This document shows, piece after piece, positions 1 through 64,000 of a stretch of 64,000 bases of DNA. The notes below the pieces were generated by a model. The model had not been told where the DNA came from, did not search any database, and saw nothing but the letters and a program-made list of their open reading frames with translations. Numbering within the stretch: position 1 is the stretch's first letter; each line of letters begins with the position of its first letter. The translations under genes were made by a program, and so were the position numbers. This DNA comes from an uncultured Cycloclasticus sp. (GTDB taxonomy: Bacteria; Pseudomonadota; Gammaproteobacteria; Methylococcales; Cycloclasticaceae), in assembly GCA_913060865.1 (NCBI GenBank), contig CAJXTU010000002.1, positions 62,001 through 126,000 of the forward strand, given 5' to 3'.

Positions 1-447
1 ATGCTGGAAATTACTGATGCCGTTATTTCCGTCTGGGGTGCAGATCGGGTTGGGATGCACTTAGCCCCAAGAGGGGATGCACACGACATGGGTGACTCTG
101 ATTTACTGGGTACATTTAGCTATGTTGCAAAGGAACTGGGTAAACGTAAAATTGCTTTTATTTTCGCCCGTGAGCGTGTTAGTGATGAGTGGTTTGCAGC
201 TAAATTAAAAAAAGCGTTCGGTGGGATTTATATTGCCAACCAAGGGCTCACAAAAGAAAGCGCAAGCTCTGTATTAAATTCAAAAGAAGCTGATGCAGTC
301 GCATTTGGCCAGCTTTATATTGCCAACCCAGATTTGTTGGAAAGATTTCAAACTAATGCACCACTCAACACGCCCGATCCAACAACTTTCTATGCCGCTA
401 CCAGCAAGGGATATACCGATTACCCATTTATCTCAGATATAACATAA
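1..447 (+). CDS. Old yellow enzyme family alkene reductase, C-terminal part (truncated by window start)
   Basis: GVHLAP-like R/H substrate region (RVGMHLAPRGDAHDMGDSD) and C-terminal FGQLYIANPDLLERF...TFY...GYTDYPF typical of NemA/OYE proteins. Confidence 0.85.
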   Translation: MLEITDAVISVWGADRVGMHLAPRGDAHDMGDSDLLGTFSYVAKELGKRKIAFIFARERVSDEWFAAKLKKAFGGIYIANQGLTKESASSVLNSKEADAVAFGQLYIANPDLLERFQTNAPLNTPDPTTFYAATSKGYTDYPFISDIT

Positions 448-645
448 AGCATACGCTAAATTGAGATTCTCTAGCATCCAGCTCATTATGGGTAAATCAG
501 AGCACCTGATGCAAGAACGTCAAAAACTTGGGAAAAGTGCAACTTAGGACAGCCGTTTTAACAAGCTATGGCGTTTTTTAGAGCTGACTAACCAAACTCA
601 TTTCAAGTTATCCGACTTCTTGGTTTCTTGAAAGTTACCCACCCC

Positions 646-677
646 TTGGTTTCTTGGTTTCTTGGTTTCTTGGTTTT
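646..677. repeat. Short tandem repeat, ~4 copies of TTGGTTTC
   Basis: Direct reading: TTGGTTTC TTGGTTTC TTGGTTTC TTGGTTTT; one further TTGGTTTC copy at about 620. Confidence 0.9.
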
Positions 678-919
678 TCGGCCCGCTCGCTTTGCTTGCT
701 ACCGTTATTTCGCAAATCAGCTCAGCTCATAATCTGCCTCGTTTGGCATATTGCACTCCTTTACGGAAACGGGTATCAACCCATTTTCTGCAAGCAACCA
801 AACCCCACAAATCTCTTTGTTCTTTAACCTACAATTAAGTCTTCGCTATATCACCCTCAAGCCTGTTAATTTAGTGAGAACACCCATCATTACAATTAAA
901 ACTATTATTTCTTAAGCAT

Positions 920-948
920 AAAAAAACCCCGCATAAAGCGGGGTTCTT
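920..948 (-). terminator. Rho-independent terminator of groESL
   Basis: ccccgc-ataaa-gcgggg hairpin flanked by an A-run that is a U-run on the minus strand, just downstream of groEL. Confidence 0.85.
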
Positions 949-971
949 AATCTTACGACGTGGAAGTCGAT

Positions 972-2657
<1,686 letters not shown>

Positions 2658-2669
2658 TTAAATTTTAAA

Positions 2670-2957
2670 TTACTCAACAACCGCAATGATGTCGCCTTCG
2701 TTCATCACCAATAATTCTTTGCCGTCTACTTCAACTTCTGTACCTGCGTACTTGCCAAACAATACGTTGTCGCCAACTTTTACAGACATTGGGCGTGTAT
2801 CGCCTTTGTCATTTGTAGAGCCATTACCAACAGCAAGAATCTCACCGCGGCTTGGTTTTTCTTTTGCTGAATCTGGAAGCACGATACCACCTGCGCTTAA
2901 TGCTTCTTCTTCAACACGTTTAATAATGACGCGATCACCTAATGGACGTAAATTCAT
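2670..2957 (-). CDS. groES: Co-chaperonin GroES
   Basis: [18 protein letters not shown]...[18 protein letters not shown]; upstream of groEL on the same strand. Confidence 0.99.
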
Positions 2958-3075
2958 GTATCAATCTCCTAATTGTTTAATACGATTTCAATAAATAGCT
3001 ATACGGATATGGGGCGACGATTGTATAAATCAACCCCATCCATACAATTAAAATTCATTCTATTTTGCTGGTGAG

Positions 3076-3102
3076 TTAGCACTCAACCACAAAGAGTGCT
3101 AA
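3076..3102 (-). promoter_or_regulatory. CIRCE operator (HrcA binding site) upstream of groESL
   Basis: TTAGCACTC-N9-GAGTGCTAA, an exact match to the CIRCE consensus inverted repeat. Confidence 0.95.
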
Positions 3103-3186
3103 TAATAGCCTTTGCTTGCTAGCTGTCAAGCAATGGATACAAAACTCAGTTAATATAATTGCAACAAAAACGACCCCCAAATACTC

Positions 3187-3927
3187 ATGAACGACGACCA
3201 ACTATTAAGATACAGCAGGCAAATTATGCTGCCTTCGATTGACATTGAAGGCCAACAAACACTACTCGATTCACGTGTACTTATTATTGGCATGGGCGGG
3301 CTAGGTAGCCCCGTTGGGCTTTACCTTGCAGCAGCAGGCATTGGGCACATGGTTATTAGCGACTTCGACGACGTTGACCTATCTAATTTACAACGCCAAG
3401 TTGCTCATACAACAAACAACATTGGACTATCCAAAGTTGAATCGGCCAAACAAACGTTCCACGCAATCAACCCGCTAATTAACATTACAGCCATCAACAA
3501 AAAGCTAGAAGGCGATGAGTTATTAGAACAAGTTAAACAAGCCGACCTTGTTGTGGATTGTAGCGATAACTTTGAAACTCGCTTCGCCATTAATGATGCG
3601 TGTGTTGCCGCTAAAACCCCCTTAGTCTCCGGCGCTGCTATTCGGTTTGAGGGACAAATTTCCGTGTTTGATTCACGCGACGAAAAGTGCCCATGCTACA
3701 ACTGCTTATACCCACGCGATGGCGCGGTGGCACAAAGCTGCTCTGAAAACGGCGTAATAGCACCCATCACAGGCATTATTGGAAGCATGCAAGCCTTAGA
3801 AGCCATTAAGGTTTTGACCGGCGCAGGCAAATCACTACAAGGCCGCGTGTTATTGCTCGACGGCCTATCAATGGAATGGCAAAGCATGCAACTACCGCGC
3901 AACCCAAAGTGCCCAACTTGTTCATAA
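3187..3927 (+). CDS. moeB: Molybdopterin-synthase adenylyltransferase / ThiF-HesA family E1-like enzyme
   Basis: RYSRQIMLPSIDIEGQQTLLDSRVLIIGMGGLGSP and CxxC motifs (CPCYNC, CPTC). Confidence 0.9.
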   Translation: MNDDQLLRYSRQIMLPSIDIEGQQTLLDSRVLIIGMGGLGSPVGLYLAAAGIGHMVISDFDDVDLSNLQRQVAHTTNNIGLSKVESAKQTFHAINPLINITAINKKLEGDELLEQVKQADLVVDCSDNFETRFAINDACVAAKTPLVSGAAIRFEGQISVFDSRDEKCPCYNCLYPRDGAVAQSCSENGVIAPITGIIGSMQALEAIKVLTGAGKSLQGRVLLLDGLSMEWQSMQLPRNPKCPTCS

Positions 3928-4026
3928 TTTAAAGTCGGATGTACCGTGCTATGTCAAAAAAATTAAGGCGATAAAAGGTCCACGTTTGACTCTTAATATC
4001 ACAATACATGGAAGTACTATCCACTT

Positions 4027-4077
4027 ATGTGCCATTAATACGTGATTAATAAGCACCGCTTATTAACACTGTTAGGC
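4027..4077. other. Candidate degenerate attC site or left boundary of a cassette array
   Basis: 9-bp perfect hairpin TTAATAAGC-ACC-GCTTATTAA (4046-4066) four bases before a core site GTTAGGC (4071-4077); no clear R'' box upstream. Confidence 0.4.
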
Positions 4078-4197
4078 TCGTCTGTTATTATTCGTGCAAT
4101 TGTCTTGTTTATTTTTCGTGGCGGTTGCAAAATTTGGTTTGGGTTTGTGGCGGTAATTTCTATCATGCTAAACTCGTAATGTCGGCGGTGTAAAATC

Positions 4198-4252
4198 GCC
4201 TAACAAAAAAATCAAGCGGCGGACAAAAGAGGCGCTTATTTTGGCGTTATGT
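4198..4252. other. attC recombination site 1 (integron cassette)
   Basis: R'' GCCTAAC ... TCAAGCG ... CGCTTATTTTGGC GTTATGT; GCCTAAC is the exact reverse complement of GTTAGGC at 4071. Confidence 0.75.
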
Positions 4253-4310
4253 TTTCTCCTGAATATTAACTACCCTTGCTATTATTGAAAGTAATAGTAA
4301 TAATGATCTT

Positions 4311-4496
4311 ATGAAATCTCTTACCAAAAACCTTATTACAGGCGTTGGCAGCTTGCTTAGCATTTTTCCTAACACTAATTACGCCCAATTAGTGCCTAAG
4401 CAAACAGCGGCTGAGCGCATGCGGTCTCATTGGGAGAATACAGGTAGTTATATCTCTAAATCTATAGAGCAATTCGGCAATGAGCAATCGAAATAA
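4311..4496 (+). CDS. Hypothetical protein in cassette 2
   Basis: 61 aa ORF overlapping the next ORF; hydrophobic N-terminus. Confidence 0.5.
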   Translation: MKSLTKNLITGVGSLLSIFPNTNYAQLVPKQTAAERMRSHWENTGSYISKSIEQFGNEQSK

Positions 4497-4869
4497 AAAT
4501 AAATCCGTAAGCGCCAAAAAAACACCACAAAAACAAGTCACAAACCAAGTTACCCATCAACAGTTTAGTGGGCCAATACCGCCTCCTTCAATTTTAAGTG
4601 GCTACGATAGTATCGTGCCCGGTGCCGCAGAAAGAATCCTACGAATGGCTGAGGAAGATGCTTCGCACCAAAGAAATATTGAGCATCTAGCTATAACTTC
4701 AACTAAAAGCGAAGTAAGACTTGGTCAATTTTTTGGCTTAATCGTAAGTTTGTCAGCACTTGCATTAGCTGGCTTTGCCGTACTACATGACCAACCATGG
4801 GTAGCAACACTTCTAGGCGGCGGCACTCTTGTCGGTATTATTTCAGCCTTTCATCAAAAATCTAAATAA
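4480..4869 (+). CDS. DUF2335-like predicted membrane protein (cassette 2)
   Basis: GPIPPPSILSGYDSIVPGAAERILRMAEEDASHQR...then two TM segments, the layout of DUF2335 proteins. Confidence 0.7.
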   Translation: MSNRNKNKSVSAKKTPQKQVTNQVTHQQFSGPIPPPSILSGYDSIVPGAAERILRMAEEDASHQRNIEHLAITSTKSEVRLGQFFGLIVSLSALALAGFAVLHDQPWVATLLGGGTLVGIISAFHQKSK

Positions 4870-4950
4870 ACATAACAAAAAAATCAAGTCGTTCGCTATG
4901 CTCACTGGGACGCGCAAAGAGACGCGCGCGTCTTACTTAAAACGTTATGT
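4870..4950. other. attC recombination site 2
   Basis: R'' ACATAAC (4870-4876) ... AAAAAAATCAAGTCG ... CTTACTTAAAAC GTTATGT (4944-4950); ACATAAC is the exact reverse complement of GTTATGT at 4246. Confidence 0.75.
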
Positions 4951-5205
4951 GCCGTAATGGTATCGGAGCTGTGCAATTAGAATAGTGTCATATTGATGTT
5001 TATAAACGATCCTATGTTCATCGTTTATACGCCGTGACCAATATCCAGATAATCCATGCTTTAAAGGTTCAGGTTTGCCAATACCTTCTTGAGGAGTTCT
5101 TTGGATATTTTTAATGAGTAAATTAATACGTTTAAGTATTTTTTTGTCGGTGGTTTGCCAGTAAAGGTATTCTTCCCAAGCTTTTGTTGAAAATGTTAAC
5201 TTCAC
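4945..5205 (-). CDS. yoeB: YoeB family toxin (mRNA interferase)
   Basis: FSTKAWEEYLYWQTTDKKILKRINLLIKNI...GIGKPEPLKHGLSGYWSRRINDEHRIVY...RYHYGT. Confidence 0.95.
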   Translation of the reverse strand: MKLTFSTKAWEEYLYWQTTDKKILKRINLLIKNIQRTPQEGIGKPEPLKHGLSGYWSRRINDEHRIVYKHQYDTILIAQLRYHYGT

Positions 5206-5453
5206 TCAATAAGCTCTCTTTCAGTTCCGTTACCAGTTTCAAGCTCGGCCATGGATTCTAAAAGGCTTCTAGCATTTGCAGGGGATCTTAGTAAATATGT
5301 AGTTTCCTGCATGGCGTTATAATCTTCTAACGACATCATAACAACAGGATCTTCACTTTTACGTGTAATAATAATTGGTGCGTGATCATTACAGACACGC
5401 GCCATTGTCTTTGCTAAATTTGCTCTAGCAGCGGTATAACTTATTGCATCCAT
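5202..5453 (-). CDS. yefM: YefM/Phd family antitoxin
   Basis: MDAISYTAARANLAKTMARVCNDHAPIIITRKSEDPVVMMSLEDYNAMQETTYLLRSP; start trimmed to the conserved MDAI; overlaps yoeB by 4 bp. Confidence 0.93.
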   Translation of the reverse strand: MDAISYTAARANLAKTMARVCNDHAPIIITRKSEDPVVMMSLEDYNAMQETTYLLRSPANARSLLESMAELETGNGTERELIE

Positions 5454-5506
5454 GTGGAACTCCAAAGTGTTCATGTACATTAATTGGTACATCATAGCGT
5501 ATTGGC

Positions 5507-5605
5507 ATATAACAATTCACTCAAATAAATAAATAACAGTTGGTTTTTGCTCCTTCGTCGCTTATTTTAAGCAAAAATTATTTTCCGCTTAGCAAAGCGT
5601 TAGCA
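5507..5605. other. attC recombination site 3
   Basis: R'' ATATAAC (ggcatataac, one mismatch from the reverse complement of gttatgtgcc at 4944) ... internal TGC/GCA stems ... CCGCTTAGCAAAGC GTTAGCA. Confidence 0.65.
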
Positions 5606-5645
5606 CTAATTTAATAAAACCCAAATTAATCAAAGGCAATAAACA

Positions 5646-6089
5646 ATGGAATTAAACGTATACCTTTCTGGTGAAATACACACCGATTGGCGAGAAAAAA
5701 TAATAGCGGGTTGCGAAGAAAGCGACCTTTCAATTTCATTTTCGTCCGCCGTAACAAATCATGAAGCAAGTGATGGCGCGGGCGATGTATTAGGCGCTGA
5801 AGACAGCGGTTTTTGGCGCGATCATAAATCGGCCAAGGTGAACGCGATACGCACTAAAACATTAATAGAAAACTGTGATGTAGCGATTATTCGTTTTGGC
5901 GATAAGTACAAACAATGGAATGCTGCGTTTGATGCCGGTTATTGCGCTGCATTGGGTACGCCCTACATTACATTGCATGCCGAAGATATTATTCACCCGC
6001 TTAAAGAAGTAGATGCCGCAGCACTCGCATGGGCTACAACGCCTGAGCAGGTGATTGAAATTCTAAGCTATGTCGTTAGCACAAAATAA
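5646..6089 (+). CDS. YtoQ family protein
   Basis: MELNVYLSGEIHTDWREKI...NCDVAIIRFGDKYKQWNAAFDAGYCAALGTPYITLH. Confidence 0.75.
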   Translation: MELNVYLSGEIHTDWREKIIAGCEESDLSISFSSAVTNHEASDGAGDVLGAEDSGFWRDHKSAKVNAIRTKTLIENCDVAIIRFGDKYKQWNAAFDAGYCAALGTPYITLHAEDIIHPLKEVDAAALAWATTPEQVIEILSYVVSTK

Positions 6090-6209
6090 AAGTTAAAATT
6101 GAGAAAAACATAAGTACTTGCTTTCATCTGCAATAAACCTATACTTGAACTAATTCAATAATTTACTGACTATAATAAGCATTAAAAACAGACTAGTAGG
6201 AGAAACATC

Positions 6210-6284
6210 ATGAAATGGGAAACACCAACATATAAAGATTTACGTTTCGGTTTTGAAGTAACGATGTACATCTATAACCGATAG
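6210..6284 (+). CDS. pqqA: PQQ precursor peptide PqqA (24 aa, absent from supplied ORF track)
   Basis: MKWETPTYKDLRFGFEVTMYIYNR: carries the ExxxY (E-V-T-M-Y) motif and the W-x-x-P-x-(Y/F)-x-(D/E)-L-R-x-G-F-E-V-T-x-Y pattern; RBS-like aggaga upstream. Confidence 0.93.
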   Translation: MKWETPTYKDLRFGFEVTMYIYNR

Positions 6285-6299
6285 ATAAAAATTTTCATT

Positions 6300-6328
6300 A
6301 AAAAGGGCTCCTATTAAGAGCCCTTTTT
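6300..6328 (+). terminator. Terminator downstream of pqqA (bidirectional)
   Basis: AAAAGGGCTC-CTATTAA-GAGCCCTTTTT hairpin with U-run. Confidence 0.9.
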
Positions 6329-6354
6329 AATGAAATAAACTAAATAAATTTATG

Positions 6355-6888
6355 TTATAAAAAACTTCTTTTACCCTTTGCCAACGTTAGCAAGCCGGAC
6401 CACTGCCCCTTCATTTCACCATCTAAAGTCATCATTTTTAATTCTAATTTATAACCAACAAGCTGTTGCCCATTAGAACCAAATTGACGATTAGACGATA
6501 ATTCAGAACGTACAACATAGTCGAAACTTGTCGCCGATGTATCGACCAACCTTAACAACCCAGAGTTCAGTAATGTTTCGGTAATGCGATCATAAATATC
6601 TTGCATCCTTATACTTTCATTATCTGTATTATTTCTTAATTTAGCCAAAATCAGTCGGGGCCTCTTATTGCCCCATGTTTGTACCAGGCTGGAAGATAGC
6701 ATTTTATTAGTTACCGTTTCTGCCAGCTCAGTATAATCAGCCATAGTTAGTTCAGCAGATAGGTGCCCTTTTTCACCCGACCCCACTATTGACACATTCG
6801 ACTGGCCTCCAGTTATAAGAGGGTTAGTCTGGCAGGCAGACAGAACAGCCGCTACCGCTAATAAGGTTGAAATTTTTAAAGTTTTCAT
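6355..6888 (-). CDS. LpoB-like lipoprotein (PBP activator family)
   Basis: Lipobox LSAC; ADYTELAETVTNKMLSS...RPRLILAKLRNNTDNESIRMQDIYDRITETLLNSG. Confidence 0.8.
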   Translation of the reverse strand: MKTLKISTLLAVAAVLSACQTNPLITGGQSNVSIVGSGEKGHLSAELTMADYTELAETVTNKMLSSSLVQTWGNKRPRLILAKLRNNTDNESIRMQDIYDRITETLLNSGLLRLVDTSATSFDYVVRSELSSNRQFGSNGQQLVGYKLELKMMTLDGEMKGQWSGLLTLAKGKRSFL

Positions 6889-6938
6889 AAATATCCTATT
6901 TATTTAGTCTGAAGTTTTAGTCAAAATTGAGCATCACT

Positions 6939-7397
6939 TTATCGGTCAGGGTTGCTTTTTTCTTGGTGAATAAAGAAATCATCAGGTAATCTAACAGTCA
7001 TCGTTAAGGTGTATGCCTGAGGTGTGACTCCAAGTGTTTGGAAACTTTTTATTTCCCTTGGGCCTAAGCTAAAACGCTTCCAAACTGTATTTTGGTTTAT
7101 GCTGAAGCCTTGTTGATCCTCCCAAGAGTACATGTATTCCAATGAATAACGGTTATTAGATAAATTTTGCACTGATACCTCTGCGCGCTGAAGCTGGCCC
7201 ACTGAACCAAAACGAACATCAACTAGATCTATCTTTCCAACCAAGTCTTTTGAGCCAGCAATCAATCGAGCACGTGCGTGCGCTGTACTAACTGTATTTT
7301 GCTGATGATTTCGAACAGTCGGGTGTTGCCCAATACTGTCAACAGTATTACACGCTGTTAAGAAAATACAGCCTATCAATATACATATAGTTTTCAT
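6939..7397 (-). CDS. YcfL/DUF1425-like lipoprotein
   Basis: Lipobox LTAC; VQNLSNNRYSLEYMYSWEDQQGFSINQ...WKRFSLGPREIKSFQTLGVTPQA; start trimmed to MKTICILIG. Confidence 0.75.
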   Translation of the reverse strand: MKTICILIGCIFLTACNTVDSIGQHPTVRNHQQNTVSTAHARARLIAGSKDLVGKIDLVDVRFGSVGQLQRAEVSVQNLSNNRYSLEYMYSWEDQQGFSINQNTVWKRFSLGPREIKSFQTLGVTPQAYTLTMTVRLPDDFFIHQEKSNPDR

Positions 7398-8977
7398 TTC
7401 ACTTTCACCCACATTTTGTCACTACTAGCCGTATATAACGTTTTATTTAACGATCTTGCATAAACGATATTATGACTACCTTTATCAATCTTGACGAGCT
7501 TACTGCTCAGACGTTTACCTTGCCTATTATAAGTGGCGATTTTAATCTGCGAAACAGACTTAGGGACGTAAAATCGTGCAGCCATTAATCTTGATGGTAA
7601 TGTTGTCCAAGAACGCGTATCAGGGTGGACCATTTTATCCCGTTCAGATTTCACCTTATTAACCAACGAACCAAAAACTCCTGCACTTTGCGCAGCTTGA
7701 TTCCAGGCATGCCCTTCGACAACATTACGTATAACCGTCGTCATCATACGTAATTGTGCTAATGGCCCTGCTTCTTTTTGATGGCGCAACGCTAAAGCCG
7801 TAATATCGGCTACTTCAGAGAGTCTAGCCCAACGTTTACCAGTCGATGTTTGTGCCTCAATACGATATACCTGAGAGTCTACTGCCTCATAAATAGGTAA
7901 CTCAATAATTGTTGGCGGCCCAAACCCCAAGCTAAGGTCAAATTTCAGAAGTTTTTTCTCGGGTGCAAAACCATCGCCTGCGATAACATGAACCAAACGA
8001 CGCTCCGTAGACGCGGGCTTTTTAATGTCCTTAATAGCTTGTTTAATAACATCACTTTTAGGATTAAGCTCAAGCGCCTTTTTGTAGGATATTCGAGCAT
8101 TATCTCTAAGACTTCTATCTTCATAGCTATCCAGCTCTTGTACTACGCCTGCAACATAAAAACCGAATGGATTAACAAATGCGCTGGCTACTTTAGATGC
8201 TTGCTTATTAGAGCCTTTGTATTGATTTTTTATTATTGAACCAAAACCAACATTTGCCAGCTCGGCTCCTTTTTCTTTTTGCTCTTTTTCCTCTTTAGCT
8301 ATTTCTTTTTTCGCTTCACGAATTTTCTCATCAAATGCTTCTTTTTCCATGTTTTGTAAATCAATCGCTCGCCGTGTCACGTTATACGCATTACGGTCAC
8401 CTTCTAGCAGGTAGGCTATCGACTTGTAATTAAGCATCAAGACACGTTCAAAACCAACACCTGGATACTCACCCAACTCTTCATTGCCACTGATTGTTGA
8501 GACACCCGCAGATCCTAAACCTGATAAGAAGCTTGAAACACTACCCCTCTCTTTTTTAGCCACTTGAGATCTTTCTGCACTGGAAAAACTTGCTTGGGCC
8601 AACGTCACATCTTCTGCATCCAGCGCCATCAGCCCCAGCTCTAAATTAGCCAACAAATCAAGTTTATTTGGATCCGTAATACCTTTTTGGCGTAATTTAA
8701 TCGCTTGCTCAACCTCTCCAGATGAAATCATATTTTTAATGGCTAACATATCTCTTGTATAGCCTTCGTAAGCAACCTTTCTATTGGAGCTTACCCCTGC
8801 CTTCAATGAAGCAGGCTTTGTCGCAACACTTTTTTCTGTTGTATTTTTTACCGCAGCGTCACCTACTGCACTCACCGCTTTTGAAAATGACGATAATGCA
8901 TCAAAAGCAAACAAGCTTGTAGAAAAGCAAGCCATACAGATAATAAAAATACGAATTATTAATTTATTAGAATTCAT
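7394..8977 (-). CDS. COG3014-like secreted protein of the LpoB/YcfL locus
   Basis: N-terminal signal sequence; YPGVGFERVLMLNYKSIAYLLEGDRNAYNVTRRAIDLQ and ALRHQKEAGPLAQLRMMTTVIRN patterns; adjacent to lpoB/ycfL-like genes. Confidence 0.65.
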   Translation of the reverse strand: MNSNKLIIRIFIICMACFSTSLFAFDALSSFSKAVSAVGDAAVKNTTEKSVATKPASLKAGVSSNRKVAYEGYTRDMLAIKNMISSGEVEQAIKLRQKGITDPNKLDLLANLELGLMALDAEDVTLAQASFSSAERSQVAKKERGSVSSFLSGLGSAGVSTISGNEELGEYPGVGFERVLMLNYKSIAYLLEGDRNAYNVTRRAIDLQNMEKEAFDEKIREAKKEIAKEEKEQKEKGAELANVGFGSIIKNQYKGSNKQASKVASAFVNPFGFYVAGVVQELDSYEDRSLRDNARISYKKALELNPKSDVIKQAIKDIKKPASTERRLVHVIAGDGFAPEKKLLKFDLSLGFGPPTIIELPIYEAVDSQVYRIEAQTSTGKRWARLSEVADITALALRHQKEAGPLAQLRMMTTVIRNVVEGHAWNQAAQSAGVFGSLVNKVKSERDKMVHPDTRSWTTLPSRLMAARFYVPKSVSQIKIATYNRQGKRLSSKLVKIDKGSHNIVYARSLNKTLYTASSDKMWVKVK

Positions 8978-9000
8978 AACGATTTGCTGGCTCTCTGAAA

Positions 9001-11496
9001 TTAGAAATTTGGCCGTCTAACGGCGGGGGCTGGCTTGCTTTCAGCTTGTTTTTCTCGACGCCCTATGGGGACTAACTCACCTTTTTGACGAGCCGATAAA
9101 TCATCACTGATTTGAGTCGCTATTTCAGTTGTTAACAGGTCCAACAAATCATTTACTGCAAGCGCATGACTATCTACTTTCTTAATCCTTTCATTAACCC
9201 TCACCTTAATAGCACTAGTTAAACGGCCAGAATGGACATCAATTAATCGAACACCAGCCTCCACCGTACCAAAGTAACGTATTTGAATCTCATTGGTATA
9301 AGGCACTTCTTTTCTTTCTGTACGAATCAGAAAATCATCAATAGCAGCATGAATAAGGTAGTCAGCACCCTTCAATTCGGTTAGCGTACTGTCAGGTGCT
9401 GAACCCGCTGCAATCGAAGTAAACGCTTTTTCATCCAAAATCTGATCAATCTCCTTACGCTCCATAATATCGAACTCTGGAAATTGTGATAATTTAATCA
9501 TCAAATCATTGGTAATACGCGCATCATTAATCCCCACTAATTGCTGGTTATTACCGCGAGGATTTATTTTAATTTTCCCTACCGCTAACGTCAGCACCTT
9601 CCCGTCATTCTTTGTCGCATCACCACCCGTACGTTGTGGAGCTATTGATGCCAACCCTTGCTGACTAAGCCGACCTTTAGAGCGCTCCTGTCGCTTTAAA
9701 ATATCACCTGTTAACAAAGCGATTCCATTTACCGCTACTTTTGAGCGAGCATCCTCTACCTCAGTTAACTCAACAGTACCTAGCTCTGCTTCTGCCACAC
9801 CTAGTTGAACACCTGTATCTGGGTCAATGATCGCTTCGCCTGGGCGAACGGCACGAAGTTTTTCACCAACAGATAAACCACCATCGGTACCTCTATTGAT
9901 GTAAGCAACACCTGACACAATAGCAGCCACCTTGATAGGGTATATGGCATTCATTAAATTAACAGTAACCTGGTCAGCAAATGTATCTGCAAGCTCAGAA
10001 ATAATCCTAGTATCAGAGCCCGTTTTCTCTACCGATTGACTCACAGAAATTTTACGTGACTCCATAATATCGCCAGTGCGTGCATCAACAATACGCATAT
10101 TGCCGTCAATATGTCCTGCCTGTGATACAAACGTACGAGAAGAACCCGGCAAACGGGCTGTTCGCTCTTCTATCGTAAAACTAGCAACACTCCCAATAGC
10201 AATATAATCAGCACCTTTTAACTGGCCCATCGCTGACACCATATCTCGGTTCTCTGCCATCGCCTGTGCTAACTGCTCATTAATCAATTGGTCGGTTTCT
10301 TGGCGGTCAATTAATTGAAAGCGTTTAGTTTGTGCTAAACGAGAAATTAAAGTGTCAGTAAAAGCGGGTATGTGTAAATTAGCATCAATACCCGTCGAAG
10401 CCGTAGAATGAGCTTTAACAAGGCCAACAGCTAAACGAGGCCGCTGAGCAGACTTACCCTCTATATTTGAACCTCTATGTAACGAAGGTGCCGTTTTTCC
10501 AGATACTAAACTGCTTTCTTTTTTCTGAGCTATAGCTAAATCATCGACTTTAAAATCACCTTCAACTACTGAGAGAACGGAGAACGTTTTCTGAACCTGG
10601 CTTACTTTAGCCAGGCCAACCTTTTTGCGTAATTTGCCAATTGAAATGCCCGAAGCATCTTTAATGTCTTTGCCCTCACGAGAAACCGTATAGAAATCAC
10701 CAACGGTGACTTGCTCATTACTACCCCGGTTCACAACCCAGGGGTCGGCGCTAATTATTTGCGCTGGAAAAATCATATCCAATACACTAACCGCCGCTTG
10801 CTGACCAAGGTGATCAAACATTGAATATTCATCCTGCGTAGGTTCTTTTCCTGTAAACGCAGTTTCAGAAATTTTAGTACGAAGACTATCAGCACCAATG
10901 ATACGCCCCGTAACTGTAGCTATAACTCGCAAACGTAAGCGTGCATCCACCTGATTTTTAATCACTACGCGATGGCTATCACTGAATGGAACCGCTGTCT
11001 TTTTTAGTGAACCCGTTTGCTTCTCAAGCACAGCATAAACAATATAATCTGCACCAACAGCTGTACCCAGATTCTTAAATTCTTTAAGGCGATCATTATG
11101 ATCTGCTGCAGAACTTGCTGCAGCTATTGTCCAACCATTAACATCCGCTAAATTATCGACCGTTTCCTCGATCACCTTATCCAGGTCTGACTCTTTTGTA
11201 TCTGCACCAAATTGTTGCTCACGGATAACATGACGCAACGCACTACGTTCTACAATATCAAAACGTTTAGTCCCCGATAGTTGCTCAATTAAGCGCGCAG
11301 CCAAACCATCTGGCAAAGTACGAATATTCCCTTGAACTGTACGGTCAGGGTGAAAGTCTCCTTGACCCATGACGGCAATTTTTACTTTATTTTTCTGTTG
11401 TTGTAACGTTTCAGGTGACGCCAGTAATAGTTGGCTAACTAACAACAACATTAATCCTGTTGTTACAAAAAAGGTGTTTTTCTTCAATCCATTCAT
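9001..11496 (-). CDS. Large secreted CsgG-like protein with three CsgG-type units
   Basis: Signal sequence; three repeats of the pattern (K/R)xxxAVG...LxxxLxxxxxFdixeRxexdxxxxEq...GADYxixaxv starting near aa 38, 350 and 630, with FlgT-C-like NRG-x-D/N-x-G-x-x-V/K-G segments between. Confidence 0.75.
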   Translation of the reverse strand: MNGLKKNTFFVTTGLMLLLVSQLLLASPETLQQQKNKVKIAVMGQGDFHPDRTVQGNIRTLPDGLAARLIEQLSGTKRFDIVERSALRHVIREQQFGADTKESDLDKVIEETVDNLADVNGWTIAAASSAADHNDRLKEFKNLGTAVGADYIVYAVLEKQTGSLKKTAVPFSDSHRVVIKNQVDARLRLRVIATVTGRIIGADSLRTKISETAFTGKEPTQDEYSMFDHLGQQAAVSVLDMIFPAQIISADPWVVNRGSNEQVTVGDFYTVSREGKDIKDASGISIGKLRKKVGLAKVSQVQKTFSVLSVVEGDFKVDDLAIAQKKESSLVSGKTAPSLHRGSNIEGKSAQRPRLAVGLVKAHSTASTGIDANLHIPAFTDTLISRLAQTKRFQLIDRQETDQLINEQLAQAMAENRDMVSAMGQLKGADYIAIGSVASFTIEERTARLPGSSRTFVSQAGHIDGNMRIVDARTGDIMESRKISVSQSVEKTGSDTRIISELADTFADQVTVNLMNAIYPIKVAAIVSGVAYINRGTDGGLSVGEKLRAVRPGEAIIDPDTGVQLGVAEAELGTVELTEVEDARSKVAVNGIALLTGDILKRQERSKGRLSQQGLASIAPQRTGGDATKNDGKVLTLAVGKIKINPRGNNQQLVGINDARITNDLMIKLSQFPEFDIMERKEIDQILDEKAFTSIAAGSAPDSTLTELKGADYLIHAAIDDFLIRTERKEVPYTNEIQIRYFGTVEAGVRLIDVHSGRLTSAIKVRVNERIKKVDSHALAVNDLLDLLTTEIATQISDDLSARQKGELVPIGRREKQAESKPAPAVRRPNF

Positions 11497-11514
11497 AACT
11501 ACTGCCTTCCTAGT

Positions 11515-12420
11515 CTATTGTGGTTTACGGACAATATCGCCTACTCCAATCGGGGCGTTTTCTGGGTCTTCCTCAGAAACGATTGCTCCATAGCTTGCTT
11601 TGGGATTAATTCTAACAATTTCAATTGTTCCAACAAACTCCTCACCAGAACCAAGAGACTCGCCTGTATCAGGGTCAATTAATTCTTCACCTGCAAAAAA
11701 CACTTCATATTTTTGACCTTTTTTCAGACCACCATCTTTACCGCGATTAATAATGACTTGATTTTTACGTGTTCGCTTAACGACTTTCATAGGGTAAACA
11801 GCATCAACAAATTGGTCGGCCAAATTCGCCGACACCTCTTTTGCCATTTTTGTAAAGTGCGTGTTATTGGGCACCCCACTCTTGCCATTCACAATGATTG
11901 ATTTTGTTGCAAATGAGCTTTTAAGGTCGAAAGTTGATACCACCTGCCCCGACGCCGTATCGACCATCTGAGCTGTTAGGTGAATTAAACCAGAGTCTTG
12001 TCGTTTGTACTTATCATCAAAATTTGGTAGTGCTTTATGAGAACGATAAAACTTGAAGTTTTGTACCTTCGGCAAAATAAGATAGTGTGCATTAGACATT
12101 GCCCCTGTTGTCGCGGCATCGCCTTTGGCTAGATCAGATTCGGCAAACTTTTGCTCTTCCCTAATGTCAGCCATCACTTCTTTATTGCGGCTCAGTACTC
12201 GAAACTTTCTTGTATTACGGAACGAACTTTCCAACTCAGCCCAAAGCAACTCTAAATTCAGGTGTTTGCGGGAGTACTTACTGACTTTTTCACCAACTTT
12301 AGGCTCTTTAATAGCCACAGCAGGCTGATCAGCCGCCAAAACATTTTGCGTAAAAAGACAAGCCAATAAGGCAACAAAAACAAGCGGTAAAAAAAAGACT
12401 TTTTTTATCAACGTAACCAT
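11515..12420 (-). CDS. CsgG-like / FlgT-C-like secreted protein
   Basis: Signal sequence (MVTLIKKVFFLPLVFVALLACLFTQNVLA); single CsgG-like unit then VIINRGKDGGLKKGQKYEVFFAGEELIDPDTGESLG. Confidence 0.7.
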   Translation of the reverse strand: MVTLIKKVFFLPLVFVALLACLFTQNVLAADQPAVAIKEPKVGEKVSKYSRKHLNLELLWAELESSFRNTRKFRVLSRNKEVMADIREEQKFAESDLAKGDAATTGAMSNAHYLILPKVQNFKFYRSHKALPNFDDKYKRQDSGLIHLTAQMVDTASGQVVSTFDLKSSFATKSIIVNGKSGVPNNTHFTKMAKEVSANLADQFVDAVYPMKVVKRTRKNQVIINRGKDGGLKKGQKYEVFFAGEELIDPDTGESLGSGEEFVGTIEIVRINPKASYGAIVSEEDPENAPIGVGDIVRKPQ

Positions 12421-12643
12421 CCCCAGAATGTAAGTTAGTAAGTAACAAAACAACGGACGAATAGCCAACCAATTAAAAAAAACCTTACCTCTCTATACAA
12501 AAAAATCCGTAAATTAAGGCTTCAACAAGCAACAAATTCATCCATGAGCTCATGAGAATACCAGATAAAAATATGTTGTCAACACATTGGATTAGCCATC
12601 AGCATAACACCCAAATCATGGCGCTCAACTGTTAAAGTTTCGC

Positions 12644-13600
12644 ATGCTAAAACCATTTACTCCACAGCCAGACTTGTTCGTTTCAAGCGCAAATCTTAAC
12701 CATCCTGCTCTACATGCGCTTGATAATACTGATTCTTTCTTGATTGGCCACCGGTTGAACAGATATCTATTTAATTTACCCTTCAAACACAGTGCATCCA
12801 AGCCATCCGCTGCCAACATTGTTTCGCAGTTTGCTGCTGGGGATGCGGTATCGTTTGTCCGACGTTCAGCTGGCTCAGTGCCTACACAGAGACTTATTGA
12901 TTCGCAAGTTTTGTCACCTTAAACTTGGCACGACCGTTCCGGAGGCATCAACGTTAGGCTAATTTAGCAATAAACTGGTCGGGCATAACTTATGCTATCA
13001 AGTATTGCGTGAGATCAATCGTCAGTTTGAGGCCAAGAACATCATTATGACCGAAGGGCGAATCAATATTATCAACACCACACCGATAGAAACCGCTCAA
13101 TCAGGGCGAGGCATAAGCAAAGATACGCACGTAAAGTGATATTCAAAGGCTGGATGGTCTACAAAAAAGACAGTCGTGACCGAACTAAACCTAGTTCGCC
13201 TTCTCCGTTCATACTAGGGTAGATGAAGATGGTTTTATTCACCTTTGAAAAATCACCTCTGGTAATGTCCATAATAGCTAGGAACGAGACACTCTACTGC
13301 TTGGTGGCGGGGCTGCTTTATATGCGGATGCCGCCTACAGCTCAGAAGAAACGCGAGACACGTTGAAACGCTGTAATATTGACATTTAGGTTCAACGTAA
13401 AGAACTGCGAATAAAGGCCATCATGTCCGCATTGCGGTCACACGTGCAGGCGGTGAACGTCCCTTTGCAACATATAAGCGACACACTCGGTTCACATAGG
13501 GCTTGCTAAAAATATCACCGCCTACGATATCGCTGTGATGGCATTGAATACTCGTAAAAGTACGACATTTCTAGAGTTGTATGGCTTAATTGATTCGACT
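12644..13600 (+). pseudogene. Decayed IS5-family-type transposase
   Basis: Fragments in different frames: QPDLFVSSANLNHPALHALDNTDSF; LCYQVLREINRQFEAKNIIMTEGRINIINTTPIETAQSG; LYADAAYSSEETRDTLKR; IAVTRAGGERPFATYKRH; AVMALNTRK; multiple frameshifts and stops. Confidence 0.85.
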
Positions 13601-13894
13601 AACCAGGATAGATGCGTCTATAGCACATAGAAAAGCCAGAAAATGGCCAAAAGCACCTTTGCTAAAAGCTATATTGACCAGCTTTATCCGTAACCATTGA
13701 AAATAAAATCGAAACTCAACATTGATGATAAAAATCAGTAGTTATACTGGGAGCTAACCTATTTAAACAATTTCACATCTTAAAAAAATGTCGACACCAA
13801 CAACTTATTTCTTATAGAAAATTCAATTTCAACTATAATCGACGCCATCTTCAACATGCCGAAAAAGTAACCTCCAAATAAAAAGACTCTATCT

Positions 13895-14803
13895 ATGCAA
13901 ATTCGTGTTTTAGGTTCTGGCGCTGGCGGCGGTTTTCCGCAGTGGAACTGTAGCTGCCCAAATTGTAAGGCTGTACGCGCAGGAACCATTAAAGCCTCTA
14001 CGCGCAACCAATCATCCATTGCGGTGTCATCAGACGGCGAACATTGGGCGCTGTTTAATGCTTCCCCCGATGTACGCGCACAATTAGAAAACTTCCCCGA
14101 AATTCACCCAAAAAACAAAGTACGCGGCACCGGTATTGAGGCCATTGTGATGTTCGATTCACAAATCGATCACGCCACCGGTTTATTAATTTTGCGTGAA
14201 GGCGACCCACTGACCATCTATTGCACTGATATGGTGAAGCAAGACCTCACCACTGGCTTCCCTATTTTTAATATTTTGGAACACTTTTGTGGCGTTGAGG
14301 ATCACCCTATTCCATTGAATGGTGATGCGTTTACCATTCCAAATATTGATGACCTTGAGTTCACCGCGTTGCCATTAAAAAGCAAAGCGCCGCCGTATTC
14401 GCCGCACCGTAACGACCCGCACGAAGGTGATAACATTGGGATGATTATTCGCCAAATTTCAACCGGCAAAACAACCTTCTACGCCCCGGGCTTAGGTGTG
14501 ATTGAACCGCACGTTGAGCAAGCAATGATGCAAGCAGATTGCGTATTAGTTGACGGTACATTCTGGACAGACGATGAATTAGCTTCCGTTGGCAGACCCT
14601 TATTGGCTCGTAACATTGGGCATTTGCCGCAATCGGGCAAAGGTGGCATGATTGAGTTTTTAGACACGCTGGATAAACCGCGCAAAATCCTGATTCATAT
14701 CAACAATACCAACCCAATTCTAAATGAAGAATCTAAAGAACGCGATATACTGACCCAACACGGCATTGAAGTGTCGTTCGACAATATGAATATTGAACTG
14801 TAA
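13895..14803 (+). CDS. pqqB: PQQ biosynthesis protein PqqB
   Basis: [24 protein letters not shown]. Confidence 0.98.
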
Positions 14804-14805
14804 TC

Positions 14806-15528
14806 ATGACAGAACAAACACCTTGGTCAGCAACAGAATTTGAAATGAAAATTCGCGATATGGAGCGTTTTTACCATATCAATCATCCGTACCATGTGAT
14901 GATGCACGAAGGCACACTCAACAAAGAACAAATACGTGGCTGGGTCGCAAACCGTTTTTATTACCAAGTGAACATCCCACTAAAAGACGCGGCGATTATG
15001 GCGAATTGCCCCGATAGAGACACTCGTGCTCAGTGGGTTCAACGCATTATCGATCACGATGGCGCACCCGGAGAAATCGGCGGTATTGAAGTGTGGTTAC
15101 AACTGGGCGAAGCCGTTGGTTTAACACGCGAAGAAGTATTATCTGAAGAACACGTACTACCCGGTGTTCGCTTTGCTGTGGATGCCTACGTTAACTTTGC
15201 GCGCCGAGCCGATTGGCACGAAGCAGCCAGCTCATCATTAACTGAATTGTTTGCGCCAAAAATTCATCAGCAACGGTTGGATAACTGGCCCGAACACTAC
15301 CCTTGGATTGATTTAAAAGGTCTAACTTATTTTCAGAAACGACTCAGCGAAGCGCGGCGTGATGTTGAGCACGGCCTTCGCATTACGCTTGACTGGTATA
15401 AAACCCGTGAACAACAAGAAAAAATGCTGGGCATTTTAAAGTTTAAACTCGACATCCTTTGGACAATGGCTGACGCGATGCACATGGCCTATATTCATAA
15501 GATGCCACCGTACCACACGGTAAAATAA
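14806..15528 (+). CDS. pqqC: Pyrroloquinoline-quinone synthase PqqC
   Basis: [32 protein letters not shown]. Confidence 0.98.
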
Positions 15529-15803
15529 TGAGCTTACTAACCGACCATGCTTTACAAATAGCGCCAGGCTATCGCTTGCAATGGGAAGAAGCACAAAACA
15601 TGTTTGTGTTACTTTACCCAGAAGGCTTAATTGAACTAAACCAAAGTTCAGCAGAAATTTTGCAGGTTTGTGATGGCACAAAAAAACTAGCTGATATCGT
15701 TCACGTATTAGAAACAAAATTTGAAACGACGGGCTTAGAAAGCGACATTGTTAACTTCTTAACTATTGCATTAGATAATGGCTGGCTTACTCAACGCGCC
15801 TAG
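15528..15803 (+). CDS. pqqD: PQQ peptide chaperone PqqD
   Basis: [33 protein letters not shown]; between pqqC and pqqE. Confidence 0.96.
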
Positions 15804-16902
15804 CCCGCCGCGCTGGCTTTTAGCGGAGCTAACCTACGCCTGCCCATTGCAGTGCCCATACTGTTCTAACCCATTAGATTACGCCAACTTATCTAATGAA
15901 CTTTCAACTAACGACTGGAAACGCGTGCTCAAGCAATCACGTGACATGGGCGCGGTACAACTCGGCTTTTCCGGTGGTGAACCGCTGGTTAGAAAAGACC
16001 TTGTAGAACTCGTCGAGTACTCACACGAACTGGGTTATTACATTAACCTCATCACATCCGGTTACAACATGGACGAGGCGAAAATTATAGAACTGAAAGA
16101 AGCAGGCTTAGATCATATTCAAGTTAGCATTCAAGCCAGTTCGCAAGAATTAAACGATTTTATTGCCGGCACAAAAAGCTTCGAACACAAAAAGTCGGTG
16201 GCCAAACTGATCAAAAAGCATGGCTACCCAATGGTGTTATGCGTGGTTTTACATCGTCAAAATATTCATCAAATGAAGGATATTTTAGACATGGCCATTG
16301 AGCTAGGCGCCGACTTTGTAGAACTTGCAAACACACAATATTATGGTTGGGCACATCACAATCGCGACCAGCTCATGCCAACGCAAGAGCAGTTACAAGC
16401 CGCTGAAGCGATTGCTAATGAGTATCGAGACACTCAAAAAGGCAAAATGAAAATTTATTACGTTGTGCCTGATTACTACGAAGGCCGACCAAAAGCCTGC
16501 ATGAACGGCTGGGGAACAACATTCCTGACTATCGCACCCGATGGTGTCGCGCTACCGTGCCACTCAGCACGCCAATTACCTAACTTCGACTGCCCGAATG
16601 TTAACGATTCATCCATAAGCGACATTTGGAATAAATCCAAGGCGTTCAATTATTTCCGTGGCGATGATTGGATGAAAGAGCCGTGTAGAAGCTGCCCTGA
16701 AAAAGACAAAGACTTTGGCGGCTGTCATTGCCAAGCTTTTTTATTAACCGGCGATGCAACGAATACTGATCCGGTTTGTGATTTATCGCCGTTGCATCAC
16801 ACCGTAACCGATGCGATAGACAAAGCCGCGCAAACAAACCAAACGGTTCAACAACCGCTGTTATTTAGAAACAGCAAAAACTCTAAATTGTTTAACCACT
16901 AA
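15778..16902 (+). CDS. pqqE: Radical SAM PqqA peptide cyclase PqqE
   Basis: [19 protein letters not shown] (CxxxCxxC) and C-terminal SPASM Cys pattern; overlaps pqqD. Confidence 0.98.
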
Positions 16903-16906
16903 CTAA

Positions 16907-18037
<1,131 letters not shown>

Positions 18038-18051
18038 ATAATAACCTTCCC

Positions 18052-19029
18052 TCAGCTTGTTAATACAAAGCGATCGGTTGCTGACACTAAGGCATCAATC
18101 ATTTCATCGCCGTGCGTTAAATGTGTCGCATGAGGCAATTCAATAAAATTAGCGTTAGGAATCGCTTGCGCTAAGGTAAACGATGACTCAATAGGGCACA
18201 TATAATCTTTTCTGCCATGGATGATCGTGCACGGTATGTCCAATAAACGAATCGCATTATCAACTATTTGGTTTTCTTTAATAAAATAACGGTTCATTCC
18301 GTAATGCGTTTCAATTCGGGCTTGCGAAATAGCGGTATCGGGCACCTCGCCGTCTAACTCACCCGCATTAAAAGCATCACCTAACACCACTGCACCGCCC
18401 CACGCATCCCATTCACGAGTTGTCTCTTGCTGAACCTCTTTATCATCAATATTCAAACGTTGATAATAGGCACCCAACACATCTTTACGTTCATTGGTCG
18501 AAATATGCTGGGTAAAACGGCTCCATGCTTTTGGGAATAGGCGGCTAGCACCGTCTTTAAAAAACCAATCTGCATCCATAGAACGCGCTAAAAACGTGCC
18601 ACGGAGAATTAAACCCAACACCTTTGAAGTATGCATTTGAGCATACAAAAGCGCTAATGTAGCCCCCCACGAACCACCAAACAATAGCCATTTTTCAATG
18701 TTTAATTTTTTACGAATCATCTCCATATCCGTTATCAAGTGATGCGTTGTATTACGTGTTAAATCACCTGATGGACGAGAGCGACCCGCTCCACGCTGAT
18801 CCATTAAAATAATATGGTACTTTTGCGGGTTAAAAAAACAACGATGATGCTCTTTACAACTAGACCCCGGCCCACCATGTAAAAAAATAACAGGCAAGCC
18901 ATTAGGATTACCCGATTGCTCGTAATACACCTCATGCCCATCGCCTGTTTCAAGCCAGTCGGTAGTAAATGGTTCTATTTCTGGATACAAGGTATTCAAT
19001 ATCAACAATCCTTTAAATTCATCGTTCAA
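18052..19029 (-). CDS. pip: Proline iminopeptidase
   Basis: HGGPGSSCKEHHRCFFNPQKYHIILMDQRGAGRS and GGSWGATLALLYAQ. Confidence 0.96.
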   Translation of the reverse strand: MNDEFKGLLILNTLYPEIEPFTTDWLETGDGHEVYYEQSGNPNGLPVIFLHGGPGSSCKEHHRCFFNPQKYHIILMDQRGAGRSRPSGDLTRNTTHHLITDMEMIRKKLNIEKWLLFGGSWGATLALLYAQMHTSKVLGLILRGTFLARSMDADWFFKDGASRLFPKAWSRFTQHISTNERKDVLGAYYQRLNIDDKEVQQETTREWDAWGGAVVLGDAFNAGELDGEVPDTAISQARIETHYGMNRYFIKENQIVDNAIRLLDIPCTIIHGRKDYMCPIESSFTLAQAIPNANFIELPHATHLTHGDEMIDALVSATDRFVLTS

Positions 19030-19098
19030 AGCTGATTAGCATCAGCAAGTTTCAGCTTAGATTACGCTATACTAAGTATTTTTAAAACCTTACTTTCC

Positions 19099-20181
19099 AT
19101 GTTTGATTTCCTCATTATTGGCGGCGGTATTATTGGTTTATTAACCGCTAAAGAGCTGCAAAAAACCGGCGCTAAGGTTGCTATTATTGAAAAAAATAGC
19201 CCCGGTCAACAAGCGACTTGGGCTGCTGGTGGAATTTTATCGCCTATGCGGCCTTGGCTATATTCTAGCCCTGTTAATGCGATCAGCTCACTCAGCCAAG
19301 TAGTCTATCAACAACTATCAACTGAACTCCATGATGAAACAGGCATAGACCCTGAATGGGTGTTGTCGGGTATGTTAGTGCTGCATGATGATGAAATGGC
19401 TCAAGCGATTCAATGGTGCGAACAAAACGATTCGCCTATTGAAGTACTAACCGTCAACGAGTTAAGTCGCCAATTCGGTCATTTAAAACCGTTGGGGCAA
19501 ACTGCTATTTATCGTAGCGATGTAGCCACTATTAAGCCACACAAATTATCTGCTGCTTTAACACGGTATTTAACCGCTAAAGGTGTCAGCTTTTATAACA
19601 GCCAAGAAGCCAAGCAACTTACCTCAACAGATCAGACCATTACCGGCGTTCAGCTCGCTAACTCAACCGTTAGTGCGGGTGAATATATTATTTGTGGTGG
19701 CGCATGGAGCACACAATTAATACCCGATGTTTGCCCTAAGCCCATTATTACCCCCGTTAAAGGGCAAATGCTTTGCTTTCCTCCCACTGAACTTTCTAAC
19801 CTTTGCATGGTGATGGATGGCAACCGTTATATTATCCCCCGAAAAGGTGGGCGAATTGTTGTTGGTAGCACGCGCGAAAACACTGACTTTGATGCCAGCA
19901 CGACACAAGCCGCCTATGACGATCTTAAAGGTTTTGCTCAGCAGCTTTATCCCGCACTGGCTAACATTGAACCCGATGCGCATTGGGCGGGGTTAAGGCC
20001 CACTTCGCCTCAGAGCATTCCCTATATTTGCCGAGTAGAGCCCTTCAATAACTTAAGCCTTAATGCCGGACATTATCGTAATGGTATTGTTACTGCGCCT
20101 GCGAGCGCCGAACTGATGGCAGATATACTATTGAATAGAATCACCAAAATAGACACCGAGCCCTACAAAATAACGCGCTAA
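19099..20181 (+). CDS. thiO: FAD-dependent glycine oxidase ThiO
   Basis: N-terminal GGGIIGLLTAKEL; AGGILSPMRPW; WAGLRPTSPQSIPYI. Confidence 0.85.
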   Translation: MFDFLIIGGGIIGLLTAKELQKTGAKVAIIEKNSPGQQATWAAGGILSPMRPWLYSSPVNAISSLSQVVYQQLSTELHDETGIDPEWVLSGMLVLHDDEMAQAIQWCEQNDSPIEVLTVNELSRQFGHLKPLGQTAIYRSDVATIKPHKLSAALTRYLTAKGVSFYNSQEAKQLTSTDQTITGVQLANSTVSAGEYIICGGAWSTQLIPDVCPKPIITPVKGQMLCFPPTELSNLCMVMDGNRYIIPRKGGRIVVGSTRENTDFDASTTQAAYDDLKGFAQQLYPALANIEPDAHWAGLRPTSPQSIPYICRVEPFNNLSLNAGHYRNGIVTAPASAELMADILLNRITKIDTEPYKITR

Positions 20182-20228
20182 TTTCCTCGCTAAATACCCT
20201 ATGCTATACTGCAAAAACGGGAAAAAAG

Positions 20229-20651
20229 GTGATGCTTATGATCGAAAAAACAAACAGACAATCCGTTAAATATTTACTGAGAGAACATGGCATTGCGCCG
20301 ACTCAACAACGTATTCAAATTGCGGACTTTCTATTTAGTAAACAACAACACGTCAGCGCCGATCAAATTTTATCCCACGTTCAAATTGGTCACCCGCCTG
20401 TTTCAAAGGCAACGGTTTATAACACGCTGGGGTTATTTGCTAACAAAGGCTTATTGCGAGAAGTTATTATTGACCCAAACAAAGTTTTTTACGACACCAA
20501 TACCGAGCACCACCATCATTTTTATAACACCGATACCAGCACATTAACCGATGTTAAAGATGGTGACATTACTATCAATAACCTGCCTACACTACCCAGC
20601 GGAACTAATTTTCAATGCGTAGACGTGGTTATTAAAGTTCGCAACCAGTAA
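20229..20651 (+). CDS. Fur superfamily regulator, Irr-like (no C-terminal CxxC)
   Basis: APTQQRIQIADFLFSK...VSKATVYNTLGLFANKGLLREV...YDTNTEHHHHFYN...VDVVIKV. Confidence 0.85.
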   Translation: MMLMIEKTNRQSVKYLLREHGIAPTQQRIQIADFLFSKQQHVSADQILSHVQIGHPPVSKATVYNTLGLFANKGLLREVIIDPNKVFYDTNTEHHHHFYNTDTSTLTDVKDGDITINNLPTLPSGTNFQCVDVVIKVRNQ

Positions 20652-20699
20652 ACAACTTGTCGAGCTTTCATTAAGCCCCTATACTTTCACGTTCTTTAA

Positions 20700-20775
20700 G
20701 CCGATGTAGCTCAGGTGGTAGAGCGGCTCATTCGTAATGAGTAGGTCAGCGGTTCGAATCCGCTCATTGGCTCCA
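20700..20775 (+). tRNA. tRNA-Thr (anticodon CGT)
   Basis: Cloverleaf by eye: GCCGATG acceptor pairs CATTGGC, anticodon loop TTCGTAA, GGTTCGAATCC T-arm, encoded CCA. Confidence 0.93.
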
Positions 20776-21020
20776 ATTTAATCAATAACTTTCAAAACTA
20801 TAACCTTTAAGTATTTAGACAGTAAGCCTGCGTCCACTTCAATTCGACATGAGATATTTTCACCATAAATTAAAGAGAGTGTAACGATACTGCATCATAA
20901 GGAAAAACCTTAGGATTCACCTTCATTCGTTGTCGAGTTAAACGAGGCTTTTTGAATGAAAAAGGCCCTAGAGTATGTGCGTTCGCTAACCATTTTTTAG
21001 TATAAAACTAGTCGATATCG

Positions 21021-21644
21021 TTAAGCCTTGCTTTCATTAGAAAGTAATACTCTTTTCAATATTTTCCAGCGAAACATCAATAAGGTAACGAGTACAGCGG
21101 CGTAAATAAGTGGTTCTGTGTAATCCAGTTTTGTTAACCAAAAGAAGTGAACAACGCCCATAATCGCTATTAAATACACTGTTCTATGCAGTAACACCCA
21201 CCATTTCCCCAATCGGCGCATCATGCCTGCCGTGGATGTTATCGCTAGCGGTATCAGCATTAAATACGCGAATAAACCTAGCATGATATATGGGCTTTCT
21301 GGCACATCTTCCAGCATATTATCAAGGCTTAATGACTGATCTAAAACGAGCCAAACCAACAGATGTAAAGTGGCGTAAAAGAATGCGAATAAACCAAACA
21401 TGCGCCGGAAGCGTACCGGCAAACTAGACTTGAATAGCCGTTGTAATGGCGACATCGCCAACGTAATTAACAAAAAACGTAACGCCCAATCACCTGTTAT
21501 AAAATGCAACGTTTGAATAGGTTCGGCGCCCAATGAGTTATTAAACCCATCCCAGATTATCAATATGAACGGTATTAAACAGACGTTAAAAACAGTTGTT
21601 TTTAATAGGGTTAGCTGATCTTTAGAGCACTTTTTTTTCACCAC
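21021..21644 (-). CDS. msrQ: MsrQ heme-binding membrane subunit (YedZ)
   Basis: GDWALRFLLITLAMSPLQRL...RRMFGLFAFFYATLHLLVW...RLGKWWVLLHRTVYLIA; follows msrP. Confidence 0.95.
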   Translation of the reverse strand: MVKKKCSKDQLTLLKTTVFNVCLIPFILIIWDGFNNSLGAEPIQTLHFITGDWALRFLLITLAMSPLQRLFKSSLPVRFRRMFGLFAFFYATLHLLVWLVLDQSLSLDNMLEDVPESPYIMLGLFAYLMLIPLAITSTAGMMRRLGKWWVLLHRTVYLIAIMGVVHFFWLTKLDYTEPLIYAAVLVTLLMFRWKILKRVLLSNESKA

Positions 21645-21660
21645 TTAAATCATACCTTCT

Positions 21661-22629
21661 TTAAAAAAATTGCCGAAGGTTCATGCCTTTATATAAATGC
21701 GCTACTTGTTCACCGTAACCATTAAATAGCTCCGTATCACGTTTGGGGGTAAATAATGGTGCGCCGATCACCCTTTCTCGGCTTTGACTCCATCTTGGAT
21801 GAGGTACTTGCGGGTTTACGTTGGCGTAAAAGCCGTACTCATGTTTCGCCGATTCGTTCCATGATGTTTTTGGCATATGCTCTGTGAATCTAATTTTAAC
21901 GATGGATTTAATGCTTTTAAAACCATATTTCCACGGCACTATTAAACGCAGTGGCGCACCGTTTTGATTCGGCATTTCTTCGCCATACAAGCCGGTTGCC
22001 ATGAGTGTTAGTGGGTTCATTGCTTCGTCCATTCTCAGCCCTTCGACATACGGCCATTTTAGTGTACGGCTTTTTTGCCCCGGCATTTGCTCGGGGTCAT
22101 AAAGCGTTGTGAATTCCACATACTTTGCTTTTGACGTTGGTTCCATTTGCTTGATCAACTCGGCTAATGAAAACCCAATCCACGGTACGACCATTGACCA
22201 TGCTTCTACACAGCGCAAACGATATATACGCTCTTCGAGTTGCTGGCGCTTTAAAATATCTTCCAAGTCATAAACACCTGGCTTACCCACTTCGCCTTCA
22301 ACGGTTACGCTCCAAGGCTTGGTTTTAAGCAAGTGCGCACGCACGGCAGGGTCACCTTTCGCTGTGCCAAATTCGTAGAAATTATTGTAGGTCGTTACGT
22401 ATTCATAAGGCGTTGGTTTCTCTTTAATTGAAAACTGACTACTCACGTAATTTTCAATCTTATTACCCGCCCATAACGTGCTGGGGGCTAGGCCACCCGC
22501 AAGCATTAAGCTTGAACTTTGCGCTAAAAACCGCCTGCGTGAAGAAGATATTATTGTTCGGCTTTTATCAAAATCATCTTTGGGCGTTACATCGTTATCA
22601 GTGAGAGACAGCGGCTTTTTAATAAGCAT
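21661..22629 (-). CDS. msrP: MsrP molybdopterin methionine-sulfoxide reductase (YedY)
   Basis: Tat motif [44 protein letters not shown]; start trimmed to MLIKKP. Confidence 0.96.
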
Positions 22630-22693
22630 TAGAGTTCCTTTGTTGTTATTACTTAAAACGATAGACCTCATCGTACCGTAAAACCTTTCAGAC

Positions 22694-22720
22694 AAAAAAA
22701 CGGGGCCAAGGCCCCGTTGT
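22694..22720 (-). terminator. Terminator downstream of hsp20
   Basis: CGGGGCC-AA-GGCCCCG with U-run on the minus strand. Confidence 0.8.
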
Positions 22721-22739
22721 TAACATAAAACTATGTCTT

Positions 22740-23177
22740 TTAATTATCTTTATCATTAACCTTTATACGTTTTGGCAATACCGCCGGCTTCTTTGGAATA
22801 ATCAATTCAAGAACACCTTTCTCGTAATTTGCGCTCACTTTATTTTCATCTGTTGTATCAGGTAATACAAAGCGTCGATAAAAAGTACCGTTGAAACGCT
22901 CCACACGTTTATAGCCATCTTTCTCTTCTTTTGATTCACTAGAACGCTCACCCCGAACAGTTAAAATGCCGTCCTCCATCGTCACATCAATCTCGTGTGG
23001 GTCTACACCCGGCACATCAGCATGAAGAACAAAACGTTCATCTTCTTCTTTAATATCCACTGCTGGTGTCCAAGTTGAGGTTGAAGAAACACTGTCTTCA
23101 TCATCTGAAAACCTGCGGCTTAAATCGTTTCCATAACGTCCTAAAAGGTTCCATGGTTCATATCTTGCAATTGCCAT
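22740..23177 (-). CDS. Hsp20/alpha-crystallin small heat shock protein
   Basis: TPAVDIKEEDERFVLHADVPGVDPHEIDVTMEDGILTVRGER; start trimmed to MAIARYEPW. Confidence 0.96.
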   Translation of the reverse strand: MAIARYEPWNLLGRYGNDLSRRFSDDEDSVSSTSTWTPAVDIKEEDERFVLHADVPGVDPHEIDVTMEDGILTVRGERSSESKEEKDGYKRVERFNGTFYRRFVLPDTTDENKVSANYEKGVLELIIPKKPAVLPKRIKVNDKDN

Positions 23178-23235
23178 ATCAATTCTCCTATTTAAGTTAT
23201 TTACAGTATTTAAATAGGGATATATGAGCATCTTT

Positions 23236-24564
23236 TCAAGCCTTATCTTGCGCTTTTTCGTGGTTTTTAATAAAGAAAACCGCTGCTGCCGTGATAAAAC
23301 ATAACGAACCAAACACAATAAAGTTCACATCTAAACCAAGCGATGCAGCGACTAAAGCACCCGCTAATAACGGGCCAACAATAGACCCGATCCGTCCAAT
23401 ACCTAACGCCCAACCCACCCCGGTAGAGCGAATATGGGTTGGGTACATATAACTGGCAAGAGCATTCAAGCTAACTTGACCACCTACAACGAAGAAACCT
23501 GCAAAAAATGACAGTATCATTACCATATTGAGTGACGAACCAAACTGACCTACGGCCATCATGCTTATTCCAGCCAATATAAAGCATATCGTTAAGACCC
23601 TTTTTGAGCCCCAATAAGCAATAAACTTAGCTAATACAAAAGGAGCAAGTGCCCCACCAATATTCAAAATGACTACCGTTTTAGTGGCCTCACTTAACTG
23701 GTAACCTGCCTCCACCAGTAAAGTGGGGATCCAACTATATAAGAAGTAAGCCACCATTAAGTTGCAGAAAAATACTGCCCATATCAACAAGGTGTCAATA
23801 TGCCTTCGCTCCATAAACAGTGCTTTAACGGGAAAGTGTTTTTCAACGGGGTGATGATGAAAGACGCTATCTTGCTTAATATCGTGCCGACGCTCTATCT
23901 TTTGTGCAATGGTACACAGTAACTTGTCGTTATCATTCTCGTGCTCTACTAAAAACCGAGGTGACTCAGGTAAGAAGAAAATTAACACTGGAACCAGCAA
24001 TAAGGGCATTATTCCACCCACGTAAAACAAAGAGGCCCAGCCATAAGCTGGAATAATTTCGGACGCGACTAAGCCCCCAGTTATGCCACCAATTGGCATC
24101 CCAAGAAATATCACGGCTATAGCAATATTTCTATGCCGAGTCGATACATATTCGGTCATCAGCGCCATAGCATTTGGCATAGCACCACCTAGCCCAAGAC
24201 CAGTGAGGAAACGTAGCAAAACAAGGTCATCATAGTTATCTATAAAGCCCGTCAACAAGGTACATAAACCAAATACAAACACGCTGAAAATAACAGCATA
24301 ACGTCGACCAAACTTATCACCCATTGGCCCTAATATTAACGCGCCCAACATCATGCCGAACAAGCCCGCAGAGAATACATAACCTAGCTCACTTTTAGGT
24401 ATCTCAAGTGCCGCGCTAAGGTTGGGCGCAGCAAAGGCGATAGCTAATACATCAAAGCCATCAAAAATTATAATTAATGCGCAAAAAAACATCACTAATC
24501 GTTGGAAGCCACCTAAGGGGTTTTCTTCAATAATAGCGGCCATATCTAATGCTTTTTCACTCAT
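23236..24564 (-). CDS. MFS transporter, aromatic acid:H+ symporter (AAHS) type
   Basis: IIFDGFDVLAIAFAAPNL, GDKFGRRYAVI, GLGGAMPNAMALMTEY, GVGWALGIGRIGSIVGP. Confidence 0.85.
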   Translation of the reverse strand: MSEKALDMAAIIEENPLGGFQRLVMFFCALIIIFDGFDVLAIAFAAPNLSAALEIPKSELGYVFSAGLFGMMLGALILGPMGDKFGRRYAVIFSVFVFGLCTLLTGFIDNYDDLVLLRFLTGLGLGGAMPNAMALMTEYVSTRHRNIAIAVIFLGMPIGGITGGLVASEIIPAYGWASLFYVGGIMPLLLVPVLIFFLPESPRFLVEHENDNDKLLCTIAQKIERRHDIKQDSVFHHHPVEKHFPVKALFMERRHIDTLLIWAVFFCNLMVAYFLYSWIPTLLVEAGYQLSEATKTVVILNIGGALAPFVLAKFIAYWGSKRVLTICFILAGISMMAVGQFGSSLNMVMILSFFAGFFVVGGQVSLNALASYMYPTHIRSTGVGWALGIGRIGSIVGPLLAGALVAASLGLDVNFIVFGSLCFITAAAVFFIKNHEKAQDKA

Positions 24565-25037
24565 GATGCTGCTCCCGAAGTGTTTTTAGCGTTCATCAAT
24601 GAGGCATCAACTATCTTCATCACCGTATCCATTTCTTCGATGTTTCTTGGCGCATAAACTAACGCAATGGTGTCAGGAATAGGCCCTCTTCCGGCCAGTG
24701 GGTGCTGCTCGCCCCATTGGCTATCTATGACTGTTTTGAAATCTTCTTCAGATAGGGCAACATGTAAACTACCATCATACGCTGGATGAATATGCGCAAA
24801 CTCTCGCCCGATCATAAAACCGTTAGCACAATTACACGCTTGGTCTTCATTTAGCCAAAGCGCTTCAGCACCCGGTACCGAAATAATGCTGGGGCGGCGA
24901 CTCACGTCATCAAAGTGAAATAGTTTATCTTTAAATAACTGGTGACACTCAGCACTGGGAGTTTGCGTTAATTGTTCATGCGGGTTGGTATTCGTTGTTT
25001 CTGGACGTTCCCCCTCCCGGGTAGATATGTTCAACAT
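24561..25037 (-). CDS. Luciferase-domain/DUF5519-like protein
   Basis: FAHIHPAYDGSLHVALSEEDFKTVIDSQWGEQHPLAGRGPIPDTIALVYAPRN; overlaps the MFS gene by 4 bp. Confidence 0.6.
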   Translation of the reverse strand: MLNISTREGERPETTNTNPHEQLTQTPSAECHQLFKDKLFHFDDVSRRPSIISVPGAEALWLNEDQACNCANGFMIGREFAHIHPAYDGSLHVALSEEDFKTVIDSQWGEQHPLAGRGPIPDTIALVYAPRNIEEMDTVMKIVDASLMNAKNTSGAAS

Positions 25038-25085
25038 GTTTTGCCTTATAATTTAATCTAACAATAACTTAGCTTACACTAACTC

Positions 25086-25580
25086 ATGAGTCGTTATCGA
25101 CCCCCTGCACCACCAAAATCGCCTTATATTACTAAAAAAGGCTTTGAAAAATTACAAGCCGAAGAGAAAGCCTTATGGCTAAAACGCCGAGAGGTTGTCA
25201 CGGCCTTATCTGCTGCTGCTGCTGAAGGCGATCGCTCGGAAAATGCAGAATACATCTACCGTAAAAAAGAGCTACGTGAACTTGACAGACGCATTCGCTA
25301 TTTGCAAAAACGGCTTCCTGACCTTAACGTGGTATCTGAAAAACCAAGCACACTGAATCAGGTTTTTTTCTCCAGTATTATTACCTTAGAAGATGACGCC
25401 GGTAATGAAACAACTTACCGCATCGTTGGGCCGGATGAAATAGATCATCAGCCACATTACATTAGTATGGACTCGCCCGTTGCCAAAGCCTTATTTAAAA
25501 AGCGGTTGGATGATGAGGTGGTCGTTAATACACCTGCCGGTCAAATCTCTTACCTTATCATTGCCATCGGCTATGAATAA
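25086..25580 (+). CDS. greB: Transcription elongation factor GreB
   Basis: YITKKGFEKLQAEEKALWLKRREVVTALSAAAAEGDRSENAEYIYRKKELRELDRRIRYL. Confidence 0.97.
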   Translation: MSRYRPPAPPKSPYITKKGFEKLQAEEKALWLKRREVVTALSAAAAEGDRSENAEYIYRKKELRELDRRIRYLQKRLPDLNVVSEKPSTLNQVFFSSIITLEDDAGNETTYRIVGPDEIDHQPHYISMDSPVAKALFKKRLDDEVVVNTPAGQISYLIIAIGYE

Positions 25581-26055
25581 TTCTTTATGCCCTTGTGGCT
25601 CGCTTATAGCCTATTCACAATGCTGCGCCCTGTTTATTAATACTTCGCTACTGCCACAAACAGCTGAACAGCTGATGCGTTCTCGATTTACTGCCTTTTA
25701 TTTAAATGAACACACGTACTTGCTTGATACCCACCACCCTAGTCAGCGTGAAGCGGGTGAATTAGAAGCCATAGAGAAAGATCAATCCACCACTGATTGG
25801 ATTAAGCTGATCATTCACCGAACACAACTTGGGCGTAAAAATGACTTAACGGGCACCGTAGATTTTTCCGCTTATTTTAATCAAGAGGGTGATTTTTTCG
25901 AGCTACGTGAGTCCTCAAATTTTATTCAAGAAAACTCACAATGGTTCTACCTTGATGGCGAACCACATATTCAACGCAGTGAACTTAAGTTTAAAAGAAA
26001 CGACCCTTGCTGGTGCAACAGTGGGAAGAAATTCAAGCACTGCCATGCATCATAA
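25573..26055 (+). CDS. YchJ family protein with SEC-C motifs
   Basis: CPCGSLIAYSQCC...AEQLMRSRFTAFYL...DPCWCNSGKKFKHCH; start trimmed to MNNSLCPCGS. Confidence 0.9.
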   Translation: MNNSLCPCGSLIAYSQCCALFINTSLLPQTAEQLMRSRFTAFYLNEHTYLLDTHHPSQREAGELEAIEKDQSTTDWIKLIIHRTQLGRKNDLTGTVDFSAYFNQEGDFFELRESSNFIQENSQWFYLDGEPHIQRSELKFKRNDPCWCNSGKKFKHCHAS

Positions 26056-26125
26056 AATTCAAGTTGTCACTTGATTACTCAACTCATCGGCGCATAATTA
26101 ATACACATGTTTACAATAACAGATA

Positions 26126-27109
26126 ATGAGTAAGCACCCAGATACTAAATCGCCAGTGCCTAGTGAGGCATTACCCGCGCATCGAGTTTTAGATAGCATT
26201 GCTATTCCAACTTTTGCGATCAATAGCCAACATGAGATAACGCATTGGAATAGAGCACTCGAGAAAGCATCAGGCCTTCTGGCCGTGGATATGATCGGCA
26301 CTAAGAATCAATGGAAACCCTTTTACCCAAACCCACGACCTACCTTGTCCGACCTTATCGTCGAAGGGGCAAAAGACGAGCATGTTTCACAGTTTTATAC
26401 TAATAAATATCAACGATCTAACCTGTTAAATAACGCATACGAGGCCGAAGACTTTTTTCCTAACATGGGTATGGGGGAATGGCTTTCTTTCACCGCCGCG
26501 CCTATTTTTGACGACGATAACAACATTATCGGCGCAGTTGAGACCTTAACTATTATTAGTGATCGAAAACATGCCGAAAAAAAGCTCATGGATAGTCAGC
26601 ATAAATATCGCGAGCTAAGCACGCTTGACGATTTAACTCAGTTATTTAATGCACGACACTTTTTTGAAAAAGTAGAAGAAGAGATCAGCCGTAGTGACCG
26701 ATACAGCCAAGCACTATCTATTTGCATGCTCGATTTGGATGATTTTAAAACCATCAATGACACATACGGCCATCAGTTTGGAAACACTGTGTTGACTGAG
26801 TTTGCTAATATTATAAAAAGAAATATTCGCCATGTTGATATGGCCTTTCGATATGGCGGTGAAGAGTTCGTTATTCTATTTCCATTTGTTATAGCTCATA
26901 GTGCGCTGACCGTGGTTGAAAAAATTCTCACTCAACTTGAGCACGTTGACTTCAAAGCAGACAATGGCGATATTGTTAATATTACCACCAGTGCTGGTCT
27001 TGCTACCTATTTTGCTAAAGAAGGCCAAGATAGTTTTATTAAGCGGGTTGATAAAGCCATGTACCACTCAAAATCTAATGGTAAAAACCAAATCAGCATC
27101 GCTGAGTAA
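26126..27109 (+). CDS. PAS-GGDEF diguanylate cyclase
   Basis: PAS region then LDDLTQLFNARHF...RYGGEEFVILFP (GGEEF). Confidence 0.95.
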   Translation: MSKHPDTKSPVPSEALPAHRVLDSIAIPTFAINSQHEITHWNRALEKASGLLAVDMIGTKNQWKPFYPNPRPTLSDLIVEGAKDEHVSQFYTNKYQRSNLLNNAYEAEDFFPNMGMGEWLSFTAAPIFDDDNNIIGAVETLTIISDRKHAEKKLMDSQHKYRELSTLDDLTQLFNARHFFEKVEEEISRSDRYSQALSICMLDLDDFKTINDTYGHQFGNTVLTEFANIIKRNIRHVDMAFRYGGEEFVILFPFVIAHSALTVVEKILTQLEHVDFKADNGDIVNITTSAGLATYFAKEGQDSFIKRVDKAMYHSKSNGKNQISIAE

Positions 27110-27137
27110 GCGTCTTTTAAACTAAAAAACTCTATTC

Positions 27138-27440
27138 ATGGTTAAACATATTGTTTTATGGACTCTGCACGATAATGCCGAGGGCAACACTAAGCAACAA
27201 AATGCATTATTGGCAAAAAACCGCTTAGAAGCATTAAAAGAATACATTACCGACATTATTGAAATCGAAGTGGGTATCACCCATATTGGCCAAGGCAGCT
27301 CTGTAGATATGGCGCTGTATTCCACTTTTGAAAATGAAGCTGCGCTTAAACGCTACCAAGCTCACCCTGAGCACCAAAAGGTATTACCTTTCATTACGTC
27401 CACTCGCCACGTTATTGATGATGAGGTGTCACCCGTATGA
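27138..27440 (+). CDS. Dabb (stress-responsive A/B barrel) family protein
   Basis: MVKHIVLWTL...EVGI...DMALYSTFENEAALKRYQAHPEHQKV. Confidence 0.85.
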   Translation: MVKHIVLWTLHDNAEGNTKQQNALLAKNRLEALKEYITDIIEIEVGITHIGQGSSVDMALYSTFENEAALKRYQAHPEHQKVLPFITSTRHVIDDEVSPV

Positions 27441-27643
27441 ATTCTAGCGACTTCGGTTTATGGGCTATGCTAGCTTTTTGGGCCAGCGCCATTGGTGGAA
27501 TATACCTGGCAGTGCAATGGGCCAACAAGAAAGGTAAAAAAAGCCCTGCACCACGTGACGTGATGATTAAATCGCTCGATAAACGGTTAGCTGAAGGTGA
27601 AATAACGCCGGAGGAATACCAACGGCGATTAAAAGACTTATAA
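27437..27643 (+). CDS. Short membrane protein with SHOCT-like tail
   Basis: One TM helix then LDKRLAEGEITPEEYQRRLKDL. Confidence 0.7.
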   Translation: MNSSDFGLWAMLAFWASAIGGIYLAVQWANKKGKKSPAPRDVMIKSLDKRLAEGEITPEEYQRRLKDL

Positions 27644-27649
27644 GCCTTA

Positions 27650-30600
27650 CTAGCCCACCCACTTTCTCGCATTCCGGAACATTCTTAACCACGCACCATC
27701 TTCACCCCATTCTTCAGGTGACCAACTATTTTGTACTGTTCTAAAACAACGTTCTGGATGCGGCATCATAATCGTAAAACGCCCGTCATCTGTCGTTAAA
27801 CCCGTAACCCCTTGCGCTGACCCATTCGGGTTAAATGGGAACTGCTCGGTCACCTCACCTTCGTGATCAATATAGCGTAAAGCAACATGGCCTTTTTCAT
27901 TCACGTTGACATATTCCGCCCGGCCTTCACCATGCGCTACAGCAACAGGCATTTGCGAACCTTCCATTCCTGTTAGTAAAACAGAGGGCGACTGCTGAAT
28001 TTCAACCATCGCCACTCGCGCTTCAAACTGCTCAGATTCATTTCTAACAAAATGAGGCCAAGCCTGAGCACCCGGAATAAGTTCGCGTAAATTAGACAGC
28101 ATTTGACAACCGTTACACACTCCTAAGCCAAACGTATCGGTGCGATTAAAGAAGTCGCTAAACGTCGTGCGAGCACGCTCGTTAAATAAGATCGACTTCG
28201 CCCAACCTTCACCGGCACCTAATACATCACCATAAGAGAATCCACCGCACGCCGCCAAGCCAACAAATTCAGACAAATCTTTCTGCCCTGAAATAAGCTC
28301 ACTCATGTGAATATCAATCGATTCAAAGCCTGCTTTATCAAAAGCCGCCGCCATCTCCACATGCCCATTAACGCCTTGTTCGCGTAATATCGCCACTTTT
28401 GGACGCTCATTTGAGGAATCTAACTTACTAACTATGTTTTCCTTTGGGTTAAAACTTAAATGGCTAAATAACCCTGTGTCTTCATTATTAACAATTCGAT
28501 CAAATTCTTGTTGCGCACAATGAGGGTTATCTCTTAACGACTGGAGTCTGTACGATGTTTCCGACCATGCCTGTTGTAAATCGGCACGCGACTCCTCCAA
28601 AACTGTTTCCCCAGCCTGCGTTACAACGATGCGCTGAAACGAATACGCTGTGCCTATAACAGACACGCAATCGGCCATGCCTTGCTGTTTAAATGCTTCT
28701 AATACAGAAGCTTCATGTGCTTTAGACACCTGAATAACAGCACCTAGCTCTTCATTAAATAAACAACTAAGCACATCGCCTTCAATATCTACGATTGCAC
28801 CACAACGACCTGCAAATGTCATTTCACATAAAGTCGCCCATAAACCACCATCTGAGCGATCATGGTAGGCCATCAGTTTTCCGTCTTCATTGAGCTGCTG
28901 TATTGTGTTAAAAAAGCCTTTGAACACATTAGCATCATCTAAATCAGGTACAGATTTGCCCATCATTTGTTGCGTTTGAGCTAGCACGGAACCGCCCATA
29001 CGGTTTTTACCGGCTCCTAAGTCAATCAAAATTAAACTATTATCAATGTCTGTTTTTAACTCTGGCGTGAGCGTTTTACGTACATCTTTAACGGGAGAAA
29101 ATGCTGTAATAATGAGTGAAAGAGGTGAACTCACTACTTTTTCATTACCGTCTTCTTTCCACGCCATTTTCATCGACATAGAATCTTTACCCACAGGAAT
29201 CGCAAGTCCTAAGGCTGGACACAATTCCATGCCCACTGTTTTTACCGTATCAAACAAGGATGCATCTTCACCCGCTTCACCGCAAGCCGCCATCCAGTTA
29301 GCAGATAAGCAGACTTCATCTAGGCTTTTAATGTTTGATGCTGCTAGGTTTGTTAACGCCTCACCTATCGCCATTCTTCCTGATGCGGGGCCATCAATTA
29401 GCGCCAATGGTGTACGTTCACCCAACGACATGGCTTCGCCTGTGTAATGATTAAAACCACTCGTCGTTACGGCCACATCTGCCACTGGAATCTGCCAAGG
29501 GCCCACCATTTGATCACGCGCAACTAAGCCCGTTACTGAACGATCACCGATATGGATAAGGAATGATTTGTCCGCAACGGCTGGAAAACGCAAGACGTCA
29601 AAGGCAGCCTTTTTTAAATCAAACGCGTCTGCATCGAAGGCCGGCACATTGCTTTGAACATGACTAACAGAACGTTCCATTTTTGGCGGCTTACCAAATA
29701 ATAACGACATGGGTAAGTCGATGGGTTGGTTATCAAACAACGTATCATTCAATACCAGTTGTTCTTCAGCTGTCGCCTCACCGATGTGGGCAAATAAACA
29801 GCGTTCACGCGCGCATAACTGTTTAAACTCTTCTAATCGGTCGGCTTTTAAGGCTACAACATATCGCTCTTGCGATTCATTACACCAAATTTGCATCGGC
29901 GATAAACTGCTATCGGCGCATAAAATATCGCGCAGTTCAAAACGGCCGCCTAAGTCACAATCGTGAATAATTTCAGGCACCGCATTAGATAAGCCACCCG
30001 CACCCACATCATGAATGGAGATAACGGGTGTGTTATCACCCATTGCATTACACGCCTCTATCACCTCTTGGCAACGGCGTTGCATTTCGGGGTTTTCGCG
30101 TTGAACGGAGGCAAAATCTAACTCTTCAGAGCCTTCACTAGAGGTTTGTGAAGAGGCCGCGCCACCGCCTAAACCAATCAACATAGCAGGCCCACCCAAT
30201 ACGATAATGGGCGAACCGGGTTCAATTTTTTGCTTTAACGCGTGCATTGGACGAACTGAACCAACCCCACCTGCGAGCATAATCGGTTTGTGATAGCCTC
30301 TTGCTTTTTGCTTATTCGTTTCCGGTACATCTTGTTCAAATGTTCGGAAATAACCAGTTAGGTTTGGGCGCCCAAATTCATTATTAAACGCTGCTCCACC
30401 AAGTGGCCCTTCGAGCATAATATCAAGTGCTGACGCAATACGATCAGGCTTGCCGATACATTGTTCCCACGGTTGTGAAAATTCTGGAATATTAAGATGT
30501 GAGACTGTAAAGCCGGTTAAACCTGCTTTAGTACGCGAGCCTCGACCAGTTGCGCCTTCATCACGAATTTCACCACCGGAACCCGTTGCCGCACCAGGGT

Positions 30601-31507
30601 ATGGTGAAATAGCCGTTGGATGGTTATGTGTTTCTACTTTCATTAAGTATGGCACGTGCTCTTCCACAAAGTGGTACGAGCGACTGTCAGGATCGCGAAT
30701 CAACACATCCGCATCACTGCCTTCTGCCACCGCCGCATTATCGCTGTATTTTGAAATAATCCCTTTCGGGCTGTGCTTGGCGGTATTTTTAATCATGCCG
30801 AACAAGGTTTCTTCTTGTTGCTCACCATCTATTTCCCAATCAGCATTGAATATTTTATGTCGACAATGTTCGGAGTTTGCCTGCGCAAACATCATCAATT
30901 CAATGTCATTCGGGTTCCTACCTAGGGCTGTGAAATTATCAACCAAATAATCAATTTCATCGATTGATAAAGCCAATCCCATTGTTTTATTAGCCGATAC
31001 TAAAGCCTGCTTGCCCTCAGCTAAAATATCAACAGACGCCAACATACCCGGAGCGGCATGAACAAACATATCATCAGCTTGTTGGCCTTCACGCAATACA
31101 CGTTCCGTCATGCGATCATGTAGCAGCTCACCCACTTCTACAAGCTGTTGTTCGGTAAGCTCACCTTGTACGTAATAAGCAATACCACGTTCCAATCTAT
31201 TGATTTGTGCTAGACCACAATGCTGTGCAATATCCGTTGCTTTGCTTGACCAAGGCGATAAGGTACTGGCCCGTGGCACAACCAATAAGCGCGTTCCTAC
31301 ATGCTCAATACCATCACTTTTAGGCCCATAGGTTAAAACACGTTTCAGCGTATCTAAGTCGTTGCCTGACAAAGTCCCCTCTACATCAGCGAAATGAATA
31401 TACTCTGCGCTAATATCGCTAACCTGCTGGACTGTTTGTGTGATTTTATTTAATAAGCGTTGTTTACGAAAAGCGGATAACGCTTTGCTGCCAATGAGTT
31501 CAAGCAT
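27650..31507 (-). CDS. purL: Phosphoribosylformylglycinamidine synthase
   Basis: 1285 aa PurL with GATase C-terminus ([22 protein letters not shown]). Confidence 0.99.
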
Positions 31508-31628
31508 GTGGAGTCTCTTTACTTTTAATGTTTGTTGTTATGTCCCAAGGACATTAATTTCATATTGGTATTTAATTCGACGTTCACCCTAGCGGGCAAC
31601 CATCTCATCCATGTGTATAAATGACACA

Positions 31629-32387
31629 TCACCCAGCTAACGTACACCAGGGTAAACCTTCGTCTTGGTCGATAACGTTTAACCAAGCCCGATCACACTC
31701 AATAGCCTGACTCACACTGTCTAGTACGAGTTCATGACTATTATTCTTTTCGCTGACATGCGCCAATACTAAGTGCTGTAAGCGGTCTGTATTTAGGCGC
31801 TGCAATAAACCAATCGCCTGTTGATTATCTAAATGCCCCCAATCACCCATAACACGTCGTTTTAGTGATTCGGGATAAGCCCCATTCAGCAACATATCTC
31901 GGTCATAGTTACACTCAAGCAACAACGCATCGCAATCCATTAATACATCAACCATATGTTGCGTGATAGAGCCGGTATCGGTCATAACGCCTAGCTTTAA
32001 GTTATTCGACCGAAATACGAACTGTGTCGGTTCACGTGCATCATGCGGCACTAAAACAGGTTCTATTGAAATATCACCTAATTCAAAACTTTTATGGCTA
32101 TTAAAGCATTGCACTGAATCAATGTTTTTGATCATCGCGCCCGTACCATGACTGGCCCAAACAGGAATATTGTAACGACGTGCATATCGAGCGACACCAC
32201 CCACATGATCACCGTGCTCGTGGGTAACAAGAATCGCACTAATATCTTTTCCAGAAACGCCCAAGCGCTCCATCCGTTTGTCGGTTTCCTTTATAGAAAA
32301 ACCATTATCAATCATCAACGTAGTCTCGTCGAACTGGACCAGTGTAGAGTTACCCCGACTACCGCTACCTAGCGATGCAAATCTCAA
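31629..32387 (-). CDS. MBL-fold metallohydrolase (YycJ/VicX-like)
   Basis: MRFASLGSGSRGNSTLVQ...LVTHEHGDHVGG. Confidence 0.9.
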   Translation of the reverse strand: MRFASLGSGSRGNSTLVQFDETTLMIDNGFSIKETDKRMERLGVSGKDISAILVTHEHGDHVGGVARYARRYNIPVWASHGTGAMIKNIDSVQCFNSHKSFELGDISIEPVLVPHDAREPTQFVFRSNNLKLGVMTDTGSITQHMVDVLMDCDALLLECNYDRDMLLNGAYPESLKRRVMGDWGHLDNQQAIGLLQRLNTDRLQHLVLAHVSEKNNSHELVLDSVSQAIECDRAWLNVIDQDEGLPWCTLAG

Positions 32388-33004
32388 GGTGCAAACTGAT
32401 CCAATAAATCTGTTAGCAAGGTTTTAGAAGCCAAGTTATCTATACGAACTTTTTCCTCATCCAACACACGAATGGCAATACCACCTTCGGCACGTTTTAG
32501 CTCCAGCACATACACCTCGGTGTCAGCCTTTTTCCAAAAAGATAAACTTGAAAGCATACTGCTTGAGCCATCATCTTTCGCAATATTTAAATAAACCTGA
32601 TTTGATTGGCGGTTTTTATCTTCAATGTCATAGCCTTTCTCATCCAGTGCGCTGATTGTTTTACGCCATGCATTACGCAAACTATCACGGACGAGCAGAT
32701 AGCTATCCACTCCATTTTGTATTAGCTCAGCACTCGGCTGAAGGTCACTTAACGGTGTTGTTTCAACAACCGCAGTATCCGTTGGCATTTCAATCCTTTT
32801 TTTCGCGCCACCATCATATTCATCTTTAATCGTTCCGCCCGACAAACCTGGTGGCACTTCTAAAGAAGGTAACTCATGGGCTTTTTTATACTCATCTCTT
32901 TGATCTATAAAAACATCATCGACTGAAGGCATCAGCCCGCACGCACCCAATAGGCTTGCTAGCATGACGGTTGATGTTAATCTAACTATTGCTTTAATTT
33001 TCAT
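32384..33004 (-). CDS. bamC: Outer membrane assembly lipoprotein BamC
   Basis: Lipobox LGAC; KKAHELPSLEVPPGLSG; adjacent to dapA. Confidence 0.9.
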   Translation of the reverse strand: MKIKAIVRLTSTVMLASLLGACGLMPSVDDVFIDQRDEYKKAHELPSLEVPPGLSGGTIKDEYDGGAKKRIEMPTDTAVVETTPLSDLQPSAELIQNGVDSYLLVRDSLRNAWRKTISALDEKGYDIEDKNRQSNQVYLNIAKDDGSSSMLSSLSFWKKADTEVYVLELKRAEGGIAIRVLDEEKVRIDNLASKTLLTDLLDQFAP

Positions 33005-33022
33005 TATTTTAACTCTTTAGGT

Positions 33023-33904
33023 TTATTCGGCGGCCAGCATGGCTTTTTTAACGACCTCTTCATACTCTGGGCTTAGCCACGTCATCGGTAAACGAATTCC
33101 TTTTTCGATTAAGCCTAACTCATTGACCGCCCATTTCACCGGAATCGGGCTCGATTGAACAAATAAATCATGGTGCAAAGGCTGGAGTGTTTTGTCGATA
33201 GCTCGGGCGCCTTCAGCATCCCCCGCTAATGCTTTGATACACATTTGATGGTTTTTTGCGGGGGCGACATTACCCGTTACTGTAATTGACCCTTTGGCGC
33301 CCATTAAAATTAAGTCACACGATGTTGCATCATCACCCGAATAAACAGCAAAATTATCATCGCTTAAATCAATCAAGGCTTGGCCGACCGCCAGGTCACC
33401 CGTCGCATCTTTCACGCCAATAATATTTGGAATATGTTTCAGTTGTGCAACTGTTTCAGGCAGCATATTACACGCCGTTCTTCCCGGCACATTATATAAA
33501 ATTTGTGGAATATCTACCGCTTCGGCAATGGCTTTGTAATGTAGCACCAAACCTTCCTGCGTTGGCTTATTGTAATAAGGCGTTACCAGCAAACAAGCAT
33601 CGGCACCTGCTTGAGCTGCACAGCGTGTTAAATCAATCGCCTCTGTTGTTGAGTTTGCGCCCGTTCCAGCAATCACCGGTATGCGGCCAGCGGCTATAGT
33701 GACTACCTGACGGATGATTTGGCAATGCTCTTTTTCATTTAACGTTGCGGACTCACCCGTTGTTCCCATTGCGACGATGGCATCAGTGCCTTGTGCAATG
33801 TGAAATTCAACTAACTGGCGCAAACTCGGCTCATCTAGCGAGCCGTCTTCATGCATAGGGGTAACGAGTGCAACAATACTGCCTTGAAACATAGTTGAGT
33901 CCAA
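33023..33904 (-). CDS. dapA: 4-hydroxy-tetrahydrodipicolinate synthase
   Basis: FQGSIVALVTPMHEDGSLD, GTTGESATLNEKEH, YNVPGRTACNM. Confidence 0.99.
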   Translation of the reverse strand: MDSTMFQGSIVALVTPMHEDGSLDEPSLRQLVEFHIAQGTDAIVAMGTTGESATLNEKEHCQIIRQVVTIAAGRIPVIAGTGANSTTEAIDLTRCAAQAGADACLLVTPYYNKPTQEGLVLHYKAIAEAVDIPQILYNVPGRTACNMLPETVAQLKHIPNIIGVKDATGDLAVGQALIDLSDDNFAVYSGDDATSCDLILMGAKGSITVTGNVAPAKNHQMCIKALAGDAEGARAIDKTLQPLHHDLFVQSSPIPVKWAVNELGLIEKGIRLPMTWLSPEYEEVVKKAMLAAE

Positions 33905-34037
33905 TTTTAACGAAAATTTAATGACTATATTTTAAATAGCCACGGTCAGCGGATCATTATACATACATCAATGCTGCAACTAAAAACCAGTCTGCTAAAA
34001 TACTGTCAAAATCAGCCACTTTATAAGGTCATTTCAC

Positions 34038-34511
34038 ATGAATACTGTAGAACTCAATCAGACTGTGCCAGAATTTTCTTGCGCCACAACCGCCGAAGAG
34101 GCATTAACGCTAAGCAGCCTTAAAGGCAAAAACATCGTCATCTACTTTTACCCTAAGGACAACACTCCCGGTTGCACGCAGGAAGGGCAAGACTTCCGCG
34201 ATGCCTACAGCGAGTTTCAAGCCGCTAACACTGAAATTTTTGGCGTCTCTCGTGACTCTGTTCGCGTCCATACCGGCTTTAAAACAAAACATAATTTTCC
34301 ATTCGAACTGATCAGCGATCCTGATGAGTCTTTATGTAAACTGTTTGACGTCATAAAGCTTAAAAAGCTCTACGGTAAGGAACATATGGGCATTGAGCGC
34401 AGCACCTTCCTCATCAATACCGACGGTGTATTAACTCACGAGTGGCGCAAAGTTAAAGTAAAAGAACACGTCGCTGAAGTATTAACCGCCGCAAAGGCTC
34501 TTAATACTTAA
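34038..34511 (+). CDS. bcp: Thiol peroxidase Bcp/PrxQ
   Basis: LKGKNIVIYFYPKDNTPGCTQEGQDFRD. Confidence 0.97.
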   Translation: MNTVELNQTVPEFSCATTAEEALTLSSLKGKNIVIYFYPKDNTPGCTQEGQDFRDAYSEFQAANTEIFGVSRDSVRVHTGFKTKHNFPFELISDPDESLCKLFDVIKLKKLYGKEHMGIERSTFLINTDGVLTHEWRKVKVKEHVAEVLTAAKALNT

Positions 34512-35254
34512 AACCGAAATAAAGGCACAACCTTTTCTACCCCTCTCATAGCCTCAACAAACCGCGCGGCTTGCTGCGCGGTTTGTTGACTTAATTGATC
34601 ACCCAATAAATAGACATATTTATCCGACACGACTACTTTAATCGTATCCGCTCTATCGATGATAGCCGCGTGTAATAACTGATTAACGATCGTTGCGCGA
34701 AGTAAATCATCGTCACTTTGCTCTGTTTCACTCATCGGTGTTGAAACACGAACTTCATTATAAAACCGGTTCACGGTACTGCATTCTTCTGCTGTTTTTA
34801 AATTGAAGCGCCGTCTATCATTGGCCGCTTTTTTAGAGGCTTTTTCTCCGCATACTTGAGCATTCGACGGCTCTACATGGTTAATATCACCCTGCGTCCA
34901 CTGTAAGTGCGCCGCATCAAGAACTAAACGCTGAACTTTGTCTTTTAGCTCCTGGGTTGTTGCTTGCCCAGCAATCAGGACTGAATTACGGTTTCTAGAG
35001 ACAATAATATGGGTATTTTCCCTCAGCATCTCATTGCGTAAAAGAGCGGACTCAACATTGAATTCAAATGCCGCATCTTTTAACTGACCCTCTACACCGG
35101 TAGCATTATCTTCAAAAAATCTATCGGTAAGGGCTGATAACTCAAATGCCTGAGCAGAGGTTGTAGCAAAAATTGACGCGCAAAAAATAGCTTGCAACAG
35201 TTTCATGGGTGTCCTTTGTAAATTTAAATTATTCGATCTGGTTATTTGCTGCAT
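34508..35254 (-). CDS. BON-domain secreted protein
   Basis: Two BON-like segments (VLIAGQATTQELKDKVQRLV; VYLLGDQLSQQTAQQAARFVEAMRGVEKV). Confidence 0.8.
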   Translation of the reverse strand: MQQITRSNNLNLQRTPMKLLQAIFCASIFATTSAQAFELSALTDRFFEDNATGVEGQLKDAAFEFNVESALLRNEMLRENTHIIVSRNRNSVLIAGQATTQELKDKVQRLVLDAAHLQWTQGDINHVEPSNAQVCGEKASKKAANDRRRFNLKTAEECSTVNRFYNEVRVSTPMSETEQSDDDLLRATIVNQLLHAAIIDRADTIKVVVSDKYVYLLGDQLSQQTAQQAARFVEAMRGVEKVVPLFRF

Positions 35255-36299
35255 TATAACGAGTTGGCCATGCCACTAAAACCGCCTGTACCAAAGTTGC
35301 GAGTGGAATTGCAAAAAATACGCCCCAAAAACCCCATATACCGCCAAAAAACAAAATGGCGACAATAATCGCGACGGGGTGAATATTAACCACTTCTGAA
35401 AACAGCAACGGCACCAACACATAACCATCTAGTGCTTGAATTATTAAAAAAATGCTCATCAAATAAACAAACTCATTTCCCCACTGCCACTGCACATAGG
35501 CCACCAATAGCACGGGGATCGTCACCACCGTTGCGCCAACGTAAGGCACCAGAACAGACAAGCCCACCAAGAAACTAAGCAACACGGCGTAGTTTAAACC
35601 TAATAAACTAAAGGCAATAAAGCAGACTACCCAAACAATTAAAATCTCCCAAATTTTACCTCTAACGTAATTGGCAACCTGTTCATTCACAGTCGACCAC
35701 ACTTCTGTCGTCAAACGCCTATTACTAGGAAGAAAACTAGCAAACCATTGCGTGATTTCTTGTTTATCCATTAGAAAAAAGAACACCATCATGGGCACCA
35801 AGAGTAGGTAAATAATTAACGCAACAACATTTAAGACTGACGCCGCCGAAAAGGATAATAAACTCTGCCCATATTTAATCGCCTCAGAACTAACTTGATC
35901 AAAAATCAACTTAACTTGATCTTCGGTAATAAAATTGGGGTATTTTTCTGGTAACGCCGTAAACAAATGAACACCTTGATTGAGCATCGTTGGTAACTGC
36001 TGAGCCAATTGAACCGTTTGTATTGATAGCAAGGGAATAAGCCCAAAAACCATGTATGACAACAGCGCCATAAATAAACTAAACGAGGCGATGACCGCCA
36101 ATTTTCTAGACAAGCCCAGTGTTTGAAATTTGGCGACCATACCTTCTAGCAGGTAAGCAATAACGATGCTCGCCAGCACGGGTGATAGAACATCACCAAC
36201 CCACAAAATAGCTAAAAGCCCAACTAGCAATGTGCCTACCAAGGCTAATGCTTCAGAGTTTCCCAGTACTCGATTAAACCATTGTTTTATATTTTCCAT
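35229..36299 (-). CDS. AI-2E family transporter (PerM-like)
   Basis: VLASIVIAYLLEG, FLVGLSVLVPYVGATVVTIPV, GGIWGFWGVFFAIPLATLVQAV. Confidence 0.92.
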   Translation of the reverse strand: MENIKQWFNRVLGNSEALALVGTLLVGLLAILWVGDVLSPVLASIVIAYLLEGMVAKFQTLGLSRKLAVIASFSLFMALLSYMVFGLIPLLSIQTVQLAQQLPTMLNQGVHLFTALPEKYPNFITEDQVKLIFDQVSSEAIKYGQSLLSFSAASVLNVVALIIYLLLVPMMVFFFLMDKQEITQWFASFLPSNRRLTTEVWSTVNEQVANYVRGKIWEILIVWVVCFIAFSLLGLNYAVLLSFLVGLSVLVPYVGATVVTIPVLLVAYVQWQWGNEFVYLMSIFLIIQALDGYVLVPLLFSEVVNIHPVAIIVAILFFGGIWGFWGVFFAIPLATLVQAVLVAWPTRYNAANNQIE

Positions 36300-37292
36300 A
36301 GAGCGCCTACTTAATTCTTAGATCATCACTTGTTACTAGCCAACCCGCCCAACATTACCCACTCCGTGAGCCAACATATAATAAACACCATATTCACAAA
36401 CCCTAATAACGAGCTAACCCACTTAAAGTATTCAGAGGGTACAATGTAGGCTAACCACCTGCTAAAGCGAAGTCTTACATATCATAACCTGATTTCCTTG
36501 ACCTCATCGCCAACAAAAATATCACTAAAACCGTTCAATGCAGTCCTGCCAAAGCAGATAGACACAAAGAGCTTTAATTGATAGTTGCTAAGTTCTAGCT
36601 ATATTGCAATGATATGCAAGCCACCAACAAGACCACGGGCAACCAAAATCAAATAATAAACCACATAAAAGACTTTAATAAAACAATCCATAACCAACAG
36701 CATATAAAAGCCCGATTAATATTTTAGCAGCGGTTATTCGCACTTTCCTCATACCCACTTCTTGCTAGGTTAATACCAATAGCGCGTTTAGCTAGTATAG
36801 TCTTAAGCTCGATAAAACTTTACAGCCCGCCAAAAGATAACGAAACTTATCACTCTAAAATGACCCAACCATTTTAATGTTTTCCTCTTCCAAAAAAGTT
36901 ATTTATGCGGCGCTTATGGGCAACCGTCTTATTTCTATCACCAAATTTATCGCCGTCTTCTATTCCGGGAGCTCCGCCACCCTATCAGAAGGGAGGGGAC
37001 ATTCCTTAGTTGACACGGGCAACATAGATTTACAGATCAAACAGAACTGTCCGCGCGTCAACCTCAAACGTGTATTCATTGAAGCAGAAGTATGGAGCAC
37101 TCTTACAGCGGAACACCAAAATAATTAAGGGTTTGATTATTGATGAACGATTTAGCACGAACACTAAAAGAAGCCCAATGATGTCTATCATGTAACGACA
37201 ACCAACTTGAGCTTTTTAATTAATAATAAAGATATTAAGAAGTGACAAACTTTTCGCACCGTTGCTGCTTGGCATTTATGGCGAACACTCGA

Positions 37293-38183
37293 CTAGTTAA
37301 CTGCACTTTTTCGCAGGTTTATTTGTAACAACAAACCCCCAACAATCAGCGCAGCTCCAATTCCTAGCGTTACCGTAAACGGCTCATCTAACCATAAAGT
37401 AGATGACAGGATGCCCATTAATGGCACCATTAAAAATCCTAACGAAACAGTCATGGCGGGTAAAATTTGAGTCACACGCATTGAAGCCCACTGCGCCAAT
37501 GCTGTCGCCATCACCCCGTTATAAAGTAAAATCATGATCAACTCTGAACTCCAAATAACAGGCCGTGTCGTTGAAAACCAGGCATAAGGAACTACAATCA
37601 TTAAGGCCACTATAATCTGCCAAGGCGTTAGCTCCAACACACTACCTTTCCATTGATGCTTCCTGATATGTAAAATTGACAACGCCCACACCAATGCAGC
37701 CACTAATAAGAGCACATTTCCCTTTACCACCGAGGCATCACTCCAGTCAAAACCCAGCGGGTTAAATAACGCTAACAAACCACAAAGCCCAATACCGGCA
37801 CCCACTAGTTTAAGTCGAGACATTGGCTCTTTTAAAAAGAAATACGCGCCAGGCGTAACCCACAACGGCGTGGTATAAGCTAATAACGCTGCTCTTCCAG
37901 CATTCACTTCGGCTAGCCCTACGTTTATTAGGGTGACAAAGATGGCAAACTGCATCACACCCACGCCGAAGACAATGGGTATATCCTGCTTATGCGGCCA
38001 TTTCAAACGCCCCAAAAATAACAGTAAAAGTGAAATCGCAACTAATGCAATACTCAACCTAGCCGCCGTAAACCATAGCGGATCTATTGACCTTAGGCCA
38101 ATCTTCATAATGGGCCAATTTGACCCCCAGATCACTACAACCAACACCAGTAAAAACCAAGCGGAAGATAATACCTTTTTCAC
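37293..38183 (-). CDS. EamA/DMT family permease
   Basis: VVVIWGSNWPIMKIGLRSIDPLWFTAAR and a second EamA repeat. Confidence 0.92.
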   Translation of the reverse strand: MKKVLSSAWFLLVLVVVIWGSNWPIMKIGLRSIDPLWFTAARLSIALVAISLLLLFLGRLKWPHKQDIPIVFGVGVMQFAIFVTLINVGLAEVNAGRAALLAYTTPLWVTPGAYFFLKEPMSRLKLVGAGIGLCGLLALFNPLGFDWSDASVVKGNVLLLVAALVWALSILHIRKHQWKGSVLELTPWQIIVALMIVVPYAWFSTTRPVIWSSELIMILLYNGVMATALAQWASMRVTQILPAMTVSLGFLMVPLMGILSSTLWLDEPFTVTLGIGAALIVGGLLLQINLRKSAVN

Positions 38184-38260
38184 AAATTACTCATCATTTT
38201 ATAAAACTGCCTATAGCATTGCACATGGCTCACCTATAATGTTAAATCATCAACCATTTA

Positions 38261-38692
38261 GTGATTAATATGGCTAGATTATCAATAATATATCCAGAAC
38301 ACACCCTGTTTACTTGTAACTTACCCGTACGAATTACCGACATAAACTACGGACAACACCTAGCGCACGACAAACTCATTTCAATGCTGCATGAAGCACG
38401 TGCCCAATTTTTCCTTCATTTTGGTATGCAAGAATCGAATATTTCAGGCTTAGGCATTATCATGGCCGACCTATCCATTTGCTATCAAGCTGAAGCATTT
38501 CACCCTGACCTACTGATGATTGAAATCGCACTCGTTGACCCTAGCCGTTGTGGATGCGATATGGTCTACCGAATAAGTAAAGATAATGGACAGACTATCG
38601 TTGCTACCGCAAAAACAGGCTTAGTTTTTCTTGATTATAAAACAAAAAAAGTAGCCTCTATGCCTAAAGATTTTAAGCAACTGCTGTCATAA
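38261..38692 (+). CDS. Thioesterase (4HBT hot-dog fold) family
   Basis: RITDINYGQHLAHDKLISMLHEARAQFF. Confidence 0.85.
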   Translation: MINMARLSIIYPEHTLFTCNLPVRITDINYGQHLAHDKLISMLHEARAQFFLHFGMQESNISGLGIIMADLSICYQAEAFHPDLLMIEIALVDPSRCGCDMVYRISKDNGQTIVATAKTGLVFLDYKTKKVASMPKDFKQLLS

Positions 38693-38914
38693 AACCGACT
38701 TATTACCTAACCCTATTCTTGCGGCAAGCCTCAACTGACCGTAAACATCTCTGCCTGCGCGATAATAAGAGGCCAACTAAATTTTCTAGTTCCGCATAAA
38801 AAACAGCACAGAAACATAATTTTTGAAGCAAAATAACCCTCTCGTCAATATGCGTTACAATATCCACGCTATCATTAGCCCTAATTTATTATATTCATTA
38901 CACTTAAAACTGAT

Positions 38915-40219
38915 TTGTCGATCCAACATAAACCCACCACATACAAATTACGCGAACTAGGTTTATCTTCCGATAAGCTAGACCGACACGCCGTTTCAAT
39001 TACCGACCGCTTGGTTAACGCGGGCTTTCAAGCGTACCTTGTTGGTGGCTGCGTTCGAGATTTATTACTGGGTATGCACCCCAAAGACTTCGACGTTTCG
39101 ACTAATGCAGAGCCTGAAGAAATTCAAGCGCTTTTCAAAAATTGCCGATTGATAGGTCGGCGTTTTCGATTGGCACACATTCATTTTGGCCGACACGTGA
39201 TTGAAGTTGCGACGTTTCGTGGGCCTCATATCAAACACGATAAAAACGATAGCCACGCCCATAAAGATGGGCGTTTATTGCGCGACAACGTCTACGGCAC
39301 TTTAGAAGAAGACGCATGGCGCCGTGACTTTACCGTTAACGCCTTATATCTAGACCCGAAAAAGAAAACCGTTATAGATTATGTTGGCGGCATTAAAGAC
39401 CATCAAAACAAAGTGCTTCGCCTTATGGGCGACCCTACAACGCGCTTTAAAGAAGACCCCGTTAGACTCATTCGTGCTGTGCGATTTAAAGCGAAATTAG
39501 ACTTCCAGATTGATAACGACACGGCTGAACCCATGCAAAGCATGGCACCTTTATTAAAGGATATTCCAGCCGCACGTTTGTACGATGAAATTCTTAAGCT
39601 CTTTTTAAACACCCAAGCCAGTCAAGTTTTCGAGGTGCTCCGTCAATACGGTTTATTCGAGGCACTCTTTCCCCAAACTGAGCTATGCCTTCAAAAAGCT
39701 GATTCTGACGCACCATTACTGTTGATCAAACAGGCGATGGAAAACACACAGACTCGTTTAAAGAACAATCAACACGTCACCCCCTATTTTTTGTTGGCCA
39801 CCTTGTTATGGGAGCCTGTTCGGCGGCTCAGCGAGCAAAATAGAGCGTCCTTTAGCAGTGACACACAAGCCATCCACGCCGCCGCTAATGAAGTAGTGGC
39901 GCACCAAGTTAGCCGTATCGCCATTCCAAAACGCATGACAACACCAATGCGTGAGGTATGGGCGCTACAACCGCGTTTCCATAAGCAAGTCGGCGTGCGT
40001 TGTTTACGGTTTTTAGAGCACCCGCGCTTTAGAGCCGCATACGACTTTATGCTCCTCAGATCACAATACGGTGAAGTCGACCCGGCAATTGCTGACTGGT
40101 GGACGCACATACAAACCTTAGAGCCTGCCGAGCAGAAACTAATGACTCGCCCAAGCCAATTCAAACACAAAAAAACACCGCGCAAAAAAGCAATTAAAAC
40201 CCCACCGTCTGATAGCTAA
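38915..40219 (+). CDS. pcnB: Poly(A) polymerase PcnB (TTG start)
   Basis: AYLVGGCVRDLLLGMHPKDFDVSTNAEPEEIQALFKNCRLIGRRFRLAH. Confidence 0.97.
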   Translation: MSIQHKPTTYKLRELGLSSDKLDRHAVSITDRLVNAGFQAYLVGGCVRDLLLGMHPKDFDVSTNAEPEEIQALFKNCRLIGRRFRLAHIHFGRHVIEVATFRGPHIKHDKNDSHAHKDGRLLRDNVYGTLEEDAWRRDFTVNALYLDPKKKTVIDYVGGIKDHQNKVLRLMGDPTTRFKEDPVRLIRAVRFKAKLDFQIDNDTAEPMQSMAPLLKDIPAARLYDEILKLFLNTQASQVFEVLRQYGLFEALFPQTELCLQKADSDAPLLLIKQAMENTQTRLKNNQHVTPYFLLATLLWEPVRRLSEQNRASFSSDTQAIHAAANEVVAHQVSRIAIPKRMTTPMREVWALQPRFHKQVGVRCLRFLEHPRFRAAYDFMLLRSQYGEVDPAIADWWTHIQTLEPAEQKLMTRPSQFKHKKTPRKKAIKTPPSDS

Positions 40220-40220
40220 C

Positions 40221-40718
40221 ATGGTGGCTATCGCTTATATTGGACTCGGTAGCAATTTAGCAAACCCAGTCCAGCATATCCTGAGCGCTATAGATGATAT
40301 TCGCGCTATGAAAAATTGCTCACTTAAGCTAACCTCACGCCTTTATGAAACGCCACCGATAGGGCCGCAAGATCAACCCAACTATATAAACGCAGCCGTT
40401 AAAATTAGTACCTCTTTAAAACCTTACGAGCTATTAGCGACCTTACAAACTATAGAAAATCAGCATGGCCGAACCCGAGAGACCGGCAGATGGGGCGCAA
40501 GAACACTAGACTTGGATATTTTATTATATGACAGCATCATTTCTAATGACCCAACGTTAACGCTTCCTCATCCAGAGCTACACAATAGAGCCTTTGTTTT
40601 ATACCCGTTGCTAGATTTAGATAAAGACCTAGAAATTCCAACCCTCGGCAAGCTTCAGCCTTTGATTAAAGCACTTAATGAAACGCCACCGCGTATTATC
40701 CACTCATCCATAATTTAA
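40221..40718 (+). CDS. folK: HPPK, 2-amino-4-hydroxy-6-hydroxymethyldihydropteridine diphosphokinase
   Basis: AYIGLGSNLANP...RWGARTLDLDILLYD. Confidence 0.98.
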   Translation: MVAIAYIGLGSNLANPVQHILSAIDDIRAMKNCSLKLTSRLYETPPIGPQDQPNYINAAVKISTSLKPYELLATLQTIENQHGRTRETGRWGARTLDLDILLYDSIISNDPTLTLPHPELHNRAFVLYPLLDLDKDLEIPTLGKLQPLIKALNETPPRIIHSSII

Positions 40719-40790
40719 CCCGATGAATGCTTGAAACCTATAGCCGTATCGTGCAAAGTTCTCCTCTCATCAATATAAATACAGTAAATC

Positions 40791-41456
40791 TTGGAAAAAC
40801 AAAGTTTAGAAACATCTCTACCCCCTAAATTCATTGTTGTAGAAGGGCCAATAGGCGTTGGTAAAAGCAGCTTAGCGCAAAGACTTGGAGAAAGTTTTGC
40901 TTGCGATGTGGTTAAAGAAAAAGCCGATGAAAACCCTTTTCTTGAGCACTTTTATACCCACACTAACCAGTCTGCTTTACCGGTTCAGTTACACTTTTTA
41001 ACTGAACGTGCAAAACAGTGGAATGAATTAAGTCAAAACGACCTTTTTTCATCCGGCGTGATATCAGACTTTATGCTCGAAAAAGACCGTTTGTTTGCCA
41101 AACTTACTTTAACAGACGAGGAATTTAAGCTTTACGACCAAATGTACCAGTCTCTTGCTATACAAACGACCAAGGCGGATTTAGTCGTCTACTTACAAGC
41201 ACCGGTTGATGCGTTACAATCTCGAATTAAGAAACGTGGTATCAAGCATGAAAAAAACATCAGCGGAGAGTACCTGCAAAAACTATCGGACGCCTACACT
41301 AAATTTTTCCATCATTATGATGCGGGTCCCTTACTCATCGTCAACGCAAGCGATATTAACCCGGTAGACAATGATGATGACTATGAACAACTCCTTAAAC
41401 ATATCTGCGCCACACGCGCTGGTCGCCACTATTTAAACCCTCTTCCTATTTTATAA
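40791..41456 (+). CDS. Deoxynucleoside kinase family protein (TTG start)
   Basis: FIVVEGPIGVGKSSLAQRL...DFMLEKDRLFAKLTL. Confidence 0.9.
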   Translation: MEKQSLETSLPPKFIVVEGPIGVGKSSLAQRLGESFACDVVKEKADENPFLEHFYTHTNQSALPVQLHFLTERAKQWNELSQNDLFSSGVISDFMLEKDRLFAKLTLTDEEFKLYDQMYQSLAIQTTKADLVVYLQAPVDALQSRIKKRGIKHEKNISGEYLQKLSDAYTKFFHHYDAGPLLIVNASDINPVDNDDDYEQLLKHICATRAGRHYLNPLPIL

Positions 41457-41474
41457 TCGCCTTCTGAGATCGAC

Positions 41475-42287
41475 ATGAGCCAACATTCAACAACTAAACA
41501 AATCACCAATACCGAGTTATCGGCCATGAAAGCACGTGGCGAAAAGATCGCAAGCCTTACCGCATATGATGCGAGCTTTGCTCACATTCTCGATACTGCT
41601 GGCGTTGAGATGGTGTTAGTTGGCGATTCGTTAGGCATGGTTATTCAAGGGCAGTCCAGCACTATCCCCGTCACCATAGAAGAAATGGCATACCATAGCA
41701 AAATGGTTTCTCGTGGTTTACAGCGTGCCTTACTGGTCACTGATATGCCCTTTATGAGCTATCCCAATCCGCAGGTAGCCGTCGATAATGCGGCTATTCT
41801 TATGCAACAAGGTTACGCCAATATGGTGAAGCTTGAAGGTGGACAAAAAATTCTCGATAGCGTTCAACACATCGTCAACCAAGGCATCCCCGTTTGCGGA
41901 CACTTAGGCCTGCTACCTCAATCGGTTAACCAGATAGGCGGTTATCGCGTTCAAGGTAAAGATGAAGCCCAAGCGAATATTATAATTGAAGATGCAAAAT
42001 GCCTCGAGCAAGCCGGTGCTAGCGCTATCGTTGTAGAGTGTATTCCGGCTTCTTTAGCCAAGCAACTAACCGCTAGCGTAAACATTCCCATTATCGGCAT
42101 TGGCGCGGGAGTGCATTGTGACGGACAAGTTCTCGTTAGTTACGATATGCTTGATATTACCGTTGGCAAACGCCCAAAATTTAGCAAGAACTTTATGCTC
42201 GAAGCGGGTAATATTGCCGACGCTGTTAGCGCTTATGTACACGCTGTTAAAAACAGTGAATTCCCCGCGGAAATACATTCTTTCTAG
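41475..42287 (+). CDS. panB: 3-methyl-2-oxobutanoate hydroxymethyltransferase
   Basis: KIASLTAYDASFAHILDTAGVEMVLVGDSLGMV. Confidence 0.99.
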   Translation: MSQHSTTKQITNTELSAMKARGEKIASLTAYDASFAHILDTAGVEMVLVGDSLGMVIQGQSSTIPVTIEEMAYHSKMVSRGLQRALLVTDMPFMSYPNPQVAVDNAAILMQQGYANMVKLEGGQKILDSVQHIVNQGIPVCGHLGLLPQSVNQIGGYRVQGKDEAQANIIIEDAKCLEQAGASAIVVECIPASLAKQLTASVNIPIIGIGAGVHCDGQVLVSYDMLDITVGKRPKFSKNFMLEAGNIADAVSAYVHAVKNSEFPAEIHSF

Positions 42288-42289
42288 TT

Positions 42290-43141
42290 ATGTTCGTTAT
42301 CCATACCATTAACGAACTGCAAGACGAACTCAGGCAACGCCGGCAAGCTAATCAATCCATCGCGCTTGTTCCCACGATGGGCAATTTACACCAAGGGCAC
42401 CTTCAATTGGTTAGCACTGCGCAACAGCACGCCGAAGCTGTTGTTGTCACTTTATTTGTTAACCCCACACAATTTTCTGAAAATGAAGATTTAGATAATT
42501 ACCCCCGAACATTCCAAGATGACTGCCAAAAACTTGAACTACTCAATACGGATATTCTCTTTGCGCCTAGCATTGATGAAATATACCCATTAGGTGGCGA
42601 AAATACCTCTCATGTGCACGTACCCAACATCACAGATGTGCTCTGCGGCGCTTCACGACCGGGGCACTTTGATGGCGTTACGACTATTGTTTGCAAACTA
42701 TTTAACATGACTCGGGCAGATGTTGCTATTTTTGGTGAGAAGGACTTCCAACAGCTCGCCGTTATTCATCGCATGGTCGATGATTTAAATATCCCTATTC
42801 GCATTATTGGTGAACCCATCGTTAGAGAAGCCGATGGTTTAGCGATGAGTTCTCGTAATGGCTATTTATCTAAAGAAGAACGACTGTTAGCCCCTCGCCT
42901 TCATCAAATACTACAATACATTAAACAACTCATTTTGGCTGGTGAGGTTGACTTCAACGCAATCGAGAGCCAGGCAAAAATTGATTTAATCGAAGCTGGT
43001 TTTAAACCTGATTACCTGCATATTTATCAGCGAAACGAACTTAAACCAGCCACTAAAGGCAGCAAGGAACTCATTATTATAGTGGCGGCCGTTTTGGGCT
43101 CTACAAGACTAATAGACAATATACACGTCGATTGCACATAA
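42290..43141 (+). CDS. panC: Pantothenate synthetase
   Basis: VPTMGNLHQGHLQLV...LFVNPTQF...FGEKDFQQL. Confidence 0.99.
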   Translation: MFVIHTINELQDELRQRRQANQSIALVPTMGNLHQGHLQLVSTAQQHAEAVVVTLFVNPTQFSENEDLDNYPRTFQDDCQKLELLNTDILFAPSIDEIYPLGGENTSHVHVPNITDVLCGASRPGHFDGVTTIVCKLFNMTRADVAIFGEKDFQQLAVIHRMVDDLNIPIRIIGEPIVREADGLAMSSRNGYLSKEERLLAPRLHQILQYIKQLILAGEVDFNAIESQAKIDLIEAGFKPDYLHIYQRNELKPATKGSKELIIIVAAVLGSTRLIDNIHVDCT

Positions 43142-43159
43142 GTACCCAATCTAATTATC

Positions 43160-44908
43160 ATGAAAAAAATACTACTCGCCCTTATCCTCATTCTGAGCGC
43201 TGGCTTTTCTTACTCCGAGGAATCAACAGCCACGGCGACAGCCAACACCATACACATAGCCAGCCCTGAAGAACTAGGCCTCAGCTCTCCGCGGGAAACA
43301 TTTACAACATTCCTGCACAGCATGAATGATATTAAACGCGGCAAACCAGAGCGCATTGATAAAGCAACGAGCACTCTAGATTTATCCGCTATAAACCCGC
43401 TTATTCGAGAAGAAAAAGGCCGTGACCTTGCGTGGATGCTATTGGAAGCCATTGATAAGACTAAAATCGTTAAGCTTGATACTATTCCGGCAAAAAAAAC
43501 AGCTAGCCCTTACGTCTTTGCGCACTATGAAAATGGCAGCATCAGTCTTGTTAAATCACATAATGAGCGCTGGTTGTTTAGCCAAAACACGGTGTCATCT
43601 TTGCCCGCCATTATCGATGAACTTGCGTCTAAAAAGACACTAAAAATTGATGATGAAAACGCTCAATATATACCGTGGCATATTCAATTCCGCCAACAGT
43701 TACCCGATTCACTTAGGACCCGCTCTTTCCTGCTCGAAAACTGGAAGTGGCTAGGTATTTTACTCTCCATTGCCCTAGGCGTTATTGCTGACAAGGCCAC
43801 CTCATTTATACTGCAGTTATTCGTCAGAAATTTCCGTAGTAAAACTAAAACTCAAGCGTTTAAAGATACACCTGAGGACATGCTCAGACCTTTGGCCATG
43901 CTTGTTATGGCCGCGATTTGGTGGGCAGGCTTAAACTTACTCGCGTTACCTGATCAAGCGATGATTATTTTACTGGTTGCGGTCAAAATACTCGCAGGTA
44001 TTGCAGGTGTTTGGGGTGCGTATCGACTCGTTGACTTAGTCACGCTTTACCTACGTTACCAAGCCAGTAAAACGGACAATAAAGTAGATGATGTACTCGT
44101 TCCTTTAATCAGAAAAACACTAAAAGTTTTCGTTACCGTTATTGGCATCACCTTTATTGCATCTAATTTAAATTTAAACGTCTCTAGTCTTCTGGCAAGT
44201 CTCGGGCTCGGTGGCTTAGCCTTTGCTTTGGCGGCTAAAGATGTCGTGCAAAACCTATTTGGCTCTATTACTGTTATTTTGGATCAAACTTTTCATAACG
44301 GTGATTGGATAGTCGTTAATGATATAGAAGGCAGTGTTGAAGAAGTTGGTTTAAGAAGCACTAAAATTCGAACCTTTTATGACTCGCTCATTACACTTCC
44401 TAATTCTATCTTCATCACTGCGAAAGTAGACAACATGGGGCAACGCCGGTACCGTCGCCTTAAATGTAATGTCTCACTAACGTACGACACCCCACCGGAT
44501 AAAATTGAAGCATTCTGCGAAGGGGTGAGAGAAATCATTAGGTTACATCCCTATATGCGAAAAGATTATTTTCATGTTTACCTGAATGCACTGGGCGCAT
44601 CTTCATTAGATGTTCTTGTCTATGTTTTCTGGGAAACACCCGATTGGAGCACTGAATTGCGTGAACGCCAACGGTTCTTATTGGATATCTTGCGCCTTGC
44701 AAAAACTCAACAAATAGACATGGCATTTCCAACTCAAACGTTACATTTATTAACACCTAGTGACACGCAAAACCCTATAAATGACGCACGTTCAGAGTCT
44801 AACTCACCTTCTGTAGACAGTCTTTCAGAACAGTCCAGAAATGCTGCTAAAAACATTGTGTCAAAATCCACAGGTTTAGACATCAAGCCCCCGGCCGTAA
44901 AATTCTAA
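43160..44908 (+). CDS. MscS family mechanosensitive ion channel
   Basis: LASLGLGGLAFALAAKDVVQNLFGSITVILDQTFHNGDWI. Confidence 0.94.
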   Translation: MKKILLALILILSAGFSYSEESTATATANTIHIASPEELGLSSPRETFTTFLHSMNDIKRGKPERIDKATSTLDLSAINPLIREEKGRDLAWMLLEAIDKTKIVKLDTIPAKKTASPYVFAHYENGSISLVKSHNERWLFSQNTVSSLPAIIDELASKKTLKIDDENAQYIPWHIQFRQQLPDSLRTRSFLLENWKWLGILLSIALGVIADKATSFILQLFVRNFRSKTKTQAFKDTPEDMLRPLAMLVMAAIWWAGLNLLALPDQAMIILLVAVKILAGIAGVWGAYRLVDLVTLYLRYQASKTDNKVDDVLVPLIRKTLKVFVTVIGITFIASNLNLNVSSLLASLGLGGLAFALAAKDVVQNLFGSITVILDQTFHNGDWIVVNDIEGSVEEVGLRSTKIRTFYDSLITLPNSIFITAKVDNMGQRRYRRLKCNVSLTYDTPPDKIEAFCEGVREIIRLHPYMRKDYFHVYLNALGASSLDVLVYVFWETPDWSTELRERQRFLLDILRLAKTQQIDMAFPTQTLHLLTPSDTQNPINDARSESNSPSVDSLSEQSRNAAKNIVSKSTGLDIKPPAVKF

Positions 44909-45030
44909 TTAATATTAGAATTTTCTAGCCATATGATTTTTAACACATTATTGCAATCGCACATTCTTGTTGATGAAAAACAACATATCAGGCATAATTC
45001 TCACCCTTTTAGTAAAACCGCTTAAATCTT

Positions 45031-45411
45031 ATGCGCTCAACAATGCTACAAACAAAGTTACATAGGGCTACTGTCACGCACAGTGAACTGCATTATGAAG
45101 GCTCTTGTGCTATTGACGGAAGCCTACTTGATCTTTCAGGTATCCGTGAATATCAACAAATTGATATCTATAATGTTAATAATGGTGAACGCTTCACCAC
45201 GTATGCTATCCGAGCTGAAGATAATACCGGTATTATCTCTGTCAACGGCGCCGCTGCACGACGAGCCTCTGCAGGTGATATCTTGATTATTTGCGCCTAC
45301 TCAGAGTATAACGAAGCTGAATTAGCAACATTCAAGCCCCGTTTAATCTATCTCGACGATAATAACGGCGTCAAAGAAACAAAAAATGCTATTCCTGTTC
45401 AAGCAGCTTAA
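45031..45411 (+). CDS. panD: Aspartate 1-decarboxylase
   Basis: [31 protein letters not shown] (HYEGSCAID processing region). Confidence 0.99.
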
Positions 45412-45426
45412 GCATTAACATTCACT

Positions 45427-45457
45427 AAAGCCCGATATCTTCATCGGGCTTTTTTTA
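45427..45457 (+). terminator. Terminator downstream of panD
   Basis: AAAGCCCGATATCTTCATCGGGCTTTTTTT. Confidence 0.88.
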
Positions 45458-45496
45458 TGCCTTAAATACACCCCTAGACACCACCTCAAACGAAGC

Positions 45497-46063
45497 GTGT
45501 TTTCACTCAACAAACTCATTGCTCTCATCATACTGTGCCTTTCGCCTTTTGTTGCGATGGCTAATCAACCTTTAGTTGCTGACGTTAGCTACGATAGCGG
45601 TGTTTACAGCTCTAGCCTGTCTGCAAATATACATGCCCAACGTAACGCTGTTTATCAGTTATTAACCGCTTACAATAGCTTAAATACCTTCAGTCGACTC
45701 ATTTATAAAAGCCAGTTATTATCAAATGGGAATTTATTAATCAACATTCGGCACTGCTTTTTCATTATCTGCTTTGACAAACGGCTCACGCTTTCGCTAA
45801 ACGTATCGACTAGCGCCGTTATCGCTCATGTTGTCCCTGAACACAGTGATTTCAAATCTGGCTTGTTGAAGTGGCAGCTATCTGACAGTCAAGCCGGCAC
45901 TTTTATTAGATTTTCTGGCAAACTTGCTCCCGACTTCTGGGTTCCACCCATCATTGGCCCTATATTGATAAAAAATAAGCTTAGAAGTGAAGCAACGTAC
46001 AGCTTTAAACAATTAGAGCACTTATCCCAGGCTAATAATGATCCGCAAAAAAAGGCGCCCTAA
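45497..46063 (+). CDS. Secreted SRPBCC-like hypothetical protein
   Basis: Signal peptide; VYQLLTAYNSLNTFSRLIYKSQLL...FRFSGKLAPDFWVPPIIGP pattern. Confidence 0.6.
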   Translation: MFSLNKLIALIILCLSPFVAMANQPLVADVSYDSGVYSSSLSANIHAQRNAVYQLLTAYNSLNTFSRLIYKSQLLSNGNLLINIRHCFFIICFDKRLTLSLNVSTSAVIAHVVPEHSDFKSGLLKWQLSDSQAGTFIRFSGKLAPDFWVPPIIGPILIKNKLRSEATYSFKQLEHLSQANNDPQKKAP

Positions 46064-46074
46064 GCGCCTTTTTA
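46047..46074. terminator. Bidirectional terminator between convergent genes
   Basis: AAAAAAAGGCGC-CCTAA-GCGCCTTTTT. Confidence 0.8.
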
Positions 46075-46089
46075 TACCCGCTAAACTGA

Positions 46090-47133
46090 CTATCTCTCGA
46101 CGGGAAACCCAGATTTATTCCACTGCAACATACCGCCTTTCATGTTCTTTACATCATGAAAGCCTAAGCCTTTCAAAATAGCAGCGGATGTTGTACTTCT
46201 AGCACCTGAACGACACACTAAAATAATTTCCTTGTCTTTAAACGGCTCCAAATCCTCCAACGTATTGGGGATAGACTTCATTGGAACTAGACGGCTTCCT
46301 GCAATATGCCCTAGCTCACCAACAAATTCTGCATTTTCTCTTACATCAATAATAATACTATCGTTACCGGCTTCTTCAATTCTTGCTTTTACCGAAGCTG
46401 GATCCATTTGTAGCACTTGGTTGAGCTCAGCAACCATTGGGAATTTTATTAGGTCATCGTCAACTTCACTTTGGTTGATCTGTAGCACCTCTTGAATTTT
46501 TTCAGGGAGGGGTAAATTCAAATTTTCCATAATTTCAATATATTGTTCACGCGTTTTTCCTGAAATTCGTGGGTTAGTTGACTTTTCTTGCCCAACCGTT
46601 GACTCTGTATTACCGCGATAATCATGCCCGGGAAATAAAAGCGTTTCGTCAGGCAATGTAAATACTTTATTGATAATTGAATCAAATTGTTGACCCGCAT
46701 CTCCACCCGCAAAATCTGATCGCCCCGTACCTTGAATCAAAATTAAATCACCCGTCAAAATACGGTCTTCATTTACATAAAAGCTAACGCTATCGGGTGT
46801 ATGGCCTGGCGTATGCAGTACTTTGATTTTAATATTACCTACAGTTAACTCATCACCATCTGTATAGCGTTCGTCGACACTCGGTTGAGGTGATAATTCA
46901 TGCATCATCACGTGGCATTGCGTTAGTTTCCTCATCGCTGTACAGGCAGAACGATGATCCGCGTGCGTATGCGTATCTGCTACAAACTTTAGCTTAAGGT
47001 TATGATAGGCCAGTACCGCAAGGTACCGATTTATATTGCTCTCAATCGGGTCGATAATGACTGCTTCACCAGCGTCTAGATCAGCAATTAGATAGGATTT
47101 ACATTGAATATTATTCAGTTCTTGAAAAAACAT
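46090..47133 (-). CDS. MBL-fold hydrolase fused to rhodanese domain (persulfide dioxygenase-like)
   Basis: THTHADHRSAC...GHDYRGNTESTVGQEKSTNPR then IIDVRENAEFVGELGHIAGS...LVCRSGARSTTSA. Confidence 0.92.
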   Translation of the reverse strand: MFFQELNNIQCKSYLIADLDAGEAVIIDPIESNINRYLAVLAYHNLKLKFVADTHTHADHRSACTAMRKLTQCHVMMHELSPQPSVDERYTDGDELTVGNIKIKVLHTPGHTPDSVSFYVNEDRILTGDLILIQGTGRSDFAGGDAGQQFDSIINKVFTLPDETLLFPGHDYRGNTESTVGQEKSTNPRISGKTREQYIEIMENLNLPLPEKIQEVLQINQSEVDDDLIKFPMVAELNQVLQMDPASVKARIEEAGNDSIIIDVRENAEFVGELGHIAGSRLVPMKSIPNTLEDLEPFKDKEIILVCRSGARSTTSAAILKGLGFHDVKNMKGGMLQWNKSGFPVER

Positions 47134-47200
47134 AATCTTATCTCCTTTATTCTATTTATTTATTAGCTTATGCGTATTTTAACTTAACGTTTTTTTATAG

Positions 47201-47977
47201 TCATTGATTTATATCATTAATATCTGACAACCAGCCTATCTCATGAGCTGTTTTACTGCCTATAACGCATTGCCGTAATGAATCTGGCATCACCGATTCA
47301 TTCACACTTATGGGAATTTTACCTGCCATGATTTCTGCTTTTGATTGGTCATAACGTGAATCAGGATCTGCAAAACCACTGGGATATATGGGCTGCCCCG
47401 TTGTTAAAGTATACTTATCTGATGCGCCAACGGTATGTAACATCTCGTGCGCAATCACGACATTATTCTGTTCTTGATAGTTGCCCGAAGCATAAGCATT
47501 CACCACACCTATCAACCCTTTTTGAAGCCCTAGTGAATGAGCTAACTGGCTACTATCATCGACCTGGTGATAACGGACAAAAATATTTACGGTACTTTTA
47601 TCACTGTCAACAGCGTTCTGATAGGACCAAAGCCTCAAGCGCAAACTCCAAAAAATAACCTTCAACACATTTCCGTTGGTTGGCGGCAATGGTGGCTGAG
47701 ATATCACAAGCGGTTTCACACTAATAGCAACAGGATCAAAGTCGTACTCACTATAAACGGCCCACTGTGTTTTAAAAAAAGTACCCACAGAACGATAGTT
47801 TACTTCTGTTAAAGAGTTAATGTACTGCTCCGTTAGCACACTGCCATCGCCGTTAATCGGGTAAATAGAAACCTGCAGTGATTCAGTCCAAGCTGTGCTT
47901 TCTAGCCGCTGTAACTTACTGTAAAAAGCTACAAAGACGAAAACACTTAACAGCAATATAACCCTTAGTGCTTTCAT
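47201..47977 (-). CDS. Secreted protein with HExxH zinc-metalloprotease-like motif
   Basis: Signal/anchor N-terminus; VVIAHEMLHTVGASDKY. Confidence 0.55.
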   Translation of the reverse strand: MKALRVILLLSVFVFVAFYSKLQRLESTAWTESLQVSIYPINGDGSVLTEQYINSLTEVNYRSVGTFFKTQWAVYSEYDFDPVAISVKPLVISQPPLPPTNGNVLKVIFWSLRLRLWSYQNAVDSDKSTVNIFVRYHQVDDSSQLAHSLGLQKGLIGVVNAYASGNYQEQNNVVIAHEMLHTVGASDKYTLTTGQPIYPSGFADPDSRYDQSKAEIMAGKIPISVNESVMPDSLRQCVIGSKTAHEIGWLSDINDINQ

Positions 47978-48058
47978 ATTGAGTGTAATCTTGGGTTATA
48001 TTTGCGATATTTTTTAAAGAACATATAATTATCATTCATTGCTTTACGAGAATCTCTC

Positions 48059-48490
48059 ATGTTAATTGCCATTATTCTGCTCATATTAGTGATCTCGGTA
48101 TTTTTTTACTACAAAAATAATAATTCAAACAAATCCCCTAATCAGCGTAATACACCTATAAAAACCCAACAACAGAAGCTTCAATCAATGATTGATTCAA
48201 AAAGATACTGGGGCTTTAACATCGACTTCATTAACGAAAACCAATGCTGCGAGGCAGCCTTGCAGGCTGCTAAAAAACCATTCCCCATTAATAGTGTCCC
48301 TGCACTGCCATTAGATAATTGCACAAAAAGCATCTGTCGTTGTAAACATGCTGGCTTAGTTGAAAAAAGAAAACCTCTCCAGCAGCGACGTAAAAAAAAT
48401 GATCGGCGCGATAACATTAGATTTGAAGAAATCTCAGACCGACGATCACATACGGACCGACGGTCTGATAATTGGGTGCTACGTAAATAA
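48059..48490 (+). CDS. Membrane-anchored Cys-rich hypothetical protein
   Basis: N-terminal TM; CC...C...CRC cysteines; RRKKNDRR...SDRRSHTDRRSD tail. Confidence 0.55.
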   Translation: MLIAIILLILVISVFFYYKNNNSNKSPNQRNTPIKTQQQKLQSMIDSKRYWGFNIDFINENQCCEAALQAAKKPFPINSVPALPLDNCTKSICRCKHAGLVEKRKPLQQRRKKNDRRDNIRFEEISDRRSHTDRRSDNWVLRK

Positions 48491-49096
48491 AAAATCGATG
48501 TTTTAAGGCTGCTTAACTGCGTTGCATCTACTTAAAATTTCCTGGCCCGGCATACCTGCGTTTTCCCAATATAGAATCAACTCTACACGACAGGTCTGAG
48601 GTTCAATTGGATCCAGAACAGGCGACACTGTATCGTCAATCGTACGATGAACTATGGGCACTGCTTTTTCCGACGTTAATGACCCCAACACTAATCGATC
48701 ACTAAAAAACAGCTGCATTTTTTGCCTAAACGCATGAGGCAATGTTCATTTAGCGTTCGTTATCGGCCCTGCAATCGACGCTGCACCAAATGTATCATGT
48801 CCTTGGGTACGTTTAAAAGCGAGCAATTGCTTCTTTACATTAAACGTTTCTATTTGAGCATCAAACCACAACGATGTATCAATGGCGGTGTGGCTCTTCC
48901 ATTCTTTTAACGTAATAAGAATAATTTTGTCCGCGCCCTAATTCTAATAATTTATCGACCGCCTGCTGTTTTTAAACAGCTCCACATCATCTATTGCAAA
49001 TATAGTTTGCACTCTATGCAACCAAGACAAAATCTCAGTCCATAGAAAAAGAACTGGTTTATAATAAAAATTAAATCTACCCCTCCTAACAAAGAC

Positions 49097-49578
49097 ATGA
49101 CATTTAAAACTGCTGATCTATGCGATGATTTTTCCGACACCATACAAGTTGCAACGCCCATGTTTCAATCTTTTGGTGGTAATAGCCGCTTTAGCGGATC
49201 AATTCAAACTGTAAAAATTTTCGAAGATAATGTACTGGTACGTAATATGTTGTCTGAAAAGTCTAATGGTGACGTATTAGTAGTTGATGGTGGAGGTTCT
49301 TTACGCTGTGCGTTACTGGGTGACATGCTGGCAGAAATGGGCTATAAAAATGGTTGGTCTGGCGTTATTGTTTACGGCTGCATTAGAGACTCTATCGACA
49401 TCAATAACATGCCTATTGGAGTACGAGCCTTACAAACTAATCCGTTAAAAAGCATTAAGAAAGGCTGGGGGGAGATAAAAATATTCCCGTCACTTTTGCG
49501 GGCGTCACGTTTAACCCCGACGACTTCTTATATGCCGACGAAGACGGTATTATTCTTTCAAAACAGGCATTAACTTAA
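49097..49578 (+). pseudogene. rraA: RraA-type regulator of ribonuclease activity, frameshifted near its C-terminus
   Basis: Frame 1 encodes MTFKTADLCDDFSDTIQV...KSIKKGWG; the C-terminus continues in another frame as GDKNIPVTFAGVTFNPDDFLYADEDGIILSKQALT*; shift at G6 run 49467-49472. Confidence 0.85.
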
Positions 49579-49580
49579 TT

Positions 49581-50147
49581 ATGGGACACCGACTTTCTAA
49601 AATTTACACCCGTACCGGTGACTCAGGCACCACCGGTTTAGGCGATGGTAGTCGTGTTGAAAAGGACTCTTTACGCGTTGAAGCTTACGGCACTGTTGAT
49701 GAGCTCAACAGCCAAATTGGGCTCGTTATTGCGTTTGGCCTTGATGAAAAAATAGCCAACCAACTACTCGATATACAACACGATCTATTCGACCTAGGTA
49801 GCGAGCTTTGTGTCCCCGGCTATAGCGCTATTTATGATGCAAACATTGAAGCCTTAGAAAAAATACTTGATGAACACAACGCAAAACTCCCTGCCCTAAA
49901 AGAATTTATTTTACCTGGCGGTAACCTTCCCGCAGCAAGCTGTCATATCGCAAGAACGGTCTGTAGGCGTGCTGAACGCCTTGTCGTTAGCCTAGCTAGG
50001 GAAGAAAACATTAACCCACCTGTTGTAAAGTATCTCAACCGATTATCTGATCTCTTATTTGTTTTGGGTCGAGTCCTTGCTCGTCAAGATGGACAAACTG
50101 AAATTCTCTGGAATAAAGATCGCCAAACCACTAATGACAAAAAATAA
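49581..50147 (+). CDS. PduO-type ATP:cob(I)alamin adenosyltransferase
   Basis: KIYTRTGDSGTTGLGDGSRVEKDSLRVEAYGTVDELNSQIG. Confidence 0.97.
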   Translation: MGHRLSKIYTRTGDSGTTGLGDGSRVEKDSLRVEAYGTVDELNSQIGLVIAFGLDEKIANQLLDIQHDLFDLGSELCVPGYSAIYDANIEALEKILDEHNAKLPALKEFILPGGNLPAASCHIARTVCRRAERLVVSLAREENINPPVVKYLNRLSDLLFVLGRVLARQDGQTEILWNKDRQTTNDKK

Positions 50148-51086
50148 ATGCAAATACAATTAGCCAACCCACGAGGTTTTTGTGCCGGTGTCGACCGCGC
50201 CATTGAAATAGTAGAGCGTGCTCTAGAACTATTAGGTGCTCCCATTTATGTTCGGCACGAAGTGGTACATAACCGCTTCGTAGTAGAAAATCTAAGGAAA
50301 AGAGGCGCTATATTTGTTGATGAGCTAAACGAGATTCCTGATGGCTCTACCGTTATCTTTAGCGCCCATGGTGTATCAAAGGCGGTGGAAGATGAAGCGA
50401 AACGCCGAAAACTTAATATTTTTGACGCAACCTGCCCGTTAGTGACCAAAGTCCATATGGAGGTTGTTAGTAATGCAAAAAAAGGACGCTACGTTGTTCT
50501 AATTGGCCATAAAGGCCACCCAGAAGTTGAAGGCACCATGGGGCGATACGAACAACAAAACCCAAATGCCAGTATCCTGCTCGTTGAGTCACCAGAAGAA
50601 GTCGCCTCTTTGAGCATCCCTATTAATGTGGAACTTTCTTATGTAACGCAAACCACGCTTTCTATGGATGACACAGAATCAGTGATTGATGCTCTACAGG
50701 CAAAATTTCCACGAATTTCAGGACCTAAAAAAAGCGATATTTGTTATGCCACACAAAACCGGCAAGATGCTGTTAAAGCACTCGCCGCTAGATCAGACTT
50801 AGTCTTAGTGGTTGGCTCTCCCAATAGTTCAAATTCAAACAGGCTTCGCGAGATCGCTGAAAAACTAGGAAAGCACGCATACCTGATTGACGGCGCAGAA
50901 GATATTGATAAAAGTTGGCTCAATGGCGTAGACAATGTCGGCGTCACCGCCGGTGCCTCAGCACCTGAAGAGTTAGTACAACGGGTGATCGAACAACTTA
51001 AAGCATGGGGCGGCACAACGGTTACGGAACATGACGGCATTCAAGAACAAGTCACCTTCTCTTTACCAAAAGCCTTACAAAAGTAG
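50148..51086 (+). CDS. ispH: 4-hydroxy-3-methylbut-2-enyl diphosphate reductase
   Basis: [22 protein letters not shown]...[13 protein letters not shown]. Confidence 0.99.
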
Positions 51087-51097
51087 TTTTCTTTACA

Positions 51098-51136
51098 GCA
51101 ATAAAAAAGCGGGCTTAAAGCCCGCTTTTTTATTGC
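51098..51136. terminator. Bidirectional terminator, 19-bp perfect inverted repeat
   Basis: GCAATAAAAAAGCGGGCTT-A-AAGCCCGCTTTTTTATTGC between convergent ispH and thiolase. Confidence 0.92.
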
Positions 51137-51149
51137 TCAGAAATCGCTC

Positions 51150-52337
51150 TTACATGCGTTCCCAAATAGTAGCAATGCCCTGCCCACCACCAATACAAAG
51201 TGTAGCTAATGCATACTTACCTTGAACACGTTCAAGTTCATGCAATGCTTTAACAACGATAATATTTGCTGATGCGCCAATAGGGTGCCCTAAAGAAATA
51301 CCACTACCATTTACATTCACTTTATCCATTGGTAGTTTCAATTCACGACAAACGCTCAATGCTTGTGCAGCAAATGCTTCGTTTACTTCAAACACATCAA
51401 TATCAGCTATTGTTAAGCCTGTAGCTGCTAAAATCTTCTCAACGGCAGGAACGGGGCCAATACCCATAATTTCTGGCGCAACACCGGCGTGTGAATAAGC
51501 CACTAATTTAGCCATTGGCTTTAGTCCACGTGCTTCAGCCGCCTCTTTAGCCATTAGCACCATTGAAGAAGACGCGTCGTTAATACCTGATGCATTTCCA
51601 GCCGTAATTGAACCGTCTTTTTTAAACGCTGGGCGCATACCCGCCAGTTTTTCAACAGTGACGTCTGCGCGAACGTGTTCATCCTTATCAAAAACTGTCA
51701 CACCTTTACGCGTTTTAATTTCAACTGGAACAATTTGTGTATCAAAACGACCCTCGGCTTGTGCACGCGCTGCATTTTGATGACTTGTTACCGCTAATGC
51801 ATCTTGATCTTCGCGAGAAATGTTGTATTTATCAGCTAAATTTTCAGCTGTCATCCCCATATGACCTGTGCCAAACGGGTCAGTTAGCGCAGAAATCATT
51901 AAATCAATCATTTGGCCTGCCCCCATTTTTTGACCCCAACGTGCGCCAGGTAATGCATATAATGAATTGCTCATTGATTCAACGCCAGCACCAATAGCAA
52001 CGTCATAATCACCTAACATAATACCTTGTGCGGCATCTACGATGGCTTGCATGCCACTACCGCATAAACGGTTAACGGCAACACAAGATGTTTCACATGG
52101 AATACCCGCTTCAATTTGAGCAACACGAGCTGTGTAAGGCGCTCTTTCTTCTTCCGGTATCACGGTTCCCATCACCACCATGCCAACTTCTGCTGGTTCA
52201 ATACCCGCTCTAGCAACACTTTCTTTCAAGGTTATCGCCGCTAACGCACTAGGAGCCACTGATTTTAAACTTCCACCGAAATCACCAATCGCAGTTCTAA
52301 CAGCGCTTAGTACGACAACTTCTCTTACTTCACTCAT
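51150..52337 (-). CDS. phaA: Acetyl-CoA C-acetyltransferase
   Basis: VVLSAVRTAIGDFGGSLK...NRLCGSGMQAI...GGGQGIAT; start trimmed to MSEVREVV. Confidence 0.94.
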   Translation of the reverse strand: MSEVREVVVLSAVRTAIGDFGGSLKSVAPSALAAITLKESVARAGIEPAEVGMVVMGTVIPEEERAPYTARVAQIEAGIPCETSCVAVNRLCGSGMQAIVDAAQGIMLGDYDVAIGAGVESMSNSLYALPGARWGQKMGAGQMIDLMISALTDPFGTGHMGMTAENLADKYNISREDQDALAVTSHQNAARAQAEGRFDTQIVPVEIKTRKGVTVFDKDEHVRADVTVEKLAGMRPAFKKDGSITAGNASGINDASSSMVLMAKEAAEARGLKPMAKLVAYSHAGVAPEIMGIGPVPAVEKILAATGLTIADIDVFEVNEAFAAQALSVCRELKLPMDKVNVNGSGISLGHPIGASANIIVVKALHELERVQGKYALATLCIGGGQGIATIWERM

Positions 52338-52391
52338 GCTTCTCTCCAAGTTTTAGGTTATTCTCTAAATATAACAACTTTTCGATTATAG

Positions 52392-53288
52392 ATGCATTGC
52401 AACAAGAAATCACCACATAACATGAAAACTCAATACGTTACTAGCTGCTCCACTACAGGGTTACACCATTTAGCCTATACCGATTGGGGCGACATAGAAA
52501 ACCCTGACATCCTTATTTGTTCACATGGGTTAACCCGTAATAAACATGACTTTGATGTGCTAGCAAAAAAACTATCGATTAAACGAAGAGTGATCTGCTT
52601 TGATTTACCCGGTCGTGGTGAAAGCAGTTGGCTTAATAACAAATTAGCTTATGACTACAATCAGTATACTGTTGACGCATTGATGATCATCGCCAGAACA
52701 GGCGCAAACAAAGTGAGTTGGCTAGGCACATCGATGGGTGGGTTATTAGGTATGGCACTTGCCTCGTTAGAAAACTCACCGATTAAACAGTTAATCCTTA
52801 ACGATGTTGGACCTTTTATTCCCAAGTCTGCACTCCTGCGTATCGCCGATTATGTTGGCAGCCCACCTTCTTTTGACACAACCGAAGAACTCGAAAGCTA
52901 TATGCGAACCATCTATGCTGGCTTTGGCGAATTAACAAACGAACAATGGAAGCAGCTGGTACAGTATGGACAGCGCGTATTAGATAGTGGTCAATTTACC
53001 CTTAATTATGACCCCGGCATAGCCCAAGCATTTAAAAGCAAGCCACTTGAAGACATTGATTTGTGGCCCGTATGGAACAATATTGAACAACCAACCTTAA
53101 TCATACGTGGTGAGAACTCTGATTTATTAGAACGGCCAACAGCCAAAAGAATGACCGAAACCCACATCAAATCAGAACTATTAAAGATTCCAAATACTGC
53201 CCATTCACCCGCCCTTATGAATAATACCGACATTAACGCCATTGAACGCTGGCTCGATAAAGCCGAACCAAACAGCTTTATCGTTTGA
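52392..53288 (+). CDS. Alpha/beta hydrolase
   Basis: CSHGLTRNKHDFDVLA...DLPGRGESSWL...GTSMGGLLGMALA. Confidence 0.9.
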   Translation: MHCNKKSPHNMKTQYVTSCSTTGLHHLAYTDWGDIENPDILICSHGLTRNKHDFDVLAKKLSIKRRVICFDLPGRGESSWLNNKLAYDYNQYTVDALMIIARTGANKVSWLGTSMGGLLGMALASLENSPIKQLILNDVGPFIPKSALLRIADYVGSPPSFDTTEELESYMRTIYAGFGELTNEQWKQLVQYGQRVLDSGQFTLNYDPGIAQAFKSKPLEDIDLWPVWNNIEQPTLIIRGENSDLLERPTAKRMTETHIKSELLKIPNTAHSPALMNNTDINAIERWLDKAEPNSFIV

Positions 53289-53357
53289 GTGAGACTTATG
53301 CCCCTTGGGTATAAAGCCGAACCAAACAGCTTTATCGTTTGAGTGAGACTTATGCCC
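53257..53357. repeat. Tandem duplication, 47 bp identical copies with 54 bp period
   Basis: ataaagccgaaccaaacagctttatcgtttgagtgagacttatgccc at 53257-53303 and again at 53311-53357. Confidence 0.97.
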
Positions 53358-55096
53358 TAACGCTTAACGCTTATATTTTTAGTTCTAAGCCATTTAAAGA
53401 AATCACTGCGAACTAAGTCTTTCCCAGTTAATAGATAATCCAAGGTGTACCTATTAGCCAAGTTCGCCTCTAAAAACACCCTATGTTCCGGCCTCATACA
53501 AAATAGGACCTCATCATCTTCCCTCAATGACAAATCATCAGCCGGTAACACTTTAATGACCTTCCCACGTCGGTGAACTAATGGAATCATTTTCAAGAAA
53601 TCTTCCCTATCTGCAGGATCTCGATAAATATCACCCAAATTAATCTCTTGGTTTTCGAATAATTTCACATAAACAGCCGGTGCTTTCTCCTTATTGATTG
53701 TGTATGTTCTTAGCATCGGCAAATGACCACCCACTTCAAGAGCTAATCTGTTCGTTATATCTGCCAGTTTTGTTGGATCATTTTCATACAGTAATCGTAA
53801 GTGTGCAAAAAATGACTTTAATAAGGGCGCCGTCAACATAAACAACACCATTCGCGCGATCACTAAACTCGGTTGTAAAATAAAATCTACATCTGCTCTC
53901 TTGAAAAGCACTTCATTCACATGCCTATTTTGTCGAACAATAGAAAACAATGAGGCGTTTTCTCTATTCGCTTGATGCACCATACTCAGGTTAAATGTAT
54001 CGTTGTCTGTGCCCGCAATTAAGCCAACGCAATCCAATAGGCCTGCCTTCTTTAAGTTCTCTAAATTTGCTCGACCCAATACAGCGTGATCGGCAATGTC
54101 CTCAATCTTTTCAACTAAGGGCTCTACCACGGTTATATCAATACCCTTTTCTGATAGCTTCTTATAAACAACATTACCCATCCGACCGTGTCCACACAAA
54201 ATCCACTTACCACCTTTTAATGGGCAAATATTTCGATCTAATGTCACCCCAGATTCGCCAGACATCCATTCGTTTAACGTCTGTATCGTTGGGTTATAAA
54301 TGATTAAACTGAGATAGCTTGCAAAAACACGAAATGGGTCGACGACATGGGTATCTCCACCAATAGCAAGAATTTCACTTTCATTATCCGCGGATGTGGA
54401 GCGACAAATAATTTTAATATCCGGCCTTAATATTCTGGCCGATACGGCTACTTTTAAATTAGCTTCTTCATCATTGGATAAAATTAAAACCCCAACGCAT
54501 TTTTCACTTTCTATACCAGCCCCTAATAAATATCGCGGAACTCTTGCGTCCGCGCAAAGCCCTAAAACTTTAGTTGGGTAATCTCGCAGATCGAGTGCTT
54601 TAATTCGCTCATTATCTAACTCAAGCACAACCGCAGAAAACCCCGCTTCGGTCAAACCACGTAATATGAGGCTGCCGGTGTCACCGAAGCCACACACTAA
54701 ATAATACTCTCTAGTTTTTTTTCTAACGGCTCTTATGAATTTTTCTTCTGCAAAGGCAGATTGCAAGTGAGGGTTTTTTAATAATGAAATAATTTTCCCG
54801 ACCGTATAAAGCCAAGTAATCACACTGATATAGAGACAACAAATCGCCCAGACTCTTTGTGCATTACTGAAAGGTACTGGCAACTCACCAAAACCGGTCG
54901 TCGTTGCCGTATAAGCTAAAAAATAGTAGGCATGAAAAAATGACATGTAGGTTGTTTGGCCATTTGCATCTGGCAGGCCAGGGACCAAAACCATTCCCAA
55001 AATACACACCGCATACACCGTTATGAATACGATAATAGGCGTGCGCATATGGCGCAAAACTATAAACGATACCCTACCCAGTGATGAGTCAGACAT
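53357..55096 (-). CDS. Potassium channel-like protein with two TrkA-N/RCK domains
   Basis: Pore TATTTGFGELPVPFS; Rossmann motifs LVCGFGDTGSLILRGL and ILCGHGRMGNVVYKKL. Confidence 0.92.
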   Translation of the reverse strand: MSDSSLGRVSFIVLRHMRTPIIVFITVYAVCILGMVLVPGLPDANGQTTYMSFFHAYYFLAYTATTTGFGELPVPFSNAQRVWAICCLYISVITWLYTVGKIISLLKNPHLQSAFAEEKFIRAVRKKTREYYLVCGFGDTGSLILRGLTEAGFSAVVLELDNERIKALDLRDYPTKVLGLCADARVPRYLLGAGIESEKCVGVLILSNDEEANLKVAVSARILRPDIKIICRSTSADNESEILAIGGDTHVVDPFRVFASYLSLIIYNPTIQTLNEWMSGESGVTLDRNICPLKGGKWILCGHGRMGNVVYKKLSEKGIDITVVEPLVEKIEDIADHAVLGRANLENLKKAGLLDCVGLIAGTDNDTFNLSMVHQANRENASLFSIVRQNRHVNEVLFKRADVDFILQPSLVIARMVLFMLTAPLLKSFFAHLRLLYENDPTKLADITNRLALEVGGHLPMLRTYTINKEKAPAVYVKLFENQEINLGDIYRDPADREDFLKMIPLVHRRGKVIKVLPADDLSLREDDEVLFCMRPEHRVFLEANLANRYTLDYLLTGKDLVRSDFFKWLRTKNISVKR

Positions 55097-55107
55097 AGAG
55101 TTAAAAT

Positions 55108-55491
55108 CTATCGACGGGACATTAGTGTTTCAGATACCAATATCACCACAGAAATGACATTAGCAATGAGTGCTCCCCCCGATAAGGACACAATCACAGA
55201 TGTGTTATCGGTGGTTAACCCTGTGCCAGAAATTTGCGTTACATAACCCCAAACAAGTGCGGCTGCTATCAACTGCAAGTTAGCGACTATACTGGTGGAT
55301 AATAAAACGGCACCTACTTGGGTTCGATCACCCAACTTAAGTCCCATTGCAATAAGGTTAACGAAGATTGTTGCAAATAGTTCGTAGATATTATGGTGCC
55401 GGAAATCATCAAGCTCTCCCATAAAAAAGCCAAAGTTGAGTGTCAGCGCCAAAACAATAAAGAAACTAAAGACCACTTTTTCGGCATTCAT
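55108..55491 (-). CDS. DUF6394-like membrane protein
   Basis: MNAEKVVFSFFIVLALTLNFGFFMGELDDFRHHNIYELFATIFVNLIAMGLKLGDRT; 11 bp upstream of the channel gene. Confidence 0.7.
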   Translation of the reverse strand: MNAEKVVFSFFIVLALTLNFGFFMGELDDFRHHNIYELFATIFVNLIAMGLKLGDRTQVGAVLLSTSIVANLQLIAAALVWGYVTQISGTGLTTDNTSVIVSLSGGALIANVISVVILVSETLMSRR

Positions 55492-55573
55492 GCTAACTCT
55501 CCATTCGTTATATTTAGTGTAGAGTTAGTTTACCCCTAAGGCCAACGTAATCAAGACCCTATTAATGAATAAT

Positions 55574-55786
55574 TTAGTCCTCGTCTACAGGCTTATTTTT
55601 TTCAAGTGGTAAATTTGGTGACGGCATTTTAACCATCTGAATACGTCGCACACAGTCTTTTATTATCTCAACTCGACGTTCCTCAGAATAAGCAGTCCAC
55701 GAGGTAATTTCATTCAGTAACCGTCCGCAACCAAGACACATATCGTCTTCGTTTAATGTACACAGTCTGACACAAGGCGATTCCAT
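55574..55786 (-). CDS. DUF1289 family protein
   Basis: ESPCVRLCTLNEDDMCLGCGRLLNEITSW. Confidence 0.9.
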   Translation of the reverse strand: MESPCVRLCTLNEDDMCLGCGRLLNEITSWTAYSEERRVEIIKDCVRRIQMVKMPSPNLPLEKNKPVDED

Positions 55787-55811
55787 AAATTATCCTACAA
55801 GGTCGTTAACG

Positions 55812-55840
55812 TAAAAAAGCCACCGTTTTAGCGATGGCTT
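55812..55840 (-). terminator. Terminator downstream of phaC
   Basis: AGCCATCG...CGGTGGCT hairpin with U-run on the minus strand. Confidence 0.7.
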
Positions 55841-55896
55841 AAATACTGACAGAAAGTACCTAACATATCAGGCACTCATTTATTAATAACTTAAAG

Positions 55897-57618
55897 CTAG
55901 CACGATTTAGCTAATACAAATGAACCTGGTGCTGCTTCTAATTCAGGGTATTTATCTGTCCCTAACTGAATTGGTGCATCAACGGTTTTATCACCCTTGC
56001 TTTTTAGCCATGCATCCCAATGATTCCACCAGCTACCGGGCACTTCTTCAGCCGTTTCTAGCCAATGATCAGCCCCTTTCCCTAGCTCACCATCTTTCCA
56101 GAAATGACGTTTATTTTTACTGGCTGGATTGATAACACCGGCAATATGGCCACTGGCCGATAATACAAATTCCACTTCACCCTTCACCAACTCTGATCCA
56201 ATGAACGTTGTCTTCCAAGGAGCAATATGGTCTTCAATAGCCGATAAGAAGTACACTGGGCAATCAATTTTACCTAAGTCGATATCCACGCCACATAGTT
56301 GAACGCCTTTAGGTTCAGCCAATTTGTTTTCTAGGTACATATTACGTAAATACCATGTGTACATAGCTGACGTCATATTAGTTGAATCGGCATTCCAATA
56401 AAGAATGTCGAATGGAGGCGGTGTTTTACCTTTTAGGTAGTTATTAACAACGTAGCTCCAAATAAGGTCGTTAGCACGTAGCATTGCAAATGTTGTTGCT
56501 AGCTGCTTCCCTGGCATCACACCACCTTCTTTTAATTTATGCTCAAACTGCTGTACTTGAGATTCATCAATAAAGACGCCTAACTCGCCAGGATCAGAGA
56601 AATCTAATAACGTAGTGAAAAATGTCACTGTGGCAAATGGTTTTTTACGTTTAGTGGCTAATACCGCCATCGTTGTTGCCAACATGGTTCCACCAATACA
56701 CCAAGAAACACCGTTAATTTTTTTCGCGCCAGAGATGGCTTTAACTGCATCAATGGCTGGAATTGTACCTTCTGAAATATACTCATCCCACGTCACATCA
56801 CCCAAAGTCTCATCTGGGTTACGCCATGAAACAATATACACATCATTACCTTGTTCTAAGCAATAGCGAACGTATGAATTATGCTCCGATAAATCCAAAA
56901 CATAATACTTATTAATACAAGGAGGAACGATTAAAATCGGACATTCATTCACCTTGTCAGTCATTGGTTTGAAGTGAATTAATTGAATTAATTTATTTTC
57001 AAATACCACTGAACCCGGTGTTGTCGCCAAATTCTCACCTAAGGTGAATTTTGACTCATCCGTCATGCTGATACTTCCTTTATCCATATCTTGCATTAAG
57101 TTTTCAAGGCCAGCTACCAAATTTTGACCTTTGCTATCGATCGTTTCTTTCAGTACTTCAGGGTTTGTTAATGCAAAGTTTGAAGGTGACATCGCGTCTA
57201 TAAATTGACGTGTATAGAAATCACATTTTTTCTTTGTTTTCTCATCTAATGTTGAGTCTTCAACCATGCCGGTCAACCAACGGCTAGACAATAAATAAGA
57301 TTGCTTTAAATAATTATGTACGGGGCTTTCCTCCCACTCATCGCCTGAAAAACGACGATCACCACGTTCTGGCTGTACGACCGATGAACTCGCAGGGTTG
57401 AACATATTGACCCAAAGATTAAACTGGTCTTGATAAAAACCAGACATTGTCTTAACCCACTCTTCAGGGCTTTCCATTGCACGCGTTATAATCGTATTCC
57501 AAGAATTCGCAAACTGCGCCATCATTTCCTTTGACTCATTAGCAGAAAAGTCTTTAAACATAGTGTGACCTCTGCTGGCCATCTTCTCGAATAACTCTTG
57601 TGGGGTTTTATCGTTCAT
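55897..57618 (-). CDS. phaC: Class I poly(3-hydroxyalkanoate) synthase
   Basis: CPILIVPPCINKYYVLDLSEHNSYVRYCLEQGNDVYIVSWRNPD; GVSWCIGGT lipase-like box. Confidence 0.97.
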   Translation of the reverse strand: MNDKTPQELFEKMASRGHTMFKDFSANESKEMMAQFANSWNTIITRAMESPEEWVKTMSGFYQDQFNLWVNMFNPASSSVVQPERGDRRFSGDEWEESPVHNYLKQSYLLSSRWLTGMVEDSTLDEKTKKKCDFYTRQFIDAMSPSNFALTNPEVLKETIDSKGQNLVAGLENLMQDMDKGSISMTDESKFTLGENLATTPGSVVFENKLIQLIHFKPMTDKVNECPILIVPPCINKYYVLDLSEHNSYVRYCLEQGNDVYIVSWRNPDETLGDVTWDEYISEGTIPAIDAVKAISGAKKINGVSWCIGGTMLATTMAVLATKRKKPFATVTFFTTLLDFSDPGELGVFIDESQVQQFEHKLKEGGVMPGKQLATTFAMLRANDLIWSYVVNNYLKGKTPPPFDILYWNADSTNMTSAMYTWYLRNMYLENKLAEPKGVQLCGVDIDLGKIDCPVYFLSAIEDHIAPWKTTFIGSELVKGEVEFVLSASGHIAGVINPASKNKRHFWKDGELGKGADHWLETAEEVPGSWWNHWDAWLKSKGDKTVDAPIQLGTDKYPELEAAPGSFVLAKSC

Positions 57619-57711
57619 TCAATTTCGCCTTAAAAATAATTTAATTTATATTGCAATGCCGCATTGTAGACTTTTTTCCCTCTTTTTGCTAGAAGCGTTA
57701 AATCCTACTCC

Positions 57712-58116
57712 TTATTCATCATGATTTTTCTCTGCTAATAATTCACCACTGTCAGACCATGATTTAAACACTCCAACACGCTCCCCTTTGTCTAAATACC
57801 CCGATTCACGTTTTTCACCATTGGGCCAGTACGCCGTTAGCAAGCCATGGTAATCACCACCAACAACGGATGCCTTCAGCGCAATATGCCCTGTTAAATA
57901 CCACGAAATATGCTCGCCCTGCATAACACCTTGAATAAAATCTGTCTCTGATATTTTAACGCCTGATGGATGCCAAATCGTACGTTTCCCATGCATTAGC
58001 TCACCTAGGTATTCGCATTCCTCTACTAGCTTTCCCTCATCATTTTTTTTAACTTTGCGTGTTACTTCTTCAGCCATCATCGTTCCTTTTTTGTTACAGA
58101 TACAAAAAACGCGCAA
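57712..58116 (-). CDS. MORN-repeat-like antitoxin-type hypothetical protein
   Basis: YLGELMHGKRTIWHPSGVKISETDFIQGVMQGEHISWYLTGHIALKASVVGGDYHGLLTAYWPNGEKRESGYLDKGERVG repeats. Confidence 0.6.
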   Translation of the reverse strand: MRVFCICNKKGTMMAEEVTRKVKKNDEGKLVEECEYLGELMHGKRTIWHPSGVKISETDFIQGVMQGEHISWYLTGHIALKASVVGGDYHGLLTAYWPNGEKRESGYLDKGERVGVFKSWSDSGELLAEKNHDE

Positions 58117-58134
58117 AAATTCGCGCGTTTTTTT
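58105..58134 (-). terminator. Terminator downstream of cytochrome c genes
   Basis: AAAAAACGCGC-AAAAATTC-GCGCGTTTTTTT. Confidence 0.75.
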
Positions 58135-58155
58135 ATTACATTTAAAACTGATACC

Positions 58156-58485
58156 TTATTTTTTCAACGTACTCAACCCAGTTTGACTCGCAAAGTAAGC
58201 CGCTAAATCAGCCATATCTTCTTCACTCAGCGCCGCTACCGAGGCTTTCATAATAGGGTTATCGCGCTGACCCGATTTATACGCTTTTAACGTATGAAGC
58301 ATATAATCTGCATGCTGCCCTGCTATTGTCGGAAACATCGCACTAGCACTAACCCCATCAGCACCATGGCATGCAGCGCAAGCCGTTGACTTTTCTTTAC
58401 CCGCTTCAATGTTACCCAACGCTAACACACTCGCAGGCAGTGTTATAAGCATGACAGTGGAAATTATTTTAGTTAATTGTTTCAT
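58156..58485 (-). CDS. Cytochrome c (c5/c553-like)
   Basis: STACAACHGADGVSASAMFPTIAGQHADYML. Confidence 0.94.
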   Translation of the reverse strand: MKQLTKIISTVMLITLPASVLALGNIEAGKEKSTACAACHGADGVSASAMFPTIAGQHADYMLHTLKAYKSGQRDNPIMKASVAALSEEDMADLAAYFASQTGLSTLKK

Positions 58486-58517
58486 TTTCTTCCTCTATAG
58501 ACCTGTTTTTAAAATGC

Positions 58518-58835
58518 TTACTTACCGTCTTGTTCAAAGTATGCTGCGATATCTTGCATATCTTGATCAGATAAATCGACAACATTTCCGTACATCGTTT
58601 CATGAGTCCGTGTGCCGGCTTTATACGCTTTCATGGCTGCCACCAAATAACCGGCGTGCTGACCACCCAGTTTGGGTACATGATAAGTAGGGTATGCATT
58701 GTTATAATTTTTTACACCATGGCAACCTAGGCAAGTCTGCCCTTTAACCGCCCCAACACCAGCATCTCCAGCCGCGTATACCGCTGCAGAAAACGGCATC
58801 CCAACTATCAATAAACTTGCTAATAATCGCTTCAT
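58518..58835 (-). CDS. Cytochrome c
   Basis: GQTCLGCHGVKNYNNAYPTYHVPKLGGQHAGYL. Confidence 0.94.
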   Translation of the reverse strand: MKRLLASLLIVGMPFSAAVYAAGDAGVGAVKGQTCLGCHGVKNYNNAYPTYHVPKLGGQHAGYLVAAMKAYKAGTRTHETMYGNVVDLSDQDMQDIAAYFEQDGK

Positions 58836-58979
58836 CTTTTTCTTCTCTCTTATTTTTGCACAATCTTTTTAATTCTACTGAAAACAGAAACGTAGTGCTA
58901 GTATTAACCATTTTATCCTACTGATTAGTCATTCAACTCTGTTAAAATTTCTGCTTCAATTTAATCGTAAAAACACCTC

Positions 58980-59231
58980 ATGGCTAACATCACTATTTAC
59001 ACCTCTTCATTTTGCCCGTATTGCGTACAAGCTAAGCGTTTGTTAGATAAAAAAAATATTGCGTTTCATGAAATATCCATCGCCAGTCATCCCGAGAAAA
59101 GAGCTGAGATGATACAAAAAAGTCGGCGAACAACCGTTCCGCAAATTGTTAACGGTGACACACATATTGGTGACTGTATGGAAATTTACGAACTTGAAAG
59201 CGCTGGAAAACTTGACGACTTACTTGCCTAA
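58980..59231 (+). CDS. grxC: Glutaredoxin 3
   Basis: ITIYTSSFCPYCVQAKRLLDKKNI. Confidence 0.97.
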   Translation: MANITIYTSSFCPYCVQAKRLLDKKNIAFHEISIASHPEKRAEMIQKSRRTTVPQIVNGDTHIGDCMEIYELESAGKLDDLLA

Positions 59232-59237
59232 ATAACC

Positions 59238-59636
59238 GTGGCGAAAGAAAAGCTAGCTCTAACAAAACAACGTTTAGACACTTGGCTATGGGCTGCTCGC
59301 TTTTTTAAAACGCGACGATTAGCAACAGAGGCTATTTCGGGCGGAAAAGTACACCTCAATGATCAACGAGCTAAACCGAGCAAGGAAGTTCGTGTTAACG
59401 ATGAATTACAAATCAACAAAGCAGGTTACCGTTGGGATGTAACCATTATTGGCTTAAATCCACAACGTCGCCCCGCCAAAGAAGCTCAACTTTTATACCT
59501 TGAAAAAGACGACAGCGCGCAACGAAGAAAAGCCCTAGCCGCCCTTAACAAAGACATTAATGCCTCGGCACCTCAATCAGAACGTCCGAATAAGAAACAA
59601 AGACGACAAATTCATCGTTTTAAACAAACTGATTGA
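59238..59636 (+). CDS. hslR: S4-domain RNA-binding heat shock protein (Hsp15)
   Basis: RLDTWLWAARFFKTRRLATEAISGGKVHLNDQRAKPSKEV; GTG start. Confidence 0.93.
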   Translation: MAKEKLALTKQRLDTWLWAARFFKTRRLATEAISGGKVHLNDQRAKPSKEVRVNDELQINKAGYRWDVTIIGLNPQRRPAKEAQLLYLEKDDSAQRRKALAALNKDINASAPQSERPNKKQRRQIHRFKQTD

Positions 59637-59647
59637 TCCTACGAGAC

Positions 59648-59974
59648 TTATATACACGATGGTGGAATGGGTAACCCGGCGTATTTATTTGCATATTTTA
59701 GCGGCCCACCTGGAAATAATTGATAGAGATAGATAGACGCACCTTTCTCAGCGCCCAGCTTTTTCTTGATTGCTTGTCCAAATAAGCGTGCATTAGGTTG
59801 ATGATTAAATTCATCATAATAAGCCTGCATAAAATCAATAATTTCCCAGTGCGCTGCCGTCAATATTAACCCGTCTTCAAGAGCCAATGCAGCGGCTACA
59901 TCTTTATTCCACACAGCTCTGTCTTTAAGAAAACCATACTCATCACGGGCTAATTGCTCCAACATCAATAACAA
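59648..59974 (-). CDS. tusE: TusE/DsrC family sulfur relay protein
   Basis: YGFLKDRAVWNKDVAAALALEDGLILTAAHWEIIDFMQAYYDEF...PPSCI. Confidence 0.93.
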   Translation of the reverse strand: MLLMLEQLARDEYGFLKDRAVWNKDVAAALALEDGLILTAAHWEIIDFMQAYYDEFNHQPNARLFGQAIKKKLGAEKGASIYLYQLFPGGPLKYANKYAGLPIPPSCI

Positions 59975-60255
59975 GACCTCACCGGGTTATTATGTTCAAC
60001 TAAGTCGACAAAACCAGCATAATCCACATACTGAATATGCTTATAACAGCGTGCAACGTCAATCCCTCTTGCCTGCATATCGGGCATTAATGCATAAATA
60101 GCGACACCGTTAATAGGTTTAGACAAAACAGAGGGTAGGGATGTAGCCAGTGCCGCATACACAGCGTCTTCAATCAATAAAATCACATCGTCAACCGACA
60201 CCGTATCGATGCAGTTTATCAACGCGTCACCTTTTTTATTAACAATATATAACAT
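59965..60255 (-). CDS. tusB: TusB/DsrH sulfur relay protein
   Basis: VDDVILLIEDAVYAALA...ALMPDMQARGID; position in tus operon. Confidence 0.88.
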   Translation of the reverse strand: MLYIVNKKGDALINCIDTVSVDDVILLIEDAVYAALATSLPSVLSKPINGVAIYALMPDMQARGIDVARCYKHIQYVDYAGFVDLVEHNNPVRSCY

Positions 60256-60632
60256 CAGAAACTAAACACATGGTCCGCTGCATTTATTTGCTTTTTTATC
60301 ACTTCACGGGAGATTGACTTAACACTAATCTCCAGTTTTTCTTCGACTAAGCCCCATACTTCCATTGACTCCTTCTCAACCCACACATCATTGATATCAT
60401 AGATCGGTAGAGCATTTAAAATTGGGAGTATGTTTTTCAAACCCACGCCTTCAGGACACTGGTTTTTTACTAACGCATTAACCCCTTCACCCTCAAACAA
60501 CAACACTACCTTTTGGTCAAAAGCCGCTGCCATTAATGCCATATCTAAGAACTCTTGGCCACACACATTCCCTTGAAGGCTTTTGTTAATAATAAAAAAC
60601 AATGTTTTCACCTTAAGCACCAAACGTAACAT
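60255..60632 (-). CDS. tusC: TusC/DsrF sulfur relay protein
   Basis: EFLDMALMAAAFDQKVVLLFEGEGVNALV; position in tus operon. Confidence 0.88.
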   Translation of the reverse strand: MLRLVLKVKTLFFIINKSLQGNVCGQEFLDMALMAAAFDQKVVLLFEGEGVNALVKNQCPEGVGLKNILPILNALPIYDINDVWVEKESMEVWGLVEEKLEISVKSISREVIKKQINAADHVFSF

Positions 60633-61005
60633 GACGATCTGACTCTATAACCGCCTCCATTAACAATCCTAATCCTGCAATTCGAAACCCATCGGCCAAC
60701 GCATTTTCATAACCGCCTACTTTTGATGCTACCGACTGCTCTAGCAGGCTTCTTCGTTGAGCGGATGATACACATACAACCAAATCCACTCCATGTTCAA
60801 CCTGCAGCCCACTCCACCTTTTCACAATATCTCTTTCGTCGCCCGGTGGTCTTGAATCTCGATGCGCGTTATAAACACCATCGTGGTAAAAAAAAACACG
60901 ATAGATCTCATGACCTTTATCTATAGCCGCCTGGATAAAGTTCCATGCTGTATCAGCAGCTTGGTATTGGTAAGGACTCGCATTAATTTGAATAGAAATT
61001 TTCAT
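60613..61005 (-). CDS. tusD: TusD/DsrE sulfurtransferase
   Basis: AAIDKGHEIYRVFFYHDGVYNAHRDSRPPGDE...LVVCVSSAQRR. Confidence 0.94.
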   Translation of the reverse strand: MKISIQINASPYQYQAADTAWNFIQAAIDKGHEIYRVFFYHDGVYNAHRDSRPPGDERDIVKRWSGLQVEHGVDLVVCVSSAQRRSLLEQSVASKVGGYENALADGFRIAGLGLLMEAVIESDRHVTFGA

Positions 61006-61043
61006 TTAACTTACTTTTAAACTCAATTACACTGAAACAGCTT

Positions 61044-62546
61044 ATGAACACTCACCATAATATCACGCGCATACGCCGTTTTCTTACCATGCTTTTCGCC
61101 TCGGCATTTACTGTCATTATTGCGGCGAGTGCTTTTGTTTGGTCTAAAGAAAGCATGGCAAACAACCGGATTAAACTCCCAGATATTGGCAACACCTCAA
61201 ATATTATCATCTCTGGTGAATTGGAAAAGAAACTCGGTAAAGCGTTTCTTAGAAGCATCCGTCGAAGTATACCACTCAGTAGTGATCAAGAAATTAACGA
61301 CTACGCCCAACAACTTGGCGACAAAGTCGCTAAATTTAGTGAGCAACCTGACCGACAGTTTAATTTCTTTGTCGTCAGAGACTACCGAATTAATGCGTTC
61401 GCTGGCCCTGACGCAAATATTGGACTGAACACTGGCCTTATCCTAGCGGCAGAATCAGAAAGTGAATTAGCCTCTGTTGTTGCGCACGAAATAGCCCACG
61501 TCACCCAGCAACATTTACAACGCGCGATTGAAACAGCCAGTCAAATGTCTCTACCGAGTGCCGCTGCAACACTCGCTGCAGTTGTTTTAGGAGCTACTGT
61601 ACCGGGTGTTGGCCCTGCTGCCATTTTGGCGGTACAAGCGGGGCAAGTGCAAAAACAAATAAACTTTACCCGAAGCCACGAAGCTGAAGCAGACCGAGTT
61701 GGCGTACAAAACTTAGCCGATGCTGGCTTTGACCCAAGAAGCATGCCTGTTTTCTTTGGTCGGCTTCAAACTGCGACAACCCAATACGGCCAAAAGATTC
61801 CAGAAATATTACTCACCCACCCCGCACCTGTTTCGCGAATTTCAGACACCGCAGCGCGAGCTGAAAAATTTCCTTATAAACAAGTTGAAGACTCACAAGA
61901 TTTTCGTTTAATTCGAATGAAAATTCGCGTTAATAAACAACAACAAACATCAACTAATGAGCTGATACAGGCACTAACAGATGAATCGAAACAAGGCACT
62001 CCAGAGATCAAAGATGCTGCGCGTTACGGTCTCGCCCTCGCCTTAATGAAAGATAGGCAGTTTGAAAAAGCTCGCGTTATTTTATCAGCGCTCAATAAAC
62101 GCAACCCAACTCAACTCCATTATTTAACTGCCCTCGCACTCAATGAATATCGAGATAACAAACCTCAACGCTCTTTAACTTTATTCCATCAAGCAAGGCA
62201 ACAATTCCCTCAAAGCCGCGCCGTTAATTTATTGTATGCAAAGGTTCTGTTACACAATGGCAAACCACAACAAGCATTAACCCATTTAAACGAAGACTTA
62301 CAACGCTACGAGCCTACGCCTGATGTTTACGACCTACTCTCTATCGCTTATGGCCAGGTTGATAACTCAGTAAGAGGTTTCCAGTTTAGAGCTGAATATT
62401 TTTTCTCGCTAGGCTTAACTAAAGATGCCATTATTCAGCTTGAACAAGCGCTACGCGCCGCCGATAATAACTTTTATTTAAGCAGTCAAATTGAAAACCG
62501 CATCAATCAATTCCGAGCCGAACTTAACGCCCCACGATTACTATAA
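61044..62546 (+). CDS. bepA: M48 metalloprotease with TPR, BepA-like
   Basis: INAFAGPDANIGLNTGLILAAESESELASVVAHEIAHVTQQH; C-terminal TPR. Confidence 0.95.
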   Translation: MNTHHNITRIRRFLTMLFASAFTVIIAASAFVWSKESMANNRIKLPDIGNTSNIIISGELEKKLGKAFLRSIRRSIPLSSDQEINDYAQQLGDKVAKFSEQPDRQFNFFVVRDYRINAFAGPDANIGLNTGLILAAESESELASVVAHEIAHVTQQHLQRAIETASQMSLPSAAATLAAVVLGATVPGVGPAAILAVQAGQVQKQINFTRSHEAEADRVGVQNLADAGFDPRSMPVFFGRLQTATTQYGQKIPEILLTHPAPVSRISDTAARAEKFPYKQVEDSQDFRLIRMKIRVNKQQQTSTNELIQALTDESKQGTPEIKDAARYGLALALMKDRQFEKARVILSALNKRNPTQLHYLTALALNEYRDNKPQRSLTLFHQARQQFPQSRAVNLLYAKVLLHNGKPQQALTHLNEDLQRYEPTPDVYDLLSIAYGQVDNSVRGFQFRAEYFFSLGLTKDAIIQLEQALRAADNNFYLSSQIENRINQFRAELNAPRLL

Positions 62547-62553
62547 TTTTCAG

Positions 62554-62979
62554 ATGACCGATATAAAAGCACCACCAGGAATTATTAAACGGCTTGCCGT
62601 TGTTGTATACGACCTACTGTTATTGATAGCCATTCTATTTTTAGCCACACTGGTACTGTTACCTTTCCAAGAAAACAACTTGTTCCAACCTAACTCATGG
62701 CAATACTCTGTTTACCTTTTAATTGTCAGCTTCTTTTTTTACGCTTGGTTTTGGACTAAAAGCGGTCAAACATTAGGGCTGCTTGCATGGAAACTACAGG
62801 TGACAGATGAAAACGGCAACAATATCAGTTGGCAGCAAGCATTAATACGCTTCACCGTTGCTATTTTTTCTTGGGGATTATTTGGCTTAGGCTTTATCTG
62901 GGTTCTGTTCAATAAAGACCGCCTTACGTGGCACGATATCGCCTCACATAGCTGCCTACGCTGGAAACAAACTAATTAG
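62554..62979 (+). CDS. RDD family membrane protein
   Basis: PPGIIKRLAVVVYDLLLL...KSGQTLGLLAWKLQVTDENG...DRLTWHD; start trimmed to MTDIKAPPG. Confidence 0.92.
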   Translation: MTDIKAPPGIIKRLAVVVYDLLLLIAILFLATLVLLPFQENNLFQPNSWQYSVYLLIVSFFFYAWFWTKSGQTLGLLAWKLQVTDENGNNISWQQALIRFTVAIFSWGLFGLGFIWVLFNKDRLTWHDIASHSCLRWKQTN

Positions 62980-64000
62980 CTAGCCCATACGGCGAATAGT
63001 AAACATAGCCGCTGACAAGGCTAAAAAGAACGGTAACGAGGCCGCTATCACAGGGTGTAAACCGTATAACACGCCGACATTCCCAAACAACCTATCTACT
63101 AAGTTAAAACCAATACCAATCAACGCACCAATCAATATTCTCGTTCCCGTACTACCCGCTCTATTAACACCTAACACCATAGGAATGGCGATCAGTAACA
63201 TCACTAAAATAACGAAAGGGCGAACTAACTTACTCGTGATAGCCACCACGAAACGCGTAGAATCTTGCCCATTATTATCCAAAAACTCAATATAACTCGC
63301 CAAACCGATAATAGATAAACGCTCAGGCTTAACCACAATAACATCCAGTAGCCCTGGGTCTAACAATGACTCTAATTGCGCTGAATCCGAGTTAGACACA
63401 TTCACAGTCTGGTCGGTAATGGTTGTTTGATGTACGTCCTTAAGCTCCCACTTGTTATCAACAAAACTAGCCGTCGCAGCCTGTGTGGTATATTTCAGTT
63501 CATTCGACTCGGTCATCTCATAAATACTGACATCTTTAAGTTCTGATGAATTTGAAATTTCACGAATATTCAAATAAGCATCGCCATCCCTCGTCCAAAA
63601 ACCATACTTTGTTTTTAATGCAACTTGCTCATTTTTTGCGGTGAACTTTAACATTTGCGCGGCTTGCTCACTAACCGGCGCCACAAATTCACTGACTAAT
63701 AAAGAAACAACCATCAGCACCACACCGACGCGAAGCGATGCAAAAATAATCTGCCAACGGCTAATACCTGCCGCCCTCATTGCTGTTAATTCATAATTAT
63801 TCGCCATGCCACCCAGCGTGATTAACGCACCTAATAAAGCCGCTGAGGGAAGTAATTCATAAAAATTCCGAGGCACAATGAGTAGCAAATATTTAAAAAT
63901 CTCAGCAAGGCCATATTGGCCATCGCCCATATCATCCAATTCATCAGCAAAGGTAATCACCAACACCAGCGATAATAAGAATAATAATGCAATGCCGGTG
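62980..64000 (-). CDS. lptG: LPS export permease LptG (N-terminus beyond window end)
   Basis: ADELDDMGDGQYGLAEIFKYLLLIVPRNFYELLPSAALLGALITLGGMANNYELTAMRAAGISRWQI; open frame to the window edge. Confidence 0.97.
   Translation of the reverse strand, partial: TGIALLFLLSLVLVITFADELDDMGDGQYGLAEIFKYLLLIVPRNFYELLPSAALLGALITLGGMANNYELTAMRAAGISRWQIIFASLRVGVVLMVVSLLVSEFVAPVSEQAAQMLKFTAKNEQVALKTKYGFWTRDGDAYLNIREISNSSELKDVSIYEMTESNELKYTTQAATASFVDNKWELKDVHQTTITDQTVNVSNSDSAQLESLLDPGLLDVIVVKPERLSIIGLASYIEFLDNNGQDSTRFVVAITSKLVRPFVILVMLLIAIPMVLGVNRAGSTGTRILIGALIGIGFNLVDRLFGNVGVLYGLHPVIAASLPFFLALSAAMFTIRRMG

Follow-up and report, generated by a model that had tools for sequence, protein, structure and literature searches.

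How does an array of gene cassettes come to lie behind moeB in a Cycloclasticus chromosome with no integrase gene beside it, and by what route would its cassettes have entered? The array spans positions 4071-5605 of the window, by which we mean the whole stretch of 64,000 nucleotides analyzed here, on contig C2 of the genome. It consists of three attC sites and three cassettes, with its right end at about G5599, and is laid out with its flanking genes as follows.

3187..3927, plus strand: moeB/ThiF-family gene (Pfam ThiF, 7e-81), the conserved chromosomal left flank of the array
4072..4246, plus strand: cassette 1, 175 bp, with no recognizable gene
4198..4252, plus strand: attC 1 (34.6 bits, E 2e-4, attC covariance model)
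4247..4944, plus strand: cassette 2, with a 61-aa open reading frame (4311-4496) and a DUF2335 membrane protein (4480-4869; 3e-15)
4870..4950, plus strand: attC 2 (67.8 bits, E 1e-11, same model)
4945..5599, minus strand: cassette 3, YoeB toxin and YefM antitoxin, genes antisense to the array
4945-5205, minus strand: YoeB toxin of cassette 3 (Pfam YoeB_toxin, 7e-37)
5202-5495, minus strand: YefM antitoxin of cassette 3 (Pfam PhdYeFM_antitox, 7e-26)
5507..5605, plus strand: attC 3, degenerate (24.4 bits, E 0.04, same model; weak taken alone)
5646..6089, plus strand: YtoQ family gene, the right flank of the array (PF11071, 7e-64)

The original prediction had placed three attC sites in this interval, and their sequences are present there. 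Ten sites from the genome's two other arrays, none of them in the window, were used to train a covariance model; it matched exactly these three, everything else in the window scoring 15 bits or less. In addition, attC 2 shows 92% identity across 77 bp with one attC of the array on contig C9. The covariance model was used instead of a home-made scanner for R and L boxes, which failed to find the window sites and reported numerous false pairs, while an Rfam scan of the window found only a tRNA, generic models not covering attC. The prediction had also read the match between the core that opens a cassette and the R'' box of the same cassette as the mark of a cassette, which the genus bears out. 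In the window, GTTAGGC at 4071 pairs with GCCTAAC at 4198 and GTTATGT at 4246 with ACATAAC at 4870, both 7/7, and GTTATGTGCC at 4944 pairs with GGCATATAAC at 5504 with one mismatch (9/10 bases). For 102 cassettes from the genus, the opening core agrees with the R'' of its own cassette at 3.49 of the 4 outer bases; shuffling gives 2.13 (0/10,000 shuffles reach 3.49), and the R'' and R' boxes within one site agree at 1.97. The pairing is a real cassette signature, and repeats of this kind occur in the genome only in cassette arrays. Bottom-strand folding, to which the prediction had also pointed, was recovered in part: attC 1 forms both the R and the L stem, with a single G extrahelical, attC 2 forms the R stem only, an attC-like fold was not found for attC 3, and the folds of the three sites are no more stable than those of shuffled sequences. 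These results confirm that the window holds a genuine integron cassette array.

The only open reading frame of cassette 1 has no Pfam match, the YoeB/YefM pair of cassette 3 is matched by TIGR02116 as well, and no PADLOC defense model matched the cassettes. The position of the array can be followed across the genus, in which the order groEL-groES-moeB is kept and pqqA comes next in most species; in most other relatives the gap between moeB and pqqA is about 115 bp and the array is absent, and in genome G011 the order is moeB, 74 bp, YtoQ and pqqA, again with no array. Since most relatives have no array at this place, the window array could be inactive now. At the same locus in a closely related species (L057, genome G017), a different gene lies between moeB and YtoQ; after it comes TGCATAACAATTAATTC, possibly the remaining R'' end of an attC that has decayed.

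The original prediction called the array CALIN-type and saw no IntI in the window. The second point stands, contig C2 giving no match to IntI, and within the window so does the label, the attC sites being clustered and at least two in number (two strong, one weak) with no integrase nearby; a complete integron has intI, attI and cassettes in cis, and intI is absent in cis here. The label is nevertheless incomplete, because an attI homologue that had been overlooked heads the array and because a complete IntI is encoded on a different contig of the genome. The genome-wide search advised at the outset found further attC arrays and a single complete intI, on contig C5 (444 bits, above the curated cut-off), with its own attI and array, all other IntI hits of the profile search falling far below the cut-off. 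In the C5 protein the tyrosine recombinase motifs HxxRH and Tyr are present, as is the patch WEWQY of IntI type.

Several features of the C5 locus (L006, G000:C5) are recorded here in their own right. The first cassette after its intI-linked attI (7519-8277) encodes a relative of class D (OXA-type) beta-lactamases, scoring 244.7 bits with NF012161, just below the cut-off of 250. The array also contains, in antisense orientation, the reverse transcriptase/maturase of a group II intron (RVT_1, GIIM; 13564-14472); it lies upstream of a GTTAGC core located near 15270 and is possibly part of an attC-targeting group IIC intron. In the first bases of the contig (L006 19-50), the first open reading frame begins MGSEMCIRDR, which resembles leftover transposase adapter at a contig end.

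The sequence immediately left of the first cassette, which we refer to as the head, has the following parts.

3978..4074, plus strand: putative attI head, type A, 97 bp directly left of the first cassette, matching the intI-adjacent attI region of relatives
3979-3985, plus strand: attI box 1, TCCACGT
4006-4012, plus strand: attI box 2, ACATGGA
4040-4045, plus strand: attI box 3, ACGTGA, degenerate
4059-4074, plus strand: attI core CTTATTAACACTGTTA, with the insertion point G4071^T4072

An nhmmer model trained on five intI-linked sites only matched window positions 3979-4074 with E 9.3e-19. This test is independent of the window, unlike the score of 84.4 bits obtained with model R2, which includes the window sequence. 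The motif CATGGAAGTACTATCCAC (4007-4024) sits some 50 bp to the left of the first core; five relatives have it at a distance of about 100 bp from intI, and it is found at about 20 further places that lack intI. Heads are of two homologous types, both of about 100 bp and ending in TTAWTAACA(C)WG^TTA; type A has the inverted pair CCATGT..ACATGG and type B CCCTGT..ACAGGG, both have a third box near the core, and the boxes, putative IntI-binding sites, co-vary between the types. Conservation of the head stops at GTTA, unrelated sequence follows, and cassettes change exactly there. An attI normally adjoins intI, and no notable IntI similarity was found in the 1.5 kb left of the window head; homology and position nevertheless suggest that this head would serve as an attI.

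The head bears directly on whether IntI might instead have inserted the cassettes at a secondary site of the attG type near moeB, a route commonly proposed for CALINs, the likeness to attI being incidental. The genome does have an IntI that could perform such insertion, and attG insertion is documented, at least in a title cited in PMC11023631, but the 97 bp that adjoin the first cassette on its left match the attI of intI-linked sites (E 9e-19) and the same head precedes other intI-less arrays of the genome. We regard off-target capture as having next to no chance of being correct. Bare attG insertion was dropped from consideration, the array beginning at an attI homologue.

Five head loci were found in this genome, one on C5 with intI and four without (two on C9, one on C12 and that of the window on C2), so that the other intI-less arrays found likewise begin with an attI head. 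The C12 array, behind a metZ-like gene (named by eye), has a head matched by the intI-linked nhmmer model, the head of the C9 array is of the type of the C5 integron attI and not of the window type, and the fifth head, at C9 63190, has as its sole downstream attC match a weak one of 20.7 bits. A tree of IntI sequences divides into clades that match the A and B types of the attI beside those genes. The resident C5 IntI falls in the clade that accompanies type-B attI, and the window head is of type A with a degenerate box 3, for which reason this head is possibly a relic of a lost type-A integrase.

To see how general the arrangement is, 18 genomes were scanned with sequence-only models of both head types, and 58 heads, some of them at contig ends, were examined with their surroundings. 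Only 7 adjoin intI and 51 do not. For 44/58 heads an attC follows downstream, on the same strand and no more than 6 kb away, and none lies upstream of, or on the opposite strand to, any of the 58. Two relatives assembled as single contigs carry six heads and one intI (G001) and eight heads and one intI (G006), and the multihead arrangement is therefore not an artifact of draft assembly. Two other identities for the heads were rejected: generic genome repeats, since attC sites occur only downstream and on the same strand, and a phage-borne repeat, the single match to a viral contig being a chance one of 26 positions in an unrelated large open reading frame. The family-level genomes examined were all Cycloclasticus. 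Outside the genus, 4/233 genomes of the order gave one weak head match each: two beside intI, one intI-less with downstream attC and one on a contig too short to judge. The intI-less one, in another family of the order (L336, genome G029), is a type-B-like head at 3836-3931 with attC sites 670 and 1850 bp downstream and no similarity to IntI in the locus, and attI-headed arrays without intI may thus not be limited to Cycloclasticus.

The head could also be conserved as a promoter region from which cassettes are expressed, and not as a recombination site. It takes up most of the interval that separates intI from the first cassette, and of 48 intI-less heads that could be scored, 37 follow a co-directional gene and 11 an antiparallel one (orthologous heads not being independent), a setting in which read-through expression of cassettes is possible. 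Conservation ends, however, at the G^TT insertion point, exactly where cassettes change, and a promoter scan gave no excess of sites over shuffles. We consider a purely promoter-based explanation very improbable, although promoter and recombination roles can coexist in one head. At 4063-4091 a promoter-like match (10/12, with a TG ahead of the second hexamer) places one hexamer, the first, inside the attI core and the other inside the gene-less cassette 1; in number, such candidate Pc sites do not exceed chance.

We favor the reading of a distributed integron, in which the window holds an intI-less array with an attI of its own, one of several attI-headed arrays on the chromosome, filled in trans from a single intI elsewhere, and we put its probability at about three in four. 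The competitor of most weight holds that each head marks a former complete integron, that each lineage lost intI separately, once its cassettes had already diverged, and that the arrays are now frozen. Fragments of the 5' end of intI do persist left of the heads at G009:C4 and G015:C10 (E 2e-5 and 5e-8) and, by eye, at G016:C32, supporting loss of intI in place, and one intI of G017 has an in-frame stop; no such remnant was found left of heads at the other loci, the window included. In the window itself, the decayed attC 3 and a head type unlike that of the resident IntI agree with such a history.

Bearing on both readings is the comparison of shared loci, defined by clustering the 58 heads by left flank. 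The intI locus itself is shared by seven genomes, with both head types at the same place, and at ten further loci an orthologous flank and an intI-less head are found in two or more species. Flanks at these ten loci are 71-96% identical, several aligning to within 0-5 bp of the head, yet no similarity between first cassettes was found in any compared pair, including the pair whose 96% identical flank reaches the head. The window and its counterpart in G003 form one of the ten, with moeB flanks 77% identical and different cassettes, and at three loci (metZ, FAD-oxidoreductase and L299/L313) one species has type A and another type B. An earlier, smaller comparison supplied a counter-case, at a locus with heads not counted among the 58: G008:C2 and G013:C20 share the same first cassette, 96% identical over 675 bp. 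Turnover of cassettes at shared heads is thus the rule seen and not a universal one. Where the flanks reach to within 0-5 bp of the head and neither species has intI there, the gene was most simply absent in the ancestor already; on the simplest reading, cassettes were exchanged at heads already without intI, and the integrase therefore acted from elsewhere. This pattern, together with about 95 bp of attI conserved where the adjacent spacer has diverged, stands against frozen relics, which we judge unlikely but still deserving of some weight.

Filling in trans would proceed as follows: (i) IntI would be supplied from another locus; (ii) cassettes would enter at the attI head, at G4071^TT, through IntI-catalyzed recombination between attI and attC; (iii) once inserted, they would be bounded by attC sites; and (iv) the head would stay fixed behind its chromosomal gene, here moeB, as cassettes are replaced over evolutionary time. 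We infer that IntI may act in trans at present and that the resident type-B enzyme may accept the type-A attI of the window; most of the heads themselves are probably what remained of once complete integrons after the adjoining intI had been lost. Against this account stand the decay of attC 3, the degenerate box 3 and the mismatch between the types of IntI and head. The pattern points to a single integrase that may fill many sites distributed over the chromosome. A stronger form, in which one IntI keeps filling and emptying many attI sites of both types behind different genes, is plausible, though we lean slightly against it. When the best matches of attC sites outside their own array were compared, they did not sort by head type (50/114 the same, 55.4 expected), and both types are filled from one wide cassette pool. 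Nor did they cluster significantly by genome, the 16 matches against 9.9 expected being a weak excess reached in 75/1000 shuffles, so that frequent or recent traffic between the arrays of one cell is unsupported by this test.

CALINs are about as common as complete integrons, a survey having counted 2961 CALINs and 2760 complete integrons (PMC9024848). Proposed origins are off-target insertion, loss of intI and rearrangement (PMC8618304), and mobilization of CALINs in trans by a functional IntI is described (PMC12444791). Integrons are typically described with one attI near the integrase, and IntegronFinder seeks attI only in class 1 (PMC9024848), so that attI heads of CALINs would go unseen. 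If arrays without intI carry a working attI, then "integron" names a property of the cell and not of one locus, and attI models belong in CALIN annotation. Orthologous heads with differing cargo make the genus a set of natural replicates, and its paired IntI/attI types suit tests of how IntI recognizes attI. In one open literature collection, whose silence proves no novelty, no earlier description of multiple or orphan attI sites in this arrangement was found.

Four known systems come close to the window array. Like a CALIN, it has at least two attC sites with intI not nearby but elsewhere in the genome, and it differs in having attI at its head. With chromosomal integrons such as that on C5 it shares attI architecture, attC family, cassette organization and the G^TT insertion point, whereas here intI is lacking in cis and several attI-headed arrays lie on one chromosome. 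The CALINs of Xanthomonas away from the ilvD integron locus likewise occupy conserved positions across species with intI at one locus, but the available excerpts of that report (PMC12444791) make no mention of attI heads and describe the CALIN cassettes of pv. citri as fixed, whereas those of Cycloclasticus have turned over. In the Delta-attI gene cassettes of mobile class 1 integrons, a displaced attI is still recombined by IntI1 (PMC12901181); there, a partial attI ends cassettes inside the integron, whereas here a whole attI opens arrays at other loci.
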